A stretch of 64,000 nt of DNA from Aequorivita antarctica (GTDB taxonomy: Bacteria; Bacteroidota; Bacteroidia; Flavobacteriales; Flavobacteriaceae): NCBI RefSeq assembly GCF_007997155.1, contig NZ_VORT01000006.1, positions 124,001 through 188,000 of the forward strand, written 5' to 3'. Numbering within the stretch: the first letter of the stretch is position 1; each line of letters opens with the position of its first letter. Under the pieces are notes generated by a model. It searched no databases. It was not told where the DNA came from and was given only the letters and a program-made list of their open reading frames with translations. A program made the position numbers and the translations under genes. Shown in pieces: positions 1 through 64,000 of this stretch.

Positions 1-8
1 GAAAAGAT

Positions 9-1979
9 ATGAGCAGCAAAACAGAATTTGACAACATTTCATTCGACCTGCCAAAGAACCAATCCAATGTGATTAAGGTGATTGGAGTAGGCGGTGGAGG
101 GAGTAACGCCATTAACCATATGTTCAGCCAGGGCATAAAGGGAGTTGACTTTGTAATATGCAACACAGACGCACAAGCTTTGGAAAACAGTCCAGTACCA
201 GTCAAAATCCAGTTAGGTGTTTCCCTGACCGAAGGTTTGGGCGCTGGTGCAAACCCTAAAGTTGGTGAACAATCTGCCGTGGAGAGCATGGAAGAGATTC
301 GGAATATGCTTACCACCAATACTAAAATGATTTTCATCACTGCCGGAATGGGTGGTGGTACCGGAACTGGTGCAGCGCCAATTATTGCAAAAATGGCAAA
401 GGATATGGATATTCTGACTGTTGGTATCGTCACTATTCCATTTCAATTTGAAGGAAAAACCAGAAACGACCAAGCTCATATTGGGGTAGAAAAACTACGT
501 CAAAATGTGGATTCGTTGGTGGTTATCAACAATAATAAATTACGTGAAGTTTATGGAAACCTTGGTTTTAAAGCTGGATTTTCAAAAGCTGATGAAGTGT
601 TGGCTACCGCTGCTCGTGGCATTGCCGAAGTAATCACACATCATTACACCCAAAACATTGACCTTCGCGATGCTAAAACCGTGCTTGCCAACAGTGGCAC
701 TGCCATTATGGGAAGCGCAACCGCTTCTGGGGCAAATAGAGCAAAAGAAGCTATCGGTAGAGCGTTGGATTCACCATTGCTAAACGACAATAAAATAAAA
801 GGAGCCAAAAACGTATTGCTGCTTATCGTTTCCGGCTCTGATGAAATCACCATTGATGAAATTGGCGAAATCAGTGACCATATTCAAGATGAGGCTGGGC
901 ACAGTGCAAATATCATTATGGGGGTGGGCGATGAGGAAAGTCTGGAAGGGTCAATTTCTATTACTGTTATTGCAACGGGTTTTAATGTTGAACAACAAAA
1001 CGAAATAGTAAACACTGAAACAAAAAAGATAATCCACACTTTGGAAGACGAGCAAAAAGCGGAACATCACCTTACTCCAAAAGCGACTGCTACTCCCGTA
1101 AGACTGCCTGAAGAACCATTGCCCTCACAGCCAAAAGCTGAAGCAAAAGTGGTAAAGCATACTCTTTTTGATGATGCTGAAGTTGAAGAAAAACTTCCGT
1201 TTGATGGTTACATCAAAACTTCGGATTTATTGAAAAATCTAAAAGTCTCGTATGACGAAGTTGTTGTTGAAGACATGGAGGAATTCAATCAAGTAGCGGT
1301 AAACAAAATAAACGTAAATGAATTTGTAATTCTTGAAGCACCCAAAAAAGAAGAAGAATTAATCAGACCCGAAACTACTTCTGAAGATGGCGATGAGCAA
1401 ATATTAATGTTCGATCTTCCCATAAATTCTTCTATAAAAAAAATCACTGAAAAAAATAAAAAGGAAGAAACGATTTTCTTTGATTTAGACGAAATAGAGG
1501 TTAGGGATCATATTGAAATAGTTCCCATAACCGAAGTTTCAGGTGATGGAATAAAGCGATATAGCTTAGACGATTACCAAGAAGTGGAAGATCGCCTAAA
1601 CAGCGCAAAGCCTTCAAAAGTAGTTGCAGAAGAAATAGAAGATGAAGAAATTGTTTTTGAAAAAAGAACCCTTTCTGAGCCAAGTATTAAGGAAACAGAA
1701 ACTCAAGAAGACCAAGATCCACTAAATGCACCAATATCAAAAATATTAAGCGATCGTACCGAAGAGCGTAAACGCAAGATGAAGGAGTTTAATTATAAAT
1801 TCAAAAACAGTCCTTCACGTATCGATGAAATTGAAAAACAGCCTGCTTACAAGCGTATGGGTATTGATCTTAACGATACAAAGGACGAGTTTAACATTTC
1901 AAGAACTTCTGTAAATACAGATAATGACGAGATTGAATTACGCAAAAACAATTCTTTTTTACACGATAATGTTGACTAA
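9..1979 (+). CDS. ftsZ: Cell division protein FtsZ, long flavobacterial form
   Basis: Tubulin-like GTPase that polymerises into the division ring. The GTPase core fills about residues 20-330: the first glycine loop GGGGSNAIN starts near residue 28 and the tubulin signature GGGTGTG is at 115-121. A long acidic linker (about 335-600) follows. The C-terminal peptide that normally binds FtsA or other anchors appears as PAYKRMGIDL at 612-621, followed by about 35 further residues. At 656 aa it is far longer than E. coli FtsZ (383 aa); linker expansion is usual in Flavobacteria. The ATG at 9 follows an A-rich leader with no Shine-Dalgarno site. ftsA and other division genes would be expected just upstream, outside the window. 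Confidence 0.97.
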   Translation: MSSKTEFDNISFDLPKNQSNVIKVIGVGGGGSNAINHMFSQGIKGVDFVICNTDAQALENSPVPVKIQLGVSLTEGLGAGANPKVGEQSAVESMEEIRNMLTTNTKMIFITAGMGGGTGTGAAPIIAKMAKDMDILTVGIVTIPFQFEGKTRNDQAHIGVEKLRQNVDSLVVINNNKLREVYGNLGFKAGFSKADEVLATAARGIAEVITHHYTQNIDLRDAKTVLANSGTAIMGSATASGANRAKEAIGRALDSPLLNDNKIKGAKNVLLLIVSGSDEITIDEIGEISDHIQDEAGHSANIIMGVGDEESLEGSISITVIATGFNVEQQNEIVNTETKKIIHTLEDEQKAEHHLTPKATATPVRLPEEPLPSQPKAEAKVVKHTLFDDAEVEEKLPFDGYIKTSDLLKNLKVSYDEVVVEDMEEFNQVAVNKINVNEFVILEAPKKEEELIRPETTSEDGDEQILMFDLPINSSIKKITEKNKKEETIFFDLDEIEVRDHIEIVPITEVSGDGIKRYSLDDYQEVEDRLNSAKPSKVVAEEIEDEEIVFEKRTLSEPSIKETETQEDQDPLNAPISKILSDRTEERKRKMKEFNYKFKNSPSRIDEIEKQPAYKRMGIDLNDTKDEFNISRTSVNTDNDEIELRKNNSFLHDNVD

Positions 1980-2005
1980 GTGATATTTATTCACTTAAAG
2001 CAGGG

Positions 2006-2038
2006 GCCCGAATTTCAGAAATGAGTTCGGGCTTTTTT
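2006..2038 (+). terminator. Intrinsic terminator after ftsZ
   Basis: A 7-bp stem (GCCCGAA with TTCGGGC, 2006-2012 and 2026-2032) is followed by six T residues. It lies 27 bp past the ftsZ stop and ends the division operon ahead of a new promoter at 2078. Confidence 0.85.
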
Positions 2039-2077
2039 ATCGATATATTTCGGATGGGATAAATCTAAATTTTACTG

Positions 2078-2108
2078 TTTCGCGTTTCCGGTTTATTAAG
2101 TATCTTCG
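2078..2108 (+). promoter_or_regulatory. Promoter of the YqeY gene
   Basis: TTTC at 2078-2081, a 19-nt spacer and TATCTTCG at 2101-2108 match the Bacteroidetes sigma-A pattern TTTG-N19-TAnnTTTG with one mismatch in each box. The predicted transcript start lies about 15 nt upstream of the ATG at 2129. The downstream tRNA-Arg may share this transcript. Confidence 0.7.
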
Positions 2109-2128
2109 CATTCTATAAAAAATAAAAA

Positions 2129-2578
2129 ATGAGCTTACAAGATAAGGTGATGGACGCAATGAAAACAGCTATGAAAGCCAAGGATACACAGTCTTTGGAG
2201 GCATTGCGCTCCATTAAATCTGCACTGCTTTTGGCACAGACCGAAACAGGTTCAAAGACAGATTTGACTGAAGAAGAAGAAATAAAATTGTTACAAAAGC
2301 AAGTAAAACAGCGCAAGGACAGTGCAGCCATTTACAAGGAGCAAAACCGTTTAGACCTTGCTGAACCAGAATTGGCGCAAGCACTGGTAATAGAACAGTT
2401 TTTGCCACAACAGCTAAGTGAAGAAGAAGTAACTAAAATTGTAGATGATATAATAACCGAAACTGGAGCATCCTCAATGGCTGATATGGGGAAGATAATG
2501 GGGTTGGCAAGTGCAAAACTTGCAGGAAAAGCTGATGGTAAAACCATTTCAACGGTAGTAAAATCTAGATTGGCTTAA
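2129..2578 (+). CDS. yqeY: GatB/YqeY domain-containing protein
   Basis: A 149-aa protein made of the single YqeY domain, which resembles the C-terminal tRNA-binding tail of GatB, the amidotransferase that converts Glu-tRNA(Gln) to Gln-tRNA(Gln). The N-terminal helices (MSLQDKVMDAMKTAMKAKD) and the later stretch ending GKADGKTISTVVKSRLA are typical of the family. There is no catalytic site; a role in tRNA binding is inferred only from the fold. Genes of this family often follow ftsZ in Flavobacteria. It has its own promoter, separated from ftsZ by a terminator. Confidence 0.9.
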   Translation: MSLQDKVMDAMKTAMKAKDTQSLEALRSIKSALLLAQTETGSKTDLTEEEEIKLLQKQVKQRKDSAAIYKEQNRLDLAEPELAQALVIEQFLPQQLSEEEVTKIVDDIITETGASSMADMGKIMGLASAKLAGKADGKTISTVVKSRLA

Positions 2579-2590
2579 AATAAATTTAAC

Positions 2591-2664
2591 GGCCGCGTGG
2601 CGCAACTGAATAGCGCATCAGATTTCGGCTCTGAGGGTTGGGGGTTTGAATCCCTTCGCGGTCA
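2591..2664 (+). tRNA. tRNA-Arg(TCG)
   Basis: The cloverleaf folds fully. The acceptor stem is GGCCGCG with CGCGGTC, the D stem GCGC with GCGC, and the anticodon stem TCAGA with TCTGA around loop TTTCGGC (anticodon TCG). The T arm is GGGGG-TTTGAAT-CCCTT and the discriminator base is A at 2664. CCA is not encoded. Unusually, D-loop position 19 is A and T-loop position 56 is T, so the near-universal G19-C56 tertiary pair appears as A19-U56. It starts 12 bp after the yqeY stop. Confidence 0.95.
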
Positions 2665-2671
2665 CGAATAA

Positions 2672-2729
2672 ATGAAAAGGGAGAAAAAAGTTTTGAGCAA
2701 GCTCAAGGAACTTTTTTCTCCCTTTTCAT
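2672..2729 (+). terminator. Long hairpin after tRNA-Arg
   Basis: A perfect 21-bp inverted repeat (2672-2692 with 2709-2729) encloses a 6-bp stem TTGAGC/GCTCAA (2693-2698, 2701-2706), with two bulged G on the 3' side. The 3' arm is T/C rich. It starts 8 bp after the tRNA and probably ends its transcript. Confidence 0.7.
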
Positions 2730-2929
2730 TTTCAAAGCGGAGCTTTGAGGGATCACCGTAGGTAATCCCATTTGTGAATTACCCCAGTTTTGAGCAAGCT
2801 CAAGGAACTTTTTTCTCCCTTTTCATTTTCAAAGCGGAGCTTTGAGGGATCACCGTAGGTAATCCCATTTGTGAATTACCCCAGTTTTGAGCAAGCTCAA
2901 GGAACTTTTTTCTCCCTTTTCATTTTCAA
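2689..2929. repeat. 97-bp tandem repeat, 2.5 copies
   Basis: Copies start at 2689, 2786 and 2883. The first two are 97 bp and look identical; the third stops after 47 bp. Each full unit holds several inverted repeats: TTGAGC/GCTCAA, CAAAGC/GCTTTG and GGTAAT/ATTACC. The first unit also completes the long hairpin at 2672-2729; later copies repeat only its 3' arm. No ORF runs through it. Confidence 0.92.
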
Positions 2930-2940
2930 CTCCCTTTTCT

Positions 2941-3381
2941 CTAAGCGCCAAATTGTTTTAAGTGATGGTCTAAATGTTTATACTGCATCTGCCCCCATTG
3001 CTGTGGTGTGAATTTCCCAAAAAGAGGATGTGGCTCCCACTGGGTTTCGTTTTTCTTTCTTTGAAATTCATCTATTAATTTTTCAAGCGCGATCTTTTCT
3101 GGGTCAAAATCTTTCGTTTCCGTAATTTTAAATGTCTTTGCGGTAGGCAGATTCTGTCGCCAAGGTTTGTCATTGTAAAGTGATTTTTTGAAAAGAAACG
3201 CTAACGGGAAAAACTGCTTTTTAATATTGCTTTTGCCCAGAGAAATATTCAATGGTTGCTGGCAATGGTAGAGCATCTGCCCAACATCCATCCTTCCCCA
3301 TTTTCGTTTGCTTTCTACATTTAGCGCGTTGAGTCTTTTCTTAATTTCAGAATATGCTTGGTCATCAAAAAGTGATTTCAT
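2941..3381 (-). CDS. DUF1569 (DinB-like) protein
   Basis: A 146-aa cytoplasmic protein of the DUF1569 family, a branch of the DinB/YfiT four-helix fold. Members often bind a metal through three histidines and some are thiol-dependent transferases. Candidate ligands here are His39 (motif MLYHCQQP) and the pair His136 and His140 in HLDHHLKQF near the C-terminus, matching the usual H...HxxxH layout. The substrate is unknown. It is a single gene, convergent with the tRNA and repeat and divergent from radC, and its stop lies 11 bp from the end of the repeat. Confidence 0.8.
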   Translation of the reverse strand: MKSLFDDQAYSEIKKRLNALNVESKRKWGRMDVGQMLYHCQQPLNISLGKSNIKKQFFPLAFLFKKSLYNDKPWRQNLPTAKTFKITETKDFDPEKIALEKLIDEFQRKKNETQWEPHPLFGKFTPQQWGQMQYKHLDHHLKQFGA

Positions 3382-3512
3382 ATTTTAATATTTAATAGAG
3401 TGAATAAATTTATTCAATAAAATTTAGAAATCATCTTATCAAAAGTTTGTTTTCATAAAAAAAGCTATGTTGTTTAAACATTCATTGCTATCTTTAATGA
3501 AAAGCTTTAAAT

Positions 3513-4208
3513 ATGGAAGAAAATACTTCTTTTTCCATAAAAAACTGGAATGAAGACGATCGCCCGCGTGAAAAATTGCTATTGAAAGGTCGAACGGCTC
3601 TAAGCGATGCAGAACTAATTGCCATATTAATAGGTTCTGGCAGTCGAAACGAAAGCGCCGTTTCTTTGAGTCAACGTATTTTGGCTTCGGCTGATAACAA
3701 CCTGAGTGAATTGGGAAGACTTTCCATTCCCGAATTGATGGAGTTTAAAGGAATAGGCGAAGCAAAAGCAATAAGCATAGCCGCCGCAATGGAACTCGGC
3801 CGAAGAAGAAGAACGGGTGAAGCGTTGGAACGAAAAAAAATCAACTCCAGCAACTCTGTTTTTGAATATGTGCAACCTATTATTGGTGAATTGCCACACG
3901 AAGAATTTTGGATACTCTATTTAAACAATTCAAACAAAATTATTAAAAGTTCGCAGCTCAGCAAAGGTGGTATAACTGGAACGGTTGTGGATGTAAGGTT
4001 AGCGTTTAAAGAAGCACTACAACTTGGAGCCGTGGGTATTATTTTGGCACATAACCATCCCTCGGGGACACTGAAGCCCAGTCAAGCAGACATACAGCTT
4101 ACCAAAAAACTGAAAGTCGCAGGTGATAGCTTGGACATAAAAGTCCTAGATCACCTTATAATTACTGAAAAAGCGTACTTTAGCTTTGCCGATGAAAATA
4201 TGCTGTAA
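3513..4208 (+). CDS. radC: RadC family JAB/MPN-domain protein
   Basis: A 231-aa RadC (UPF0758) protein. The N-terminal part has a helix-hairpin-helix DNA-binding motif (FKGIGEAKA, about 78-86). The C-terminal JAB1/MPN domain carries the zinc metalloprotease motif HNHPSG at 180-185, with Asp193 completing H-x-H-x10-D. The old link to radiation repair in E. coli was withdrawn; the real role is uncertain. Only 6 bp separate it from the next gene, so 3513-6189 is probably one transcription unit. TATCTTTA at 3489-3496 is a possible -7 box. Confidence 0.95.
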   Translation: MEENTSFSIKNWNEDDRPREKLLLKGRTALSDAELIAILIGSGSRNESAVSLSQRILASADNNLSELGRLSIPELMEFKGIGEAKAISIAAAMELGRRRRTGEALERKKINSSNSVFEYVQPIIGELPHEEFWILYLNNSNKIIKSSQLSKGGITGTVVDVRLAFKEALQLGAVGIILAHNHPSGTLKPSQADIQLTKKLKVAGDSLDIKVLDHLIITEKAYFSFADENML

Positions 4209-4214
4209 CCCGCT

Positions 4215-5510
4215 ATGCTGTTAATTTATACCCAAAAACTAACCCCCCGTATTTCCTATATTTTTAAGCATATTTGCCTGCGAATTTTGGGGATTGAAGT
4301 TGCATTTACTTCGGGAATTGAAGAATTTATAGCTCACGTTGGTCCAAAAATTTCCTATGGAAAAAAACCATTGGGCAATGAACTTTTCTTTCAAAGTTAT
4401 GGCCTTTTAGAACAGCAGGGCTTGGAGGCGACTGACTTTACAGTAAAAAAATGGGGTGATACCTTCGGTTTTTTTTCGGTTTCAAATAGCAGCGGACTGC
4501 CTTTTGATATATTTTCTGCCAGTTTTTATATGCTTACGCGTTATGAAGAATATCTTCCACACGTAAAAGATGAAGTGGGACGCTTTATGGCTTCGGAAAG
4601 TTTGGCGTATAAAGAAGGGTTTCTTCATCAACCTATTGTGGACATTTGGGCGTATCTATTTAAGGATAAACTTTTGGAGGCGTTTCCTGAATTAATTTTT
4701 CCTCATAAAAAACTTATAGTCCATCCTGTAATTGAAGCAGCTCAGCCATATGCGTATAAGCAGAAAGGAATATTTAGATCCTTTGTGGGGTTTGTAAATA
4801 GTCTATTTCAAGGAAAATTTCGAAATATTATTGAGCGCATCCAAGTAGTTTTGGGTATAAAGCGCGATCCGTTGGATACTTTCAAATGGATTGTGAACAA
4901 GGCTACACGGAGCAATTTCAAACTTACGGTTTTCTTTCTTTTGGGTAATGCGCTGTCGTTTAACGAAAGCATGAACACCCATCGGCAGAAATTCAAAATG
5001 CTGATAAAATTTGTTTCGGACTACAAAGACGTAGGGCTAATCTTTTCATTCAATTCATTGAGCGATTATGAATTGCTGAAAAGCGAAAAGCGCCGGATGC
5101 AGGAAATAACCAATCGCTCCCTTGACAGCTCTATGAATTCTGAGTTTTTGGTAAACCTTCCCGACATATACCGCCATTTGGTAGAACTTGAAGTGAAGCG
5201 TGATTTTACGATGGTATTTCGCGACACAGTTGGGTTCCGTGCCGGCACCTGTACGCCATTTCTTTTTTATGATTTGGATTATGAAATAAAAACCCCTTTG
5301 ATTATCCACCCTTCGGCGATGACAACTTTGGCGTTTCAAAAAAAATACGCTTCAGATATTGAAAAAACCGTTAATAATACTATTGCTGCTGTAGAAAAAG
5401 TAAATGGAACTTTTACAATGATCTTTTCCAATAAAGATTTTTCTTCTACAGAAAGCAATAAAGTATGGCGAAATATTTTTTCAGAAAAACTACAGGAATA
5501 TGCACAATAG
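4215..5510 (+). CDS. Polysaccharide deacetylase-like protein (DUF7033 type)
   Basis: A 431-aa protein like the flavobacterial proteins annotated as polysaccharide deacetylase family with an N-terminal DUF7033 domain. The N-terminal half contains FDIFSASFYMLTRYEEY and a conserved HQPIVDIWAYLF stretch. The C-terminal half has the deacetylase-type barrel pieces HPSAMTT and GFRAGTC. I cannot point to a complete Asp-His-His metal triad, so activity is uncertain. There is no signal peptide. The last 11 bp overlap the next gene, showing translational coupling. Function is inferred from family resemblance only. Confidence 0.7.
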   Translation: MLLIYTQKLTPRISYIFKHICLRILGIEVAFTSGIEEFIAHVGPKISYGKKPLGNELFFQSYGLLEQQGLEATDFTVKKWGDTFGFFSVSNSSGLPFDIFSASFYMLTRYEEYLPHVKDEVGRFMASESLAYKEGFLHQPIVDIWAYLFKDKLLEAFPELIFPHKKLIVHPVIEAAQPYAYKQKGIFRSFVGFVNSLFQGKFRNIIERIQVVLGIKRDPLDTFKWIVNKATRSNFKLTVFFLLGNALSFNESMNTHRQKFKMLIKFVSDYKDVGLIFSFNSLSDYELLKSEKRRMQEITNRSLDSSMNSEFLVNLPDIYRHLVELEVKRDFTMVFRDTVGFRAGTCTPFLFYDLDYEIKTPLIIHPSAMTTLAFQKKYASDIEKTVNNTIAAVEKVNGTFTMIFSNKDFSSTESNKVWRNIFSEKLQEYAQ

Positions 5511-6189
5511 AGAAATAACGGATGTTTTTTTTGACTTGGATCACACGCTTTGGGATTTTGACCGAAATTCGGGTTTGGCTTTTGAAAGAGTGTTCCAGAG
5601 ACATAAAATAGCCTTACCTCTGACCGATTTTTTAAGAGAATACGAACCCATTAATTTGATATATTGGAAGAAATACCGCGAAGAGCGCGTTTCTAAAGAA
5701 GAACTCCGCAGAGGCAGATTGACTGAAACTTTTGATATTTTCAAACTAAAATTTCCCATTGAAACCATTGATGCTCTTGCGGTTTGTTACATTGAGGAAC
5801 TTCCTGTGGACAACCATCTTTTCATGGGTGCTTTTGAAATCTTGGAATATCTTTCGGAAAAATATAATCTTCACATAATAACCAATGGTTTTGAGGAAGT
5901 GCAGTATTTAAAATTAAACAACAGCGGCATCAAAAAATATTTTAGCACTGTTACCACTTCCGAAGAAGTTGGTTTAAAAAAGCCACATCCATCGGTTTTC
6001 CAAACAGCTTTAACCAAAGCTTCAGCATTACCCCATAAAAGTATAATGGTTGGTGATAGTTTTGAAGCGGACATTGTTGGGGCGGAAAATGCAGGAATGC
6101 ACACTTTGTTTTTTAATTATAAAAACGAGGAAGTGGCCCCTAAATATTTCGCAATCACTGAGCTTTTGGAGATTAAAAATTACCTTTAG
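5500..6189 (+). CDS. yjjG: YjjG family noncanonical pyrimidine nucleotidase (HAD)
   Basis: A 229-aa HAD-superfamily phosphatase. Motif I is FFDLDHTLWDFD with nucleophile Asp12 and Asp14. Motif II is the IITNG segment (around residue 130), motif III the lysine in GLKKPHPSVF, and motif IV GDSFEADIVGAENAG. The WDFD after motif I and the length fit the YjjG group, which removes phosphate from damaged or noncanonical pyrimidine nucleotides and so protects nucleotide pools. It overlaps the previous gene by 11 bp. Confidence 0.88.
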   Translation: MHNREITDVFFDLDHTLWDFDRNSGLAFERVFQRHKIALPLTDFLREYEPINLIYWKKYREERVSKEELRRGRLTETFDIFKLKFPIETIDALAVCYIEELPVDNHLFMGAFEILEYLSEKYNLHIITNGFEEVQYLKLNNSGIKKYFSTVTTSEEVGLKKPHPSVFQTALTKASALPHKSIMVGDSFEADIVGAENAGMHTLFFNYKNEEVAPKYFAITELLEIKNYL

Positions 6190-6238
6190 TAATAATCCGA
6201 AATAAACGGCGTTAACTACTGGTAAACTATCCCCACTT

Positions 6239-6784
6239 ATGAATAAAACCTTATCCCTGTCCATTTTTATGGTATGTGCATGCCTATTTTTTTCGGCTTG
6301 TATACAGGACACCGATTTTGATCAAGCCGAGGATATTGCGCTTACCCCTGTTGTTGAATTGGATTTGATATACTTCAATCTAGAGGCAAATCGTTTTTTT
6401 GATACCATAAATTCCACTCCAATCCTTACTGTTCGTGATACTACTGAAATTAGATTTTTGGATGATAGCACCATTCAGGAAAGCCTGAAACGTGCGGAGT
6501 TCTATTTCAAGTTTACCAACAGTATTCCGCGTAGCTTTCAAGTAGATTTTCAGTTTTTAAGTGAATTGAATGATACAACTTATGTGGCTGAAACCTCTGT
6601 ATTACAAGGAACACTTGTAACTCCAGTAATTACCGAATTTACAGAAAATGTTGAGGGTGATGATATTTTGCTCCTAACACAAGCGAATAAAGTTGTGGTA
6701 TCGGTAACCATTCCTTCTTCCAATGAAAACTTGGAGGGCACATTGAACTTAAAATCCAAAACCACCTACTTTTTGGAATACTAA
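6239..6784 (+). CDS. Hypothetical lipoprotein
   Basis: A 181-aa protein with a lipoprotein signal peptide; the lipobox is FFSAC with the lipidated cysteine at 21. I do not recognise the mature part. It is rich in beta-strand-like stretches and resembles short immunoglobulin-like envelope proteins (alternating hydrophobic residues, few charged clusters). It is the first of three closely spaced exported proteins: 4 bp to the DUF5723 gene, which itself overlaps the third gene by 4 bp. A shared envelope function is inferred from the layout. Confidence 0.75.
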   Translation: MNKTLSLSIFMVCACLFFSACIQDTDFDQAEDIALTPVVELDLIYFNLEANRFFDTINSTPILTVRDTTEIRFLDDSTIQESLKRAEFYFKFTNSIPRSFQVDFQFLSELNDTTYVAETSVLQGTLVTPVITEFTENVEGDDILLLTQANKVVVSVTIPSSNENLEGTLNLKSKTTYFLEY

Positions 6785-6788
6785 TACA

Positions 6789-8204
6789 ATGCGAAATTTA
6801 TTAACTATTATATTATCCCTTGTGGGAGTATTTGCCATTTCCCAAAATAAGCAGATACTCTATGGGTTTGATGATATTCCCCAATCCTTGATGCTGAATC
6901 CCGGAAGCAAAGTACTTCAGAAAAAACACTATGGAATTCCTTTTTTGTCACAAATTCACTTTAATGTCGGTTCCTCTGGCGTGTCAGTGTACGATATTTT
7001 TAAGGATGGGAACGATAACATCAATGATCGCATCACCAAAAAGATTTTTGAAATGAAGAATACTGATTTCTTCACTGCTACACAACAGTTGGAGCTCATT
7101 AACTTTGGTTGGCGCGCAAAAAATGAAATTTATTTTTCGGGAGGTATTTATCAAGAGTTTGATTTTATAGCCTACTTCCCAAGAGATCTGGCCATTTTGG
7201 CTTGGGAAGGAAACCGGGACTATTTGAATTATGAATTTGATTTGGGTGAAATAAGCACCACTGGCGATCTTTTGACGGTCTATCATTTTGGTTTGAACAA
7301 GCAGATAAGTGAAAAATTGACAGTAGGTGCGCGGTTGAAACTGTATTCAAGTATGTTCAGTTACCGAAGCGTGAACAATTCCGGAACCTTCGTGACCCGC
7401 TTGGGCGATGAAAATTCGGAAAATATATATGAGCACACCGTCCAAAATGCCGATGTCACTGTGGAAACCTCAGGCTATGCCTCTTTGCGAGAATTGGATG
7501 GAGCAGGGCAGGTTACAAGTGAAATCTTGGGCCGGGCCTTTTTTGGAGGTAACATTGGAGTAGGAGTGGACCTTGGTTTTACTTATGAAATTAATAAAGC
7601 TTGGACCCTCTCCGCTAGTGCGTTAGATGTTGGTGCCATTTTTCATTCAAAAGATGTTGAAAATTATCGCGCACACGGAACCTACACTTTAGATGGGATA
7701 AACCTAATTTTTCCACCTTTGAGCGATGGAGAATCAACCTTTCCATACTATGGCAATCTTGAGGATGAAGTAGAGCGGGAAATACCGATAGATACTCTTC
7801 ATAACGGCTATACCCAGTTTCGCCCTATAAAATTCAATGCAGGGCTGAGTTATGGTTTTGGAAGGTTTAATGCAACCGGAGCATGTGATTGTTTGAACGT
7901 GGGCGGAGAAAACCTTCACAAGCAAAATATTGGGCTTCAGTTCTATTCTATTTTTAGACCCAAAGGGCCGCAAATGGCAGGAACGTTTTTTTACCATAGA
8001 AGGCTTACGGAATATCTTTCTGCGAAAGCAACCTACACAGTTGATTCCTATTCTTTTTCAAATGTCGGGTTGGGTGTTTCAGCAGATATTGGTAAAATAA
8101 ATTTTTACATTCTTGCGGACAACCTCATTAAATATAGCAATTTGGCAAAGGCAAAAAGTGTATCTTTACAATTAGGTTTTAACATTATAATTGACGAAGA
8201 ATGA
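6789..8204 (+). CDS. DUF5723 family outer-membrane beta-barrel protein
   Basis: A 471-aa protein with a signal peptide (cleavage likely after VFAIS, before QNKQ). Its pattern suits a transmembrane barrel: repeated aromatic-girdle strands such as NVGLGVSADIGKINFYILADNL and a C-terminal strand VSLQLGFNIII. It resembles the DUF5723 family of Bacteroidetes outer-membrane proteins, whose role is unknown. It lies between a lipoprotein gene (4 bp away) and a periplasmic protein gene (ATGA overlap), so the three products may act together at the outer membrane. Confidence 0.75.
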   Translation: MRNLLTIILSLVGVFAISQNKQILYGFDDIPQSLMLNPGSKVLQKKHYGIPFLSQIHFNVGSSGVSVYDIFKDGNDNINDRITKKIFEMKNTDFFTATQQLELINFGWRAKNEIYFSGGIYQEFDFIAYFPRDLAILAWEGNRDYLNYEFDLGEISTTGDLLTVYHFGLNKQISEKLTVGARLKLYSSMFSYRSVNNSGTFVTRLGDENSENIYEHTVQNADVTVETSGYASLRELDGAGQVTSEILGRAFFGGNIGVGVDLGFTYEINKAWTLSASALDVGAIFHSKDVENYRAHGTYTLDGINLIFPPLSDGESTFPYYGNLEDEVEREIPIDTLHNGYTQFRPIKFNAGLSYGFGRFNATGACDCLNVGGENLHKQNIGLQFYSIFRPKGPQMAGTFFYHRRLTEYLSAKATYTVDSYSFSNVGLGVSADIGKINFYILADNLIKYSNLAKAKSVSLQLGFNIIIDEE

Positions 8205-8998
8205 CACGTTATTTACTGCTTTCCATTACTTTATTGCTGGCTTCGAATGCCATTTCACAGAATACAAATTTGAGCGATTACAGCTATGTTGTCGTACCCG
8301 AACAATTTGATTTTCTAAAAGGTCGTGATCAATTTCAGATTAATTCCATGACCCAATTTTATTTGGAAAAAAATGGTTTCAATGCTTATTTGGCAGACTC
8401 TGCACCCAATGCCAACCGTTGCGATGGCCTTTACGCCAGCGTGGAGCAATTGAGCACCATTTTCGGAACCAAGCTTCAAGTAGTTTTGAAAGACTGTAAC
8501 GAAAATGAGGTTTATAGGGGACAAGAAGGGAAAAGCAAGTATAAGGAATTTGACAAATCTTATCAGGACGCACTTAGGAAGTCATTCGTCAGTTTAAAAA
8601 ATTTACACATAAAACAAAAAGATGTGGTTCTTTTAACCAATAACACCAACAATTCAATAGTTTCTAAAGAAACAAAACCAAATACTGAAATGGTTGAGCT
8701 TACAAAGCCAAAAGTTTCAAGAGTTTCAGGGAATTTACTACCGGATGCCAAATTTTCAAATTATTCAAATTCGGGAAAAACTTACCTGCTTCGGAAAACA
8801 GCAGAAGGTTATTCCTTATATGAAGAATCTGCCAACGCGGCAGATGGGCTTCTTTTGAAGGGGAAAATAATAGTAATGGATAAAGTGATAAAATATATGG
8901 ACACCGCTGGAAACGTTGCTGATGCTATTTTTGATGCTTCAGGAAATCTTATAATTAAGGAAAATGGTGCTTCAACGGTTTACATGTCTGAAGACTAA
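8201..8998 (+). CDS. Hypothetical exported protein
   Basis: A 265-aa protein with a clear signal peptide (MTRYLLLSITLLLASNAISQ). The N-terminal half contains YVVVPEQFDFLKGRDQFQIN, a phrase I associate with uncharacterised flavobacterial secreted proteins. The C-terminal half has short repeats of strand-turn type (LLRKTAEGYSLYEES, GNVADAIFDASGNL). I do not recognise a function. Its ATG overlaps the stop of the barrel protein in an ATGA arrangement. Its TAA stop interlocks with the TAG stop of convergent rarA. Confidence 0.7.
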   Translation: MTRYLLLSITLLLASNAISQNTNLSDYSYVVVPEQFDFLKGRDQFQINSMTQFYLEKNGFNAYLADSAPNANRCDGLYASVEQLSTIFGTKLQVVLKDCNENEVYRGQEGKSKYKEFDKSYQDALRKSFVSLKNLHIKQKDVVLLTNNTNNSIVSKETKPNTEMVELTKPKVSRVSGNLLPDAKFSNYSNSGKTYLLRKTAEGYSLYEESANAADGLLLKGKIIVMDKVIKYMDTAGNVADAIFDASGNLIIKENGASTVYMSED

Positions 8999-10272
8999 AA
9001 ATCGTATTTGTCTTTCCAAAGTTGTTTTAGGTAGCTTTTTAGCGCATTTTCCTTTGGGTTGTTTCCCGGTCTATAAAATGTAGTCCCTTTTATTTCCTCG
9101 GGCAAAAATTCGTGCTGCACGAAGTTTCCTTCATAATTGTGGGCATATTCATATTCCTTTCCGTAACCCAATTGCTTCATAAGCTTCGTTGGCGCGTTTC
9201 TGATAGATAACGGCACTGATAGGTCTCCCGTTTGACGAACAAGCTGTTGCGCTTCGCCAATGGCTTTGTATGAGGCATTGCTTTTAGGTGAAGTTGCCAA
9301 ATAAATTGCACATTGGCTTAAAATAATTCTTGCTTCTGGATAACCTATTGTATTTACTGCCTGAAATGTACTATTGGCAAGTAACAGCGCATTTGGGTTT
9401 GCATTACCAATATCTTCGGAGGAGAGGATGACCATTCTTCTCGCGATGAATTTTATATCCTCACCACCTTCGATCATTCTGGCTAACCAATATACGGCGG
9501 CGTTTGGATCGCTTCCGCGAATGGATTTTATGAATGCTGAAATGATGTCGTAATGTTGCTCGCCAGTCTTGTCATAAAGCACTGTGTTTTTTTGCGCTTT
9601 TTGCATCACCAGTTCATTGGTAATTGTGATTTTTTCGCTTTTTTCCGAAAGGACCACCAATTCCAAAATGTTTAGAAGCTTACGTGCATCACCGCCGGAA
9701 AGCCTGATAATTGCTTCGGTTTCTTTTAAGACTACTTTTTTCTTTGATAAGATTTCATCTTCTTTTAAAGCTCTTTTCAGCAAAGCTTCCATATCCTCAC
9801 GACTGAAAGATTCCAATACATAGACCTGACAGCGGGACAATAATGCGGGAATTACCTCAAAACTTGGATTTTCTGTTGTAGCTCCTATCAAGGTAATCCA
9901 GCCTTTTTCGACAGCGCCCAAAAGCGAATCTTGCTGCGATTTGCTGAAACGGTGAATTTCATCAATAAACAGAATAGGGTTTTTAGTTGAAAATAAAGTG
10001 TCGCTTTTCTTTGCTTTTTCAATTACTTCCCGAACAGCGGCAACACCACTATCTACAGCGCTTAAGGCATAGAACGGTCTACCGCTTTTATTCGAAATAA
10101 TATTTGCAAGTGTAGTTTTTCCTGTTCCTGGTGGTCCCCAAAAAATCATTGAGGGAATCATTCCTGTGCTTAATTGGGAAGTGAGTGAACCTTTGGGGCC
10201 AACCAAATGCTGCTGGCTTAAATAACCTTCGAGAGTGTTCGGCCGGATCCGTTCGGCGAGAGGTGCGTTCAT
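8995..10272 (-). CDS. rarA: Replication-associated recombination protein A (MgsA/RarA)
   Basis: A 425-aa AAA+ ATPase related to clamp-loader subunits. Walker A is GPPGTGKT at 46-53 and Walker [10 protein letters not shown] at 101-109. Sensor 1 is in [12 protein letters not shown] and the arginine finger region is ALLSRC. The C-terminal half ([21 protein letters not shown] onward) is the MgsA tetramerisation domain. It acts at stalled replication forks together with SSB and RecQ-type helicases. It is convergent with, and overlaps by 4 bp, the exported-protein gene before it, and divergent from the rhomboid gene. Length is normal. Confidence 0.97.
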
Positions 10273-10322
10273 AGTTTGTAAAATTACAATTTTAATAAAT
10301 CGGTTTCACTGACAATTTATCA

Positions 10323-10330
10323 TAAATTTG
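10323..10330 (+). promoter_or_regulatory. -7 box of the rhomboid gene
   Basis: TAAATTTG fits TAnnTTTG exactly and lies 32 bp upstream of the rhomboid ATG. I see no good TTTG box 19-21 nt upstream, so this is a partial match only. Confidence 0.45.
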
Positions 10331-10362
10331 ATTTGAGGATTGCTTTTTGTAATTAATAAAAT

Positions 10363-11130
10363 ATGTCGAATTCAAACCAATTAAAATTTACACCCGAAGT
10401 GTTTGGCTATCCATTACTATTTGTGATGATGCTTTGGATTGTATTTTGGGTTGAATCTCGTTTTGGGTTGAATTTCAATTCTTACGGAATTTACCCAAGA
10501 GAATTAAAAGGTTTGCGCGGAATTCTTTTTAGTCCCTTCATTCACGGAAGCTTGAAACATCTTTTTAATAATTCAATTCCATTATTTGTACTATCCTCTG
10601 CATTGTTCTATTTCTACCGAAATATTCGGTGGAAAGTTTTAATATTTGGGCTTTTATTGACTGGTATTGCAACGTGGTTAATTGGTAGATCTTCGCTACA
10701 TATTGGAGCAAGTGGCGTGGTTTATATGCTTGCTGCATTTTTATTTTTTAAGGGGGTTTTTTCAAAACAGTTTCAGCTTACTGCCTTGGCTTTGGCTGTT
10801 GTATTTCTTTATGGAGGAATGCTTTGGTATGTGTTTCCAGTAAACCCAGAAATTTCTTGGGAAGGACATCTTTCCGGGTTTGTTATGGGCTTGTTATTTG
10901 CTTTCTATTTTAAAAGCAATCCAGTTCAGAATAAAAAATATGATTGGGAGCGTGATGATTATAATCCTGACAAAGATCCTTTTTTAAAACAGTTTGATGA
11001 AAATGGAAATTTTGTGGAACTTCCAAAAGAATTACCTGAAGAAGGACCCACGATAGAAACTATTGAACCAAAACCTACCCAGATAAGAGTAATATACAGT
11101 TATAAGAAAAATTCAGAAGAAACTGAATAA
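10363..11130 (+). CDS. Rhomboid family intramembrane serine protease
   Basis: A 255-aa polytopic membrane protease. About six hydrophobic segments fill residues 12-185. The catalytic dyad is visible as Ser117 in GASG and His169 in EGHLSG, and the conserved HGSLKHLFNN segment (61-70) sits in the second helix region. A charged cytoplasmic tail of about 70 residues with acidic and proline-rich stretches follows. It cleaves single-pass membrane proteins; the substrate is unknown. It converges on rlmB with a 3-bp gap and no obvious terminator. Confidence 0.92.
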   Translation: MSNSNQLKFTPEVFGYPLLFVMMLWIVFWVESRFGLNFNSYGIYPRELKGLRGILFSPFIHGSLKHLFNNSIPLFVLSSALFYFYRNIRWKVLIFGLLLTGIATWLIGRSSLHIGASGVVYMLAAFLFFKGVFSKQFQLTALALAVVFLYGGMLWYVFPVNPEISWEGHLSGFVMGLLFAFYFKSNPVQNKKYDWERDDYNPDKDPFLKQFDENGNFVELPKELPEEGPTIETIEPKPTQIRVIYSYKKNSEETE

Positions 11131-11133
11131 ATC

Positions 11134-11871
11134 TTATCTACGCTGACGCACTACTTCATAAAGAAATGCCCCGCAAGCCACAGAGACATTTAATGAATTG
11201 ATTTCACCTAGCAGGGGTAAGGAAGCGCGTTGATCTACTAAACTTAGAACCGACTTTGAAACACCTTTTCCTTCCGAGCCCATAATGATAGCAAGCGGAG
11301 TTTTTAAATCCAAGGAATAAATCTCGGAATTTGTTTTTTCGGTTGCTGCAATTGTTGTAATTCCAGAGCCTTGTAAATAAAAGATGGCGTCTTTAATATG
11401 TTCCACTTTACAGATTGGGATTTTAAAAATGGCGCCAGCCGAAGTTTTTACAGTATCACCGGAAACAGGAGCACCACCAGTTTTTTGGATAATTACCGCA
11501 TTAACACCAGTACATTCGGCAGTACGAAGAATGGCTCCAAAATTTCGGACATCTGTAATTTGATCTAGAATAAGGAAAAGTGGGGCTTTATCGCTTTCGA
11601 GTGCTTTTTCAACAACATCTTCCAAAGTATGGAACGCCACTGGAGAGGTTACTGCTACAATACCTTGGTGGTTTCCCCTTGTAAGTCTATTGAGTTTTTC
11701 AAAGGGGACTATGCTTACAGCAACGTTTGCCTTTTCAAGATCTTTTATAAGATTTTCAATCTTGTCACTATCTATTCCTTTTTGCACAAACACTTTGTCA
11801 AAAAAAATTTGTGAAGCCAATGCTTCTTTGATAGGGTAAATTCCGAAAATGGTGTTTGTTATATCGCTCAT
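11134..11871 (-). CDS. rlmB: 23S rRNA 2'-O-methyltransferase RlmB (SpoU/TrmH family)
   Basis: A 245-aa SPOUT-class methyltransferase. An N-terminal L30e-like RNA-binding domain (about 1-75) precedes the knotted catalytic domain. Motif 1 is ITDVRNFGAILRTAEC, motif 2 IIMGSEGKGVS and motif 3 LPLLGEINSLNVSVACGAFLYE. RlmB makes Gm2251 in the 23S rRNA peptidyl-transferase P loop. TrmH-family enzymes are hard to tell apart by sequence alone, but the length and the N-terminal domain favour RlmB. Confidence 0.9.
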   Translation of the reverse strand: MSDITNTIFGIYPIKEALASQIFFDKVFVQKGIDSDKIENLIKDLEKANVAVSIVPFEKLNRLTRGNHQGIVAVTSPVAFHTLEDVVEKALESDKAPLFLILDQITDVRNFGAILRTAECTGVNAVIIQKTGGAPVSGDTVKTSAGAIFKIPICKVEHIKDAIFYLQGSGITTIAATEKTNSEIYSLDLKTPLAIIMGSEGKGVSKSVLSLVDQRASLPLLGEINSLNVSVACGAFLYEVVRQRR

Positions 11872-11885
11872 AGGTTTTTAATCGT

Positions 11886-11921
11886 AAAGCTTTATAAAGC
11901 TTTTAATTTTGTTCAAAGGTA
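11886..11921 (-). promoter_or_regulatory. rlmB -7 box and palindromic leader
   Basis: On the minus strand TACCTTTG (plus-strand 11914-11921) is an exact TAnnTTTG match 43 bp ahead of the rlmB start. The leader that follows holds a perfect 18-bp palindrome (11886-11903) made of two AAAGCTTT halves around TA. No clear -33 box is seen. Confidence 0.5.
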
Positions 11922-11961
11922 AATAGATTTAGCTTGGGTTGTGTTATAAAATTTTAGATAT

Positions 11962-11996
11962 AAAAAAACACCCCTTAATTTTTTTAAGGGGTGTTT
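11962..11996 (-). terminator. Terminator of the SusC/SusD operon
   Basis: An 11-bp perfect stem (AAACACCCCTT at 11966-11976 with its complement at 11986-11996). Read on the minus strand it ends in a run of T. It lies 33 bp beyond the stop of the 153-aa lipoprotein gene. Confidence 0.9.
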
Positions 11997-12029
11997 AAGA
12001 TGAATTAAAAATTAAGTTTAGAAAATTTA

Positions 12030-12491
12030 TTATTGTCTAAGTCTAACTGTAAATCTACCTCCAGATACAACATTTCCACCACCTTCAATGGCAACTGTGA
12101 AATATTCCCCTCTTTCATCTTCAATGGAGTTGTCTATTCCTGTAATAGTAATTCCACCGCGCTGCGAGTTTGCAGGAATGGTTACCATTGCTTCAAAAGT
12201 ATAATTTTCTGGATTGGTTGCTACTAGTGGTGGATCTGCTATTTCCAAGATAGTAGGAATGACTATAACTTTAAATTGTCTATCTACATCAGCCAGGTCG
12301 GAAGCAAATAATACATTATCAAAGGTTCTGGTTCTTTCGCCACCTTCAGGAATATTATTAATATTATTGTCAATTGGCTTTGTGAATCCAACCACTGTTT
12401 TACGGTCTGCATTAAAGTCATCGTAAGTTTCACAAGAAACCACGAAGAGGCCTAAAATGATGAATGTAATTATTATATTGATTTTTTTCAT
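12030..12491 (-). CDS. Lipoprotein of the SusCD locus
   Basis: A 153-aa protein with a lipoprotein signal; the lipobox is FVVSC with Cys20. The mature part looks like one beta-sandwich domain. The segment YTFEAMVTIPANSQRGGITITGID and the later EDERGEYFTVAIEGG resemble a Calx-beta repeat, which often binds calcium through such acidic loops. It is the last gene of the susC-susD transcript (20 bp after susD) and so probably a surface lipoprotein assisting the pair. The Calx-beta resemblance is a visual judgement. Confidence 0.72.
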   Translation of the reverse strand: MKKINIIITFIILGLFVVSCETYDDFNADRKTVVGFTKPIDNNINNIPEGGERTRTFDNVLFASDLADVDRQFKVIVIPTILEIADPPLVATNPENYTFEAMVTIPANSQRGGITITGIDNSIEDERGEYFTVAIEGGGNVVSGGRFTVRLRQ

Positions 12492-12511
12492 TATGATAAT
12501 TTTTAAGATTA

Positions 12512-13945
12512 TTAATACCCAGGGTTTTGTTGCAAATTAGGATTTAGATCTGTTGCAGTTTGTGGAATTGGCAATTGGAATTTTTCATTCCCTAATTGCA
12601 AATTCTGTGCAGCAGATGGAACTCCGCTTCCGTCATTCAAGTCACCAAAACTACCGCGCACAATAGGAAGAGACCATCTTTTTAAGTCAAAGAAACGTTG
12701 AGATTCAAATGCGAATTCCAATCTTCTTTCAAGACGTATTGCATCACGAAGTGCAGTACCGGTTTCGCCACTTGGAGGGTTTGTATATCTTTTTGTTCTT
12801 ACGGCATCCAAAGCAATGCGAGCTGCCCCTTCATTTCCTAAGTTATATTCAGCTTCTGCAATGTTTAGTTTTGCTTCTGCCGCACGAAGAATTTTTAGAT
12901 CAACGCGACCAGCAAATTGGCCATCCTCTCTTGCGAACAATTTTTTAATTGCATTAAACTTTAAGGCACCATTTTTTCCTTGGAAAGTATAGGCATCTTT
13001 TCTTATATCATCATCTGCAAAAAGTTGAAAAAATGGATAAGAAACCACGTATTCAGGAACTAAAGTATTTACGCCAAATTGGCTCCAGGTTACACCAGGA
13101 GAGATATCTAATCCAGGAGGATCTACATCAATCCAGAAAATAACACCGCTTTTAGATACGTCTTCCCATACTCCTACAATTGCATTACGAGGTGCAACAG
13201 CCGTGGTAACTGCATTGGCTGCATCAATGGAATTTTGCCATTGACCCATATATAGGTATGCGCGTGATAATAAGAGGTTTACACCATCTTTATTCAAACG
13301 ACCTGCTTCATTAGTGGCTGGAATACCTTCCAATGCATCTTTAAGATCTTGTACTATCAAGTCATAAGTTGCACCAACTGTTAATCTTGCAGGTTCTATA
13401 GAAAAATCTGCTGAGGTTACGTAAGCAACTCCCAGACTACCATTGGCATCTGCTGATTGTGTTGGTATTTTAGCAAAGAATGAAGCGATGTTCATATGTC
13501 CTAAAGCTCTTAATGCCTTTGCTTCAGCAACTACTTTTTCTTTGTTTGAACCTTCAAAAGTAGCACTTTGTTCTAATAACGTGTTTGCTCGAAAGATCAT
13601 TTGATACGTACGTTCATATAATCCGCTCATAGGTTCGCTAGAGGCGGAATATTGCCAGTTGTGCAAATTTCTTCTACTTCCTCTACCTTTTGTGGCAAAA
13701 GTTACGTTGTCTGACAATACGTCTGGAGCATCAAGCATTCCACCTGCATCACTCCCACCATAAAGGGAGCCATTAGTTAAACTTGAATAGATACCTCTGG
13801 CGGCATTTTCATAATCGGCAACAGTAATGTAAGATTGTGAAGTTGCAAGCGCATCAAACGGTATTTGATCTAGTTCACTATCACAGGAAGTAAAACCTCC
13901 TATGACAAGAGTTAAAACTGCGATTTTATAAATTATTTTTTTCAT
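12512..13945 (-). CDS. SusD/RagB family nutrient-binding lipoprotein
   Basis: A 477-aa surface lipoprotein with lipidated Cys21 (GGFTSCDS). The four-helix TPR-like scaffold typical of SusD is seen in AEAKALRALGHMNIASFFAK, NLLLSRAYLYMGQWQNSIDAAN and AEAKLNIAEAEYNLGNEGAARIAL. The C-terminal RLERRLEFAFESQRFFDLKRW is a family hallmark. It caps its SusC partner and captures the substrate at the cell surface. It lies 20 bp after susC. No glycoside hydrolase, sulfatase or sigma/anti-sigma pair is nearby, so the substrate cannot be called. Confidence 0.95.
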   Translation of the reverse strand: MKKIIYKIAVLTLVIGGFTSCDSELDQIPFDALATSQSYITVADYENAARGIYSSLTNGSLYGGSDAGGMLDAPDVLSDNVTFATKGRGSRRNLHNWQYSASSEPMSGLYERTYQMIFRANTLLEQSATFEGSNKEKVVAEAKALRALGHMNIASFFAKIPTQSADANGSLGVAYVTSADFSIEPARLTVGATYDLIVQDLKDALEGIPATNEAGRLNKDGVNLLLSRAYLYMGQWQNSIDAANAVTTAVAPRNAIVGVWEDVSKSGVIFWIDVDPPGLDISPGVTWSQFGVNTLVPEYVVSYPFFQLFADDDIRKDAYTFQGKNGALKFNAIKKLFAREDGQFAGRVDLKILRAAEAKLNIAEAEYNLGNEGAARIALDAVRTKRYTNPPSGETGTALRDAIRLERRLEFAFESQRFFDLKRWSLPIVRGSFGDLNDGSGVPSAAQNLQLGNEKFQLPIPQTATDLNPNLQQNPGY

Positions 13946-13965
13946 TTTATCAATTTTTTTTAAAA

Positions 13966-16900
13966 TTAGAAACTAACGTCCAAACCAAATTGGAATGACT
14001 TAACGTTTGGATAGCTGTAAAGTGTAGCTTCACCGGGAGCAACTGCATCACCAAATGCGACGGTCTCGCCGGAAGAAAGTCCTACTTCTGGATCTCCCCA
14101 GAACTTGGTAAAGGTCATTAGGTTTTGTCCTTGTGCATATATTCTTAAACTTTGTAATGGTGTTTTTTCCAAATACTCGCTTGGGAAATTGTATGATAAT
14201 GTAACATTACGCATACGGATGTAATCTCCTTTTTCCAAGAATCTATCTGAATTCACAGTCTGATCAACAGCTGCGTAAATTGGACTTGGCATTACGTTAG
14301 TATCGCCAGGTTGCTGCCAGTAATTGAATGCAGTAACAGCTTGGTTGTCGTCAATTGCCTGCCCATCAGATTCTGCGTTAGATCTTACAAAGTTGTTTAT
14401 CCAGTTTCCTGCTTTAAATACGAAATCAGCACGAAGACCAAAACCTTTGTAGCTTAGATTGGTAAAGAAACCTCCTTCTTTATCTGCAAGAGCAGATTTC
14501 CCTTGGAACACGCGATTTTCACCTTCAGGAAGATCCTCAGCAAAGTAAGTATTGCCATCTGCTCCTAAGAATAAAGATTTTCCTGTGCCAGCATCAACTC
14601 CAGCATAACGTACCAAATAGTGCTCATTAATTTTTCTACCTTCACTAAAGCGAATATTATAGGCGTCAGCAGGAGTCACATCTTCTCCATCAGGAAGCTC
14701 AATTATCTCAGTATCTAAGAAGATAATGTTTCCTCCAAGAGTCCAAGTAAAATTGCTCGTACGAACAATATCACCTTGCAAGGATATTTCAAGACCTTTG
14801 TTTTGGATTTCTCCTAGGTTTCCAGGAACACCTCTTCTGCCATCAGGATCAATAATTCCTGCTTCCCATGCAGTAGGGATATTGAATAGAAGGTCGGTGG
14901 TATTTCTTACAAAGTAATCAGTAACACCTCGAACACGTTTGTTGAAGAGGTTAAATTCTAAACCAACGTTTGCGGTAGTAGTTGTCTCCCACTTAAGATC
15001 TGGGTTAGCAACAGTAGCAGGATATGAACTTGAACCTCCTGGATAAGATCCAAAAGCGTTAGTAGCTTGAGAATCATAACGCTTAATACCGTTTCTATTA
15101 CCCACAGAACCGTAAGCAGCTCTTAATTTAAGGTCATTGATTGCATCAACACCGAAGAAGTCTTCCTTGGCAATGTTCCAACCTAAACTACCACTCCAGA
15201 AAGTACCGAATTGATAATCTTTACCAAAGTTAGAAGAACCATCGCGACGTACAGATGCTGAAGCAAGATATTTCTCTTTGTAATCGTAGTCAGCAAATAC
15301 ACCGTAAGATACCAAAGTCAATCGAGATCTATTGGTAAATCCATTGTTCAAGTCTGCAGCACTGGTTTGTGTGCTCAACAATGGAGATGGGAAACCTGTA
15401 CTACGTACAAATGTACGGTAGAACTCATTAAGGTTATATTCATAAAGTCCCAACACATTTAAATGGTGGTTGTTTGAATTCAAAGTATAGTTCAAGCGGT
15501 TACTGATGGTTAAATCCAACCTGTCTTGTTGATCATCAAATTTATTACCAACAGCTGCATTATTCAGAATGATATCCAAAATACCTCCTGGTTTAGAATA
15601 ACTTTCTCTTCTTATTAAGCCATGGTTGATAGAAGTAGTGAAACCATAAGTCCAATTCTTGGACAACTTTACCAATGCATCAACACTGGCAAGTGTAACT
15701 TGGTCAACATCTGTAGATGGTTCTGTCTCCAAAGCCCCTCTTGTTGCAAAATTTCGATGAGTTGGGTTATATTGTGGGTTGCCATTATCATCCAATTTTA
15801 TGTTGCCTTCATCATCGTATAGAAACTCAGTTTCATATTGATTCATGACATATACTGATTGAAAAGGGTTTTGAGTATTGTTTCTATCTCTTGGCTCATC
15901 ACTTGTTGAACGTGAATAACCAACATTAACACCCATTGTCAACCATTTTTTAGCGTCAAAATTAACGTTCAAACGGGTTCCTAGTCTTTCGAAACCATCA
16001 ATTTTGTCAATAATACCAGTGTTTTTATCATGGCTTACAGAGAAGTAATAATCAACTTTTTCACTACCTCCTGAAATAGATATGTTGTTGTTTTGTATAA
16101 CACCATCTTTTAACATAAGGTCTGCCCAATTTGTTTCTCTAGACAACAACTCTGCGCGCTCTGGCGACCCAGGTGTTGTTTGAACTCCAGGTAATGATCC
16201 AGCAGGCCCACCTAACGCGTATATCTCTGCTTCATATTGAAGTTTTTGTTCAGCATTCATCATGGTGAAGTTTGGTTCAATTCTCGAGGTTGTTCCATAA
16301 CGCGAACTGTAGCGGATTACCGCATCTTTATTTCTATTACCATTTTTTGTTGTGATTACCACTACACCGTTTGCTCCACGGGAACCGTAACGCGCTGTAG
16401 TTGCAGCATCTTTCAAGATGGTAATGTTCTCAATATCTTCGTTAGGAACATTTGCAAGGTCTTCCTCCCTAATAGGGGCTCCATCCACAATATATAGTGG
16501 TGAAGACGCACCTGCAACAAGAGACCCTGTTCCACGAATACGAACGAAAGCTCCTTGTCCCGGTTTACCGTTTGCAGAAGTTACCTGCACACCGGCCGCC
16601 TTACCTTGTAGCATATTGTCTATACTGGTGGTTGGTGCCATTTGCGATAATTCCGAAGCGGAAATTGATACAACAGCTGATGTTTGTACCGTTTGGTTTC
16701 GTGTAGAATAGCCTGTTACAACAACTTCTTCCAGAGCCGCAGCATCTGGTAATAAAGAAACGTCGATCTTATTCTGAGCTCCTACTTTTACTTCCTTGGC
16801 AACAAAACCTACATAACTAAAGACAAGGGTCTGTCCCACATTGGCTGAGACGGTATAATTACCATCAAAATCCGATTGTGTGCCAGAACTTGTGCCTTTA

Positions 16901-17037
16901 ACAATAACGTTTGCACCAGGCAATGGCAGACCTGTGTCGTCCGTCACCGTACCTGTAATAGTTTTTTGCTGTGCGAAGGTAAGCTGCACAACTAACGCTA
17001 ATATAAGCGTTAAAATTCCACTAAACTTTGTTCTCAT
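13966..17037 (-). CDS. SusC/RagA family TonB-linked outer-membrane transporter
   Basis: A 1023-aa outer-membrane importer. A signal peptide (about 1-22, ending LTFAQ) is followed by a carboxypeptidase-regulatory-like domain (TITGTVTDDTGLPLPGANV, about 25-105). Then come the VVVTGYSTRN TonB-box region, the plug with GSLVAGASSPLYIVDGAPI and RYGSRGANGVVVITTKNG, and a 22-strand barrel ending in Phe1023. There is no N-terminal FecR-interaction extension, so no anti-sigma signalling is expected. It heads a three-gene operon with the SusD and the small lipoprotein. Uptake of peptides or oligosaccharides by a TonB-driven pedal-bin mechanism is inferred from the family. Confidence 0.97.
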   Translation of the reverse strand: MRTKFSGILTLILALVVQLTFAQQKTITGTVTDDTGLPLPGANVIVKGTSSGTQSDFDGNYTVSANVGQTLVFSYVGFVAKEVKVGAQNKIDVSLLPDAAALEEVVVTGYSTRNQTVQTSAVVSISASELSQMAPTTSIDNMLQGKAAGVQVTSANGKPGQGAFVRIRGTGSLVAGASSPLYIVDGAPIREEDLANVPNEDIENITILKDAATTARYGSRGANGVVVITTKNGNRNKDAVIRYSSRYGTTSRIEPNFTMMNAEQKLQYEAEIYALGGPAGSLPGVQTTPGSPERAELLSRETNWADLMLKDGVIQNNNISISGGSEKVDYYFSVSHDKNTGIIDKIDGFERLGTRLNVNFDAKKWLTMGVNVGYSRSTSDEPRDRNNTQNPFQSVYVMNQYETEFLYDDEGNIKLDDNGNPQYNPTHRNFATRGALETEPSTDVDQVTLASVDALVKLSKNWTYGFTTSINHGLIRRESYSKPGGILDIILNNAAVGNKFDDQQDRLDLTISNRLNYTLNSNNHHLNVLGLYEYNLNEFYRTFVRSTGFPSPLLSTQTSAADLNNGFTNRSRLTLVSYGVFADYDYKEKYLASASVRRDGSSNFGKDYQFGTFWSGSLGWNIAKEDFFGVDAINDLKLRAAYGSVGNRNGIKRYDSQATNAFGSYPGGSSSYPATVANPDLKWETTTTANVGLEFNLFNKRVRGVTDYFVRNTTDLLFNIPTAWEAGIIDPDGRRGVPGNLGEIQNKGLEISLQGDIVRTSNFTWTLGGNIIFLDTEIIELPDGEDVTPADAYNIRFSEGRKINEHYLVRYAGVDAGTGKSLFLGADGNTYFAEDLPEGENRVFQGKSALADKEGGFFTNLSYKGFGLRADFVFKAGNWINNFVRSNAESDGQAIDDNQAVTAFNYWQQPGDTNVMPSPIYAAVDQTVNSDRFLEKGDYIRMRNVTLSYNFPSEYLEKTPLQSLRIYAQGQNLMTFTKFWGDPEVGLSSGETVAFGDAVAPGEATLYSYPNVKSFQFGLDVSF

Positions 17038-17157
17038 TTTTATAAATTATTTGAATTAGCCAACGGCAAAAATCATAATAAAAAGTTAATTACACAAGTA
17101 TTTGCTCCCAATTTTTAAGTTTTATTCGGTAATGATGGAGGGATTAATTGGAATATC

Positions 17158-18900
17158 CTAAAATTTTGAAGAAATGCTGATGTGTATCTTGGTATTTGAA
17201 AAACTGAAATCTTGGTTTTTTGTGTTCCCATTAGCAACATTGAACTTAAATAGTCCTGCTTTGGTATTGAGTCCAAGCCCCAACCCAAAGCTGTATAGGT
17301 TTTGTTTAAGTAATAGGGTTTCGTTTTCGAAATACCCAACATCTATTATGCTATGAACATACACCCCATCATTAAATTGGTATCTGTACTCCGTATTTAT
17401 TACTGAATAAAGCGACGCATCAATACTGTTCTCATTGAAGCCTCGCATACTGTTAATGCCGCCAAAACGGAACAATTCATTAACTAAATAACTGTCGCTG
17501 AAAAGTACGCTCGTTAAATTTTGCACGAAAATGGAGTTTTGATAGTTAAGGTTGAAAATATTATTGAGCAATGTTTCAATACGTATTTGGTCATCACTGT
17601 TGCCTTCTTTATCACGAGCTCCAAGGCCTCCATCGAGACTAATGATTGTTTTTATGGGGAAGAGCTTTTTGTTTTGGGGTTTAATATATGAGGCCCCGGC
17701 TATAAAAAACTTAGACTTAAAATCTTCAACAGGTGTTCCTGCCACAGCAATGTCCAGAAGATTGCTTGAGTCGTAGCCTTTATAGCCAATATATGTAGTT
17801 GATTTTGGATTTATTTGATAGGTTGCACGCACTTGTTGTTCCGTTGTGATAAATGTACTGTCTCGTTTAAAGATTTTAAGTTCGCCGCTTAGCCCAAATG
17901 GAGTTTTGAGCAAATATGGCAAAGTTGCTTTTACCCTAAAGTTCACTTGTTCTTTGCCGTCTGCTTTATAGTTTAGCAATAATTGTTCTCCATAATTGAG
18001 GTTGTTGTTCAATTCAAGATTGAGATAGCCGTTAAAGGTGAGTTTTTGTGTTTCTTCGTCTGTTGCAAAACCGAGTATTCCGTCAAAAAGATTGTTGTTT
18101 TGTTTTTCGAGATAAAAATAAACCGTGGTGGAATCTTTTCTGAAAAGTGCTTCTGGTGGTTTAATGGCCGAGACAAAACCCAAGCTGTTTAGATTCTCGC
18201 TTTGTTCCACTAGTTTCTTTTGGTTGAATAGCTTTCCTTTTTTCACCCCTGCGTAATATTTCAAAAAAGAACGAGGAAATTTTTCGTATCCTTTTATGGC
18301 AATGGAATCTACGGTCCTAATGTTTCCGTTGTCCACAAATAGCGCGGCGGATAATTTGTTATTATCATCTTTTTCAAATTCGGTCAGTCGTAAACGCGCA
18401 AAGGCATTTCCCTTTTGGTTTCGGAGTGCGGTTAGTTTTCTTAAGGAATTTGGAATTGTTTCAAAAGGAAGGATGAAATAAGTATCGGTAATTTCAGTAG
18501 AAACTCGTTGAATTTCTTTTTTGTTGAAATTTTCTTCGGAATAAAAAACCTTTAGTTCGTTATATTTTTTTCCGAAGTAGAAATTTGCGGTATAACTACT
18601 ATCGTTTTCTTTTTGGAGTTGAAGCATTTCGCTTTCTATATATCCCATCCGCTGCAGCTTTAAATAGACGGTGTCGGTTTCTTTTTTCAATGCAGTAAAA
18701 TCTTCAAAAGAAGTATTCATTCGCAGGGAGTCTTTCATCCCTTGCGAAATAGGTTTTTCTGCCTTTATGGATAGCGTGAGTTCCTGCGCGTTCATTCCGA
18801 AGAAAAAACAGGTATATATATAAAGGTATATAGAAATGTATAGGAGTTTTTTCAAAAAGGGCGAAATTTGCTTTGTAAAACTAACGCTTCTACTTTCCAT
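17158..18900 (-). CDS. Omp85/BamA-like outer-membrane protein
   Basis: A 580-aa protein of the Omp85 superfamily. A signal peptide (hydrophobic 18-37, ending GMNAQ) is followed by about 200 residues of POTRA-like alpha/beta sequence (IAIKGYEKFPRSFLKYYAGVKKGKLFNQKKL). A 16-strand-type barrel then ends in Phe580. The loop-6 motif of the family is seen as SMRGFNENS. It is shorter than BamA (about 800 aa) and has fewer POTRA domains, closer to TamA or D15-like proteins, so it is probably not the main BamA. It is divergent from rpsL, with about 140 bp between starts. Confidence 0.82.
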   Translation of the reverse strand: MESRSVSFTKQISPFLKKLLYISIYLYIYTCFFFGMNAQELTLSIKAEKPISQGMKDSLRMNTSFEDFTALKKETDTVYLKLQRMGYIESEMLQLQKENDSSYTANFYFGKKYNELKVFYSEENFNKKEIQRVSTEITDTYFILPFETIPNSLRKLTALRNQKGNAFARLRLTEFEKDDNNKLSAALFVDNGNIRTVDSIAIKGYEKFPRSFLKYYAGVKKGKLFNQKKLVEQSENLNSLGFVSAIKPPEALFRKDSTTVYFYLEKQNNNLFDGILGFATDEETQKLTFNGYLNLELNNNLNYGEQLLLNYKADGKEQVNFRVKATLPYLLKTPFGLSGELKIFKRDSTFITTEQQVRATYQINPKSTTYIGYKGYDSSNLLDIAVAGTPVEDFKSKFFIAGASYIKPQNKKLFPIKTIISLDGGLGARDKEGNSDDQIRIETLLNNIFNLNYQNSIFVQNLTSVLFSDSYLVNELFRFGGINSMRGFNENSIDASLYSVINTEYRYQFNDGVYVHSIIDVGYFENETLLLKQNLYSFGLGLGLNTKAGLFKFNVANGNTKNQDFSFSNTKIHISISSKF

Positions 18901-18955
18901 TTCATATGTAAACTAAAAAAATAACGAAAGGATGCTGAAAATTAATTCGGTATGG

Positions 18956-18986
18956 TTTGATTAATGAAAAAAAAATTCTACATTTG
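18956..18986 (+). promoter_or_regulatory. Promoter of the str/S10/spc/alpha cluster
   Basis: TTTG (18956-18959), an exact 19-nt spacer and TACATTTG (18979-18986) match the Bacteroidetes consensus fully. It is the strongest promoter I find in the window, as fits ribosomal protein genes. The transcript should start near 18991-18994. Confidence 0.92.
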
Positions 18987-18989
18987 CAT

Positions 18990-19005
18990 CCCCTAAAAAT
19001 AGGGG
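18990..19005 (+). promoter_or_regulatory. Hairpin at the 5' end of the rpsL transcript
   Basis: CCCCTA (18990-18995) and TAGGGG (19000-19005) pair around an AAAA loop, followed by a T-rich stretch. It begins at the predicted transcript start, so it is either a stabilising 5'-terminal stem-loop or a weak attenuator. Confidence 0.6.
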
Positions 19006-19041
19006 TGTTTTATTTTTAAACATTAATAATACATATTTTAT

Positions 19042-19416
19042 ATGCCAACAATTTCACAATTAGTACGTAAAGGAAGGACCAAAATAACCAAGAAGAGTAA
19101 ATCGGTTGCTTTGGATTCGTGCCCACAACGTCGTGGTGTTTGTACGCGTGTATATACTACTACACCTAAGAAACCAAACTCTGCTATGCGTAAAGTAGCA
19201 AGGGTAAGGCTTACAAACGGTAAGGAAGTAAACGCATACATCCCAGGCGAAGGTCACAATCTCCAAGAGCACTCGATAGTATTGGTTAGAGGTGGAAGGG
19301 TAAAGGATTTGCCAGGAGTTAGGTATCACATTGTACGTGGAGCTTTAGACACCGCAGGTGTTGCAGGCCGCACACAACGTAGATCTAAGTACGGGGCAAA
19401 ACGCCCAAAGAAGTAA
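19042..19416 (+). CDS. rpsL: 30S ribosomal protein S12
   Basis: A 124-aa decoding-centre protein with the usual length. Motifs [20 protein letters not shown] and [10 protein letters not shown] are conserved. Lys43 (in TPKKPN) and Lys88 (in GRVKDLPG), the sites where streptomycin-resistance changes usually arise, are both wild type, so this copy predicts sensitivity. First gene of the cluster, with a leader of about 50 nt after the promoter. Confidence 0.99.
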
Positions 19417-19427
19417 AAATGAAAACG

Positions 19428-19476
19428 GGTTAATAGTTAATATGTTTGTAGAACAACTAACAATTAGCGTTTAACC
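19428..19476 (+). promoter_or_regulatory. Structured rpsL-rpsG intercistronic region (possible S7 site)
   Basis: The 76-bp gap between rpsL and rpsG is long for this cluster. GGTTAA (19428-19433) can pair with TTAACC (19471-19476), with a possible inner TAGTT/AACTA pairing. In E. coli S7 binds the rpsL-rpsG intercistronic RNA to repress its own translation. That this is the same kind of site is inference from position. Confidence 0.35.
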
Positions 19477-19492
19477 ATTAACAAAACAACAA

Positions 19493-19969
19493 ATGAGAAA
19501 AAGACAGGCCAAAAAAAGACCCCTTTTACCAGATCCACGGTTTAATGACCAGTTGGTTACGCGTTTCGTGAACAACATGATGTGGGACGGAAAAAAGAGT
19601 GTGGCTTTCAAAGTTTTCTATGATGCTATTGACATTGTAGATGAAAAAAAACAAGACGAAGAAAAAACCGCGTTGGAGCTTTGGAAAGATGCACTTTCCA
19701 ATATTATGCCTCACGTAGAGGTGCGTAGTCGTAGAGTTGGTGGGGCAACCTTCCAAATTCCAAATCAAATACGTCCAGACCGTAAAATTGCAACCGCAAT
19801 GAAATGGTTGATTACCTATTCAAGAAAAAGAAACGAGAAATCCATGGCTGCAAAACTTGCAGGTGAGATTCTTGCAGCTGCCAAAGAAGAAGGTGCTGCT
19901 GTTAAGAAGCGTATGGATACCCACAAAATGGCAGAAGCTAACAAAGCATTCTCACATTTCAGATTCTAA
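19493..19969 (+). CDS. rpsG: 30S ribosomal protein S7
   Basis: A 158-aa primary 16S rRNA-binding protein that nucleates assembly of the 30S head. It shows the conserved [15 protein letters not shown] start, [14 protein letters not shown] and the C-terminal [21 protein letters not shown]. coli S7 represses the str operon. Gap to fusA is 3 bp, suggesting coupling. Confidence 0.98.
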
Positions 19970-19972
19970 AAA

Positions 19973-22108
19973 ATGGCACAAAGAGATTTAAAATACACAA
20001 GAAATATTGGGATTGCCGCGCACATTGATGCCGGTAAAACCACAACAACGGAGCGTATCCTTTTTTACACAGGGGTAAGTCATAAAATTGGTGAGGTTCA
20101 CGATGGTGCTGCAACCATGGACTGGATGGAGCAAGAACAGGAGCGTGGTATTACCATTACTTCGGCTGCTACCACTTGTAAATGGAAGTTCCCAATGGAG
20201 AACGCCGAGATACTTCCTGAAACAAAAGAATACAACTTTAACATTATAGATACTCCCGGCCACGTGGATTTTACCGTAGAGGTAAACCGCTCGTTGCGTG
20301 TTCTTGATGGCTTGGTGTTCCTTTTTAGCGCAGTAGATGGTGTTGAGCCACAATCTGAAACTAACTGGAGACTTGCTGACAACTATAAAGTGCCTCGTAT
20401 TGGTTTCGTTAACAAAATGGACCGTTCAGGAGCTAATTTTATGGAAGTTTGCCAACAAGTAAAAGATATGTTGGGTTCCAATGCGGTGCCAATTGTTTTG
20501 AATATCGGTGATGAGGAGAATTTCAAGGGAATCGTTGATTTGATAAAAAACCGTGCCGTTATTTTTCACGATGATTCATTTGGTGCTACTTTTGACGTTA
20601 TTGAAATTCCTGAAGAATTAAAAGCGGAAGCGAAAATGCTAAGAGGTAAACTTATTGAAGAAGTTGCCGCTTACGATGAAAATTTGCTTGAAAAATATAT
20701 GGAAGATGAAAATTCCATTACCGAGGATGAAATCCACGCTGCGCTTCGTGCTGCTGTTATGGATATGAGTATCATCCCTATGGTATGTGGTTCTTCATTT
20801 AAAAATAAAGGCGTTCAGTTTCTTTTAGATGCTGTGTGTCGTTACTTGCCTTCTCCAATGGATAAAGAAGGTATTATAGGTATTAATCCAGATACTGAAA
20901 AAGAAGAAATCCGCAAGCCGGATGTTACTGCTCCTTTTGCGGCTTTGGCATTTAAGATTGCTACAGATCCTTTTGTTGGTCGTTTGGCATTCTTTCGTGT
21001 GTATTCTGGTCGTTTGGATGCAGGTTCTTATATTTTGAACAATCGTTCGGGTAAAAAAGAACGTATTTCTCGTATCTACCAAATGCATTCCAATAAGCAA
21101 AATGCTATCGATTTTATCGAAGCTGGAGATATTGGAGCGGCAGTTGGATTTAAAGACATTAAGACTGGTGACACCATGTCTGATGAAAAACACCCAATTG
21201 TTTTAGAAAGTATGAACTTCCCTGATCCAGTAATTGGTATCGCGGTAGAGCCTAAAACAAAGGTGGATGTTGATAAATTGGGTATGGCTTTGTCAAAACT
21301 TGCCGAAGAAGATCCAACATTCCAAGTACGTACAGACGAAGCTTCTGGACAAACAATTATTTCTGGAATGGGCGAACTTCACTTAGATATTATCGTGGAC
21401 CGTTTGCGTCGCGAATTCAAAGTTGAAGTAAACCAAGGACAACCACAAGTTGAGTATAAAGAAGCTATCACAAAAGTTGCAGATCACAGAGAGGTTTATA
21501 AGAAACAATCTGGTGGTCGTGGTAAATTTGCTGATATCGTATTTACACTTGAACCATCTGAAGAAGGAAAAATTGGTTTGGAATTCGTAAATGCTGTAAA
21601 AGGTGGAAACGTACCAAAAGAATTTATCCCTTCTGTTGAAAAAGGTTTCAAACAAGCAATGGCCAATGGGCCGCTTGCAGGTTTTGAAGTTGACAGTATG
21701 AAGGTTACTTTAAAAGACGGATCGTTCCACCCTGTGGATTCTGATGCGCTATCTTTTGAGCTTGCTGCAAAAATTGGTTTCAAAGAAGTTGCCAAAAAAG
21801 CAGGGGCTGTAATCCTTGAGCCTATTATGAAACTTGAGGCGCTTACGCCAGAAGAGTATATGGGTGATATTGTTGGTGACCTTAACCGTCGCCGTGGTAC
21901 AATCACTAATATGAGTGACCGCGCCGGAGCAAAAGTTATCAAGGCTGAAGTGCCGCTTTCTGAAATGTTTGGTTATGTAACTACATTAAGAACATTGTCA
22001 TCAGGTCGTGCAACTTCAACTATGGAATTTTCACATTATGCAGAAACACCTTCTAACATTTCAGAAAGTGTAATCGCAGCAGCAAGAGGAACCGCTAACG
22101 TAAATTAA
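19973..22108 (+). CDS. fusA: Elongation factor G
   Basis: A 711-aa translational GTPase that drives ribosome translocation. The G domain shows AHIDAGKTT (16-24), DTPGH (93-97) and NKMD (147-150). Domains II-V follow, including [18 protein letters not shown] (domain III) and the C-terminal [19 protein letters not shown]. Length and str-operon position indicate the main EF-G, not a paralogue. Confidence 0.99.
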
Positions 22109-22116
22109 TTTCAGCA

Positions 22117-22422
22117 ATGAGTCAAAAAATAAGAATTAAACTAAAATCTTACGATCACAATTTGGTGGACAAATCTGCTGAAAAAATCGTAAAGACCGTG
22201 AAGAGTACAGGTGCTGTTGTAACGGGACCAATTCCTTTACCAACACACAAAAAGATATTTACAGTATTACGTTCTCCTCACGTGAACAAGAAAAGTAGAG
22301 AGCAATTCCAACTAAGTTCTTATAAAAGACTTTTGGATATCTACAGTTCTTCTTCAAAAACGATTGACGCTCTAATGAAATTAGAGTTGCCAAGTGGAGT
22401 AGAAGTAGAGATAAAGGTATAG
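22117..22422 (+). CDS. rpsJ: 30S ribosomal protein S10
   Basis: A 101-aa protein (NusE) of the 30S head and of the NusB-S10 antitermination complex. Conserved [16 protein letters not shown] start and [21 protein letters not shown] loop. It lies 8 bp after fusA, so the str and S10 blocks are joined. A 177-bp regulatory-looking gap follows it. Confidence 0.99.
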
Positions 22423-22454
22423 TGCTCTAACTGAAATAAATAGTTTCAGGTTAC

Positions 22455-22541
22455 ATGTCCCGAGCTGCGTGCGGAGGAAAAACGGAAAACAAAGTAACAT
22501 TCGGGATCGAATTTATTTTGATCCCGTTTGTTTTGAAATGA
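22455..22541 (+). other. 28-codon ORF spanning the rpsJ-rplC attenuator
   Basis: ATG at 22455 opens a reading frame of 28 codons ending in TGA at 22539-22541. The product would be MSRAACGGKTENKVTFGIEF followed by ILIPFVLK. It covers both the antiterminator and terminator arms. A GGAGG at 22473-22477 lies inside it, unusual in a lineage that rarely uses Shine-Dalgarno sites. Whether it is translated is unknown; it may be chance. Confidence 0.3.
22458..22534 (+). promoter_or_regulatory. Attenuator-like leader upstream of rplC-rplD
   Basis: A 10-bp stem (22502-22511 with 22517-22526, core CGGGATC/GATCCCG, loop TTTAT) is followed by TTTGTTTT and has terminator form. TCCCGA at 22458-22463 is complementary to TCGGGA at 22501-22506, which overlaps the 5' arm, so forming one helix excludes the other. 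GTTAC (22450-22454) with GTAAC (22494-22498) can close the leader fold. No promoter-like TAnnTTTG occurs in the gap. Confidence 0.65.
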
Positions 22542-22599
22542 ATATTGCGATTTTTCGCATATCAAATAAATAGTAGTAATAATCAATAAATAATTAAAT

Positions 22600-23211
22600 A
22601 TGTCTGGGTTAATTGGAAGAAAGATAGGGATGACCAGCATCTTTGACGAGAACGGAAAGAACATTCCGTGTACCGTTATTGAAGCAGGACCCTGTGTTGT
22701 CACCCAAGTCAGAACCATAGAGGTTGACGGGTACAATGCTCTTCAACTTGGTTTCGATGACAAGAAGACTGTAACTAAAGCTGCCGAAGGGCACGCTAAA
22801 AAAGCAGGAACCGTTGCAAAACGCAAAGTTGTTGAATTCAAGGGATTTGAAGAAAATTACAAATTAGGTGACACAATTACTGTGGAGCATTTTATCGAAG
22901 GTGAGTTCGTGGATATCGCGGGTACATCAAAAGGTAAAGGTTTTCAAGGGGTTGTAAAACGTCATGGTTTTGCTGGTGTTGGTCAAGCCACACACGGTCA
23001 GCACAACCGTTTGCGTGCACCAGGTTCCATTGGAGCTGCATCATATCCTGCGAGAGTATTCAAAGGAATGAGAATGGCAGGCCAAATGGGGAATGAGAGA
23101 GTAAAAGTTGAAAATTTAAGGATTTTGAAAGTAGTTCCTGAAAAGAATCTACTTGTGGTAAAGGGAGCTGTTCCTGGCCATAAAAATGCTTATGTAATGA
23201 TCGAGAAATAA
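22600..23211 (+). CDS. rplC: 50S ribosomal protein L3
   Basis: A 203-aa early 23S rRNA binder with a long loop reaching the peptidyl transferase centre. The conserved loop is [21 protein letters not shown] with the Gln that is N5-methylated in E. coli. First gene after the attenuator-like leader. Its stop overlaps the rplD start by 1 nt (TAATG). Confidence 0.98.
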
Positions 23212-23840
23212 TGAAGGTAGCTGTATTAGACATAAACGGAAAAGACACAGGTCGGAAAGTTGAACTTTCTGCAGATGTGTTCGGAATAGAACCTAACAAT
23301 CACGCTGTTTACCTTGATGTGAAACAATATCTTGCCAATCAAAGACAAGGAACTCACAAAGCAAAAGAACGTGCTGAGATCTCAGGATCTACCAGAAAGA
23401 TAAAGAAACAAAAAGGAACTGGTACTGCCCGTGCGGGTAGCATCAAGTCTGGTGTATTTAAAGGTGGTGGTAGAATGTTTGGACCACGTCCGCGTAGCTA
23501 CTCTTTTAAATTGAACAAAAACCTTAAACGTTTGGCACGTAAATCTGCCCTATCGATGAAGGCGAACGATAAAGCTATTTTTGTATTAGAAGACCTTAAT
23601 TTTGACGCTCCAAAAACCAAGAGTTTTACTGCGGTTTTGAACAGTTTAGGACTTAATGACAAAAAATCTTTATTTGTGTTGGGAGACTTAAATAATAATG
23701 TATATTTGTCCTCTCGCAATTTGAAAGGTACTGAAGTTATAACTAACTCACAATTAAGTACTTATAAAATTATGAATGCAAACAGTTTAGTGCTGTTTGA
23801 AGGTTCTTTGGAAGGAATTGAAACAAACTTAAGTAAATAG
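23211..23840 (+). CDS. rplD: 50S ribosomal protein L4
   Basis: A 209-aa 23S rRNA binder lining the exit tunnel. The tunnel loop is seen as [17 protein letters not shown], site of macrolide-resistance changes elsewhere; it looks intact. In E. coli L4 represses the S10 operon through the leader RNA by transcriptional and translational control, which makes the unusual leader two genes upstream worth noting. Confidence 0.97.
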
Positions 23841-23847
23841 AAACAAG

Positions 23848-24138
23848 ATGAACATCTTAATTAAACCTATAATTACGGAAAAAGCTACCAAGGCTGCTGA
23901 AGACAAAAATGTTTTTGGCTTTGTAGTAAACCCAAAGGCGAATAAGGTAGAAATCAAGAAAGCGGTGGAAGCTGCTTACGGAGTTTCTGTTGAAAAAGTT
24001 CGCACAATGAATGTCCGCCCTGATAGGAAGACCCGTTTTACAAAAACAGGTGTCCAAACTGGTAAAACGAACGCTTATAAAAAAGCAATCGTACAGGTGG
24101 CGGAAGGTGATACAATAGATTTTTACAGTAACATCTAA
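23848..24138 (+). CDS. rplW: 50S ribosomal protein L23
   Basis: A 96-aa protein at the exit-tunnel rim, docking site for trigger factor and SRP. Start NILIKPIITEKATKAAE and the loop VNPKANKVEIKKAVEAAYGV are typical. Gap of 7 bp from rplD. Confidence 0.97.
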   Translation: MNILIKPIITEKATKAAEDKNVFGFVVNPKANKVEIKKAVEAAYGVSVEKVRTMNVRPDRKTRFTKTGVQTGKTNAYKKAIVQVAEGDTIDFYSNI

Positions 24139-24164
24139 GGTAACTTAGATCTAATTAGACACAA

Positions 24165-24989
24165 ATGTCAGTAAGAAAATTAAAACCAATCACCCCGGGT
24201 CAGCGTTTTAGGGTTGTAAATGGTTTTGACGCCATTACAACCGATAAGCCGGAGAAGTCTTTACTTGCTCCGAACAAGAGATCTGGTGGTAGAAACAGTC
24301 AAGGAAAAATGACCATGCGCTACATAGGTGGTGGTCACAAGAAGAAATATCGAATTATTGATTTTAAACGCGACAAAGCGGGAATTCCTGCAACCGTTGC
24401 TAGTATTCAATACGATCCAAACCGTACTGCGTTTATCGCACTTTTGAACTATCAAGATGGTGAAAAGCGATATGTAATTGCACAGAACGGACTACAAGTT
24501 GGGCAAAACATCCTTTCCGGTGAAGCGGTAGCTCCCGAAATTGGAAACTCAATGCCCCTTTCAGCTATTCCATTAGGTACTATTATTTCCTGCATCGAGC
24601 TTCGTCCCGGTCAAGGAGCCATTATGGCGCGTAGCGCTGGTGCTTTTGCACAATTGATGGCCCGTGATGGAAAATATGCTACCGTTAAACTTCCTTCAGG
24701 TGAAACCCGATTTATTTTGGTAAACTGTATGGCTACCATTGGTGCTGTATCAAACAGTGACCACCAATTATTAGTATCTGGTAAAGCTGGTAGAAGCAGA
24801 TGGTTGGGTAGAAGACCACGTACAAGACCGGTAGTGATGAACCCTGTGGATCACCCAATGGGTGGTGGTGAAGGTAAATCTTCGGGAGGTCACCCACGTT
24901 CTAGAAAAGGTATTCCTGCAAAAGGTTACAGAACCCGTTCTAAAACGAAAGCGAGTAATAAATATATCTTAGAACGAAGAAAGAAATAA
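24165..24989 (+). CDS. rplB: 50S ribosomal protein L2
   Basis: A 274-aa core protein needed for subunit joining and peptidyl transfer. The conserved C-terminal [20 protein letters not shown] contains the functionally important His (equivalent to His229 in E. coli). Length and 26-bp spacing are normal. Confidence 0.98.
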
Positions 24990-24992
24990 GTT

Positions 24993-25271
24993 ATGGCAAG
25001 ATCGTTAAAAAAAGGACCGTTCGTTCATTACAAACTAGACAAGAAAGTTCAACAAAACGTTGAGGATAACAAGAAGACCGTAATCAAAACTTGGTCGCGA
25101 GCTTCTATGATTACTCCAGATTTTGTTGGCCAAACCATCGCAGTACACAACGGACGCCAATTTGTTCCTGTGTATGTAACAGAAAACATGGTTGGGCATA
25201 AACTAGGAGAATTTTCACCTACCAGATCATTCCGTGGTCACGCAGGTGCTAAAAACAAAGGTAAAAAATAA
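24993..25271 (+). CDS. rpsS: 30S ribosomal protein S19
   Basis: A 92-aa 30S head protein that partners S13. [15 protein letters not shown] start and [18 protein letters not shown] are conserved. Gap of 3 bp from rplB. Confidence 0.98.
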
Positions 25272-25277
25272 TAGGCC

Positions 25278-25688
25278 ATGGGAGTTCGTAAAAGAGAAAG
25301 AGCAGAAGGAATCAAGGAAGCAAAGAAGATAATGTACTTTGCCAAATTGAATAATTGCCCCACTTCACCAAGAAAAATGCGTTTAATGGCAGACTTGGTA
25401 CGTGGTGAGAAAATAGACAAAGCACTTAATATTTTGAAGTTTAGTTCAAAAGAATCTTCACGCAAATTGGAGAAACTACTTTTGTCTGCCATCAATAACT
25501 GGCAACAAAAGAACGAAGACGCTTCAGTAGAAGATGCAGATCTTTTTGTTAAGGAAATCCGTGTGGATGGTGGAACAATGTTGAAAAGACTTCGCCCAGC
25601 ACCGCAAGGCCGCGCACACAGAATTAGAAAGCGCTCCAACCACGTAACACTGGTATTGGCAGCTAACGATAACACACAAAGCAAGTAA
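25278..25688 (+). CDS. rplV: 50S ribosomal protein L22
   Basis: A 136-aa protein whose beta-hairpin lines the exit tunnel near L4. Hairpin seen as [20 protein letters not shown], the macrolide-resistance hotspot, intact here. The start at 25278 gives an N-terminal extension of about 20 residues ([17 protein letters not shown]), common in Bacteroidetes. Confidence 0.96.
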
Positions 25689-25692
25689 TTAA

Positions 25693-26421
25693 ATGGGACA
25701 GAAGACAAATCCAATCGGAAATCGCTTAGGTATCATTAGAGGTTGGGAATCCAACTGGTACGGAGGCAACGACTACGGCGACAAACTAGCCGAAGACGAT
25801 AAGATCAGGAAATATATCCATGCTCGTTTAAGTAAAGCTAGTGTGAGTAGAGTAATTATTGAGCGTACGCTTAAGCTTGTAACCGTTACTATAACCACTG
25901 CCCGTCCCGGTATCATTATCGGTAAAGGTGGCCAGGAAGTAGACAAGCTAAAAGAAGAGCTTAAGAAAATTACAGATAAAGATGTACAGATCAACATCCA
26001 CGAGATTAAAAGACCTGAGCTTGATGCATTTTTGGTAGCTGCGAGCATCGCACGCCAAATTGAAAGCCGTATTTCGTACCGTCGTGCAATAAAAATGGCG
26101 ATTGCAGCAACAATACGTATGAATGCTGAAGGTATTAAGGTTCAAATCTCAGGACGTTTGAATGGTGCTGAAATGGCACGTTCAGAATCTTACAAAGAAG
26201 GTCGTATTCCTTTATCAACTTTTAGAGCCGATATTGACTACGCTTTAGTTGAGGCACACACTACCTATGGTAGATTGGGTGTTAAAGTATGGATTATGAA
26301 AGGCGAAGTATATGGAAAGAGAGAGCTTTCTCCACTAGTTGGCCTGTCAACAGGCAAAAAGAGTGGTGGTAAAGGAGCTCCAGCAGGACGCGGTGGCAAC
26401 AAAGCACGTCGCAGAAAGTAA
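25693..26421 (+). CDS. rpsC: 30S ribosomal protein S3
   Basis: A 242-aa mRNA-entry-channel protein. The KH domain GXXG-type loop is seen in [20 protein letters not shown]. The C-terminal domain ends in a Gly/Lys/Arg-rich tail ([20 protein letters not shown]) longer than in E. coli. Gap of 4 bp from rplV. Confidence 0.98.
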
Positions 26422-26439
26422 TTTTTTAAATAAAAGAAA

Positions 26440-26859
26440 ATGTTACAACCTAAAAGAACAAAGTACCGTAAGCAAATGAAAGGCCGTATGAAAGGCGATG
26501 CCGGTCGTGGTAACCAGCTAGCATACGGAACCTTCGGTATAAAATCGTTGGAATCAGAATTTCTTACAGCAAGACAAATTGAAGCTGCACGTATCGCTGC
26601 TACCCGTTTTATGAAGAGAGAGGGTTCTATCTGGATTATGATTTTTCCAGATAAGCCAATCACCAAAAAACCTCTTGAAGTACGTATGGGTAAAGGTAAA
26701 GGTGCTGTAGAGTATTACGCTGCTGTAGTGAAGCCAGGAAGAATGCTTTTCGAAGTATCTGGTGTTACACTTGAAACAGCAAAAGAAGCACTGCGCCTTG
26801 CAGCACAGAAGCTTCCGGTTAAAACTAAATTTGTAATGTCTCGGGATTTCCAAGCATAA
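26440..26859 (+). CDS. rplP: 50S ribosomal protein L16
   Basis: A 139-aa protein near the A-site tRNA elbow. [19 protein letters not shown] start and [20 protein letters not shown] are conserved, including the arginine region hydroxylated in E. coli. Confidence 0.98.
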
Positions 26860-26871
26860 TTTTTTTGAACG

Positions 26872-27063
26872 ATGAAACAATCAGAAATTAAAAAAGCAAC
26901 AACGGCTGAACTTAATGAAGCATTCGCTGAATCAAGAAAGGCTTATTCAGACCTTAAAATGGCACATACCATTTCACCGTTGGAAAATCCAGTTCAACTA
27001 AGATCTCAAAGAAGGGTCATAGCAAGAATAGCGACCGAACTAACTAATAGAGAAGTGCAATAA
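26872..27063 (+). CDS. rpmC: 50S ribosomal protein L29
   Basis: A 63-aa two-helix protein at the tunnel exit next to L23. MKQSEIKKATTAEL start and RRVIARIATELTNRE end are typical. Gap of 12 bp. Confidence 0.95.
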   Translation: MKQSEIKKATTAELNEAFAESRKAYSDLKMAHTISPLENPVQLRSQRRVIARIATELTNREVQ

Positions 27064-27078
27064 TTGTACAGCTGAAAG

Positions 27079-27342
27079 ATGGAAGAAATTAAAAGAAACT
27101 TAAGAAAAGAACGTATAGGGATAGTAACCAGTAACAAAATGGACAAATCCATCGTAGTTGCAGAGGTGAAAAAAGTAAAACACCCTATGTACGGAAAGTA
27201 CGTAACGAAAACTAAAAAGTACGTTGCGCACGACGAAACAAACAACTGCAATGAAGGCGATACGGTAAGGATCATGGAAACACGTCCTTTAAGTAAAACC
27301 AAATGTTGGAGATTAGTAGAAATAATTGAAAGAGCGAAGTAA
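27079..27342 (+). CDS. rpsQ: 30S ribosomal protein S17
   Basis: An 87-aa OB-fold primary 16S rRNA binder. Motif [20 protein letters not shown] and the end [19 protein letters not shown] are diagnostic. Last gene of the S10 block; 2 bp to rplN, so there is no break between S10 and spc blocks. Confidence 0.97.
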
Positions 27343-27344
27343 TT

Positions 27345-27713
27345 ATGTTACAACAAGAATCAAGACTCAAAGTCGCAGATAATACCGGTGCTAAAGAAGT
27401 TCTTTGCATCCGTGTATTGGGCGGTACAAAAAGAAGGTATGCTTCTATTGGTGATAAAATTGTAGTTTCTGTAAAAGAAGCTACACCAAACGGGAACATT
27501 AAGAAAGGTGCCGTTTCTACAGCAGTGGTAGTACGTACTGTGAAGGAAATAAGAAGACCTGATGGTTCTTACATCCGTTTTGACGACAACGCCTGTGTGC
27601 TTTTAAACCCACAAGGGGAAATGAGAGGAACACGTGTTTTCGGCCCGGTAGCAAGAGAGCTTCGCGACAAGCAATTTATGAAAATAGTATCATTGGCACC
27701 AGAGGTGCTTTAA
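27345..27713 (+). CDS. rplN: 50S ribosomal protein L14
   Basis: A 122-aa protein at the subunit interface, near the factor-binding region. [18 protein letters not shown] start and the loop [17 protein letters not shown] are conserved; length is universal. Confidence 0.98.
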
Positions 27714-27714
27714 T

Positions 27715-28041
27715 ATGAAAACTAAGATGACAAAGCTTAAAATAAAATCAGGCGATACAGTAGTAGTTACTGCCGGAGACCACAAAGGTTCTGAAGGTAA
27801 AGTGATGAAAATACTCCTTGACAAAAACAAAGCAATCGTAGAGGGAGTTAACATGGTTTCGAAACATGAGAAGCCAAGCGCGAAGAACCCACAAGGTGGA
27901 ATCGTAAAAAAAGAAGCTCCTATCCATATTTCAAACCTTTCATTGGTTGATCCAAAATCTGGAAAAGCAACACGTGTAGGTTATAAAACTGAAAATGGTA
28001 AAAAAGTACGGTTTTCAAAACAATCGAATCAAGCAATATAG
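27715..28041 (+). CDS. rplX: 50S ribosomal protein L24
   Basis: A 108-aa KOW-motif assembly initiator ([20 protein letters not shown]). Start at 27715 adds a short MKTKMTKLK; a second Met at residue 5 could be the start instead. Only 1 bp separates it from rplN. Confidence 0.95.
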
Positions 28042-28043
28042 TT

Positions 28044-28595
28044 ATGGCATATTCACCAAGACTTAAAGAAGAGTACAAAAGCAGAGTGGTTAATACACTC
28101 ACTGACGAATTTGGTTACAAAAACGTCATGCAAGTACCAAAATTGGAGCGTATTGTTGTTTCCCGCGGTGTGGGTGCAGCAGTAGCTGACAAGAAACTTA
28201 TAGACTATTCAGTTGATGAGTTTTCAAAGATAACTGGGCAAAAAGCAGTTCCGACAAATTCTAAAAAAGACGTTGCAAACTTCAAACTTCGTAAAGGCAT
28301 GCCAATTGGTGTGAAAGTTACGTTGCGTGGAGAGCGTATGTACGAATTTTTAGACAGGTTGGTTACTTCGGCTTTGCCAAGGGTACGTGACTTTAACGGA
28401 ATTAAAGCTACCGGTTTTGACGGAAGAGGAAATTACTCTTTGGGAATTACTGAGCAAATTATCTTCCCCGAAATCGATATCGATAAAGTGAAGAAAATTG
28501 AAGGAATGAACATTACTTTCATCACTTCGGCAAAAACCGATAAAGAAGCGAAATCATTATTACAGGAATTGGGATTACCCTTTAAAAAGAACTAA
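28044..28595 (+). CDS. rplE: 50S ribosomal protein L5
   Basis: A 183-aa 5S rRNA-binding protein of the central protuberance. Conserved segments are [20 protein letters not shown] and the end [20 protein letters not shown]. Gap of 2 bp from rplX. Confidence 0.98.
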
Positions 28596-28598
28596 GAG

Positions 28599-28868
28599 AT
28601 GGCTAAAGAATCAATGAAGGCCCGCGAGGTTAAGAGACAAAAAACGGTATTGAAGTATGCTGCCAAACGCAAAGCTTTGAAAGAAGCCGGCGATTGGGAA
28701 GGTTTGCAAAAATTACCAAAAAATGCCTCGCCTGTACGTTTGCACAACCGTTGCAAATTAACCGGAAGACCAAGAGGGTATATGAGAACTTTTGGAGTTT
28801 CACGTGTAATGTTTCGTGAAATGGCAAATTCAGGGTTAATTCCAGGAGTGCGTAAAGCGTCTTGGTAA
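28599..28868 (+). CDS. rpsN: 30S ribosomal protein S14, zinc-free form
   Basis: An 89-aa S14 of the long C-minus type. It keeps [20 protein letters not shown] but only one Cys, so it lacks the CxxC pairs of the zinc form. A zinc-free S14, with zinc-free S4 and L36 in the same cluster, would spare zinc. An 87-bp structured gap follows before rpsH. Confidence 0.97.
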
Positions 28869-28935
28869 GAACAGATTTTTCTGTTCAAAAGAAAAAAGTA
28901 TAAATTGGTTGTAGGTTTGGAATAATCCAAAAACC
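28869..28935 (+). promoter_or_regulatory. Two hairpins upstream of rpsH (possible S8 site)
   Basis: GAACAG/CTGTTC (28869-28874, 28881-28886) form a perfect 6-bp stem right at the rpsN stop. A second imperfect stem pairs GGTTTGGA (28914-28921) with TCCAAAAACC (28926-28935). The gap of 87 bp stands out where most spacers are under 20 bp. E. coli S8 represses the spc operon at a site near rplE; a site just ahead of rpsH here is inference. Confidence 0.4.
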
Positions 28936-28955
28936 ACTTCCGCAAATTCAAATAA

Positions 28956-29357
28956 ATGAATACAGATCCAATTTCAGATTATCTAACGCGAGTTAGAAAT
29001 GCTGCAAAAGCCGGACATCGCGTAGTAGAGATTCCAGCTTCAAATCTTAAAAAGGAGATTACAAAAATCCTTTTTGATCAAGGTTACATTTTAAGCTACA
29101 AATTTGATGATGAAAGTACCCCACAAGGTATCATCAAAATTGCTTTAAAATATGACAAGATTTCTAAAGAATCAGTGATCAAGAAAATACAAAGAATTAG
29201 TAAACCAGGTTTACGTAAATACGCAAGTTCAACAGAGCTTCCTCGTATTTTGAACGGTTTGGGTATTGCCATTATATCTACTTCTTCAGGAGTAATGACT
29301 GGCAAACAGGCCAAAGCTCAAAATGTAGGTGGTGAAGTATTGTGTTACGTTTACTAA
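28956..29357 (+). CDS. rpsH: 30S ribosomal protein S8
   Basis: A 133-aa primary 16S rRNA binder (helix 21) and, in E. coli, the repressor of the spc operon. DPISDYLTRVRNAAKAGH start and the C-terminal ISTSSGVMTGKQAKAQNVGG are diagnostic. Confidence 0.98.
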   Translation: MNTDPISDYLTRVRNAAKAGHRVVEIPASNLKKEITKILFDQGYILSYKFDDESTPQGIIKIALKYDKISKESVIKKIQRISKPGLRKYASSTELPRILNGLGIAIISTSSGVMTGKQAKAQNVGGEVLCYVY

Positions 29358-29372
29358 AAAATAGACAAAGAA

Positions 29373-29915
29373 ATGTCAAGAATAGGTAAAAACCCGGTAG
29401 CAATCCCACAAGGAGTTACGGTTGAAGTAAAAGACAACGTAATTACCGTAAAAGGAAAATTAGGCGAGTTAACTCAGGAATTTTCTGATGTAACCGTGAA
29501 AGTAGAAGATGGACAAGTATTGGTTGAACGCCCTTCAGACTCTAAAGACCATACTGCAAAGCACGGTCTTTACAGATCTTTAATCAACAATATGGTTGAA
29601 GGCGTAAGCAACGGATGGTCTAAGCAATTAGAATTGGTAGGTGTGGGTTACCGCGCCAGCAACCAAGGACAGCGTTTGGATTTAGCTTTAGGATTTTCGC
29701 ACAATATCGTTTTGGACATCGCTCCAGAAGTGAAATTGGAGACAGTATCTGACAAAGGTAAAAACCCAATCATAAAATTAACTTCTCACGACAAACAATT
29801 GGTTGGGCAAGTTGCGGCAAAAATCCGCGCCTTCCGTAGACCAGAACCATACAAAGGAAAAGGTATTAAGTTTGTAGGTGAACAATTAAGAAGAAAAGCA
29901 GGTAAATCTGCATAA
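29373..29915 (+). CDS. rplF: 50S ribosomal protein L6
   Basis: A 180-aa two-domain protein by the sarcin-ricin loop. [19 protein letters not shown] start and [19 protein letters not shown] end are conserved. Gap of 15 bp. Confidence 0.98.
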
Positions 29916-29926
29916 CAAATAGAGTT

Positions 29927-30283
29927 ATGGCATTATCAAAGTACGAAAGAAGAGAGCGCTTGCGCATGCGAATCAGAAAAACGGTTGAGGGGACTGAAAG
30001 TCGCCCACGTTTAGCTGTTTTCCGCAGCAACAAAGAAATATACGCTCAGATTATTGACGATGTAAATGGAAAAACCATTACCGCTGCATCTTCAAGAGAT
30101 AAAGACATTGACGCTTCAAAAGTAAACAAAGTTGAAGCTGCAAAATTGGTGGGAAAAGCAATCGCAGAAAAAGCTGTTAAAGCTGGTGTAGACACCATTG
30201 CTTTTGACAGAGGCGGTTACTTATACCACGGAAGAGTAAAATCATTAGCTGAAGGTGCACGCGAAGGTGGCCTTAAATTCTAA
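29927..30283 (+). CDS. rplR: 50S ribosomal protein L18
   Basis: A 118-aa 5S rRNA-binding protein. [20 protein letters not shown] and the end [20 protein letters not shown] are typical. Gap of 11 bp. Confidence 0.98.
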
Positions 30284-30291
30284 GTCATATT

Positions 30292-30816
30292 ATGTATCGA
30301 GATTATAAAAACGTAGAATTAGTAAAACCAGGAGGTCTTGAATTGAAAGACCGTTTGGTAGGTGTACAACGTGTAACCAAGGTGACCAAAGGTGGTCGTG
30401 CCTTCGGATTTTCAGCTATAGTAGTTGTTGGAGACGAAAAAGGAGTGGTTGGACAAGGACTTGGTAAATCCAAGGATGTTGCCAGTGCAATAGCAAAAGC
30501 TATTGAGGATGCCAAGAAAAACTTGGTTCGTATCCCGCTTAACAAAGTAACTCTTCCGCACGAACAAAAAGGAAAATATGGTGGAGCCCGTGTAAACCTT
30601 CTTCCAGCTGCACCTGGTACAGGAGTTATTGCAGGTGGTGCTGTACGTGCCGTTTTGGAAGCAGTAGGAGTACACGATGTATTGTCAAAATCTCAAGGAT
30701 CTTCCAACCCACACAACGTGGTGAAAGCAACCTTTGATGCTCTTTTGCAAATGCGAAGTGCACAAACGGTGGCTAACCAACGTGGAATTTCACTTGAAAA
30801 AGTATTTAAAGGATAA
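30292..30816 (+). CDS. rpsE: 30S ribosomal protein S5
   Basis: A 174-aa protein affecting translational fidelity. The double-stranded RNA-binding segment includes the spectinomycin loop [12 protein letters not shown], without an obvious resistance change, and the conserved [19 protein letters not shown]. Confidence 0.98.
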
Positions 30817-30827
30817 ATATCAGAGCG

Positions 30828-31007
30828 ATGGCAAAAATTAAAGTAACAAAGGTAAGAAGCGTTATAAAACGCCCAAAAAACCAAAAGAGAATCATGGAAT
30901 CATTGGGTCTTCGCAAGATGAACCAAACTGTTGAACATGAAGATACGCCAAACATTCTTGGTATGATCAATAAAGTTAATCACTTAGTTTCTGTTGAAAC
31001 TAAATAA
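30828..31007 (+). CDS. rpmD: 50S ribosomal protein L30
   Basis: A 59-aa protein read directly from the sequence: MAKIKVTKVRSVIKRPKNQK at the start and GMINKVNHLVSVETK at the end. It is a single-domain L30 of normal bacterial length, in its usual place between rpsE (11 bp away) and rplO. It is short enough to be missed by ORF callers with a 60-aa cut-off. Confidence 0.97.
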   Translation: MAKIKVTKVRSVIKRPKNQKRIMESLGLRKMNQTVEHEDTPNILGMINKVNHLVSVETK

Positions 31008-31021
31008 GGACACACAAAATA

Positions 31022-31474
31022 ATGGATTTAAGTAACTTACAACCCGCCGCAGGATCGGTGAAAAATCAAGGCAAGCGAGTAGGTCGCGGACAAGGTTCCG
31101 GTAAAGGTGGTACAGCCACCCGCGGACACAAAGGAGCAAAATCACGTTCAGGATATTCCAAGAAAGTTGGATTTGAAGGTGGACAAATGCCCATACAACG
31201 TCGTGTTCCTAAGTTTGGATTTACAAACATCAACCGTAAGGAGTATAAAGGTATCAACATAGATACCCTACAGCAACTGGTTGACGACAAAAAAGTAAAA
31301 GATACCGTTGACTTTGAAACCTTATTTGGTTTGGGTCTTGCTGGAAAGAACGAAATGGTTAAGATATTAGGAAGAGGAGAAATAAAGGCAAAACTAAAAG
31401 TATCTGCGCACAAGTTTACTGCCTCGGCAAAAGAAGCTATTGAAGCTGCCGGAGGTGAAGTAGTAACATTGTAA
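31022..31474 (+). CDS. rplO: 50S ribosomal protein L15
   Basis: A 150-aa late-assembly protein. The glycine-rich N-terminus (KRVGRGQGSGKGGTATRGHK) and GFEGGQMPIQRRVPKFGF are diagnostic. Gap of 12 bp to secY. Confidence 0.98.
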   Translation: MDLSNLQPAAGSVKNQGKRVGRGQGSGKGGTATRGHKGAKSRSGYSKKVGFEGGQMPIQRRVPKFGFTNINRKEYKGINIDTLQQLVDDKKVKDTVDFETLFGLGLAGKNEMVKILGRGEIKAKLKVSAHKFTASAKEAIEAAGGEVVTL

Positions 31475-31486
31475 CAAGAGATAAGG

Positions 31487-32830
31487 ATGAAATTTATCGA
31501 AACCTTAAAAAATGTTTGGAAAATAGAAGAGCTGCGTAACCGCATTATTCTAACCTTAGGAATGCTATTGGTGTACCGTTTTGGAGCACAAGTAGTACTT
31601 CCGGGGATTGATGCAGATATGCTAGCCCAATTTGCAGGTAAATTTGATGCCGGTGGTATTGGTGGATTGCTGAACGCATTTACAGGAGGGGCTTTCGCCA
31701 ACGCTTCTGTCTTTGCATTGGGTATTATGCCATATATTTCTGCTTCCATCGTTGTACAGTTAATGCAAATTGCTGTGCCTTACCTTCAAAAATTACAGAA
31801 AGAAGGCGAAAGTGGCCGTAAGAAAATCAATCAGATTACCCGTTGGTTAACCATTGGTATCTGTTTGGTACAAGCACCAAGCTACCTTGCAGGTCTTCCC
31901 GCAATGGGAGTTCCAGCAGAAGCTTTTGTAATGGGACAGAGTGTTATGTTCTATGTTTCTTCAGTAATTATACTTGTAACAGGAACAATATTCGCAATGT
32001 GGTTGGGTGAAAAAATCACCGATAAAGGTATTGGTAACGGTATTTCCATACTTATTATGGTTGGTATCATTGCACGTATGCCACAATCATTTGCACAAGA
32101 ATTTGTTTCAAGAGTAATGGAATCAAACGGTGGTTTGATTATGATTCTTATTGAATTGGTTATCTGGTTTGTAATTATCCTATTGTCAATTATGTTGGTA
32201 ATGGCGGTGCGAAAGATACCTGTGCAATATGCAAGAAGAACAGCAAGCGGTGGTTATGAAAAGAATATTTTTGGGGCACGCCAGTTCATTCCATTAAAGC
32301 TGAACGCTTCTGGGGTAATGCCAATCATTTTTGCGCAGGCAATTATGTTTGTACCATCAGCCGTTGCAAGTCTTTCTGAAAGCGATTTCGCACAAGGAAT
32401 TCGGGCTACTTTTAGCGATATTTTTGGACTGTGGTATAATGTAGTATTTGCAATATTGATTATAATATTCACATATTTCTATACTGCTATTACGGTTCCA
32501 ACCAATAAAATGGCTGATGATCTTAAACGTAGCGGTGGTTTCATTCCAGGTATTAAGCCAGGATCGCAAACCGGCGAATATTTGGATCGAATAATGTCTC
32601 AAATTACACTTCCGGGATCTGTGTTCTTAGCACTAATTGCTATTGCTCCAGCATTTGCGGTGAAGTTGTTGGGAATCCAGCAAGGTTGGGCATTGTTTTA
32701 CGGAGGTACATCACTATTGATTATGGTTGGTGTGGCTATCGATACAATGCAACAAGTAAACTCGTATTTATTGAACCGTCATTATGATGGTTTGATGAAA
32801 AGCGGCAAAAATAGAAAGGCAGTAGCATAA
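31487..32830 (+). CDS. secY: Preprotein translocase subunit SecY
   Basis: A 447-aa channel of the Sec translocon with ten predicted membrane helices. Seen are the plug region after helix 1 ([20 protein letters not shown]), the [15 protein letters not shown] lateral-gate helix and the cytoplasmic loop with the PVQYARR motif. Position in the spc block is standard. adk and map, which often follow secY, are absent; infA comes 2 bp later. Confidence 0.99.
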
Positions 32831-32832
32831 TT

Positions 32833-33048
32833 ATGGCAAAACAAAGCGCAATAGAACAGGATGGAAGTATAGTGGAAGCACTATCAAACGCAATGTTCCG
32901 TGTAGAATTGGAAAATGGCCACGTAGTAACCGCACACATTTCTGGTAAAATGCGAATGCACTATATTAAATTGTTACCCGGAGATAAAGTGAAATTGGAA
33001 ATGAGCCCTTACGATTTAAGTAAGGCAAGAATAACATACAGATATTAA
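32833..33048 (+). CDS. infA: Translation initiation factor IF-1
   Basis: A 71-aa OB-fold factor that blocks the A site during initiation. [20 protein letters not shown] start and [18 protein letters not shown] end are conserved. After it, a 47-bp spacer holds a small hairpin GAACC/GGTTC (33055-33059, 33064-33068). Confidence 0.98.
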
Positions 33049-33095
33049 TACAACGAACCTCACGGTTCATTGAACACTAAATAAACAAGAGACAG

Positions 33096-33212
33096 ATGAA
33101 AGTTAGAGCATCCGTAAAGAAAAGAAGTGCCGACTGCAAGATTGTTCGCAGAAAAGGCAGATTATATGTAATTAACAAAAAGAACCCAAAGTTCAAACAA
33201 AGACAAGGATAA
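33096..33212 (+). CDS. rpmJ: 50S ribosomal protein L36, zinc-free form
   Basis: A 38-aa protein read from the sequence: [20 protein letters not shown] at the start and [12 protein letters not shown] at the end. Zinc-type L36 has three Cys and one His; here only Cys14 remains and the other positions are Ser, Asn and Phe, so it should not bind zinc. It is 3 bp from rpsM. Confidence 0.97.
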
Positions 33213-33215
33213 GTT

Positions 33216-33590
33216 ATGGCAAGAATCGCAGGTGTAGATATCCCGAAGCACAAAAGGGGTGTAATCGCGTTAACGTATATCTTCGGAATCGGTAAGAGCC
33301 GAGCTGAAGACATACTGAAAAAAGCCGAGGTTAACGAAGACAAAAAAGTAAATGAATGGAACGATGATGAAATCGGTGCTATTCGTGACGCTGTATCGTC
33401 TTTCAAAATCGAAGGTGAATTACGTAGTGAAGTTCAATTAAGTATTAAACGCTTAATGGATATTGGTTGTTACAGAGGTATTCGTCACAGATCGGGTCTT
33501 CCATTAAGAGGACAACGTACTAAGAATAACTCTCGTACAAGAAAAGGAAAACGTAAAACTGTTGCTAACAAGAAAAAAGCAACTAAATAA
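33216..33590 (+). CDS. rpsM: 30S ribosomal protein S13
   Basis: A 124-aa 30S head protein contacting P-site tRNA and the 50[21 protein letters not shown] start and [20 protein letters not shown] are conserved. First gene of the alpha block. Confidence 0.98.
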
Positions 33591-33601
33591 AACCTAGAGT
33601 T

Positions 33602-34003
33602 ATGGCAAAGACATCGTCTAAGACTACAAAAACAGTTAAAAAACGCAAGGTTAATGTTGAATCTGTTGGTGAAGCGCATATTACTGCTTCCTTCAACAAC
33701 ATTATCGTGTCGTTAACAAATAAGAACGGAGATGTTATCTCTTGGTCCTCAGCCGGTAAAATGGGTTTCCGTGGATCTAAGAAAAACACTCCTTATGCAG
33801 CTCAGTTGGCATCAGAAGATTGTGCAAAAGTTGCACACGATGCTGGTTTACGTAAAGTAAAAGTTTATGTAAAAGGGCCAGGAAACGGTAGAGAATCTGC
33901 AATACGTTCTATCCACAATGCAGGAATTGAAGTAACCGAGATTATCGACGTTACCCCAATGCCGCACAACGGATGTCGTCCTCCTAAAAGAAGAAGAGTT
34001 TAA
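33602..34003 (+). CDS. rpsK: 30S ribosomal protein S11
   Basis: A 133-aa platform protein near the mRNA exit. [20 protein letters not shown] and the end [18 protein letters not shown] are diagnostic. An 89-bp gap to rpsD follows. Confidence 0.98.
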
Positions 34004-34022
34004 TTAATAATAAATATCAATC

Positions 34023-34076
34023 TGAAGGATAAAAAACTAAAGGATTAACGTAAGACCTTAATTTAGTTTTCCTTCA
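34023..34076 (+). promoter_or_regulatory. Hairpin upstream of rpsD (possible S4 site)
   Basis: TGAAGG (34023-34028) pairs with CCTTCA (34071-34076) and AAAACTAAA (34033-34041) with TTTAGTTTT (34062-34070), with a 4-nt bulge on the 5' side. This 15-bp stem fills the rpsK-rpsD gap. S4 autoregulates the alpha operon in E. coli and rpsD in Firmicutes through its own mRNA. The position fits, but the structure has no T-run and its role is inferred. Confidence 0.5.
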
Positions 34077-34092
34077 TAACCTAAAATTAGAA

Positions 34093-34698
34093 ATGGCAAG
34101 ATATACTGGTCCAAAAACTAAAATCGCCCGTAAGTTCGGGGAAGCAATCTTCGGAGACGACAAATCTTTCGAAAAGAGAAACTACCCTCCAGGGCAACAC
34201 GGTAACACACGTCGCCGTGGTAAAAAATCTGAATATGCAATCCAGTTGATGGAGAAGCAAAAAGCAAAATATACCTATGGTATCTTGGAGCGTCAATTCA
34301 GAAACATGTTCAAAAAAGCAACTGCTGCTCCTGGAATTACAGGTCAGGTTTTGCTTCAATTGTGTGAGTCACGTCTTGACAATGTAGTATTTCGTATGGG
34401 GATTTCCCCAAGTCGCTCTGGTGCTAGACAATTGGTTTCTCACCGTCATATCACCGTTAATGGTGAAAAAGTAAACATTCCATCTTACCAATTGAAACCT
34501 GGAGATGTAGTGGCCGTTAGAGAGAAATCAAAATCTCTTAGCGCAATCAACGATTCGTTGGCAAATGCAAGTCATGTTTATGAGTGGATTACTTGGAATG
34601 GCGAAACAAAACAAGGAACTTTTGTTTCTGTTCCTGAGCGTATCCAAATCCCAGAAAACATCAACGAGCAGTTTATCGTCGAATTATATTCTAAATAA
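34093..34698 (+). CDS. rpsD: 30S ribosomal protein S4, zinc-free form
   Basis: A 201-aa primary 16S rRNA binder. The S4 RNA-binding domain is at about 90-155 ([20 protein letters not shown]). The N-terminus ([20 protein letters not shown]) lacks the four-Cys zinc cluster of other S4 proteins. In E. coli S4 represses the alpha operon and aids rRNA antitermination. Confidence 0.98.
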
Positions 34699-34719
34699 TA
34701 AAAACACAGAAAGTCAATT

Positions 34720-35712
34720 ATGGCAGTATTTAGTTTTCAGAAGCCTGATAAAGTTATAATGGTGAACTCCACCGATTTCGAAGGAAAATTTGAATTTCGT
34801 CCTTTGGAACCAGGTTACGGACTTACCGTTGGTAACGCATTAAGACGCGTACTACTTTCCTCTTTGGAAGGATTCGCCATCACTTCAATTCGTATTGAAG
34901 GTGTGGACCACGAATTTTCTACCATTGCTGGAGTAGTGGAAGATGTTACCGAAATTATTTTGAACCTTAAACAAGTTCGTTTCAAAAGACAGATTGACGA
35001 AATAGACAACGAAACCGTTACTATTTCTGTTTCTGGAAACGAGCAGTTGAAAGCTGGTGATTTCCAAAAATTCATTTCAGGTTTCCAAGTATTGAATCCA
35101 GAATTGGTTATATGCAATATGGAGAAGAAAGTGAACCTTAATTTCGAATTAACTATCGAAAAAGGTCGCGGTTATGTTCCTGCTGAAGAGAACAAAAAGG
35201 CGAACGCTCCTTTGGGAACCATCTTTACAGATTCTATCTATACTCCGATAAAAAATGTGAAGTACAGCATTGAAAACTTCCGTGTAGAGCAAAAAACCGA
35301 TTATGAAAAATTGGTTTTCGAAATCGTTACAGACGGATCTATTCACCCAAAAGATGCTTTAACTGAAGCTGCAAAAACATTGATTCACCACTTTATGTTG
35401 TTCAGCGATGAGCGCATTACCTTGGAGGCTGATGAGATTGCACAAACTGAAACTTATGATGAAGAATCCCTTCATATGCGTCAGTTGCTTAAAACAAAAT
35501 TGGTAGATATGGATCTTTCGGTTCGTGCACTAAACTGTTTGAAAGCTGCAGAAGTTGATACCTTGGGAGACCTTGTGTCCTTCAACAAAAACGACTTGAT
35601 GAAGTTCCGTAACTTTGGTAAAAAATCGCTTACAGAGCTCGAAGAGCTTGTAAACGTGAAAGGACTAAACTTCGGGATGGATCTTGCAAAATATAAATTA
35701 GATAAAGACTAG
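34720..35712 (+). CDS. rpoA: RNA polymerase subunit alpha
   Basis: A 330-aa subunit. The N-terminal assembly domain includes [20 protein letters not shown]; a linker around 230-250 leads to the C-terminal DNA-binding domain. In that domain Arg269, with nearby Asn and Lys ([10 protein letters not shown]), and the GKKSLTE lysine match the UP-element- and activator-contacting residues of E. coli alpha (R265, N268, K271, K298). It is 21 bp from rpsD. A 147-bp structured gap follows. Confidence 0.99.
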
Positions 35713-35721
35713 TAGATTAAC

Positions 35722-35779
35722 GATTTCAGATTTATGATTTCATATTGTTGAAGTTGTAAATCTGAAATCAACTATCAAC
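35722..35779 (+). promoter_or_regulatory. Two competing hairpins between rpoA and rplQ
   Basis: A perfect 13-bp inverted repeat (35722-35734 with 35757-35769, sequence GATTTCAGATTTA) overlaps a second one in which GTTGAAGTTG (35747-35756) pairs with CAACTATCAAC (35769-35779). Both cannot form fully together. No T-run follows, so it is not a standard terminator. Confidence 0.5.
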
Positions 35780-35859
35780 AAACTTTAATAAAATTAACCC
35801 ATCATAATTTGCTCTCCGATGAACGGATTTTGTAGCAAGATGATGAAAACAAAAATGTC

Positions 35860-36366
35860 ATGAGACACGGAAAAAAAATAAATCACTTAGGAAGAAAAAC
35901 CGCCCACAGACACTCAATGTTGGCAAACATGGCGAGTTCTTTAATTGAACACAAAAGAATCAATACTACTGTTGCAAAAGCGAAAGCATTGAAGCAGTTT
36001 GTAGAGCCATTGGTAACTAAGTCTAAGGAAGACACCACACACAACCGTCGTTTGGTTATGGCAAAATTGCGTCAAAAAGATGCTGTTGCTGAGCTTTTCA
36101 GAACTGTTGCGCCAAAAGTTGGTGACCGTCCAGGAGGTTACACCCGTATCATTAAGTTGGGTAACCGTCTAGGTGATAATGCCGATATGGCAATGATTGA
36201 GCTTGTAGATTTCAACGAAATTTACAACGCTGGTAAAGCTACCAAGAAGAAAACTACACGTAGAAGTCGTCGTGGAAGTTCTGCCGGAACTGAAGCTGCT
36301 GCTGCACCTGCTGCAAAAGCCGCTCCAGCAAAAGCTGAAAAAGAAGCGAAGAAAGAAGAGGAATAA
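35860..36366 (+). CDS. rplQ: 50S ribosomal protein L17, with charged tail
   Basis: A 168-aa protein at the tunnel exit. The L17 domain is residues 1-115 ([20 protein letters not shown] onward). A low-complexity tail rich in Ala, Lys and Glu (about 125-168) is longer than in E. coli (127 aa) but common in Bacteroidetes. Last gene of the cluster, followed by a strong terminator. Confidence 0.98.
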
Positions 36367-36390
36367 ATATATTTTATTTCAGAAATACTC

Positions 36391-36425
36391 AAAAAGGGAT
36401 AAACATAGTTGTTTATCCCTTTTTT
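36391..36425 (+). terminator. Terminator of the ribosomal cluster
   Basis: A perfect 14-bp stem (36391-36404 with 36411-36424, core AGGGATAAAC) with loop ATAGTT and a T-run. It is 25 bp past the rplQ stop. A near-copy occurs at 37559. Confidence 0.95.
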
Positions 36426-36537
36426 ATTTAGAATGTGCGAGAAGTTTAATTTGAAAAAAAGATTTATTACTTTATTTTTTGATTGATTTTTATATTACAT
36501 TTAAGTGACTATTAGTTAACCATTTAAATTAGCAAAT

Positions 36538-37512
36538 ATGAAAAAAATTAAACTCCTTATAGCATTTGTATTTTATACACTTTTTATCAATGCACAAAGT
36601 GTTTACAATTTTGAAGCTGAGAATATTCCATATCAAAATTTAACGGGCAGTACCTCTCTAAACAATGGGGTTGTTTGGGATGATCCGGAATATACTATTC
36701 CACTCGGTTTTAGTTTTAATATAGCTACTTATACTTTTGATACTATATATATACTTGGATGGAGTACAGGTGGCTTAGTCTCCAGTAATCCTGTTGACGG
36801 AGATATTATCCCTATTTTTAACCCGATAGCACAAGATATAATAGATTTGGGATTTGACTCAGGAATTTCTGAATCGAATATTTCATATAAAACTGAAGGA
36901 GCAGCGGGAAGTAGAATTTTAAAGTTGGAATGGAACAATGTCGGTTTTTTTGGCGATTCAACAAGTGATGATTTTATGAATTTACAACTTTGGTTGTATG
37001 AGGGAAGTAATACGATAGAGTACCACTATGGTGCCAGTTCGATAAACAATCCACTAGAGTCTTTTGAAGACGAAACCGGACCGCTTATAAGTATGGGTAC
37101 TTCTTATAACAGTTCTACGGACATATTAGAAGATAACGGTTATTTTCTTTCTGAAGATCCTATAGATCCTACCATAATTATCTTGCCGGCAGGAAATCAA
37201 GTTATGTTATCAGCTCTAGATGGAATGATGCCTAGTGGTTCTGTATATCGGTTTTTACAACAGCCATTGTCAGTTCCCAATTTTGATGATGTTCAATTTT
37301 TAGCATATCCTAATCCAGCGACCCATACTTTGAATTTTAAAACTACAGAAGAACAAAATCAGGTTTCAATATTCAATAGCGTTGGGCAATTGATTAAGCA
37401 AGTTACTAATGTTGCCGGTTCTTTAGATGTTTCAGAATTACAAAACGGAGTTTATTTTCTGCAGCTTGAAACTTCTGAGCGAATAGCAATTCAGAAATTT
37501 ATAAAACAATAA
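36538..37512 (+). CDS. Secreted protein with T9SS sorting domain
   Basis: A 324-aa protein with a signal peptide (ending FINAQS) and a C-terminal type A T9SS sorting domain of about 75 residues (LAYPNPATHTLNFKTTEE, then NGVYFLQLETSERIAIQKF). The middle (30-245) is a beta-rich domain I do not recognise; it contains LQLWLYEGSNTIEYHYGAS, as in lectin-like sandwich domains. It is exported through the Sec system and then T9SS to the surface or medium. It stands alone, flanked by two similar terminators. Confidence 0.85.
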   Translation: MKKIKLLIAFVFYTLFINAQSVYNFEAENIPYQNLTGSTSLNNGVVWDDPEYTIPLGFSFNIATYTFDTIYILGWSTGGLVSSNPVDGDIIPIFNPIAQDIIDLGFDSGISESNISYKTEGAAGSRILKLEWNNVGFFGDSTSDDFMNLQLWLYEGSNTIEYHYGASSINNPLESFEDETGPLISMGTSYNSSTDILEDNGYFLSEDPIDPTIIILPAGNQVMLSALDGMMPSGSVYRFLQQPLSVPNFDDVQFLAYPNPATHTLNFKTTEEQNQVSIFNSVGQLIKQVTNVAGSLDVSELQNGVYFLQLETSERIAIQKFIKQ

Positions 37513-37558
37513 CCGCCAAGGTATTGATTAGAAATTTTAAAATTAAAAACAACCGCAC

Positions 37559-37591
37559 AAAGGGATAAGCATTTTCGTTTATCCTTTTTTT
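37559..37591 (+). terminator. Terminator after the T9SS cargo gene
   Basis: AAAGGGATAAGC (37559-37570) pairs with GTTTATCCTTT (37577-37587) with one bulged G, followed by more T. The core is nearly the same as in the rplQ terminator at 36391. Confidence 0.85.
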
Positions 37592-37597
37592 TTATAC

Positions 37598-37605
37598 TAT
37601 TTTTG
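37598..37605 (+). promoter_or_regulatory. -7 box of carA
   Basis: TATTTTTG followed by CA is an exact TAnnTTTG match. The -33 region is weak (TTTC near 37573). Transcription would start near 37612, leaving a leader of about 60 nt that holds the short ORF and repeat described separately. Confidence 0.6.
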
Positions 37606-37622
37606 CAAAAGATTTTGAAAAA

Positions 37623-37676
37623 ATGAATAATTGTCACCCTGAGCTTGTCGAAGGGCTGAAACCCTTCAAAGAATGA
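37623..37676 (+). other. 17-codon upstream ORF overlapping the carA start
   Basis: ATG at 37623 opens a frame coding MNNCHPELVEGLKPFKE, and its TGA (37674-37676) overlaps the carA ATG (37673-37675) as ATGA. Most of it is the GTCACCCTGAG-type repeat. No proof of translation; it could be a by-product of the repeat. Confidence 0.35.
37633..37655. repeat. Dispersed GTCACCCTGAGC...GAAGGG repeat
   Basis: The 23-bp sequence beginning GTCACCCTGAG and ending TCGAAGGG is a dispersed element seen in many Bacteroidetes genomes. Here it sits in the carA leader, and its GAAGGG end pairs with CCCTTC at 37662-37667 to form a hairpin ending 5 nt before the ATG. Confidence 0.6.
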
Positions 37677-38794
37677 AATACCAAACACGAAAAAAAGCAC
37701 TTATTTTACTAGCAGACGGAACCATTTTCTACGGAAAAGCAGTTGGGAACAAAGAAGGTTCAGCCTTCGGCGAAGTTTGTTTTAACACTGGAATGACCGG
37801 CTACCAAGAAATTTTCACAGATCCATCTTATTTCGGTCAAATTATGGTTGCCACAAATGCCCACATTGGGAATTATGGAACAAATAAAGAAGAGGTAGAA
37901 TCTGAAGGCATAAAAATCGCAGGTTTGGTGGTGCGCAATTTTAGCTACCACTATTCCCGTCCCGCGGCTGATGATTCCTTAGAAGAATTTTTAAACAGAA
38001 ATAATTTACTTGCAATTAGTGATGTTGATACGCGCGCTTTGGTAAGCTACATTCGCGACAATGGCGCAATGAATGCCGTTATTTCTACTGAAGTTGACAA
38101 TATTGAAGGTTTGAAGAAGCAGTTGGCGGCCGTGCCAGATATGAATGGTTTGGAGCTCGCTTCAAAGGTTTCTACAAAAGAACCTTATTTCTTCGGCAAC
38201 GAAAACGCGAAGTATAAAGTTTCAGCTTTGGATTTAGGAATAAAGAAGAATATTCTTCGAAATTTGGCGGAAAGGGACTGTTACATAAAAGTATTTCCCT
38301 ACAACGCTCGTTTTACAGAAATGGAAGCTTTTAATCCGGATGGTTATTTTATTTCCAATGGTCCAGGCGATCCAGAACCGCTTCATAGCGCTATAGAAGT
38401 TGTAAAAACTATTTTGGAAAAAGAACTTCCAATGTTCGGTATCTGTTTGGGGCATCAAGTACTAGCCTTATCAAATGGCATTTCAACTTATAAAATGCAC
38501 AATGGTCATCGTGGAATTAATCATCCCGTGATGAATCTGATAAGCGGCAAAGGCGAAATCACTTCACAAAACCACGGTTTCGCTATCAATAGGGAAGAAG
38601 CCGAAGCAAATCCGAATATAGAAATAACCCACGAGCATCTTAACGATCATACTGCAGCGGGAATACGTCTGAAAAACAAACCTGCTTTTTCAGTGCAGTA
38701 CCATCCCGAAGCCAGTCCAGGACCACACGATGCTTCCTATCTTTTTGATCAATTCATAGAAAGTATTGAAAAACATAAATTTCAAACTACATAA
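37673..38794 (+). CDS. carA: Carbamoyl-phosphate synthase small subunit
   Basis: A 373-aa glutaminase subunit that feeds ammonia to CarB for arginine and pyrimidine synthesis. The N-terminal domain (1-150) precedes a class I glutamine amidotransferase domain. The nucleophile is Cys258 (MFGICLGHQ), with His344 and Glu346 in VQYHPEASPG. carB is not adjacent; a terminator follows. The start MKYQTRKKALILLADG is the usual one for flavobacterial CarA. Confidence 0.97.
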   Translation: MKYQTRKKALILLADGTIFYGKAVGNKEGSAFGEVCFNTGMTGYQEIFTDPSYFGQIMVATNAHIGNYGTNKEEVESEGIKIAGLVVRNFSYHYSRPAADDSLEEFLNRNNLLAISDVDTRALVSYIRDNGAMNAVISTEVDNIEGLKKQLAAVPDMNGLELASKVSTKEPYFFGNENAKYKVSALDLGIKKNILRNLAERDCYIKVFPYNARFTEMEAFNPDGYFISNGPGDPEPLHSAIEVVKTILEKELPMFGICLGHQVLALSNGISTYKMHNGHRGINHPVMNLISGKGEITSQNHGFAINREEAEANPNIEITHEHLNDHTAAGIRLKNKPAFSVQYHPEASPGPHDASYLFDQFIESIEKHKFQTT

Positions 38795-38800
38795 AATATC

Positions 38801-38837
38801 AAACCTGACAGGTCTCCAAAACCTGTCAGGTTTTTTT
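38801..38837 (+). terminator. Terminator after carA
   Basis: A perfect 13-bp stem (AAACCTGACAGGT, 38801-38813, with 38821-38833) and a T-run. It begins 6 bp past the carA stop. Confidence 0.95.
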
Positions 38838-38871
38838 AATTAAACTGTAAGCAAAAAAGAATAATCAATAA

Positions 38872-40170
<1,299 letters not shown>

Positions 40171-40188
40171 CTTTATATGAATGAATTG

Positions 40189-40217
40189 AAAACCTCGTTA
40201 AAAGACGAGGTTTTTTT
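40189..40217 (+). terminator. Terminator after eno
   Basis: A 10-bp stem (AAAACCTCGT, 40189-40198, with 40205-40214) and a T-run, 19 bp past the stop. Confidence 0.93.
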
Positions 40218-40349
40218 ATTCCATAAATCACGGTAAAACTGACGATTTAAGGATTATTTAACCTAAGAATAGCCGTGAATGTTAAAAAAATCGCTTGAGA
40301 TTTTGTAATTTAGCATTTCCGAATAAATTAAAAAAATACACTATATTTT

Positions 40350-41636
40350 ATGACAAAGATGGCAACCCTCGAGATAGATGGTAAAAAATATGAGTTTCCC
40401 ATTGTGGAAGGAACTGAAAATGAATTAGGAATAGACATAAAGAGTCTTCGTGCTGCGACTGGCGGTGTTGTTACTTTAGATCCAGGATATAAAAATACGG
40501 GTGCTTGCGAAAGTGCAATTACTTTTTTGGATGGGGAAAAAGGAATCTTGAGATACCGCGGATATGCCATTGAAGAGCTTGCCGAAAAAGCACATTTCTT
40601 AGAAGTATGCTACCTTCTTATTTTTGGTGAACTGCCAACCGAGCAACAGCTCAGTAAATTCCACACAGATATAAAAGCACAATCACATGTTGATGAAGAT
40701 GTAAAACGAATTTTGGACGGTTTTCCAAAAGCCGCTCACCCTATGGGAGTTCTATCTTCTTTGACCTCTGCTTTGGTGGCGTTTAACCCTTCTTCGGTAA
40801 ATGTGGACAGTGAAGAAGATATGTATAAAGCCATTGTGAAAATTCTGGGTAAATTTCCAGTGTTGACGGCTTGGACCTATAGAAAACGAATGGGACTTCC
40901 GTTGGATTATGGCGGAGATTCGTTGGGTTATGTGGACAATTTCTTGAAAATGATGTTCAAAAAGCCAAGTGGAGAATATACTACTAATGAAACCGTCTTG
41001 GAGGCTTTGGATAAATTATTAATCCTTCACGCAGACCACGAACAGAACTGTTCTACTTCAACCGTGCGTATTGTTGGTTCATCACATGCTGGTCTATTTG
41101 TTTCAATTTCTGCGGGAATTGCAGCGCTTTGGGGCCCGCTTCACGGAGGAGCTAACCAGGCAGTAATAGAAATGCTTGAAGCAATTAAGGAAGATGGTGG
41201 CGATACCAAGAAATTTATGGCAAAGGCAAAGGATAAGGATGATCCTTTCCGTTTGATGGGCTTTGGTCATAGAGTATACAAAAACTTTGATCCACGTGCA
41301 AAAATCATAAAAAAAGCAGCGGATGATCTTTTGGATAATTTAGGAATTGAGGATGATATTCTGGATATTGCTAAAGCTTTGGAAAAAGAAGCATTGGAAG
41401 ATCCTTACTTCGTAGAAAGAAAATTATACCCTAACGTTGATTTTTACTCAGGTATTATTTACCGCGCATTAGGAATTCCTGTTGAAATGTTTACCCCAAT
41501 GTTTGCTTTGGGCCGTTTACCAGGTTGGATTGCACAATGGAGAGAGATGCGTTTAAACAAAGAACCAATAGGTCGACCACGACAAATTTACACAGGTGAG
41601 AATCTTAGGGGCTTTGTACCTGTAGAAAAAAGATAA
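40350..41636 (+). CDS. gltA: Citrate synthase
   Basis: A 428-aa type II citrate synthase, entry enzyme of the TCA cycle. Catalytic motifs: HADHEQNCSTSTVR, GPLHGGANQAVIEML with the essential His, and GFGHRVYKNFDPRA. The N-terminal domain (MTKMATLEIDGKKYEFPIVE) is the beta-rich extension of the hexameric Gram-negative type, often inhibited by NADH. Start could also be the second Met, three codons later. Confidence 0.98.
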   Translation: MTKMATLEIDGKKYEFPIVEGTENELGIDIKSLRAATGGVVTLDPGYKNTGACESAITFLDGEKGILRYRGYAIEELAEKAHFLEVCYLLIFGELPTEQQLSKFHTDIKAQSHVDEDVKRILDGFPKAAHPMGVLSSLTSALVAFNPSSVNVDSEEDMYKAIVKILGKFPVLTAWTYRKRMGLPLDYGGDSLGYVDNFLKMMFKKPSGEYTTNETVLEALDKLLILHADHEQNCSTSTVRIVGSSHAGLFVSISAGIAALWGPLHGGANQAVIEMLEAIKEDGGDTKKFMAKAKDKDDPFRLMGFGHRVYKNFDPRAKIIKKAADDLLDNLGIEDDILDIAKALEKEALEDPYFVERKLYPNVDFYSGIIYRALGIPVEMFTPMFALGRLPGWIAQWREMRLNKEPIGRPRQIYTGENLRGFVPVEKR

Positions 41637-41656
41637 GACTAAATTTTAATATTTTT

Positions 41657-41687
41657 AAAAGCACTTCGGTATCGAGGTGCTTTTTTT
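41657..41687 (+). terminator. Terminator after gltA
   Basis: AAAAGCACTTCG (41657-41668) pairs with CGAGGTGC plus four T (41673-41684), including one G-T pair, around loop GTAT, then T-rich. Its T-run merges into the next promoter box. Confidence 0.92.
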
Positions 41688-41694
41688 ATATTTG
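41687..41694 (+). promoter_or_regulatory. -7 box close to the dimethylargininase start
   Basis: TATATTTG is an exact TAnnTTTG match that ends 4 nt before the ATG at 41699, which would put the transcript start at or next to the start codon. The -33 box is poor and the region is T-rich, so a chance match is possible. Confidence 0.35.
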
Positions 41695-41698
41695 CTAT

Positions 41699-42613
41699 AT
41701 GATCAATTTAAACATCAACGACGAAATTTCAAGATTGCGAGCGGTAATATTAGGTCGTGCAGATAGCAATGGTCCGGTTCCAAAACTGGAAAATGCCTAC
41801 GATCCAAAATCTGCTGAGCACATAAAAGCAGGGACTTATCCAACTGATGAAGATATGGTTGAAGAAATGGAGGCGGTTGCAGCTGTTTTTAAAAAATATG
41901 ATGTAAAAGTTTACAGGCCGCATTCCATAAAAGATTACAACCAGATATTCTCTCGCGACATCGCTTTTGTTATTGAAGACAAATTCATAATCGCAAATAT
42001 TCTTGACGACCGTTCTATGGAAATAGAGGCCATTGAGCATGTAATAACCCAAATTGATCCCTCAAAAATTATAGAATTTCCCGAAAATGCCCATATTGAA
42101 GGTGGAGATGTTATGCCCTGGGGCGACTATATTTTTGTGGGAACTTATTATGGGGAAGACTATCCCAGTTTTATTACCGCCCGCACAAATATGAATGCTG
42201 TGAAACACCTTCAAAAGCTGTTTCCTCATAAAAAGGTGAAATCTTTCAACCTTCGCAAAAGCAACACGGTCGCTGAAGACAATGCGCTGCATTTAGACTG
42301 CTGTTTTCAACCACTTGGCAAAGGAAAGGCAATCATTCACAAAGAAGGTTTCTTGGTTGAAGAAGAATATGAATGGCTCATTAATTTCTTCGGAAAAGAG
42401 AACTGTTTTCATATTACTAAAAACGAGATGTACAATATGAACAGCAATGTATTCTCTATTTCACCAGAGGTTGTCATTTCAGAAAAAAACTTCACCAGAT
42501 TGAATACCTGGCTCCGTGAACAAGGTTTTACTGTGGAAGAAGTGCCTTATTCCGAAATTTCCAAACAGGAAGGGTTGCTTCGTTGTACAACGATGCCTCT
42601 TATTAGGGATTAA
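41699..42613 (+). CDS. Dimethylarginine dimethylaminohydrolase family protein
   Basis: A 304-aa member of the guanidine-modifying (pentein) superfamily. Active-site pieces seen are HIEGGDVMPWGDY (Glu134-Asp137), ALHLDCCF (His198, Asp200) and the nucleophile Cys296 in LLRCTTMPLIR. Such enzymes split methylarginines, arginine or related guanidines to citrulline or ornithine; the exact substrate is not decided. It is a single gene after the gltA terminator. Confidence 0.88.
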   Translation: MINLNINDEISRLRAVILGRADSNGPVPKLENAYDPKSAEHIKAGTYPTDEDMVEEMEAVAAVFKKYDVKVYRPHSIKDYNQIFSRDIAFVIEDKFIIANILDDRSMEIEAIEHVITQIDPSKIIEFPENAHIEGGDVMPWGDYIFVGTYYGEDYPSFITARTNMNAVKHLQKLFPHKKVKSFNLRKSNTVAEDNALHLDCCFQPLGKGKAIIHKEGFLVEEEYEWLINFFGKENCFHITKNEMYNMNSNVFSISPEVVISEKNFTRLNTWLREQGFTVEEVPYSEISKQEGLLRCTTMPLIRD

Positions 42614-42693
42614 TGTAGTTTCTTTTCTCCACGGACGACCAAAAAGCTATTATTTACGTATATAATTGTAATTAATTCTTTTAAAAGCTTCCG

Positions 42694-43494
42694 ATGAAAA
42701 TCATTACCACACTTATTTTTTCGCTATTTATTTTTTCGAGTAGTTTTTCACAGGGAAAAATTGATGGATTTTATAAAGGAAAAAACAGGGGTTCCCTGGT
42801 TTTGGGTTTTGGTTTTGAGGACCCAAAAAGCTACTTCGCAGGTACTGAGAAAATTAATTTAAGTCGAAATCTTTATTACATAAACCTATATGCTGCTTAC
42901 GGAATAATCGATAATCTTGATGTAAACCTTTCATTGCCGTACTTAAGCAGTAATGATGAAAGTGATTTTCAGGATATTTTAATGATGCTGAAATATCGTT
43001 TTTTTCAATCTGCTACTGAAATCGGAAATCTTGAATTTAGCTTAGGCACAGGTTTCTCAACACCTGTTTCAGATTATAATGTTGGCGGATTGAATGATAT
43101 TGGCCAACAAGCCACAATTATTGAAACCCGCGCCATGGCCCATTACAAATGGACTTCTGGTTGGTTTGCAACGCTGCAAACAGGTTTTTCTTTTAAATTT
43201 GAAGAAACCCCTAACAGCCTTCCGGTAACCTTCAAAACTGGAAAGGCAGCCGGCAATTGGTATTACGATGCTTTTTTCGATTACCAACATTCCTTTGGCG
43301 GGATTGATTATCGAGGAACACCCCGTCCGCAAAACTTCAAAGAGCTTGGCGTTGATTATCATAAAGTAGGGGGAACGCTGTATAGAACTCTTTCTGAAAA
43401 CTTTGGGGCCGCATTAAATCTTTCGTATATTTTGAGTGGGCGAAACACCTTTCAAGGTCCAGCTTACGGTTTGTCAATAGTGTACAATTTGTAA
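42694..43494 (+). CDS. Outer-membrane beta-barrel protein, unknown role
   Basis: A 266-aa protein with a signal peptide (ending SSSFSQ) and amphipathic strands throughout (NLYYINLYAAYGIIDNLDVN, LEFSLGTGFSTPVSDYNVGG), ending GLSIVYNL. It resembles short Bacteroidetes barrels annotated as transporter or phenol-degradation-type OMPs, but I cannot assign a substrate. Single gene. Confidence 0.7.
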   Translation: MKIITTLIFSLFIFSSSFSQGKIDGFYKGKNRGSLVLGFGFEDPKSYFAGTEKINLSRNLYYINLYAAYGIIDNLDVNLSLPYLSSNDESDFQDILMMLKYRFFQSATEIGNLEFSLGTGFSTPVSDYNVGGLNDIGQQATIIETRAMAHYKWTSGWFATLQTGFSFKFEETPNSLPVTFKTGKAAGNWYYDAFFDYQHSFGGIDYRGTPRPQNFKELGVDYHKVGGTLYRTLSENFGAALNLSYILSGRNTFQGPAYGLSIVYNL

Positions 43495-43611
43495 GGCGTT
43501 GTAACTAATTGTAATTCACATTTAATACAACTCCAAGGGGTTATTTAACAAAAAAACCGCCCGCACTTTCACAAAAAATTAGTAAACTTGGCGTAGCAAA
43601 ATTTTAACACT

Positions 43612-45792
43612 TTGAAAAATCGATTCTCCCTAATTTCATTATTGCTGTTTTTAACAGCCTTTTCCACCCTTACTGCACAACAAAAAGACATAACTCTTGA
43701 AGAAATTTGGAGTGGCGCTTTCCGCACCCAAGGACTTGATGTGCTACATTCCATGAATAATGGAAAGGAATATGCCGTTTTAAATTATGACAGGCAAAAC
43801 AAGATTTCAACGGTAGATGTTTACGATTATAAAAGCGGTGAAAAGGCACGCACTCTTTTAAACAGTAAAGATTTAAAAGGAATTGATTTCGTTATTTCCT
43901 ATGAATTCAATAAAGACGAATCAAAAATTCTTTTCACGACTGAACTGCAACAGATTTACCGTCGCTCTTCTTTGGGTACTTATTACGTTTACAATATAAA
44001 AACAAAAGACTTCAGTCTCGTTTCAACCAATAAAATTCAGGAACCTACTTTCAGCAATGACGGCAGTAAAATTGCTTATGGTTTTGAAAACAATCTTTAC
44101 ATAAAAGATTTGAATTCAGGTGAAACTTCGCAAATAACCACTGACGGCAAAAAGAATAGTATTATCAACGGTATTACAGATTGGGTTTATGAAGAGGAAT
44201 TCGCCTTTGTCCGTGCTTTTGAATGGAGCACTGATGGCGACAAACTTGCCTATATAAAATTTGATGAGACCAATGCTCCCGAATACACCATGGATATTTA
44301 TGGCAACAATCTTTACCCATCTGCAGACACCTTTAAATATCCAAAAGCGGGCGAGAACAATTCTAAAGTTTCTTTGCAACTTTATAACCTAGGCAATGGA
44401 AAAACTTCTACGGTGGATCTTTCAAAATACAACAGTTATTACATTCCACGGTTGCTTTGGACGGAAGACAATAATTTTTTGAGCGTTCAGCTTACCAATC
44501 GTCATCAAAACATCCTCGACTTGGTTTTTGTAGATGCTTCAAACAATTCGTCGAAATTAATTTTAGAGGAAAAGGACGCTGCCTATGTAGATGTTACAGA
44601 CAATCTAACTTTTTTGAACAACAACAGCTTTTTCTGGACCAGTGAAAAAGATGGCTGGAACCACATTTATCAGTACGATAAAAATGGAAAGTTGCTCAAT
44701 CAAGTAACCAAAGGCCCATGGGAAGTGACTTCTTATTACGGTTTTGACCAAAATACGGGTCGTGTTTACTACCAAAGTACCGAAAACGGAAACATCAACC
44801 GCGATGTATATTCCATATTGCCTTCCGGAAAAAACAAAGTGCGATTAACACAGCAAACAGGAACCAATGCAGCAGATTTCAGTTCAGACTACACCTATTT
44901 TATTGGTTCTTTTTCAGATGCAAATACCCCTTATGTTTTCACACTTAATGAAGCCAAAACAGGAAAAGTGCTTCGCGAAATAAAAAACAACAACGATTTA
45001 AAGAACGGCTTGGCTTCTTATAAAATCTCACCCAAAGAGTTTTCAACCATAAACATCAACGGCGAAGATTTAAATATGTATATGATAAAGCCTTTGGATT
45101 TTGATGAAACAAAACAATATCCGTTGTTTCTGTATCAGTATTCTGGACCAGGCTCGCAGAACGTTTCAAACAGTTGGAATGGCACCAATGACTATTGGCA
45201 CCAAATGCTTGCTAACGAACAAGACATAATCATTGCTTGTGTAGACGGACGTGGAACAGGTTTTAAAGGAAGAGATTTTAAAAAGATGACCCAAAAGGAA
45301 TTGGGTAAATATGAAGTGGAAGACCAAATAGCTGTTGCAAAAAAACTAAGTGAACTACCCTATATTGATGCATCCCGAACTGGAATTTGGGGCTGGAGCT
45401 ACGGTGGTTTTATGTCTTCGAACTGTCTTTTTCAAGGTGCAGATACTTTTGAAATGGCCATTGCTGTTGCTCCAGTAACAAGTTGGAGGTTTTATGACAG
45501 TATTTATACTGAAAGATATATGCAGACTCCTCAGGAAAATCCTTCGGGTTACGATAACAATTCACCACTTTCACATGTGGATAAATTGAAAGGAAAATTC
45601 CTATTGGTTCACGGAAGCGCTGATGATAACGTGCATGTTCAGAACAGTATGCGCTTAATAGAAGCATTAGTGCAAGCCAACAAGCCATTCGACTGGCGTA
45701 TTTACCCAGATAAAAATCACAGTATTTACGGTGGCAATACTCGTTTGCATCTTTACACTTTAATGACCGAGTTCATCAAGAAAAATTTATAA
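43612..45792 (+). CDS. Dipeptidyl peptidase IV, S9 family
   Basis: A 726-aa exported serine peptidase that removes X-Pro dipeptides. An N-terminal beta-propeller (25-480) carries the DWVYEEEF motif whose two Glu hold the substrate N-terminus in DPP4. The catalytic domain has Ser596 (GWSYGGF), Asp671 (GSADDNVH) and His703 (KNHSIYGG). The start is TTG at 43612: the signal peptide MKNRFSLISLLLFLTAFSTL would be lost if the next ATG were used. Two peptide transporters follow, 32 bp downstream, suggesting uptake of the products. Confidence 0.95.
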   Translation: MKNRFSLISLLLFLTAFSTLTAQQKDITLEEIWSGAFRTQGLDVLHSMNNGKEYAVLNYDRQNKISTVDVYDYKSGEKARTLLNSKDLKGIDFVISYEFNKDESKILFTTELQQIYRRSSLGTYYVYNIKTKDFSLVSTNKIQEPTFSNDGSKIAYGFENNLYIKDLNSGETSQITTDGKKNSIINGITDWVYEEEFAFVRAFEWSTDGDKLAYIKFDETNAPEYTMDIYGNNLYPSADTFKYPKAGENNSKVSLQLYNLGNGKTSTVDLSKYNSYYIPRLLWTEDNNFLSVQLTNRHQNILDLVFVDASNNSSKLILEEKDAAYVDVTDNLTFLNNNSFFWTSEKDGWNHIYQYDKNGKLLNQVTKGPWEVTSYYGFDQNTGRVYYQSTENGNINRDVYSILPSGKNKVRLTQQTGTNAADFSSDYTYFIGSFSDANTPYVFTLNEAKTGKVLREIKNNNDLKNGLASYKISPKEFSTININGEDLNMYMIKPLDFDETKQYPLFLYQYSGPGSQNVSNSWNGTNDYWHQMLANEQDIIIACVDGRGTGFKGRDFKKMTQKELGKYEVEDQIAVAKKLSELPYIDASRTGIWGWSYGGFMSSNCLFQGADTFEMAIAVAPVTSWRFYDSIYTERYMQTPQENPSGYDNNSPLSHVDKLKGKFLLVHGSADDNVHVQNSMRLIEALVQANKPFDWRIYPDKNHSIYGGNTRLHLYTLMTEFIKKNL

Positions 45793-45824
45793 AAATCAAC
45801 TAACTCTAACTAATACATAATTTT

Positions 45825-47231
45825 ATGTCAGAAGCACTTCAATATCAAAAGCAAAAGGAATTATTTGGACATCCAGTAGGTCTTTATATCCTGTTTTTTA
45901 CCGAAATGTGGGAACGTTTTTCCTATTACGGAATGCGTGCCATTTTGGTTCTTTACTTGGTTGCAGAAGCAAGTAGTGGCAACCCTGGTTTAGGCTGGAC
46001 CAATGGAGATGCACTTTCACTTTACGGAACATACACGATGTTGGTTTATGTAGCTTCCATTCCTGGAGGTTGGATTGCCGATAAATTTTTAGGACAAAAA
46101 CAGTCTGTGCTGATTGGTGGAATTTTACTGGTTTTGGGCCACGGTATTCTTTCTGTAGAAGAAATGTGGGCATTTTATACTGGTTTAGGACTTATTATCG
46201 CTGGGGTAGGGATGTTAAAACCAAATATTTCAACAATGGTTGGTGGTCTTTATAAGGCTGGCGATATTAGAAGAGACAAAGGTTTCACCATATTTTATAT
46301 CGGTATAAACGTAGGTGCTTTTCTTTCAAGTCTAATTGTTGGTTATGTAGGTGAAGTTTATGGATGGCATTACGGTTTTGGGCTTGCCGCAATAGGAATG
46401 CTCTTGGGGTTGATTCAATATATGGCTGGACAAAAGCATCTTAAATATGTTGGAAACAACACTAATAACTCTCAAAATGAAGAGGAGAAAGCAGCAATGA
46501 AGAGACCGCTAAACAAAATTGAAAAAGATAGAATGATTGTATTGTTCATTTCTTTCATTTTGGTGATTGTATTCTGGGGTGCCTTTGAACAAGCTGGAGG
46601 TTTAATGAATATTTATGCTTCCGAAAAAACCAACCGAATGTTGATGGGTTGGGAGGTACCTGCTTCTTGGTTCCAATCTTTAAATGCACTTTTCATTATT
46701 ATTTTAGGTACAAGTGTTGCTGCCTATTGGGCTCATAGAAAGTTGAAAGGAAAAATTTCAACTTCCCTTTTTAAAATGTGTCTCGGATTAATAATAATGG
46801 GTACCGGTTTCTTTTTTATGACAGGAGCAGCGGCTCAATATAACGCCGATGGATCATCAGCTATGTATTGGTTAGTTGCGGCATATTTATTCCATACAGT
46901 TGGAGAGCTATGTTTATCTCCGGTTGCACTTTCATATATTACCAAATTAGCTCCGTTGAAATATGCCTCACTTATGATGGGGGTTTATTTTGCAATGACA
47001 GGTTTTGGAAATAAAGTTGCCGGACTTTTGGGTGAATCAGCCTCAGATTTGGGAGAATATACAGTATTTACTGGAATTGCAATTTTCTGCGTAGTCTTCG
47101 GGTTTTTGGTAATGTTAGTTAGAAAGAAATTGGAAAAACTGACCCATGGAGCAGAAGACAACGAACGTGAAATTAATGACGATAACGAGCCATATGAATT
47201 GGCAGATCCAGATTTCAACAAAGGCAATTAA
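45825..47231 (+). CDS. POT family proton-dependent oligopeptide transporter
   Basis: A 468-aa inner-membrane symporter for di- and tripeptides, of the usual 12-14 helix size. The proton-coupling ExxERFxYY motif is intact (EMWERFSYYGMRA, about 26-38). GGWIADKFLGQKQ and IFYIGINVGAF are also family signatures. A second POT gene follows 33 bp later. Confidence 0.95.
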   Translation: MSEALQYQKQKELFGHPVGLYILFFTEMWERFSYYGMRAILVLYLVAEASSGNPGLGWTNGDALSLYGTYTMLVYVASIPGGWIADKFLGQKQSVLIGGILLVLGHGILSVEEMWAFYTGLGLIIAGVGMLKPNISTMVGGLYKAGDIRRDKGFTIFYIGINVGAFLSSLIVGYVGEVYGWHYGFGLAAIGMLLGLIQYMAGQKHLKYVGNNTNNSQNEEEKAAMKRPLNKIEKDRMIVLFISFILVIVFWGAFEQAGGLMNIYASEKTNRMLMGWEVPASWFQSLNALFIIILGTSVAAYWAHRKLKGKISTSLFKMCLGLIIMGTGFFFMTGAAAQYNADGSSAMYWLVAAYLFHTVGELCLSPVALSYITKLAPLKYASLMMGVYFAMTGFGNKVAGLLGESASDLGEYTVFTGIAIFCVVFGFLVMLVRKKLEKLTHGAEDNEREINDDNEPYELADPDFNKGN

Positions 47232-47264
47232 TTTTTTGAAGTAAATTAACCAAAGCATAAGCTG

Positions 47265-49052
47265 ATGAATACCGATATAGAAAATCTGTTTAAAGACAAA
47301 GTTTTAGGACATCCCGCGGGACTTTTTATACTTTTCTTTACCGAAATGTGGGAGCGTTTTTCCTTCTACGGAATGAGAATCCTTTTAGTGCTGTTTTTGA
47401 CGGCACCGCTACTTACCGATAATCCTGGATGGGATTGGCCACGGGAACACGCATTGGCACTTATTGGCACTTATGCTTCGCTACTGTATTTAACCCCAAT
47501 CATTGGTGGTTGGATTGCAGATAAAATAACTGGTTACAGAATGGCAGTGGTTATTGGTTGTGTAATAATGACTTTGGGCCACGCTTCTATGGCTATGGAG
47601 ACAACGGCTTCATTTTATTTAGGTCTTGCGCTTTTGGTTATTGGTACAGGTTTCTTTAAACCGAATATTACTTCCATCATCTCTGAAATGTACAAAGGCA
47701 AAGAGTCCAAAAAAGACGGTGCTTATACCATTTTCTATATGGGCGTAAATGCAGGGGCATTCTTCGGAATGATGCTTTGTGGTTATTTGGCCGAAAATTA
47801 CGGTTGGGCTTGGGGCTTTGGTCTTGCAGGTATCTTTATGTTCTTTGGAATGCTTCAATTTTTAATGGCGCATAAAATATTTGGTGATATTGGTGCGAAA
47901 CCTTCCAAGGTACACGAGGTGGAAATACCTCAAAATATAAATGAAGAAAGACCTGAACTGCGCAAAGAGGAAGAAGAAATTGCAATCAAGTTGAACCCTT
48001 TCACAATGTTTGATTATGTGCTGATTGTGCTGTCTTCGGTTGGTGGTTTGTTATATCTTTTCAACGATCCATTGGAAAAAATTTATGACACATCATTAGT
48101 GCCTTTTGAAATAGGTGGAATGAATGGGACCAATATTGTGGTGCTTGCAGCTTTGGCAATGTTCTTAATATTATTGGTTACCCGAATAGCGCGTTATTTA
48201 CCAATAGTAAGAGATAGATTAATTGCCGTTTCTATCTTTGGTCTATTCACCGTATTCTTTTTTGCATTTTTTGAACAATCTTTGGGTTCCATGACCCTTT
48301 TTGCACAGGATTATACCAATAGGGAACTTTCAGGGAATTCTGCCATTATTTTCAAAATTGTGGATGCTCTTTTAACTACTGTCCCCTTAATTATTATTTC
48401 TTGGGTAATCTACTTGCTTGTTAAAAAGACCCATAATAGAATACTTATATCTAACGTTGCACTTGTGCTAGCATTTATAGGTATTTGGGGGCTAGTAATA
48501 TTTAGATTGTACGATAAGTTCAGTCAAACTGAGTTGGAAGTAGATGCCACTTGGTTTGGGATTTTAAACTCATTCTTCATCATTACATTGGCGCCTATAT
48601 TTTCAAAATGGTGGGAAAGCAAATACAACCCAAGTGCTGCTGTAAAATATGGAATTGGTTTAATTCTATTGGGATTGGGCTTTGCAATTCTTTCTTACGG
48701 TGCTTCAGACATTCCTCCGGGAGCAATGACCGCCAAAGTGAGTATGATTTTCCTTATTTTAGCTTATTTGATGCACACTATGGGCGAGCTCTGTCTTTCT
48801 CCATTAGGACTGTCCTATTTAAGTAAATTGGTGCCAGCGCGTATGATTGGGTTTATGTTTGGCGTTTGGTATCTTGCTATAGCAGTTGGCCAAAAAGCTG
48901 CAAATACTATGGGGGGAATGATTGATAAAATTTCGGCAGAATATTCCATGGGAACATTCTTTTTGATATTTACCTTAATTCCAATTGCAGTAGGAATAAT
49001 TTCCATGCTTTTAAACCCTGTGTTGAAAAAATTAATGCACGGCATTCGTTAA
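47265..49052 (+). CDS. POT family oligopeptide transporter, long form
   Basis: A 595-aa paralogue of the preceding transporter, with EMWERFSFYGMRI, GGWIADKITGYRM and the PTR2-type FYMGVNAGAFFGMML. The extra length is two added segments: a charged loop (HEVEIPQNINEERPELRKEE, about 218-237) and an insertion of helices after it. Tandem POT genes suggest different substrate ranges or affinities. Confidence 0.95.
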   Translation: MNTDIENLFKDKVLGHPAGLFILFFTEMWERFSFYGMRILLVLFLTAPLLTDNPGWDWPREHALALIGTYASLLYLTPIIGGWIADKITGYRMAVVIGCVIMTLGHASMAMETTASFYLGLALLVIGTGFFKPNITSIISEMYKGKESKKDGAYTIFYMGVNAGAFFGMMLCGYLAENYGWAWGFGLAGIFMFFGMLQFLMAHKIFGDIGAKPSKVHEVEIPQNINEERPELRKEEEEIAIKLNPFTMFDYVLIVLSSVGGLLYLFNDPLEKIYDTSLVPFEIGGMNGTNIVVLAALAMFLILLVTRIARYLPIVRDRLIAVSIFGLFTVFFFAFFEQSLGSMTLFAQDYTNRELSGNSAIIFKIVDALLTTVPLIIISWVIYLLVKKTHNRILISNVALVLAFIGIWGLVIFRLYDKFSQTELEVDATWFGILNSFFIITLAPIFSKWWESKYNPSAAVKYGIGLILLGLGFAILSYGASDIPPGAMTAKVSMIFLILAYLMHTMGELCLSPLGLSYLSKLVPARMIGFMFGVWYLAIAVGQKAANTMGGMIDKISAEYSMGTFFLIFTLIPIAVGIISMLLNPVLKKLMHGIR

Positions 49053-49072
49053 AACACAATACTTTATACAAT

Positions 49073-49106
49073 AAAAGCGTTCCTTTTTGTGGAACGCTTT
49101 TTGTTT
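49073..49106 (+). terminator. Terminator after the POT genes
   Basis: AAAAGCGTTCC (49073-49083) pairs perfectly with GGAACGCTTTT (49091-49101), followed by TTGTTTT. It closes the DPP IV-POT-POT unit. Confidence 0.95.
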
Positions 49107-49136
49107 TATTATTTTGGAATTTTTAAAAAGATTTAG

Positions 49137-49670
49137 ATGAAAAATATTTTACTGTTTGTTTTTTTATTGACCATTGGTTCGGTTAATTCTCAGGAAATTA
49201 ACTGGCTGACAATGAATGAGGCCATTGCGGCGCAAAAAAAGGAACCCAAAAAGATTTTTATGGATGTTTACACCACATGGTGCGGTCCGTGCAAAATGCT
49301 CGATAAAAATACTTTTAGCGATAAAGAAGTTATTGAGTACGTTAACAAAAACTATTACGCAGTAAAGTTTAATGCCGAAGGTACTGAGAAAGTGGATTAT
49401 CAGGATTTTGTCTATACAAACCCAAACTATCAGGCAGAAAGAAAAGGAAGGAATTCACAACATTTGTTTGCGCACGCATTAAAAGTAAATGCATACCCAA
49501 CTGTTGTTTTCTTTAAGGAAAACGGTGATCTTATTCAGGCAGTACCTGGGTATAGAACACCTCAGCAACTGGAGATTTTTCTAAAAATGATCCACAGCGA
49601 TGATTATTTGAAAATTACCACAACGGAGGCTTGGGAGGATTATCAAAAAGATTTTAAATACACATTTTAG
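49137..49670 (+). CDS. Exported thioredoxin-fold protein
   Basis: A 177-aa protein with a signal peptide (ending GSVNSQ) and a thioredoxin domain. The redox pair Cys49-Cys52 is in TWCGPCKML and the cis-proline in NAYPTVVFF. It likely reduces or isomerises disulfides in the periplasm. It converges on the comEC-like gene, 27 bp away. Confidence 0.9.
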   Translation: MKNILLFVFLLTIGSVNSQEINWLTMNEAIAAQKKEPKKIFMDVYTTWCGPCKMLDKNTFSDKEVIEYVNKNYYAVKFNAEGTEKVDYQDFVYTNPNYQAERKGRNSQHLFAHALKVNAYPTVVFFKENGDLIQAVPGYRTPQQLEIFLKMIHSDDYLKITTTEAWEDYQKDFKYTF

Positions 49671-49697
49671 GATAGCATTTTCGGTTTCATATTCGGG

Positions 49698-51722
49698 CTA
49701 TTCTATTGGGAAAGCTCCTTGTTTGGCAGTATGGCTGAATGGGAGCTTTTTTAATTTGCAGGTTTTTTCCCAGCGTTTTACATACGTATAATAGTTGCTC
49801 CCATCAGCAATAATCTGTTTTGGTTTTAAGCTATCTATCAGTCTGTTGAGGTTTACTTTTGGACTATGGGTGAGCAAAAGTGTGTGGATTTTTTTTTGCT
49901 TTGGAAAGACGCCCAGACTATCCAATACCAGTATGTTTTTGTTATTAAATTGAAATAATTGGGGAAGTTTTTCTTCAGAATATGTTTCAATATTAATTGC
50001 GGTTTTAAATGATTTTATAGGATAGTTTTCAGCATTGTTTTTAGTTGAATCATTTCGAAAAAGTAAAAGATCCTTCCCGTTTTTATAGCCTAGAAGCGTC
50101 TGCTTGCTTTTCTGAAAAATGACTAATTGGTTCGATGAAGTTATTAATTCATCATAAATATAAATTGTTATAAATGCTGAAATTGCCAATAAAGAAGCCA
50201 CCAATCTGCGGTACTTCATTTTCATTAAAAACATTGACAAAAGAATAATCAATACATACGCTCCAACAACTTTTAGGGATGAAAAGTGAATATTTTTGAA
50301 TAGAAATTCATCTTGCAACGCAACCCAATGTATAAAGCCGTTGAGTCCCTCAATCAAAAAGTTATAGCTTGAAGCTAGCCAGTCTGGTAGGATTTCTAAC
50401 GTAGCCATTAGTACTATAAGAATTCCACCGCACATCAAAATTGTCAAAAAGGGCAATACTACAATATTGGTCACTAAAAACAAACCGGGAAATTGATGAA
50501 AATAATACAGGCTTAATGGCAGGACGCCAATTTGCGCACATACGGTAACGGCCAATATTGTCCATATTTTACGGACAATCCAGTATTTTGAATAACCAGC
50601 TTTATAGAAAAGAGGAAGCAGCCAAACAATAAAAAATACAGCCAAATAACTCAACTGAAACCCAAGCTGAAACAACCAAAGTGGGTTAATGATTAAAAGA
50701 GCCAAAAACGAAAGGAACAATGTATTTATCGAATTTGTTTCACGATCGAAAAGTTTGGCAAATGCAAAAAAGCTAAACATAGTTACCGCTCGTGTAACTG
50801 AAGGTGAGAGGCCAGAAAGCAAGGCAAAACCCCAAAGAAGTAGAACAATCAAAACAGATTTAAAAAACACACCATATTTTCCTTTGGACAATGGTTTGAA
50901 AACAAATGCGAGTATTACATACAGTATCCCCACATGCAGCCCAGAAACGGCCAAAATATGCACAGCTCCAGCAGCTGCATATTCGTTATACAAATTTTTG
51001 TCAATGTCTTTCTTTTCACCCAAAACCAGTGCTTGAATTATAGCGCGTTCATCGGTTTTCAGGTTTGTTTTTTGAAGTTTTTCTACAATCCCAGCACGAA
51101 GGTTTTGAGCCGCTCCCATTAAGGTTGGGGTTCCTTGCGCTGTTTTTAAAATTTCTTTTTCAGCAATGCGTAATTGACCGTAAACCCCAAGCGATTTCAT
51201 ATATTTTGAATAATCAAATTGATGTGGATTCAGCGGTTTTGAGATTTCGGAAATGGTGGTGTAGACCAATAAAATTTCATCGGCTGAAAATGATTTTTTT
51301 AAAGAATCTTTGGAAACATTCAGCAGTAATTTTCCTTGTGTAGCTATGCCATTTATTGCGTTTACCTCCGCAAAATATTTCAAATTGAATTTATCAGGTT
51401 TTAGGTTTTGAGTGATTTTCAACTGTAACAATTCCGCTTTATTTTCAGCTGCATAATGCGAATAATGATATTGTTGAAACTGTGGTAATCTTATTTGATA
51501 ACTGAAATAACCACTGGCAAAAAAGCATAAATAGGTAACAATTCCGAAGTAAACGTTTTGAATCAATTGCCTTCGGGCCCATAGCCATAGCACTGCTACT
51601 CCAAAAAGAAGTGCCAAAAGATATTTCAATAGAAAAGTTGAAGTAGGGAAAAAATGCGAAGTGAGAATTCCCAAAACCAGAAAAACTGAAAACTTTACGA
51701 CTGCGAAGTTTATGAATTTCAT
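49698..51722 (-). CDS. ComEC/Rec2-related membrane protein
   Basis: A 674-aa membrane protein with the ComEC layout. Three N-terminal helices and a DUF4131-type soluble domain (to about 200) precede the Competence domain (AVHILAVSGLHVGILYVILA, about 253-500). The C-terminal part (about 520-674) is a weak remnant of the metallo-beta-lactamase-like domain, with ILVLDSLGVFPKQ and LLLTHSPKVNLNRL but no HxHxDH motif. ComEC imports single-stranded DNA; whether this form does is uncertain. Upstream (51723-51916) I see only AT-rich DNA, no gene. Confidence 0.85.
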   Translation of the reverse strand: MKFINFAVVKFSVFLVLGILTSHFFPTSTFLLKYLLALLFGVAVLWLWARRQLIQNVYFGIVTYLCFFASGYFSYQIRLPQFQQYHYSHYAAENKAELLQLKITQNLKPDKFNLKYFAEVNAINGIATQGKLLLNVSKDSLKKSFSADEILLVYTTISEISKPLNPHQFDYSKYMKSLGVYGQLRIAEKEILKTAQGTPTLMGAAQNLRAGIVEKLQKTNLKTDERAIIQALVLGEKKDIDKNLYNEYAAAGAVHILAVSGLHVGILYVILAFVFKPLSKGKYGVFFKSVLIVLLLWGFALLSGLSPSVTRAVTMFSFFAFAKLFDRETNSINTLFLSFLALLIINPLWLFQLGFQLSYLAVFFIVWLLPLFYKAGYSKYWIVRKIWTILAVTVCAQIGVLPLSLYYFHQFPGLFLVTNIVVLPFLTILMCGGILIVLMATLEILPDWLASSYNFLIEGLNGFIHWVALQDEFLFKNIHFSSLKVVGAYVLIILLSMFLMKMKYRRLVASLLAISAFITIYIYDELITSSNQLVIFQKSKQTLLGYKNGKDLLLFRNDSTKNNAENYPIKSFKTAINIETYSEEKLPQLFQFNNKNILVLDSLGVFPKQKKIHTLLLTHSPKVNLNRLIDSLKPKQIIADGSNYYTYVKRWEKTCKLKKLPFSHTAKQGAFPIE

Positions 51723-51916
51723 CTGAAACCTTTTTTAGTTTATAGAGGTCAGATGGAATTCGCCAATATTAATTATGTTATAGAAAACATATTTGGGAAT
51801 TGCTCATTTAATACCCCAAGACTTAAGTAAAACCTTAAATCAATTGGAGAGAATAAACTTAAAAGTAGAAAATATTTCTCAGAAAAGCAAAAATTGCTAA
51901 AAGGAAGATTGCTATG

Positions 51917-52507
51917 CTAAATAACCCGTCTAACCTCTACAAAAGCTTTTTTCCAGTAATCTTCATCGAGTGATGAAATAATAACACCGGCTTGCGTTGT
52001 GGAGTGGATAAATTTTACTTCGCCACGTTTTGCTTCTACTACCAAACCCACGTGGGTTATGGTGTTTTTGCGACTCGTTTTGAAAAAGACTAAATCGCCC
52101 TCCTCAATATCTTTAAAGGAAATAAGAATCCCTTTGGTGGCCATGTCCCGCGATATTCGGGGCAATGTAATATTTTCTTTCTGGAAAGCTGTATATACTA
52201 ATCCGGAGCAATCCATTCCTGCATCTGTGGTGCCGCCAAATTTATATTTTGTGCCTTGAAAGGTTTTGGCGTAATCAATTATTCCTTTCTTTATTGTCTT
52301 CGGGCTTTCCTCATTGTTTGTGCCTTCGCTTTCTTCTTCATTTTTTCGTACGGAAACCTTATCGTTTTTATGCGGATTCACTTTCCGCACTGTTTTCGTT
52401 TCATTTTTGCCAATAATCGCTTCAGGAACTTTGCCCGTGTTCTTCGTGCTTCCGCAGGAAATAAGGAATAATGCGAAAAAAGAAAGGAGCAGTAGTTTTT
52501 TCATCAA
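51917..52507 (-). CDS. NlpC/P60 (C40) peptidase lipoprotein
   Basis: A 196-aa lipoprotein (lipidated Cys18 in FLISCGST) with a linker rich in Lys and Glu, then a C40 domain: nucleophile Cys100 in GMDCSGLV, His152 in ITHVGLV and polar third residue His168 in FIHST. It likely cuts peptidoglycan stem peptides as an outer-membrane-anchored endopeptidase. 42 bp separate it from lpxB upstream. Confidence 0.92.
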   Translation of the reverse strand: MMKKLLLLSFFALFLISCGSTKNTGKVPEAIIGKNETKTVRKVNPHKNDKVSVRKNEEESEGTNNEESPKTIKKGIIDYAKTFQGTKYKFGGTTDAGMDCSGLVYTAFQKENITLPRISRDMATKGILISFKDIEEGDLVFFKTSRKNTITHVGLVVEAKRGEVKFIHSTTQAGVIISSLDEDYWKKAFVEVRRVI

Positions 52508-52549
52508 TGGAAGAATAGTAAATTAATGTTTAAAAATATGAAATTTTAT

Positions 52550-53665
52550 TTACTTCTTGATTGTTGAATGGATTAGTTTGGCTGTGTTTTCACTTGCACC
52601 ACGCCCACCGAGTGCATTTTCGAGATCGTAGTAATCCAAAAACATTGTGGCGCGTTTGTAGGGATCCAGAATATTGGTCAATTCCCCTTTCAGCCTTTTT
52701 TTGTTGAAGTCGGTTTGAATAAGTTCAGTTACAACCATTTTATTGAGAATTAAATTCACCAATGAAATATAGTCCAATTTAATAACGCGTTTTGCAATTT
52801 CATACGAAACCCGACTGCCTTTATAACAAACTACTTGTGGCACTTTAAACAGTGCGGTTTCCAAGGTGGCGGTTCCTGAAGTAACCAGCGCTGCATGAGA
52901 AATACTCAAAAGGTCATAAGTTTTATTGGTAACAAAATGTACGTTTTTGGTGCTTAGAAATGTTTCATAAAACGATTTCTCTTGGCTTGGCGCACCTGCA
53001 ATAACAAATTGATATTCCTTGAAATCTTTAGCAACAGAAATCATTATTTCCAACATTTTTTTTATTTCCTGCTTTCGGCTTCCGGGAAGCAATGCTATAA
53101 TGGGACGTTCGTCTAGTGCGTTTTCTTTTTTGAAAGTTTCTGGGTCAACTTGCTTTTGGTTGTAGATAGCGTCAATCAACGGATGACCCACAAAATGTAC
53201 GGGGAAGTTGTGTTTTTCTTCATAAAAATCCTTTTCAAAAGGGAGGATTACATACATTTCGTCCACATCGCGTTTTATTTCTTTGATGCGGCCTTCTTTC
53301 CAAGCCCAGATTTGTGGGGAAATGTAATAATGTGTTTTATAGCCTTTCTGTCGCGCCCATTTAGCGATGCGAAGGTTAAAGCCTGGATAGTCTATAAAAA
53401 TAATTACATCAGGGTTGAAGGCTTCGATGTCTTTTTTGCAGAATTTAATATTCTTCAGAATGGTGCCAAGATTTATCACCACTTCGGCGAAGCCCATAAA
53501 TGCTAAATCACGGTAATGTTTTACCTCAATCCCGCCAGCAGCCTTCATCAAATCGCCACCCCAAAAACGGAAGTCAGCTTCAGTGTCTTCCTTTTTTAGG
53601 GCTTTCATTAAATTGGCTCCGTGTAAATCCCCGGATGCTTCGCCTGCTATGAGGTAGTATTTCAT
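52550..53665 (-). CDS. lpxB: Lipid-A-disaccharide synthase
   Basis: A 371-aa GT-B glycosyltransferase (family GT19) joining UDP-2,3-diacylglucosamine and lipid X. Start YLIAGEASGDLHGANLMKAL, then IDYPGFNLRIAKWARQKG and the UDP-binding segment LLPGSRKQEIKKM and GTATLETALFKVPQVVCYKG are diagnostic. Length is normal. It is in a minus-strand run with the C40 and comEC-like genes. Confidence 0.97.
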   Translation of the reverse strand: MKYYLIAGEASGDLHGANLMKALKKEDTEADFRFWGGDLMKAAGGIEVKHYRDLAFMGFAEVVINLGTILKNIKFCKKDIEAFNPDVIIFIDYPGFNLRIAKWARQKGYKTHYYISPQIWAWKEGRIKEIKRDVDEMYVILPFEKDFYEEKHNFPVHFVGHPLIDAIYNQKQVDPETFKKENALDERPIIALLPGSRKQEIKKMLEIMISVAKDFKEYQFVIAGAPSQEKSFYETFLSTKNVHFVTNKTYDLLSISHAALVTSGTATLETALFKVPQVVCYKGSRVSYEIAKRVIKLDYISLVNLILNKMVVTELIQTDFNKKRLKGELTNILDPYKRATMFLDYYDLENALGGRGASENTAKLIHSTIKK

Positions 53666-53688
53666 TGGTTTTGGTTAGAGGGTTGCAG

Positions 53689-53727
53689 GTTGCAAGTTAA
53701 AGGTTGTGCTGCAATAAAACTTGCAAC
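53689..53727. repeat. 10-bp inverted repeat between lpxB and ddl
   Basis: GTTGCAAGTT (53689-53698) and AACTTGCAAC (53718-53727) are perfect inverted copies, 19 nt apart. The surrounding sequence has further GTTGCA-like and CAACTTG-like halves. No T-run; possibly a decayed palindromic repeat. Confidence 0.6.
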
Positions 53728-53747
53728 TACCAACTTGTAAGCTGAAA

Positions 53748-54725
53748 CTACTTTAGTACATTCTGAATCAATATATCAAAAAATTCTGTCAACGTCATTC
53801 CTGCTTCGCGGGCTTGTTTTGGAATAATACTTTCTGTTGAAAGCCCTGGGTTGGTGTTTATTTCCAAGAAATAGGGCTTTCCTTTCTCTATGATGAATTC
53901 ACTGCGGGTGATGCCTTTCATATTCAGTAATTTATAGATACGAATAGCTTCTTTCTTGACCATTTCTGTTTCTTCTTCTGAAATTCTGGCAGGGGTTATT
54001 TCCTGTGACTTCCCAAGGTATTTGGCTTCGTAATCGAAGAATTCGTTTTCTGAAACAATTTCGGTCACTGGTAGCGCAATTATTTCTTTCCCATTATTAT
54101 AAACGCCTACGGAAACCTCAATTCCCACTATAGCCGTTTCAATGATTATTTCAGTATCTTCTGTAAATGCCTTTTCAATTGCAGGCATTATTTCATTCAT
54201 ATTGTTCACTTTACTAATGCCAAAACTAGAACCGGAACGATTTGGTTTTACGAAACAAGGTAGGCCCGTTTTTAGTATAACTTCATCCAGATTGATTTCG
54301 GTGCCTTCGTTCACATAATATGAATTTGCAGCGCGAACGCCGAAGTTTTTTAAAACAGAAAGACAATCACGTTTGTTGAAACTTAGTGCAGCTTGATAAT
54401 AATCCGTACTGGTGTGCGGAATTCCCAGCAATTCCCAATAGGCCTGTAAATAACCATCTTCGCCTGGAGTGCCGTGAATGGTGTTGAAAACAGCATCGGG
54501 GTGAATAGTTTCGGTGCCATTATTAAAACTGAAATCAGCTTTGTTTACCGGATGTTTTGTGCCGTTTTTGGCAACGAAGTACCAGCCTTCTTCCAAAATA
54601 TGGATCGGATACACTTCATATTTGCTTTTATCGAGGGCGTTGCAAACCACTCCGCCACTGTTTATCGAGATTTCAAACTCGCTGGAATAGCCGCCCATGG
54701 CAACGGCAATATGTTTTTTACCCAT
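53748..54725 (-). CDS. ddl: D-alanine--D-alanine ligase
   Basis: A 325-aa ATP-grasp ligase for peptidoglycan precursors. Seen are KHIAVAMGGYSSEFEISINS, NTIHGTPGEDGYLQAYWELL, the ATP-grasp loop VKPNRSGSSFGISKV and the metal-binding FLEINTNPGLSTESIIPKQA. Length is normal. It is divergent from the PASTA gene, itself a peptidoglycan-related family. Confidence 0.97.
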   Translation of the reverse strand: MGKKHIAVAMGGYSSEFEISINSGGVVCNALDKSKYEVYPIHILEEGWYFVAKNGTKHPVNKADFSFNNGTETIHPDAVFNTIHGTPGEDGYLQAYWELLGIPHTSTDYYQAALSFNKRDCLSVLKNFGVRAANSYYVNEGTEINLDEVILKTGLPCFVKPNRSGSSFGISKVNNMNEIMPAIEKAFTEDTEIIIETAIVGIEVSVGVYNNGKEIIALPVTEIVSENEFFDYEAKYLGKSQEITPARISEEETEMVKKEAIRIYKLLNMKGITRSEFIIEKGKPYFLEINTNPGLSTESIIPKQAREAGMTLTEFFDILIQNVLK

Positions 54726-54783
54726 AACAATTGATTACGTGTTTTCCGAAAACTTTTTAATAAATTAGGAAAACCTGCGTTTA

Positions 54784-54791
54784 CAAAAGTA
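54784..54791 (-). promoter_or_regulatory. -7 box of ddl
   Basis: Minus-strand TACTTTTG is an exact TAnnTTTG match, 58 bp ahead of the ddl start. No convincing -33 box. Confidence 0.4.
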
Positions 54792-54883
54792 TTAAAAAGT
54801 TGGAGTTGTCCGTTATCAGTTATCAGTTATCTGTTGACAATGGATTCAATCTCGATTTCGATTTCAATTTCAACAAAAGATAC

Positions 54884-54891
54884 TACCTTTG
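54884..54891 (+). promoter_or_regulatory. -7 box of the PASTA-rluD unit
   Basis: TACCTTTG is an exact match, about 35 bp upstream of the ATG at 54926. It supports that ATG as the true start rather than the TTG at 54800. A TTTC about 18 nt upstream is a weak -33 candidate. Just upstream (about 54812-54900) lie short direct repeats of GTTATCA and of TTTCAA-type hexamers. Confidence 0.55.
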
Positions 54892-54925
54892 GGCTTTAAA
54901 TTTTTGCGCATTAACAAACAAACGT

Positions 54926-55558
54926 ATGACTTTTTTCCAGTTCGTGTTTTCCAAGACATTTTTGAAGCAGTTGCTCTTGGCTATTGTTGCACTTCTAGTT
55001 TTGGCATTTTTGATTTTATGGTGGTTACGTTTTAGTACAAACCACAATGAAACGATAGAAGTGCCTAACCTCGCCAAAATGTCATTGGACAAAGTAGAGG
55101 AAGTGTTGGATGAAATGGATCTTCGGTATGAAATTTTGGATTCGGCAAATTATAATCCAGAATATCCAAAGTATTCTGTGATAGAGCAGATTCCAAAATC
55201 TGGAAAATTTGTAAAGGAAAACCGTAAACTTTATTTAACGCTAAACCCATCAGGATTTAGAAAGATTGAGGTGCCCGATGTTTTGGGCCGCACCCGTCGC
55301 CAAGCCGAGCCAACCTTGTTAGCTATGGGCTTTAAAATAGGAAAAATAAGTTTTAGCCCACATATTAGCGACAATGTTTTGGAAATGCGCTATAAAGGCG
55401 AAAAGCTCGTCCCGGGCACCCCGCTTCAAAAGACATCGATAATAGATTTGATCGTGGGTGATGAATCGCTTAACAGAATTCAATCTAATGAAGAATCAAC
55501 GAGTGGCGATGAAGAGGCTCCCGTTGAAAATGAAGAAAAGAACAATGGCGAATTTTAA
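54926..55558 (+). CDS. PASTA domain-containing membrane protein
   Basis: A 210-aa protein from the ATG at 54926. One membrane helix (about 15-33, LLAIVALLVLAFLILWWLRF) is followed by two PASTA domains outside the inner membrane: ETIEVPNLAKMSLDKVEEVL and RKIEVPDVLGRTRRQAEPTL, each with the VPx(L/V) start. An acidic tail ends the protein. PASTA domains bind peptidoglycan fragments or penicillin-binding partners; no kinase or transpeptidase domain is fused here. It overlaps the next gene by 14 bp. Confidence 0.88.
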   Translation: MTFFQFVFSKTFLKQLLLAIVALLVLAFLILWWLRFSTNHNETIEVPNLAKMSLDKVEEVLDEMDLRYEILDSANYNPEYPKYSVIEQIPKSGKFVKENRKLYLTLNPSGFRKIEVPDVLGRTRRQAEPTLLAMGFKIGKISFSPHISDNVLEMRYKGEKLVPGTPLQKTSIIDLIVGDESLNRIQSNEESTSGDEEAPVENEEKNNGEF

Positions 55559-56591
55559 GGAAGAAGAAATAGAAGAAACTGACGGTAGCGATGATCTTTA
55601 TGAGCATTTCCGTTTTAAAGCAGATAAAGGGCAGGGCGCACTCAGGGTTGATAAATATCTGATGAACTTGATTGAGAAAGCCACCCGAAACAAAATACAA
55701 AAGGCTGCAACGGCTGGAAATATTCACGTTAACGGCCTTCCCGTAAAATCAAACTACAAAGTAAAAGGCAATGATGTGGTGACGGTGCTTTTTGAGCATC
55801 CGCCGTATGAATTTCTTTTAGTGCCCGAAAACCTTCCGATAGATATAGTTTACGAAGACGATACCGTACTTGTAGTGAATAAACAACCAGGAATGGTTGT
55901 GCATCCAGGGCATGGCAATTATAGCGGAACGCTGATAAATGCGTTGACTTATCATTTCGAAAACCTTCCAAATAATTCCAGTAATCGCCCCGGACTTGTC
56001 CACAGAATAGACAAAGACACTAGCGGATTATTAGTAGTTGCAAAAACGGAGGAAGCGATGACGCATCTTGCCAAACAGTTTTTTGATAAAAGCACGGAGC
56101 GTGAATACGTGGCGCTGGTTTGGGGAAATGTTGAGGAAGATGAAGGGACTATTGAAGGCAACATTGGCCGTCACCCGAAAAACCGTTTGCAGAACACAGT
56201 TTACGAGAACGATGACGAAGAAAAAGGAAAGCCAGCTGTTACGCACTATAAAGTTTTGGAACGTTTGGGCTATGTAACCTTTGTTTCTTGCCGTTTGGAG
56301 ACTGGCCGCACCCACCAAATCCGTGTGCATATGAAATACATAGGCCATACGCTTTTCAATGACGAACGTTACGGGGGCGAAAAGATATTGAAAGGAACAA
56401 CTTTCACTAAATACAAGCAGTTTGTGGATAATTGTTTTAAGGTATTGCCACGGCAAGCTTTACACGCCAGAACACTTGGATTTGTTCATCCCGTTACTAA
56501 TGAATTTATGCGTTTTGAATGTCCCATTCCCGAAGATATAGAAGCATGTTTAGAGAAGTGGCGGAATTATTCGCAGAACTTTAAAGAGTAA
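55545..56591 (+). CDS. rluD: RluD-type 23S rRNA pseudouridine synthase
   Basis: A 348-aa protein from ATG 55545 (a longer GTG-started frame reaches 55458 but would lie inside the PASTA gene). An S4 RNA-binding domain (ALRVDKYLMNLIEKATRNKI, about 27-90) is followed by the RluA-family catalytic domain; the catalytic Asp is in RPGLVHRIDKDTSGLLVVAK. RluD modifies helix 69 of 23S rRNA. RluA/C/D cannot be told apart with certainty by eye. It shares the PASTA gene's promoter. Confidence 0.88.
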   Translation: MANFKEEEIEETDGSDDLYEHFRFKADKGQGALRVDKYLMNLIEKATRNKIQKAATAGNIHVNGLPVKSNYKVKGNDVVTVLFEHPPYEFLLVPENLPIDIVYEDDTVLVVNKQPGMVVHPGHGNYSGTLINALTYHFENLPNNSSNRPGLVHRIDKDTSGLLVVAKTEEAMTHLAKQFFDKSTEREYVALVWGNVEEDEGTIEGNIGRHPKNRLQNTVYENDDEEKGKPAVTHYKVLERLGYVTFVSCRLETGRTHQIRVHMKYIGHTLFNDERYGGEKILKGTTFTKYKQFVDNCFKVLPRQALHARTLGFVHPVTNEFMRFECPIPEDIEACLEKWRNYSQNFKE

Positions 56592-56598
56592 TTGCCAA

Positions 56599-56627
56599 GT
56601 CGAGCAGAGGTCTCGACTGCGCTCGAC
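56599..56627. repeat. Dispersed TCGACTGCGCTCGA repeat, copy 1
   Basis: GTCGAGC (56599-56605) and GCTCGAC (56621-56627) form a 7-bp inverted repeat. The 16-mer TCTCGACTGCGCTCGA (56611-56626) recurs at 63967. It lies between the convergent rluD and FG-GAP genes. Confidence 0.7.
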
Positions 56628-56643
56628 CGGACAATTAATTATT

Positions 56644-58401
56644 TTAATTCTTCACCCACTTCGCGGTAGAAGTATGCTTTCCATCAGAAATAGTTACGAA
56701 ATACAGACCGCTGTTTAAATGTTTCAGATTAAAAGTGGAGGTTGTTTCCAGATTTCTTTCTTCAGAAAAAACTAGCTTTCCATCTATGCTGTAAATCTTC
56801 ACTTTTGCGTTTTGCATTGCTGAAGGAATTGTAAATGTCAGGATGCCTTCCGAAGGGTTAGGGAATATACTTATCACTGGAGCAGTGCTAAACTCTGCAA
56901 TTCCAATAGGGATTTCAAGTTCCACAAGACCGTCGCGGGTATTGTCGCCTTTATAGCCGTTTCGCTTAATGGTGTTTGGATTGTAGGGTACGTTCAGGTT
57001 GTAAACATTCACGAAGGTGGAATCAACACCAGCGCCAAAGGTTAGGGTGTAACTGTTTGCAGTAAGATCTAACATGCCATCATTGTCCACATCGCCTAAA
57101 ACGGCTCCATTTAAAAAAGTATAACCGTGTGGTCTTAATGGAAAACCAGCAACTTCACCGCTACCATCTAGGGAGTAGGCATGGATAAAACCTTCACCTG
57201 CGGCATCTGTGATAACGCTTGGGAATACAATATCTAAAATGTCATCGCCATTAACATCTGCAATAGAGAGTACCCCTTCGGTGCCGCCGTATTTTTCTAT
57301 GGGGAAGTTAGGTAAGTTGTTACCCCCTGGGTCTAGGCCATAGATTGTGGGTAATGGGTCGCCTACTGTGCTACTTGTGTTTCTGTCTGACATAAAGATT
57401 TCAAAAATACCGTCATTGTCCACATCCAATACCGTTGCGGGGGAATAGGTCCAACCGCCAAGCGCAATAGGCCAGCCTGCTTTGTAGCTACCGTCGTGTT
57501 CCATAACATAGAAACCGGCAGCATCGCCGTGGTTGCTTCCTATTATTTCCAAATCGCCGTCGCCGTCTAGGTCTGCAAGGATAGGGGACTGGTATGAATA
57601 GTTTACCGTTGGGTCAAACACTGGGAAACCAGGAAATACTTGCCCTTGGTTATCAAAAATGTACATGCCTGCAGATGAAGCGGCTATTACTACGTCATTG
57701 TTTCCGTCGTTGTCAACATCGCCTATGGAGGGAGTGAAAGCGGGCGTAGCACCTACTTCTACGGGCCAATTGGCGTTGAGAGGTGTGCCGTCCATTTTGA
57801 TGACGTGCACAAAACCTTGAACACCAGTTACGCGTTCCCCGGTTACGATGTCTAAAATGCCATCGCCATCTACATCTGCGGCGGTTGGGGCGTTTATCAT
57901 CCAGTGGTCATCAAAATTTAAAGGCCAACCAGGCAGGTCGTTGCCCAAAGGGTCTAAGAGATAGACTCGGCCTGCATTGGGGACTCCACCTGTGTTTAGG
58001 ATAATTTCTAAGGTACCGTCACCATCTAAATCCACAACAGTAGGTGGGAGCAGGATAGTACCGCTTACGGGTTTTTCCCAGAGAATAGAGCCGTCGCCTT
58101 CTAAAGCGTAGAGGGTATTCCATATTCCGTAGAGTATTTCGTCTACACCGTCATTGTCTATATCTGCTAAAGTTGTACCGCGGCTGTTTTTGATGTTGGG
58201 GTGTGCTGGTTCGCCAAAACGCCATAGCTGGTCAAATACTTGGGTTTGTTCTTGGTTGTAATAGTTTTCAGGTAGGGTAACGGTTTCAACCGAAATGGTG
58301 CCATCTTCGTTTAAGCTGGCCATTTTGCCTTGTTGTTGAGCGGTGGCAATAGTTACTATTCCGAGAAAAAGTAAAGACAAGAAGGTAATTGTTTTTTTCA
58401 T
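56644..58401 (-). CDS. FG-GAP/VCBS repeat protein with T9SS sorting domain
   Basis: A 585-aa secreted protein. Signal peptide (ending IATAQQ) and about nine FG-GAP-type repeats with calcium-binding loops of DxDxDGxxD form (for example DIDNDGVDEI, DLDGDGTLEI, DVDNDGIFEI) make up an integrin-alpha-like beta-propeller. A C-terminal type A T9SS domain (FPNPSEGILTFTIPSAMQNA to LYFVTISDGKHTSTAKWVKN) follows. Calcium binding is inferred from the loops; no enzyme motif is seen, so a role in adhesion or matrix is only likely. Confidence 0.9.
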   Translation of the reverse strand: MKKTITFLSLLFLGIVTIATAQQQGKMASLNEDGTISVETVTLPENYYNQEQTQVFDQLWRFGEPAHPNIKNSRGTTLADIDNDGVDEILYGIWNTLYALEGDGSILWEKPVSGTILLPPTVVDLDGDGTLEIILNTGGVPNAGRVYLLDPLGNDLPGWPLNFDDHWMINAPTAADVDGDGILDIVTGERVTGVQGFVHVIKMDGTPLNANWPVEVGATPAFTPSIGDVDNDGNNDVVIAASSAGMYIFDNQGQVFPGFPVFDPTVNYSYQSPILADLDGDGDLEIIGSNHGDAAGFYVMEHDGSYKAGWPIALGGWTYSPATVLDVDNDGIFEIFMSDRNTSSTVGDPLPTIYGLDPGGNNLPNFPIEKYGGTEGVLSIADVNGDDILDIVFPSVITDAAGEGFIHAYSLDGSGEVAGFPLRPHGYTFLNGAVLGDVDNDGMLDLTANSYTLTFGAGVDSTFVNVYNLNVPYNPNTIKRNGYKGDNTRDGLVELEIPIGIAEFSTAPVISIFPNPSEGILTFTIPSAMQNAKVKIYSIDGKLVFSEERNLETTSTFNLKHLNSGLYFVTISDGKHTSTAKWVKN

Positions 58402-58733
58402 GAGATTGGTTTTTGAAATTCTTATCTATAAAGTTAATGATAAATGTAGGGTTTTAAAAACCTTCGAGTATTGATTATCGAAAAATGCTCTGCATATAAT
58501 TCTATACTTCAGTACAGAAAATTAGATTCAAATTGAAGTTTATTTGAAAATGGGAATGAATTTGCTTGGAAAAACTTCTCTTAACAAAATGTTAAAGTTC
58601 CTTAATTCTTGCTCTTTTTAGAAAGGCAAAAGAAGGAAAAATGGGGAATCCGTTTATATTTACCGACCGATAAATTTCAGTGCTTTTTGGTGGTTATTTA
58701 TCGTATTTGTTAATATAAAAATCCCTCTTTCTA
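58402..58733. other. 332-bp divergent intergenic region, no gene
   Basis: AT-rich DNA between two divergent exported-protein genes. I find no ORF and no complete TTTG-N19-TAnnTTTG. TATATTTA (about 58655) is a one-mismatch -7 candidate for the S46 gene. TTAACA and TGTTAA (58581-58595) form a short inverted repeat that could be an operator. Both genes must start transcription here. Confidence 0.5.
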
Positions 58734-60875
58734 ATGAAAAAATTAATTATTTCCTTTCTCCTTGCTGCTTTTGTTTTGCCTATGCAGGCCAATGAAGGCA
58801 TGTGGTTTTTAATGCACATTGAGCGGTTGAACTATCGCGATATGCAAAAAATGGGCCTTCAACTTACGCCCGAAGAAATTTACAGTATCAACCATGCCAG
58901 TCTTAAGGATGCCATAGTACAGTTTAACCGTGGCTGTACTGCCGAGATTATTTCGGACAGCGGATTGGTGCTGACCAACCATCACTGTGGTTATAGCTCT
59001 ATTGCCGAGCTTTCTACCGCTGAAAATGATTACTTGACCAATGGTTTTTGGGCAGGGAATCAGGGGGAGGAATTAAAGCCGAAAAAGCTTTCCGTTCGCT
59101 TTTTTGTGAGAATGGACGATGTTTCAAAGCGCATTTTGAACTTGGTGAATGATACTATGACCGAAGCCGAACGCGAAGCAACCATAAATCGTGAGATTGC
59201 CAAGATTGAGCAAGAAAATAACGAAGGTGGAAAATTTACTGTTTCAGTGAAATCTTTTTATCAAGGGAATGAGTTTTACTATTTCGTATATCAAGATTAT
59301 AACGATGTGCGTTTGGTTGGAACTCCACCTGCGAGCATAGGAAAATTTGGTGGCGATACCGACAACTGGGAATGGCCGAGACATACTGGCGATTTTTCAC
59401 TTTTTAGAGTATATGCCGATAAGGACGGTAATCCTGCGGAATATTCAAAAGACAACGTACCGCTTAAGCCTAAATATCACTTGACCACAAGCATTAAAGG
59501 TTTTGAGGAAAATGATTTCGCCATGATTATGGGTTATCCGGGAAGAACCAACCGCTGGATGCCTTCGGGAGGAATTGAGCAAAACGTAAAATACGCATAT
59601 CCCGCTTGGGTAGAGGCTTCAAAAACGTCTATGGATGTGATGAAGAAGTATATGGACAAGGATCAGCAGGTAAAACTTGACTATGCCTCAAGTTATGCCT
59701 CCACTGCCAATTATTGGAAAAACCGCCAAGGAATGATTGATGCACTTACGCAGCATAAAACTGCAGAAAGCAAACGCAAGGACGAACAGGCTTTTCAGAA
59801 ATGGGCTTCCAAAAAAGAAAACAAAAAGTATGCAGATGTAATGTCTGTTATCAATAATTATTACAGTAAAACCAACGAGAACAGCAGGCATAACAATTAT
59901 ATAGGTCTGTTGTTAAGAACCAGAATGGCGAGCATTCCATACCGTTTGGGCAATGATATAAACTATTATTTGCAACAGAACGAAGCAAAGCAGGCGGAAA
60001 TGAAACCTAAATTGGATGCAGAGATCGATGATTTTTATGAAGGGCTTTATCTTCCTTTAGAGAAAGACGTATTGGCGGCACAGCTTAAACTTTATTCCAC
60101 AAAAGCTAAGGATATTGCACCGATGGTGGCTCAAGCTGCTTCGGCAAACAACAAAACTGAGGCAGGTTGGAAAAACTATATAGACACTGCTTTTAAAAAC
60201 AGCATTTTTGAAACAAAGGAAAAGGTACAAGCTTTTATGGCAGCGCCAAATGCTGCCATTTTAAAGGACGATCCACTCTTTCAGCTTTCAACTGATTTGA
60301 TGACGCGCTACCGCTATAAATCTGAAGAAGAAAAACAGTTGGACAATGATTTTGAACACGCTTACAGATTGATGGTGGAGGGAATACGATTACAAAATCC
60401 TGATGGGAAATATTATCCCGATGCCAACAGTACATTACGCCTTACTTATGGAAAGGTAATTTCCTTGCCTGAGGATAAACGGAACGATGCCAATAAAAAT
60501 TACTATACCACCTTAAAAGGCACGGTTGCAAAATATCAACCAGGGGATGATGAATTTGATATGCCCAAGAAGTTGATCGATCTTTATGAGAAAAAGGATT
60601 TCGGGCAGTATGCTGACAAAGATTGCTATTTACCCGTAAACTTTTTGACCGATAATGATATTACCGGTGGAAACTCTGGTTCTCCGGTATTGAACGGAAA
60701 AGGGGAGTTGATAGGTTTGGCTTTTGACGGAAACATTGAAGCCATGGCTGGAGATGTTATTTTTGATGATCAACTGCAGCGCACCATCAATGTTGATATT
60801 CGTTATGTATTATTTTTGATTGATAAATACGCAGGGGCAAGTCATATTATTGATGAGCTGACATTGGCGAAATAA
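58734..60875 (+). CDS. S46 family dipeptidyl peptidase, DPP7 type
   Basis: A 713-aa exported serine peptidase. After a signal peptide (ending MQA) the catalytic His is in TNHHCGYSSI (about 83-84) and Ser648 in GGNSGSPVLN. The residue 18 after the Ser is Gly666 (FDGN); DPP11 has Arg there. Gly fits DPP7, which prefers hydrophobic residues next to the cut, so this enzyme should release hydrophobic dipeptides rather than Asp/Glu ones. The Ser number is the same as in P. gingivalis DPP7. The signal peptide is cut close to the N-terminus needed for substrate binding. Confidence 0.93.
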   Translation: MKKLIISFLLAAFVLPMQANEGMWFLMHIERLNYRDMQKMGLQLTPEEIYSINHASLKDAIVQFNRGCTAEIISDSGLVLTNHHCGYSSIAELSTAENDYLTNGFWAGNQGEELKPKKLSVRFFVRMDDVSKRILNLVNDTMTEAEREATINREIAKIEQENNEGGKFTVSVKSFYQGNEFYYFVYQDYNDVRLVGTPPASIGKFGGDTDNWEWPRHTGDFSLFRVYADKDGNPAEYSKDNVPLKPKYHLTTSIKGFEENDFAMIMGYPGRTNRWMPSGGIEQNVKYAYPAWVEASKTSMDVMKKYMDKDQQVKLDYASSYASTANYWKNRQGMIDALTQHKTAESKRKDEQAFQKWASKKENKKYADVMSVINNYYSKTNENSRHNNYIGLLLRTRMASIPYRLGNDINYYLQQNEAKQAEMKPKLDAEIDDFYEGLYLPLEKDVLAAQLKLYSTKAKDIAPMVAQAASANNKTEAGWKNYIDTAFKNSIFETKEKVQAFMAAPNAAILKDDPLFQLSTDLMTRYRYKSEEEKQLDNDFEHAYRLMVEGIRLQNPDGKYYPDANSTLRLTYGKVISLPEDKRNDANKNYYTTLKGTVAKYQPGDDEFDMPKKLIDLYEKKDFGQYADKDCYLPVNFLTDNDITGGNSGSPVLNGKGELIGLAFDGNIEAMAGDVIFDDQLQRTINVDIRYVLFLIDKYAGASHIIDELTLAK

Positions 60876-60908
60876 TTTTTTAAGGCAACCTAGAAGTTGC
60901 ATTTCTTT

Positions 60909-60956
60909 AAAACCCCCACAAATCCAATAACTAAGGATATGTGGGGGTTTCTTTAT
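60909..60956 (+). terminator. Terminator after the S46 peptidase
   Basis: AAACCCCCACA (60910-60920) pairs perfectly with TGTGGGGGTTT (60940-60950), with an inner ATCC/GGAT stem, and is followed by a T-rich tail. Very strong. Confidence 0.95.
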
Positions 60957-61095
60957 TCCTTACGTAAAGTTGTTTTTTGGATTAAGTTTTCTATCGCACT
61001 GGTTTTAAGTTAATTATCGCTATCATTTAATTAGTTGTGCTTTAAAATTGCTTACCTTAGTATTTGCTTAAACTAATAAATTAAACTCATTTATC

Positions 61096-62706
61096 ATGAA
61101 AAGAAATACCTTCTTCTGGATTATCTTTTTAATATTGATAATCCTCTTAATTTTATGGTTATGGAAGTGTAATAACCAAACTGATCCTAATGATCCCACT
61201 CTGGAAACCCGACGTGCTAAAAGCAGTACGGTGGAGGCCCATAAAGTAAGTGGGGCACAATATCCTCCTTTTACGCCTATGGAGGAAGACAAAAATGACG
61301 ATAAGGCTTATGAAGTACCCAATGGACCTATTCGCGGGGATTTAAAACCTCATTTTCAGAAAATCGATCTAAAAGAAATTGCTTTGGATAGCCTTGGTAA
61401 CCCAACAAACCCACCTGGGGCTGCTGTTGATTTTTATCAATTTGACAACGAAGGCACCGGAAATGGCGTAAATATGACCCCTGATGTAAATGCGGCGGCA
61501 AATTCCAATGTGGTATTGTATTCTTATAATTCAAAAGTGCGGCTTTCCTTGGACAGCGGTAACACCTTTACGACCATTGACCCAACCACCATTTTCCCCA
61601 GCGGCCCCGTGAACGATGCTTCAGGGACAAACATAAGTAATGGGTTTTGTTGCGACCAGATTATACAATACGTCCCGTCTATTGACCGGTTTATTTGGTT
61701 TATGCAGTTTTGTGGCAACGGAGCCAACTGTTTGGGGGGTACCAATATAATAAGGGTTGCTGCGGCTAGCACCGCAGACGTGATCAACTCCAATGCCACT
61801 GCTTGGACCTATTGGGACATTACCAGCACACAAGTGGGTGCAACCACAGGGGCATTAGATTATCCTGATGTATCTGTCGGCGATAATTCAATTTATATTA
61901 GCAGTGATGCGGTTGGTACTGGGTTGATTGTGATGCGTCTGCCGTTACGTGAAATCAGTGTGGGTTCTGGATTTACCTTTTGGTTTACCCAAGCTACTGA
62001 TGGCGGCAATGCTTACGGAGGCCACGTTAGCCAAAATACAGGAAACGAAATTTTTTGGGCGGGCCATGTTAGTAATAGTAAAATGCGGTTGTTCTCTTGG
62101 AAGGAATCGGAAAATACTTATTACTGGAGAGATAGGAATGTCAATTCCTGGACACAGGCTTACAGCTCCAATACTCCTTCGGGAATAAACTGGCTGTCAT
62201 TTGGTTTCCCTGGAAATGCAGTTATTGGCCTCACACGAAGGAGTGGTGAAGTTTGGTATGCATGGAATGCGGGCGCAGGGGGAGGATTTTCAAATGCCCA
62301 GATACAGGTAGTGAAAGTTCGTAGATCTGATTGGTCTGTTATTGAACAAATGCAGATTTGGAATGATGACTATGCCTTTGCATATCCTTGTTTTTCGACC
62401 AACAGCGATGGGGAAGTTGGCATCTCACTGGGTTGGGGCGGCGATACTACGGAAGCCCATCACGCAGCAGGTTTTATGGGAGACTTTGTGGTTTATTATC
62501 CAAGATTGAGTACAAGTTCAGTTGGCAGATATGGCGATTACACCAGTATAAGGAGATATAGCCCCAATGGAAGAATGTTTGATGCCGCGGGCTATACCAC
62601 CCAAAACAACCCTCCACCCGGTGGGCAATTTCAAGATGTGCATTATATATTGTTTGGACGTCCGGGTTCACAGAATGATGATGGTGGAAATGGCGGAACT
62701 AAATAA
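61096..62706 (+). CDS. Membrane-anchored beta-propeller-like protein
   Basis: A 536-aa protein I cannot name. Residues 5-23 (TFFWIIFLILIILLILWLW) form one uncleaved membrane helix with a short basic start. An Asp-box-like LSLDSGNTFTTI (about 151-162), FCCDQIIQYVPSIDRFIWFM and several strand-rich repeats (YPDVSVGDNSIYISSDAVG; YPCFSTNSDGEVGISLGWG) suggest a sialidase-like propeller. Cysteines in FCCD and FCGNGANC may form disulfides. A complete sialidase catalytic set is not visible. It ends in a Gly-Asp-rich tail and has no T9SS domain. Confidence 0.7.
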   Translation: MKRNTFFWIIFLILIILLILWLWKCNNQTDPNDPTLETRRAKSSTVEAHKVSGAQYPPFTPMEEDKNDDKAYEVPNGPIRGDLKPHFQKIDLKEIALDSLGNPTNPPGAAVDFYQFDNEGTGNGVNMTPDVNAAANSNVVLYSYNSKVRLSLDSGNTFTTIDPTTIFPSGPVNDASGTNISNGFCCDQIIQYVPSIDRFIWFMQFCGNGANCLGGTNIIRVAAASTADVINSNATAWTYWDITSTQVGATTGALDYPDVSVGDNSIYISSDAVGTGLIVMRLPLREISVGSGFTFWFTQATDGGNAYGGHVSQNTGNEIFWAGHVSNSKMRLFSWKESENTYYWRDRNVNSWTQAYSSNTPSGINWLSFGFPGNAVIGLTRRSGEVWYAWNAGAGGGFSNAQIQVVKVRRSDWSVIEQMQIWNDDYAFAYPCFSTNSDGEVGISLGWGGDTTEAHHAAGFMGDFVVYYPRLSTSSVGRYGDYTSIRRYSPNGRMFDAAGYTTQNNPPPGGQFQDVHYILFGRPGSQNDDGGNGGTK

Positions 62707-62743
62707 GATTTAATAGTTAACACCAAATACACTTTGTAAAATA

Positions 62744-62778
62744 AAAACACCCCGCATTGAAAAATGTAGGGTGTTCTT
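62744..62778 (+). terminator. Terminator after the propeller-like gene
   Basis: AACACCC (62746-62752) pairs with GGGTGTT (62769-62775), with an inner GCATT/AATGT stem around GAAA and a following TCTTAT. It is 40 bp past the stop. Confidence 0.8.
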
Positions 62779-62885
62779 ATTTCAAAGAAGGCCGGATCTT
62801 TTATTCTTTCTTTTTCAGAAAACAAAATTGTGTTATCTATTAAAACCAATATTATGATAATGGTTTTTAATGAATATTAATCATG

Positions 62886-62893
62886 TAAATTTG
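62886..62893 (+). promoter_or_regulatory. -7 box of the alpha/beta-hydrolase gene
   Basis: TAAATTTG is an exact match, 18 bp ahead of the ATG, giving a leader of about 12 nt. No good -33 box. Confidence 0.45.
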
Positions 62894-62910
62894 GCCATTA
62901 AATTTTATAA

Positions 62911-63882
62911 ATGAAGTATTTTAAAGCACTACTATTTTTACTTGTGTTTATCCTTTTTGTTGGGTGCAAAAAGGACGAATATAAAGAGTTTAAAAAAGTG
63001 CCGGAATATATTGCACATCCGGATCGAACACATAAAGCATATTATGAAGCTTATGATAAAACCCTTCAAAAATGGGGCGTAGCTTATGAAGATCTTTATA
63101 TAACAACTTCAAAAGGAATTGCCCATGTGTTGGTGAGTGGACCAAAAGATGGCACACCAGTAATTTTGCTGCACGGAATGAGTGCGAGTTCCACAATGTG
63201 GTATCCGAATGCCAAAGCTTTGGCTGAGCAACACCGTATTTTTGCAATCGATCTAATTATTGAACCCGGAAAGTCATATAAAACTGCTAATTTTAAAAAT
63301 ATTGAAGAAATTACTGCTTGGTATGAAGAGGTATTCTGGGCATTGAAATTAGAATCATTTCATTTGATAGGAACATCTCGTGGCGGCTGGATTGCTACGG
63401 ATATAGCGCTTCATAGTAAAAGGAATATAAAAAGTTTGATTCTGTTGAGTCCAGTACAGACTTTTATGTGGATTCCACCGAGTACGGACTTGCTGAAAAA
63501 TATATTCAATGTATTTTATTCAAAGGAAGATGGGGTGTGGCGCACTATGGAAACCCTGTCAAAAAACCCAAGTAAAATTGATGAAACTTATTTGGCCCAG
63601 TATCGCCTTGGCCTTAAAAATGATACAGTCGAAAAATTCCTGCCGCAGATGAAGCCATTCCCGAATAACGAATTGAGCACCTTAAAAATGCCTGTCCTTG
63701 TTTTAATTGGAGATGACGATATGTTTAATACAAAACACACTATTAAACTAACCGAAAAATACTTACCGAAAGGCAGGGGTGAGGTTATTTCCAACTCTGG
63801 CCATTTCCTGTCTGTAGATCAGGCTGAAATTGTAGATAAAAAGATGATTGATTTTATGAAAAGTGCAGAAACAGGTGATTGA
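62911..63882 (+). CDS. Alpha/beta-hydrolase lipoprotein
   Basis: A 323-aa lipoprotein (lipidated Cys19 in ILFVGCKKD) with an alpha/beta-hydrolase fold. The oxyanion strand is VILLHGMSASSTMWYPN, the nucleophile elbow GTSRGGW, the acid in VLIGDDDMF and the catalytic His in SNSGHFLSVD. It may hydrolyse esters or amides at the envelope; the substrate is unknown. Confidence 0.88.
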   Translation: MKYFKALLFLLVFILFVGCKKDEYKEFKKVPEYIAHPDRTHKAYYEAYDKTLQKWGVAYEDLYITTSKGIAHVLVSGPKDGTPVILLHGMSASSTMWYPNAKALAEQHRIFAIDLIIEPGKSYKTANFKNIEEITAWYEEVFWALKLESFHLIGTSRGGWIATDIALHSKRNIKSLILLSPVQTFMWIPPSTDLLKNIFNVFYSKEDGVWRTMETLSKNPSKIDETYLAQYRLGLKNDTVEKFLPQMKPFPNNELSTLKMPVLVLIGDDDMFNTKHTIKLTEKYLPKGRGEVISNSGHFLSVDQAEIVDKKMIDFMKSAETGD

Positions 63883-63966
63883 GGAAATATAAGATAGTCT
63901 TCTTGCCAAAGTTACTTTTTGTGTATTTGGTAACAAGGTCTATATTAGAAATTTATAGGGTGTAGT

Positions 63967-63982
63967 TCTCGACTGCGCTCGA
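63967..63982. repeat. Dispersed TCGACTGCGCTCGA repeat, copy 2
   Basis: The 16-mer at 63967-63982 is identical to 56611-56626. Here it is flanked by GTT and AAC, giving GTTC...GAAC pairing. It lies in the last 120 bp, which hold no other feature that I can see. Confidence 0.7.
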
Positions 63983-64000
63983 ACTGACAAAAGGGCTTTT

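Follow-up and report, generated by a model that had tools for sequence, protein, structure and literature searches.

Separate autoregulatory RNA leaders likely stand before rplC, rpsH, rpsD and rplQ in the ribosomal protein gene cluster (17 kb) carried by the window, that is, the whole stretch of 64,000 nucleotides analysed here, in which all features below lie on the + strand. The elements are conserved, keep one position in the operon, contain covarying pairs and show a regular spacing, and the one before rpsH is laid out like the S8 core in helix 21 of 16S rRNA. Through them, surplus ribosomal proteins would repress their own genes or, before rplC, attenuate transcription.

According to PMC10931766, phylogenetic studies of spc autoregulation have made no headway, cholerae is presumed to be E. 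coli-like, and Shine-Dalgarno interactions are not used in Flavobacteriaceae. A conserved S8-core hairpin before rpsH offers a directly testable answer for this family, with the rplC and rplQ elements as further candidates, each new family being another way in which a ribosomal protein may sense its own surplus. No earlier report of the rplC, rpsH and rplQ elements was found among the open-access papers listed by the searches, and none of the three matches an Rfam 15 family. Scanning Rfam at E <= 10 over the window's cluster and at E <= 3 in L035 revealed a single match falling on an element, that of S4.

Long spacers and conserved elements

Six of the 31 spacers of the cluster, delimited by gene calls and NCBIfam matches, exceed 40 nt, the remaining 25 measuring at most 26 nt. 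The five long gaps reported in a first-pass annotation are confirmed at the lengths given there (rpsL-rpsG 76, rpsJ-rplC 177, rpsN-rpsH 87, rpsK-rpsD 89 and rpoA-rplQ 147 nt), the last (35713-35859) lying beyond the segment, 19417-34092, to which that annotation was assigned; infA-rpmJ (47 nt) is a sixth, absent from its list. Fold stability of each gap, set against 200 dinucleotide shuffles, gave z-scores of -3.23 (rpsL-rpsG), -2.75 (rpsJ-rplC), -3.49 (rpsN-rpsH), -6.38 (rpoA-rplQ), -3.39 (infA-rpmJ) and -1.89 (rpsK-rpsD, the weakest case, with an equally good fold in 9 of the 200 shuffles). The inverted repeats noticed in these gaps are therefore real and mostly beyond chance.

Models of the rplC, rpsH and rplQ elements (R1, R2 and R3) match in 162, 131 and 113 of 199 Flavobacteriaceae genomes, with no match in 37, 68 and 86, respectively. 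To judge by the genus of the named loci, the R2 matches include genomes of Flavobacterium. Among the matches listed for which rplE is known on the same contig, all occupy the expected place and strand relative to that gene (R1 105/105, R2 100/100, R3 85/85), and those of the listed matches that could be placed lie consistently 5' of ribosomal protein genes, as leaders of this kind generally do. Of 148 genomes sampled from the order, 21 belong to the family and 127 do not, by listing; R2 has no match in these 127, and R1 matches 10 of them by score alone, at 24.6-35.8 bits against at least 48 in the family. Ten genomes sampled from a single genus likewise lack any R1 match, and 14 genomes have a second one (27.7-33.7 bits in the three with known scores).

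Covariation across Flavobacteriaceae, which the first-pass annotation had named among the checks to be made, supports the proposed helices. In a tree-aware test on sequence-only alignments, all seven significant pairs fall within them (rplC 2/2, rpsH 4/4, rplQ 1/1); model-fitted alignments of 92, 97 and 77 loci, chosen chiefly for holding the motifs, gave 4/5, 4/4 and 1/1. Covariation of the kind expected from ribosomal protein leaders is thus present in all three, and weakest for rplQ with its one pair. Alignments A1-A3 hold 71/87, 77/96 and 61/68 distinct extracted sequences, thinned by hand and with hand-trimmed ends, and helix pair counts set against shuffles and slid partners were counted as support for the elements.

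It is improbable that the gaps contain no more than ordinary hairpins with no link to ribosomal protein binding, such as terminators, processing or stability hairpins or dispersed palindromes. Such an origin would suit the terminator-like hairpin before rplC and the free variation between species of both the hairpin of the rpsL-rpsG gap and a palindrome lying upstream in the rpoA-rplQ gap (35722-35769), but nearly all carrier genomes have a single strong copy of each element, at one operon position, and the letters of its loops and bulges are conserved while its pairs covary. The broader proposal of the first-pass annotation, an RNA control element ahead of each regulator gene, is supported for S8 and S4; for L3/L4 the element stands and its ligand is a conjecture, and for S7 the proposal lacks support beyond the genus. 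The rpoA-rplQ gap, to which no regulator had been attached, likewise holds a conserved element.

A hairpin resembling the S8 site before rpsH

The rpsH leader element (28893-28955; R2 match, 73.0 bits) comprises a lower helix (28907-28912/28936-28941), a bulged A (28913), the pairs G28914-C28935 and G28915-C28934, an AA bulge, the pairs U28916-A28931 and U28917-A28930, and an apical stem (28918-28921/28926-28929). The AA bulge is read as 28932-28933 in a chosen register: four As stand opposite UU, RNAalifold puts the bulge two bases further in, and covariation cannot place it because the surrounding pairs hardly vary. A fold also gives an extra 5' hairpin in the gap (28869-28886), a form not seen by eye outside the genus.

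With a rule allowing A or G at 596, fixed after the motif had been seen, the helix 21 S8 core is present in 98 of 106 rpsN-rpsH gaps, compared with 17 of 2120 shuffled versions of these gaps and 13 of 467 sequences from six other gaps, and is also found in helix 21 of the genome's own 16S rRNA. The features of S8 sites used for comparison were taken from PMC4176348: bulged A, R-Y and G-C pairs, A642 equivalent and U-A pair occur together in 93 of 96 aligned elements, in a register chosen to fit. Like the sites in helix 21 and in the E. coli spc operon, the window's element has the bulged A, two pairs of which the second is G-C, an N-A bulge on the 3' strand and the U-A pair. Unlike them, the leaders usually carry G-C rather than A-U at the 596-644 equivalent (G-C in 89/96, A-U in 4/96, A-C in 3/96), and A in place of the U of 16S rRNA at 641 (A in 94/96, U in 2/96), a position written N641 for natural S8 sites in PMC4176348. 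The window's S8 protein contains an STSSG stretch resembling the STS which, according to that source, stacks on the A642 equivalent.

The placement differs as well. The E. coli S8 operator lies at the start of rplE, whereas the window's element precedes rpsH, and its rplX-rplE gap measures 2 nt. From the end of the helix to the rpsH start codon the distance is 13-16 nt in 96 sequences and 14 nt in the window. Conservation, covariation, S8-core layout and this fixed spacing strongly support the S8 control element that had been postulated before rpsH, to which S8 is predicted to bind.

Judged from its sequence, the RNA of this gap closely resembles the ribosome's S8 docking site, so that S8 is probably able to shut down its own synthesis. 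The hairpin would imitate the S8 site of helix 21; surplus uS8 would bind it and stabilise the helix, whose end lies 14 nt upstream of the start codon, blocking rpsH initiation and, via coupling, that of the genes behind. The comparison further suggests that this mimicry of rRNA evolved independently.

Leaders before rpsD, rplQ and rplC

The S4 control element expected before rpsD is supported as a below-threshold variant of the S4-Flavobacteria leader, which is already in print (Eckert and Weinberg 2020, PMC7247131, RF03141). The hairpin (34023-34076, core 34034-34069) scores 24.2 bits against a gathering score of 35.2, which is reached by six of the seven relatives scanned. It shares with the published leader the gap 5' of rpsD-rpoA-rplQ and an AAGG...CCUUAAUU core (AAGG/CCUU) in a hairpin, and differs in that its internal loop is without the CG/C letters. 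By regular expression, 29 of 136 rpsK-rpsD gaps hold the variant form, 90 the canonical one and 17 neither.

The rplQ element (35797-35859; R3 match, 66.0 bits) contains a helix formed by 35801-35805/35840-35844 and 35808-35813/35834-35839, most of which is invariant, and which ends 11-18 nt before the start codon in 77 sequences (15 nt in the window). Published L17 elements, namely a leader of Actino- and Proteobacteria and a downstream element of Firmicutes, share its association with rplQ; the Rfam L17 families have no match in the window, nor at gathering scores in seven relatives. With 16 nt between hairpin and start codon for rpsD and 15 nt for rplQ in the window, both share the layout seen before rpsH, and they probably answer to uS4 and uL17, respectively.

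The rplC element (22453-22545) matches R1 at 86.5 bits, the next best match in its own genome scoring 31.0. Alignment A1 and pair counts give a hairpin P1 (UCC...GGA, 22458-22478), with one significant covarying pair, followed by conserved AAAAACGG to 22485. Downstream, fold and pair counts give a terminator-like hairpin T (22502-22526) followed by GUUUGUUUU; the next 9 nt hold at least 6 T in 62 of 89 sequences, and 7 in the window. An alternative helix S1 (22490-22520, pairing 22490-22497 with 22513-22520) competes with T, and its arms pair better within than across species (7.44 vs 6.43, sd 0.10, maximum of 200 shuffles 6.69; figures that ignore relatedness).

This competition would attenuate the genes from rplC on, and the element is probably an attenuator. 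The E. coli S10 leader, which works through uL4 and attenuation according to PMC10931766, resembles it by its terminator-like hairpin and by the genes, rplC and rplD, on which the element would act; unlike that leader, it lies between rpsJ and rplC and not upstream of rpsJ. Hence the L3/L4 control once suggested here stands as far as a conserved, covarying element is concerned, the ligand being most likely uL4.

Some of these leaders may be real and yet answer to other ligands (for instance uL3 for rplC, or another spc protein for rpsH), which we consider rather unlikely and which would leave the main reading intact for the other elements. Eckert and Weinberg (PMC7247131) remark that the downstream gene is a poor guide to the ligand, and uL3, uL4 and others are all candidates for rplC; for rpsH, by contrast, the S8-core match is specific to the rpsN-rpsH gap. 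That the rplC element is instead a leader-peptide attenuator starting at the conserved AUG of AUGUCC is scarcely credible: AUG and terminator-like hairpin are conserved, but the frame is not, running from 2 to 55 codons and stopping after two in 25 of 86 sequences, and this candidate was rejected.

Returning to autoregulatory leaders, a fuller model is offered tentatively, as one about as apt to fail as to hold, if not slightly more so. At least four independent RNA sensors (a uL4 attenuator, uS8, uS4 and uL17) would split the continuous cluster into feedback blocks, with a 16S-mimicking uS8 leader that arose elsewhere and on another scaffold than the E. coli spc operator, and a uL4 two-state switch opposing antiterminator helix and terminator.

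The rpsL-rpsG gap and promoter-like sites

The rpsL-rpsG gap (19417-19492; z -3.23) recalls the S7 site of the E. coli str operon by its length and hairpin, both of this genus. Its length is a trait of the genus to which the window belongs, and its conserved flanks are shared within the genus only; over 130 clusters the gap has a median of 25 nt, so that S7 control, as once proposed for this site, is unsupported beyond the genus. A family-wide S7 leader was rejected, the gap reaching at least 45 nt in 51 clusters, with 130 measured, and these long gaps showing no shared motif by eye. No consensus fold emerged when 21 sequences of the genus were aligned with MAFFT and passed to RNAalifold. Within the genus, hairpin arms nevertheless pair better with their own partners (9.42) than across sequences (7.74, sd 0.36, maximum of 500 shuffles 9.00), in a test on 19 distinct sequences, with poor parsing of the window, L011 and L013 and with L019 dropped.

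That the long gaps serve to house internal promoters, and not RNA regulators, is very improbable. Promoter-like sites do occur in some gaps of relatives (rpsJ-rplC 19/133, rpsN-rpsH 10/138, rpsK-rpsD 13/136, infA-rpmJ 3/137), but the window's own long gaps have none, nor do 136 rpoA-rplQ and 130 rpsL-rpsG gaps, and the RNA elements greatly outnumber such sites. The same counts bear on the putative single long transcript of the first-pass annotation. Upstream of rpsL, a promoter-like site defined by sequence pattern (TTG-N19-TACATTTG, 18957-18986) is present in the window, and 127 of 129 clusters have a site of this kind ahead of rpsL.

Long gaps of the cluster and promoter-like sites

The cluster in the window is ordered rpsL-rpsG-fusA-rpsJ-rplC...rpsN-rpsH...rpsK-rpsD-rpoA-rplQ, and 10 of the 10 cluster proteins tested matched NCBIfam models of their expected names above cut-off. 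Six of its 31 spacers exceed 40 nt. Spacer measurement recovered the five long gaps named in the first-pass annotation, with exactly the lengths it gave (rpsL-rpsG 76 bp, rpsJ-rplC 177, rpsN-rpsH 87, rpsK-rpsD 89 and rpoA-rplQ 147), and a sixth absent from its list, infA-rpmJ (47 nt; 33049-33095). Each of the six folds more stably than its own dinucleotide shuffles do on average, rpsK-rpsD being the least clear. The infA-rpmJ gap holds a CGAACC/GGTTCATTG hairpin, which recurs in the majority of genus members whose infA-rpmJ spacer is longer than 40 nt.

Spacers of relatives were measured by tblastn in 60 + 80 fetched clusters, giving 141 records with the window, in which at least two genomes are represented twice (L010/L063 and L028/L095). 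Across these records, median gaps reached 163 nt for rpsJ-rplC, 91 nt for rpsK-rpsD and 68 nt for rpsN-rpsH, with shorter values for rpoA-rplQ (61 nt) and rpsL-rpsG (25 nt). Of the four gaps ahead of proposed regulator genes, those of L3/L4, S8 and S4 are long family-wide and that of S7 is not.

In F. psychrophilum the reported sigma-A consensus is TAnnTTTG (PMC9723704), and a promoter-like TTG-N17-22-TAnnTTTG was detected upstream of rpsL in 127 of 129 clusters (window 18957-18986). Another promoter-like site lies inside rplD (23679-23708), a stretch whose reversed control gave no such match. Because the long gaps of the window contain no promoter-like sites while some relatives carry them in the rpsJ-rplC, rpsN-rpsH, rpsK-rpsD or infA-rpmJ gaps, the single long transcript initially proposed is plausible in the window, but not general.

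The rpsH hairpin and the S8 site of 16S rRNA

Most clusters share a hairpin at the 3' end of the rpsN-rpsH gap, which reads UGGNNN, then a bulged A, then GGUU, an apical stem that varies, and AAAA, CC and NNNACC, with the helix ending 13-16 nt before the start codon (14 nt in 77/96). When 77 sequences were aligned by plain MAFFT, RNAalifold recovered this hairpin, and 9 of its 11 pairs showed compensatory changes. Over 94 distinct rows, 87.7% of helix cells were paired; column shuffles gave 73.3% and slid partners 31-53%. Covariation was tested in the manner of R-scape, replaying parsimony substitutions on a 13-r-protein tree at random columns and comparing G-test scores with average-product correction over all column pairs (significance at E < 0.05). 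The MAFFT alignment yielded four significant pairs, all within the helix: three belong to the apical stem and one to the outer stem. The model-fitted alignment gave the same four of four. Sequences of the first alignments were picked by regular expressions containing conserved letters, so the conservation of those letters is partly due to selection, a bias that is smaller for covarying columns, genome-wide counts and unfiltered gap counts.

The rpsH covariance model matched 131 of 199 Flavobacteriaceae genomes, one of them twice. For 100 of the 132 matches listed, an rplE of known position was present on the same contig, and all 100 lie on the rplE strand, 819-1018 nt downstream of it. In an order-level sample, 19/21 family genomes were matched and 0/127 genomes outside the family, absences in these strictly filtered many-genome searches being upper bounds.

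The S8 site of 16S helix 21 comprises, as described in PMC4176348, the base triples A595-(A596-U644) and (G597-C643)-U641 and a contact with S8 made by the invariant A642, the 596-644 pair differing in T. thermophilus. The U598-A640 pairing is our own reading of the sequence. This core also occurs in helix 21 of the window genome's own 16S rRNA, and the window S8 protein contains the STSSG stretch. The rpsH leader resembles the site in its bulged A, A at 642, G-C at 597-643 and U-A at 598-640 (96/96 each), with G-C or A-U at 596-644 in 93/96, but differs at 641, where A is found in 94 and U in 2 of 96. In gaps of at least 45 nt taken without motif filter, the core was present in 98 of 106 rpsN-rpsH gaps vs 17/2120 shuffles of the same gaps, 13/467 instances of six other gaps (own shuffles 0.4-5.4%) and 18/1421 window tiles, under a rule allowing A or G at 596 that was set after the motif was seen (with A-U alone, 4/96 pass).

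The register of the two-A bulge was chosen to fit, a choice that exists because four As face UU; RNAalifold places it two bases further in. We take the rpsH leader to be a candidate uS8 operator that would work by 16S mimicry. Autoregulatory RNA leaders are a fairly probable overall explanation of these elements, our confidence being reduced because that bulge placement was fitted. Among the open-access papers listed by the literature searches, none was seen to report a protein-RNA experiment on these elements.

Elements ahead of rplC, rpsD and rplQ

By regular expression, 89 of 133 rpsJ-rplC gaps contain ACAUGUCC-hairpin-GGAAAAACGG followed by another hairpin. The rplC model matched 162/199 family genomes, 14 of them twice; among the 150 matches listed, 105 were placeable, all on the rplE strand and 5503-5656 nt upstream of rplE. 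In the window genome a single match is strong, at 86.5 bits, and the next best reaches 31.0. Two significant covarying pairs, both in the structure, were obtained from the MAFFT alignment, and five from the model-fitted one, four in the structure and the fifth a neighbour in P1, the first hairpin. In the terminator-like stem 99% of cells pair, and the U-run behind it is weak in 27/89 elements. The loop of this hairpin can pair with an upstream A-rich stretch, more strongly within species than across them (7.44 vs 6.43, sd 0.10, by a statistic that ignores relatedness), and this pairing would be incompatible with the stem's inner part. We read the element as a switch between terminator and antiterminator, most probably governed by uL4, solely by analogy with the E. 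coli S10 leader.

The rplC model had no match in ten sampled genomes of one genus, and the pattern was found in 0 of 19 named Flavobacterium loci having an rpsJ-rplC gap, 13 of which carry a promoter-like site there. L068, L072, L092, L096, L100 and L102 are Flavobacterium loci lacking the element by pattern, with TTG...TAnnTTTG in the gap.

The S4-Flavobacteria leader, already predicted in 2020 (PMC7247131), scored below the Rfam threshold in the window (24.2 vs 35.2 bits) and reached it in 6/7 relatives. Regular expressions assigned 136 rpsK-rpsD gaps to the canonical form (90), the window-type variant (29) or neither (17).

The rpoA-rplQ gap had been listed without an assigned regulator, and its 3' part holds a conserved hairpin, CAUCAU-AW-UUUGCU...AGCAAGAUGAUG, which lies 11-18 nt upstream of the start of rplQ. 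Its model matched 113/199 family genomes, each once, with correct placement in 85/85 placeable rows. Only one pair covaries significantly, because the helix is nearly invariant, and uL17 is the natural candidate ligand. Upstream lies a 21-bp palindrome (35722-35769); this gap measures 133-163 nt in 15 of 20 measured genus members, window included, and 65 nt in five, too short for the palindrome.

The rpsG gap and further observations

Within the genus, the rpsL-rpsG gap largely keeps its flanks AATGAAAACGG and TTAACAA, while the hairpin between them changes in sequence, its own arms pairing better than swapped arms, with some sequences misparsed. Nothing similar was seen in the rpsL-rpsG gaps of other genera. 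With this lack of counterparts and a 25-nt median gap, the S7 control element initially proposed is unsupported; control at genus level is possible but not supported.

In relatives, the rpsM-rpsK gap shows a conserved GAATCTGYYTGAAAT..RGTYTAGGATTC inside imperfect TTAGT repeats (e.g. L035:15723-15754 and L148:1501-1532). Absent from the window, this element occurs in 47/199 family genomes, its reversed pattern in none, and is a possible uS11 or uS13 leader candidate. Finally, locus L116 (CALSPC010000003.1), titled Rhodobacteraceae, has a ribosomal protein cluster that looks flavobacterial (82% RplE identity to the window), the record being perhaps mislabelled or misbinned.
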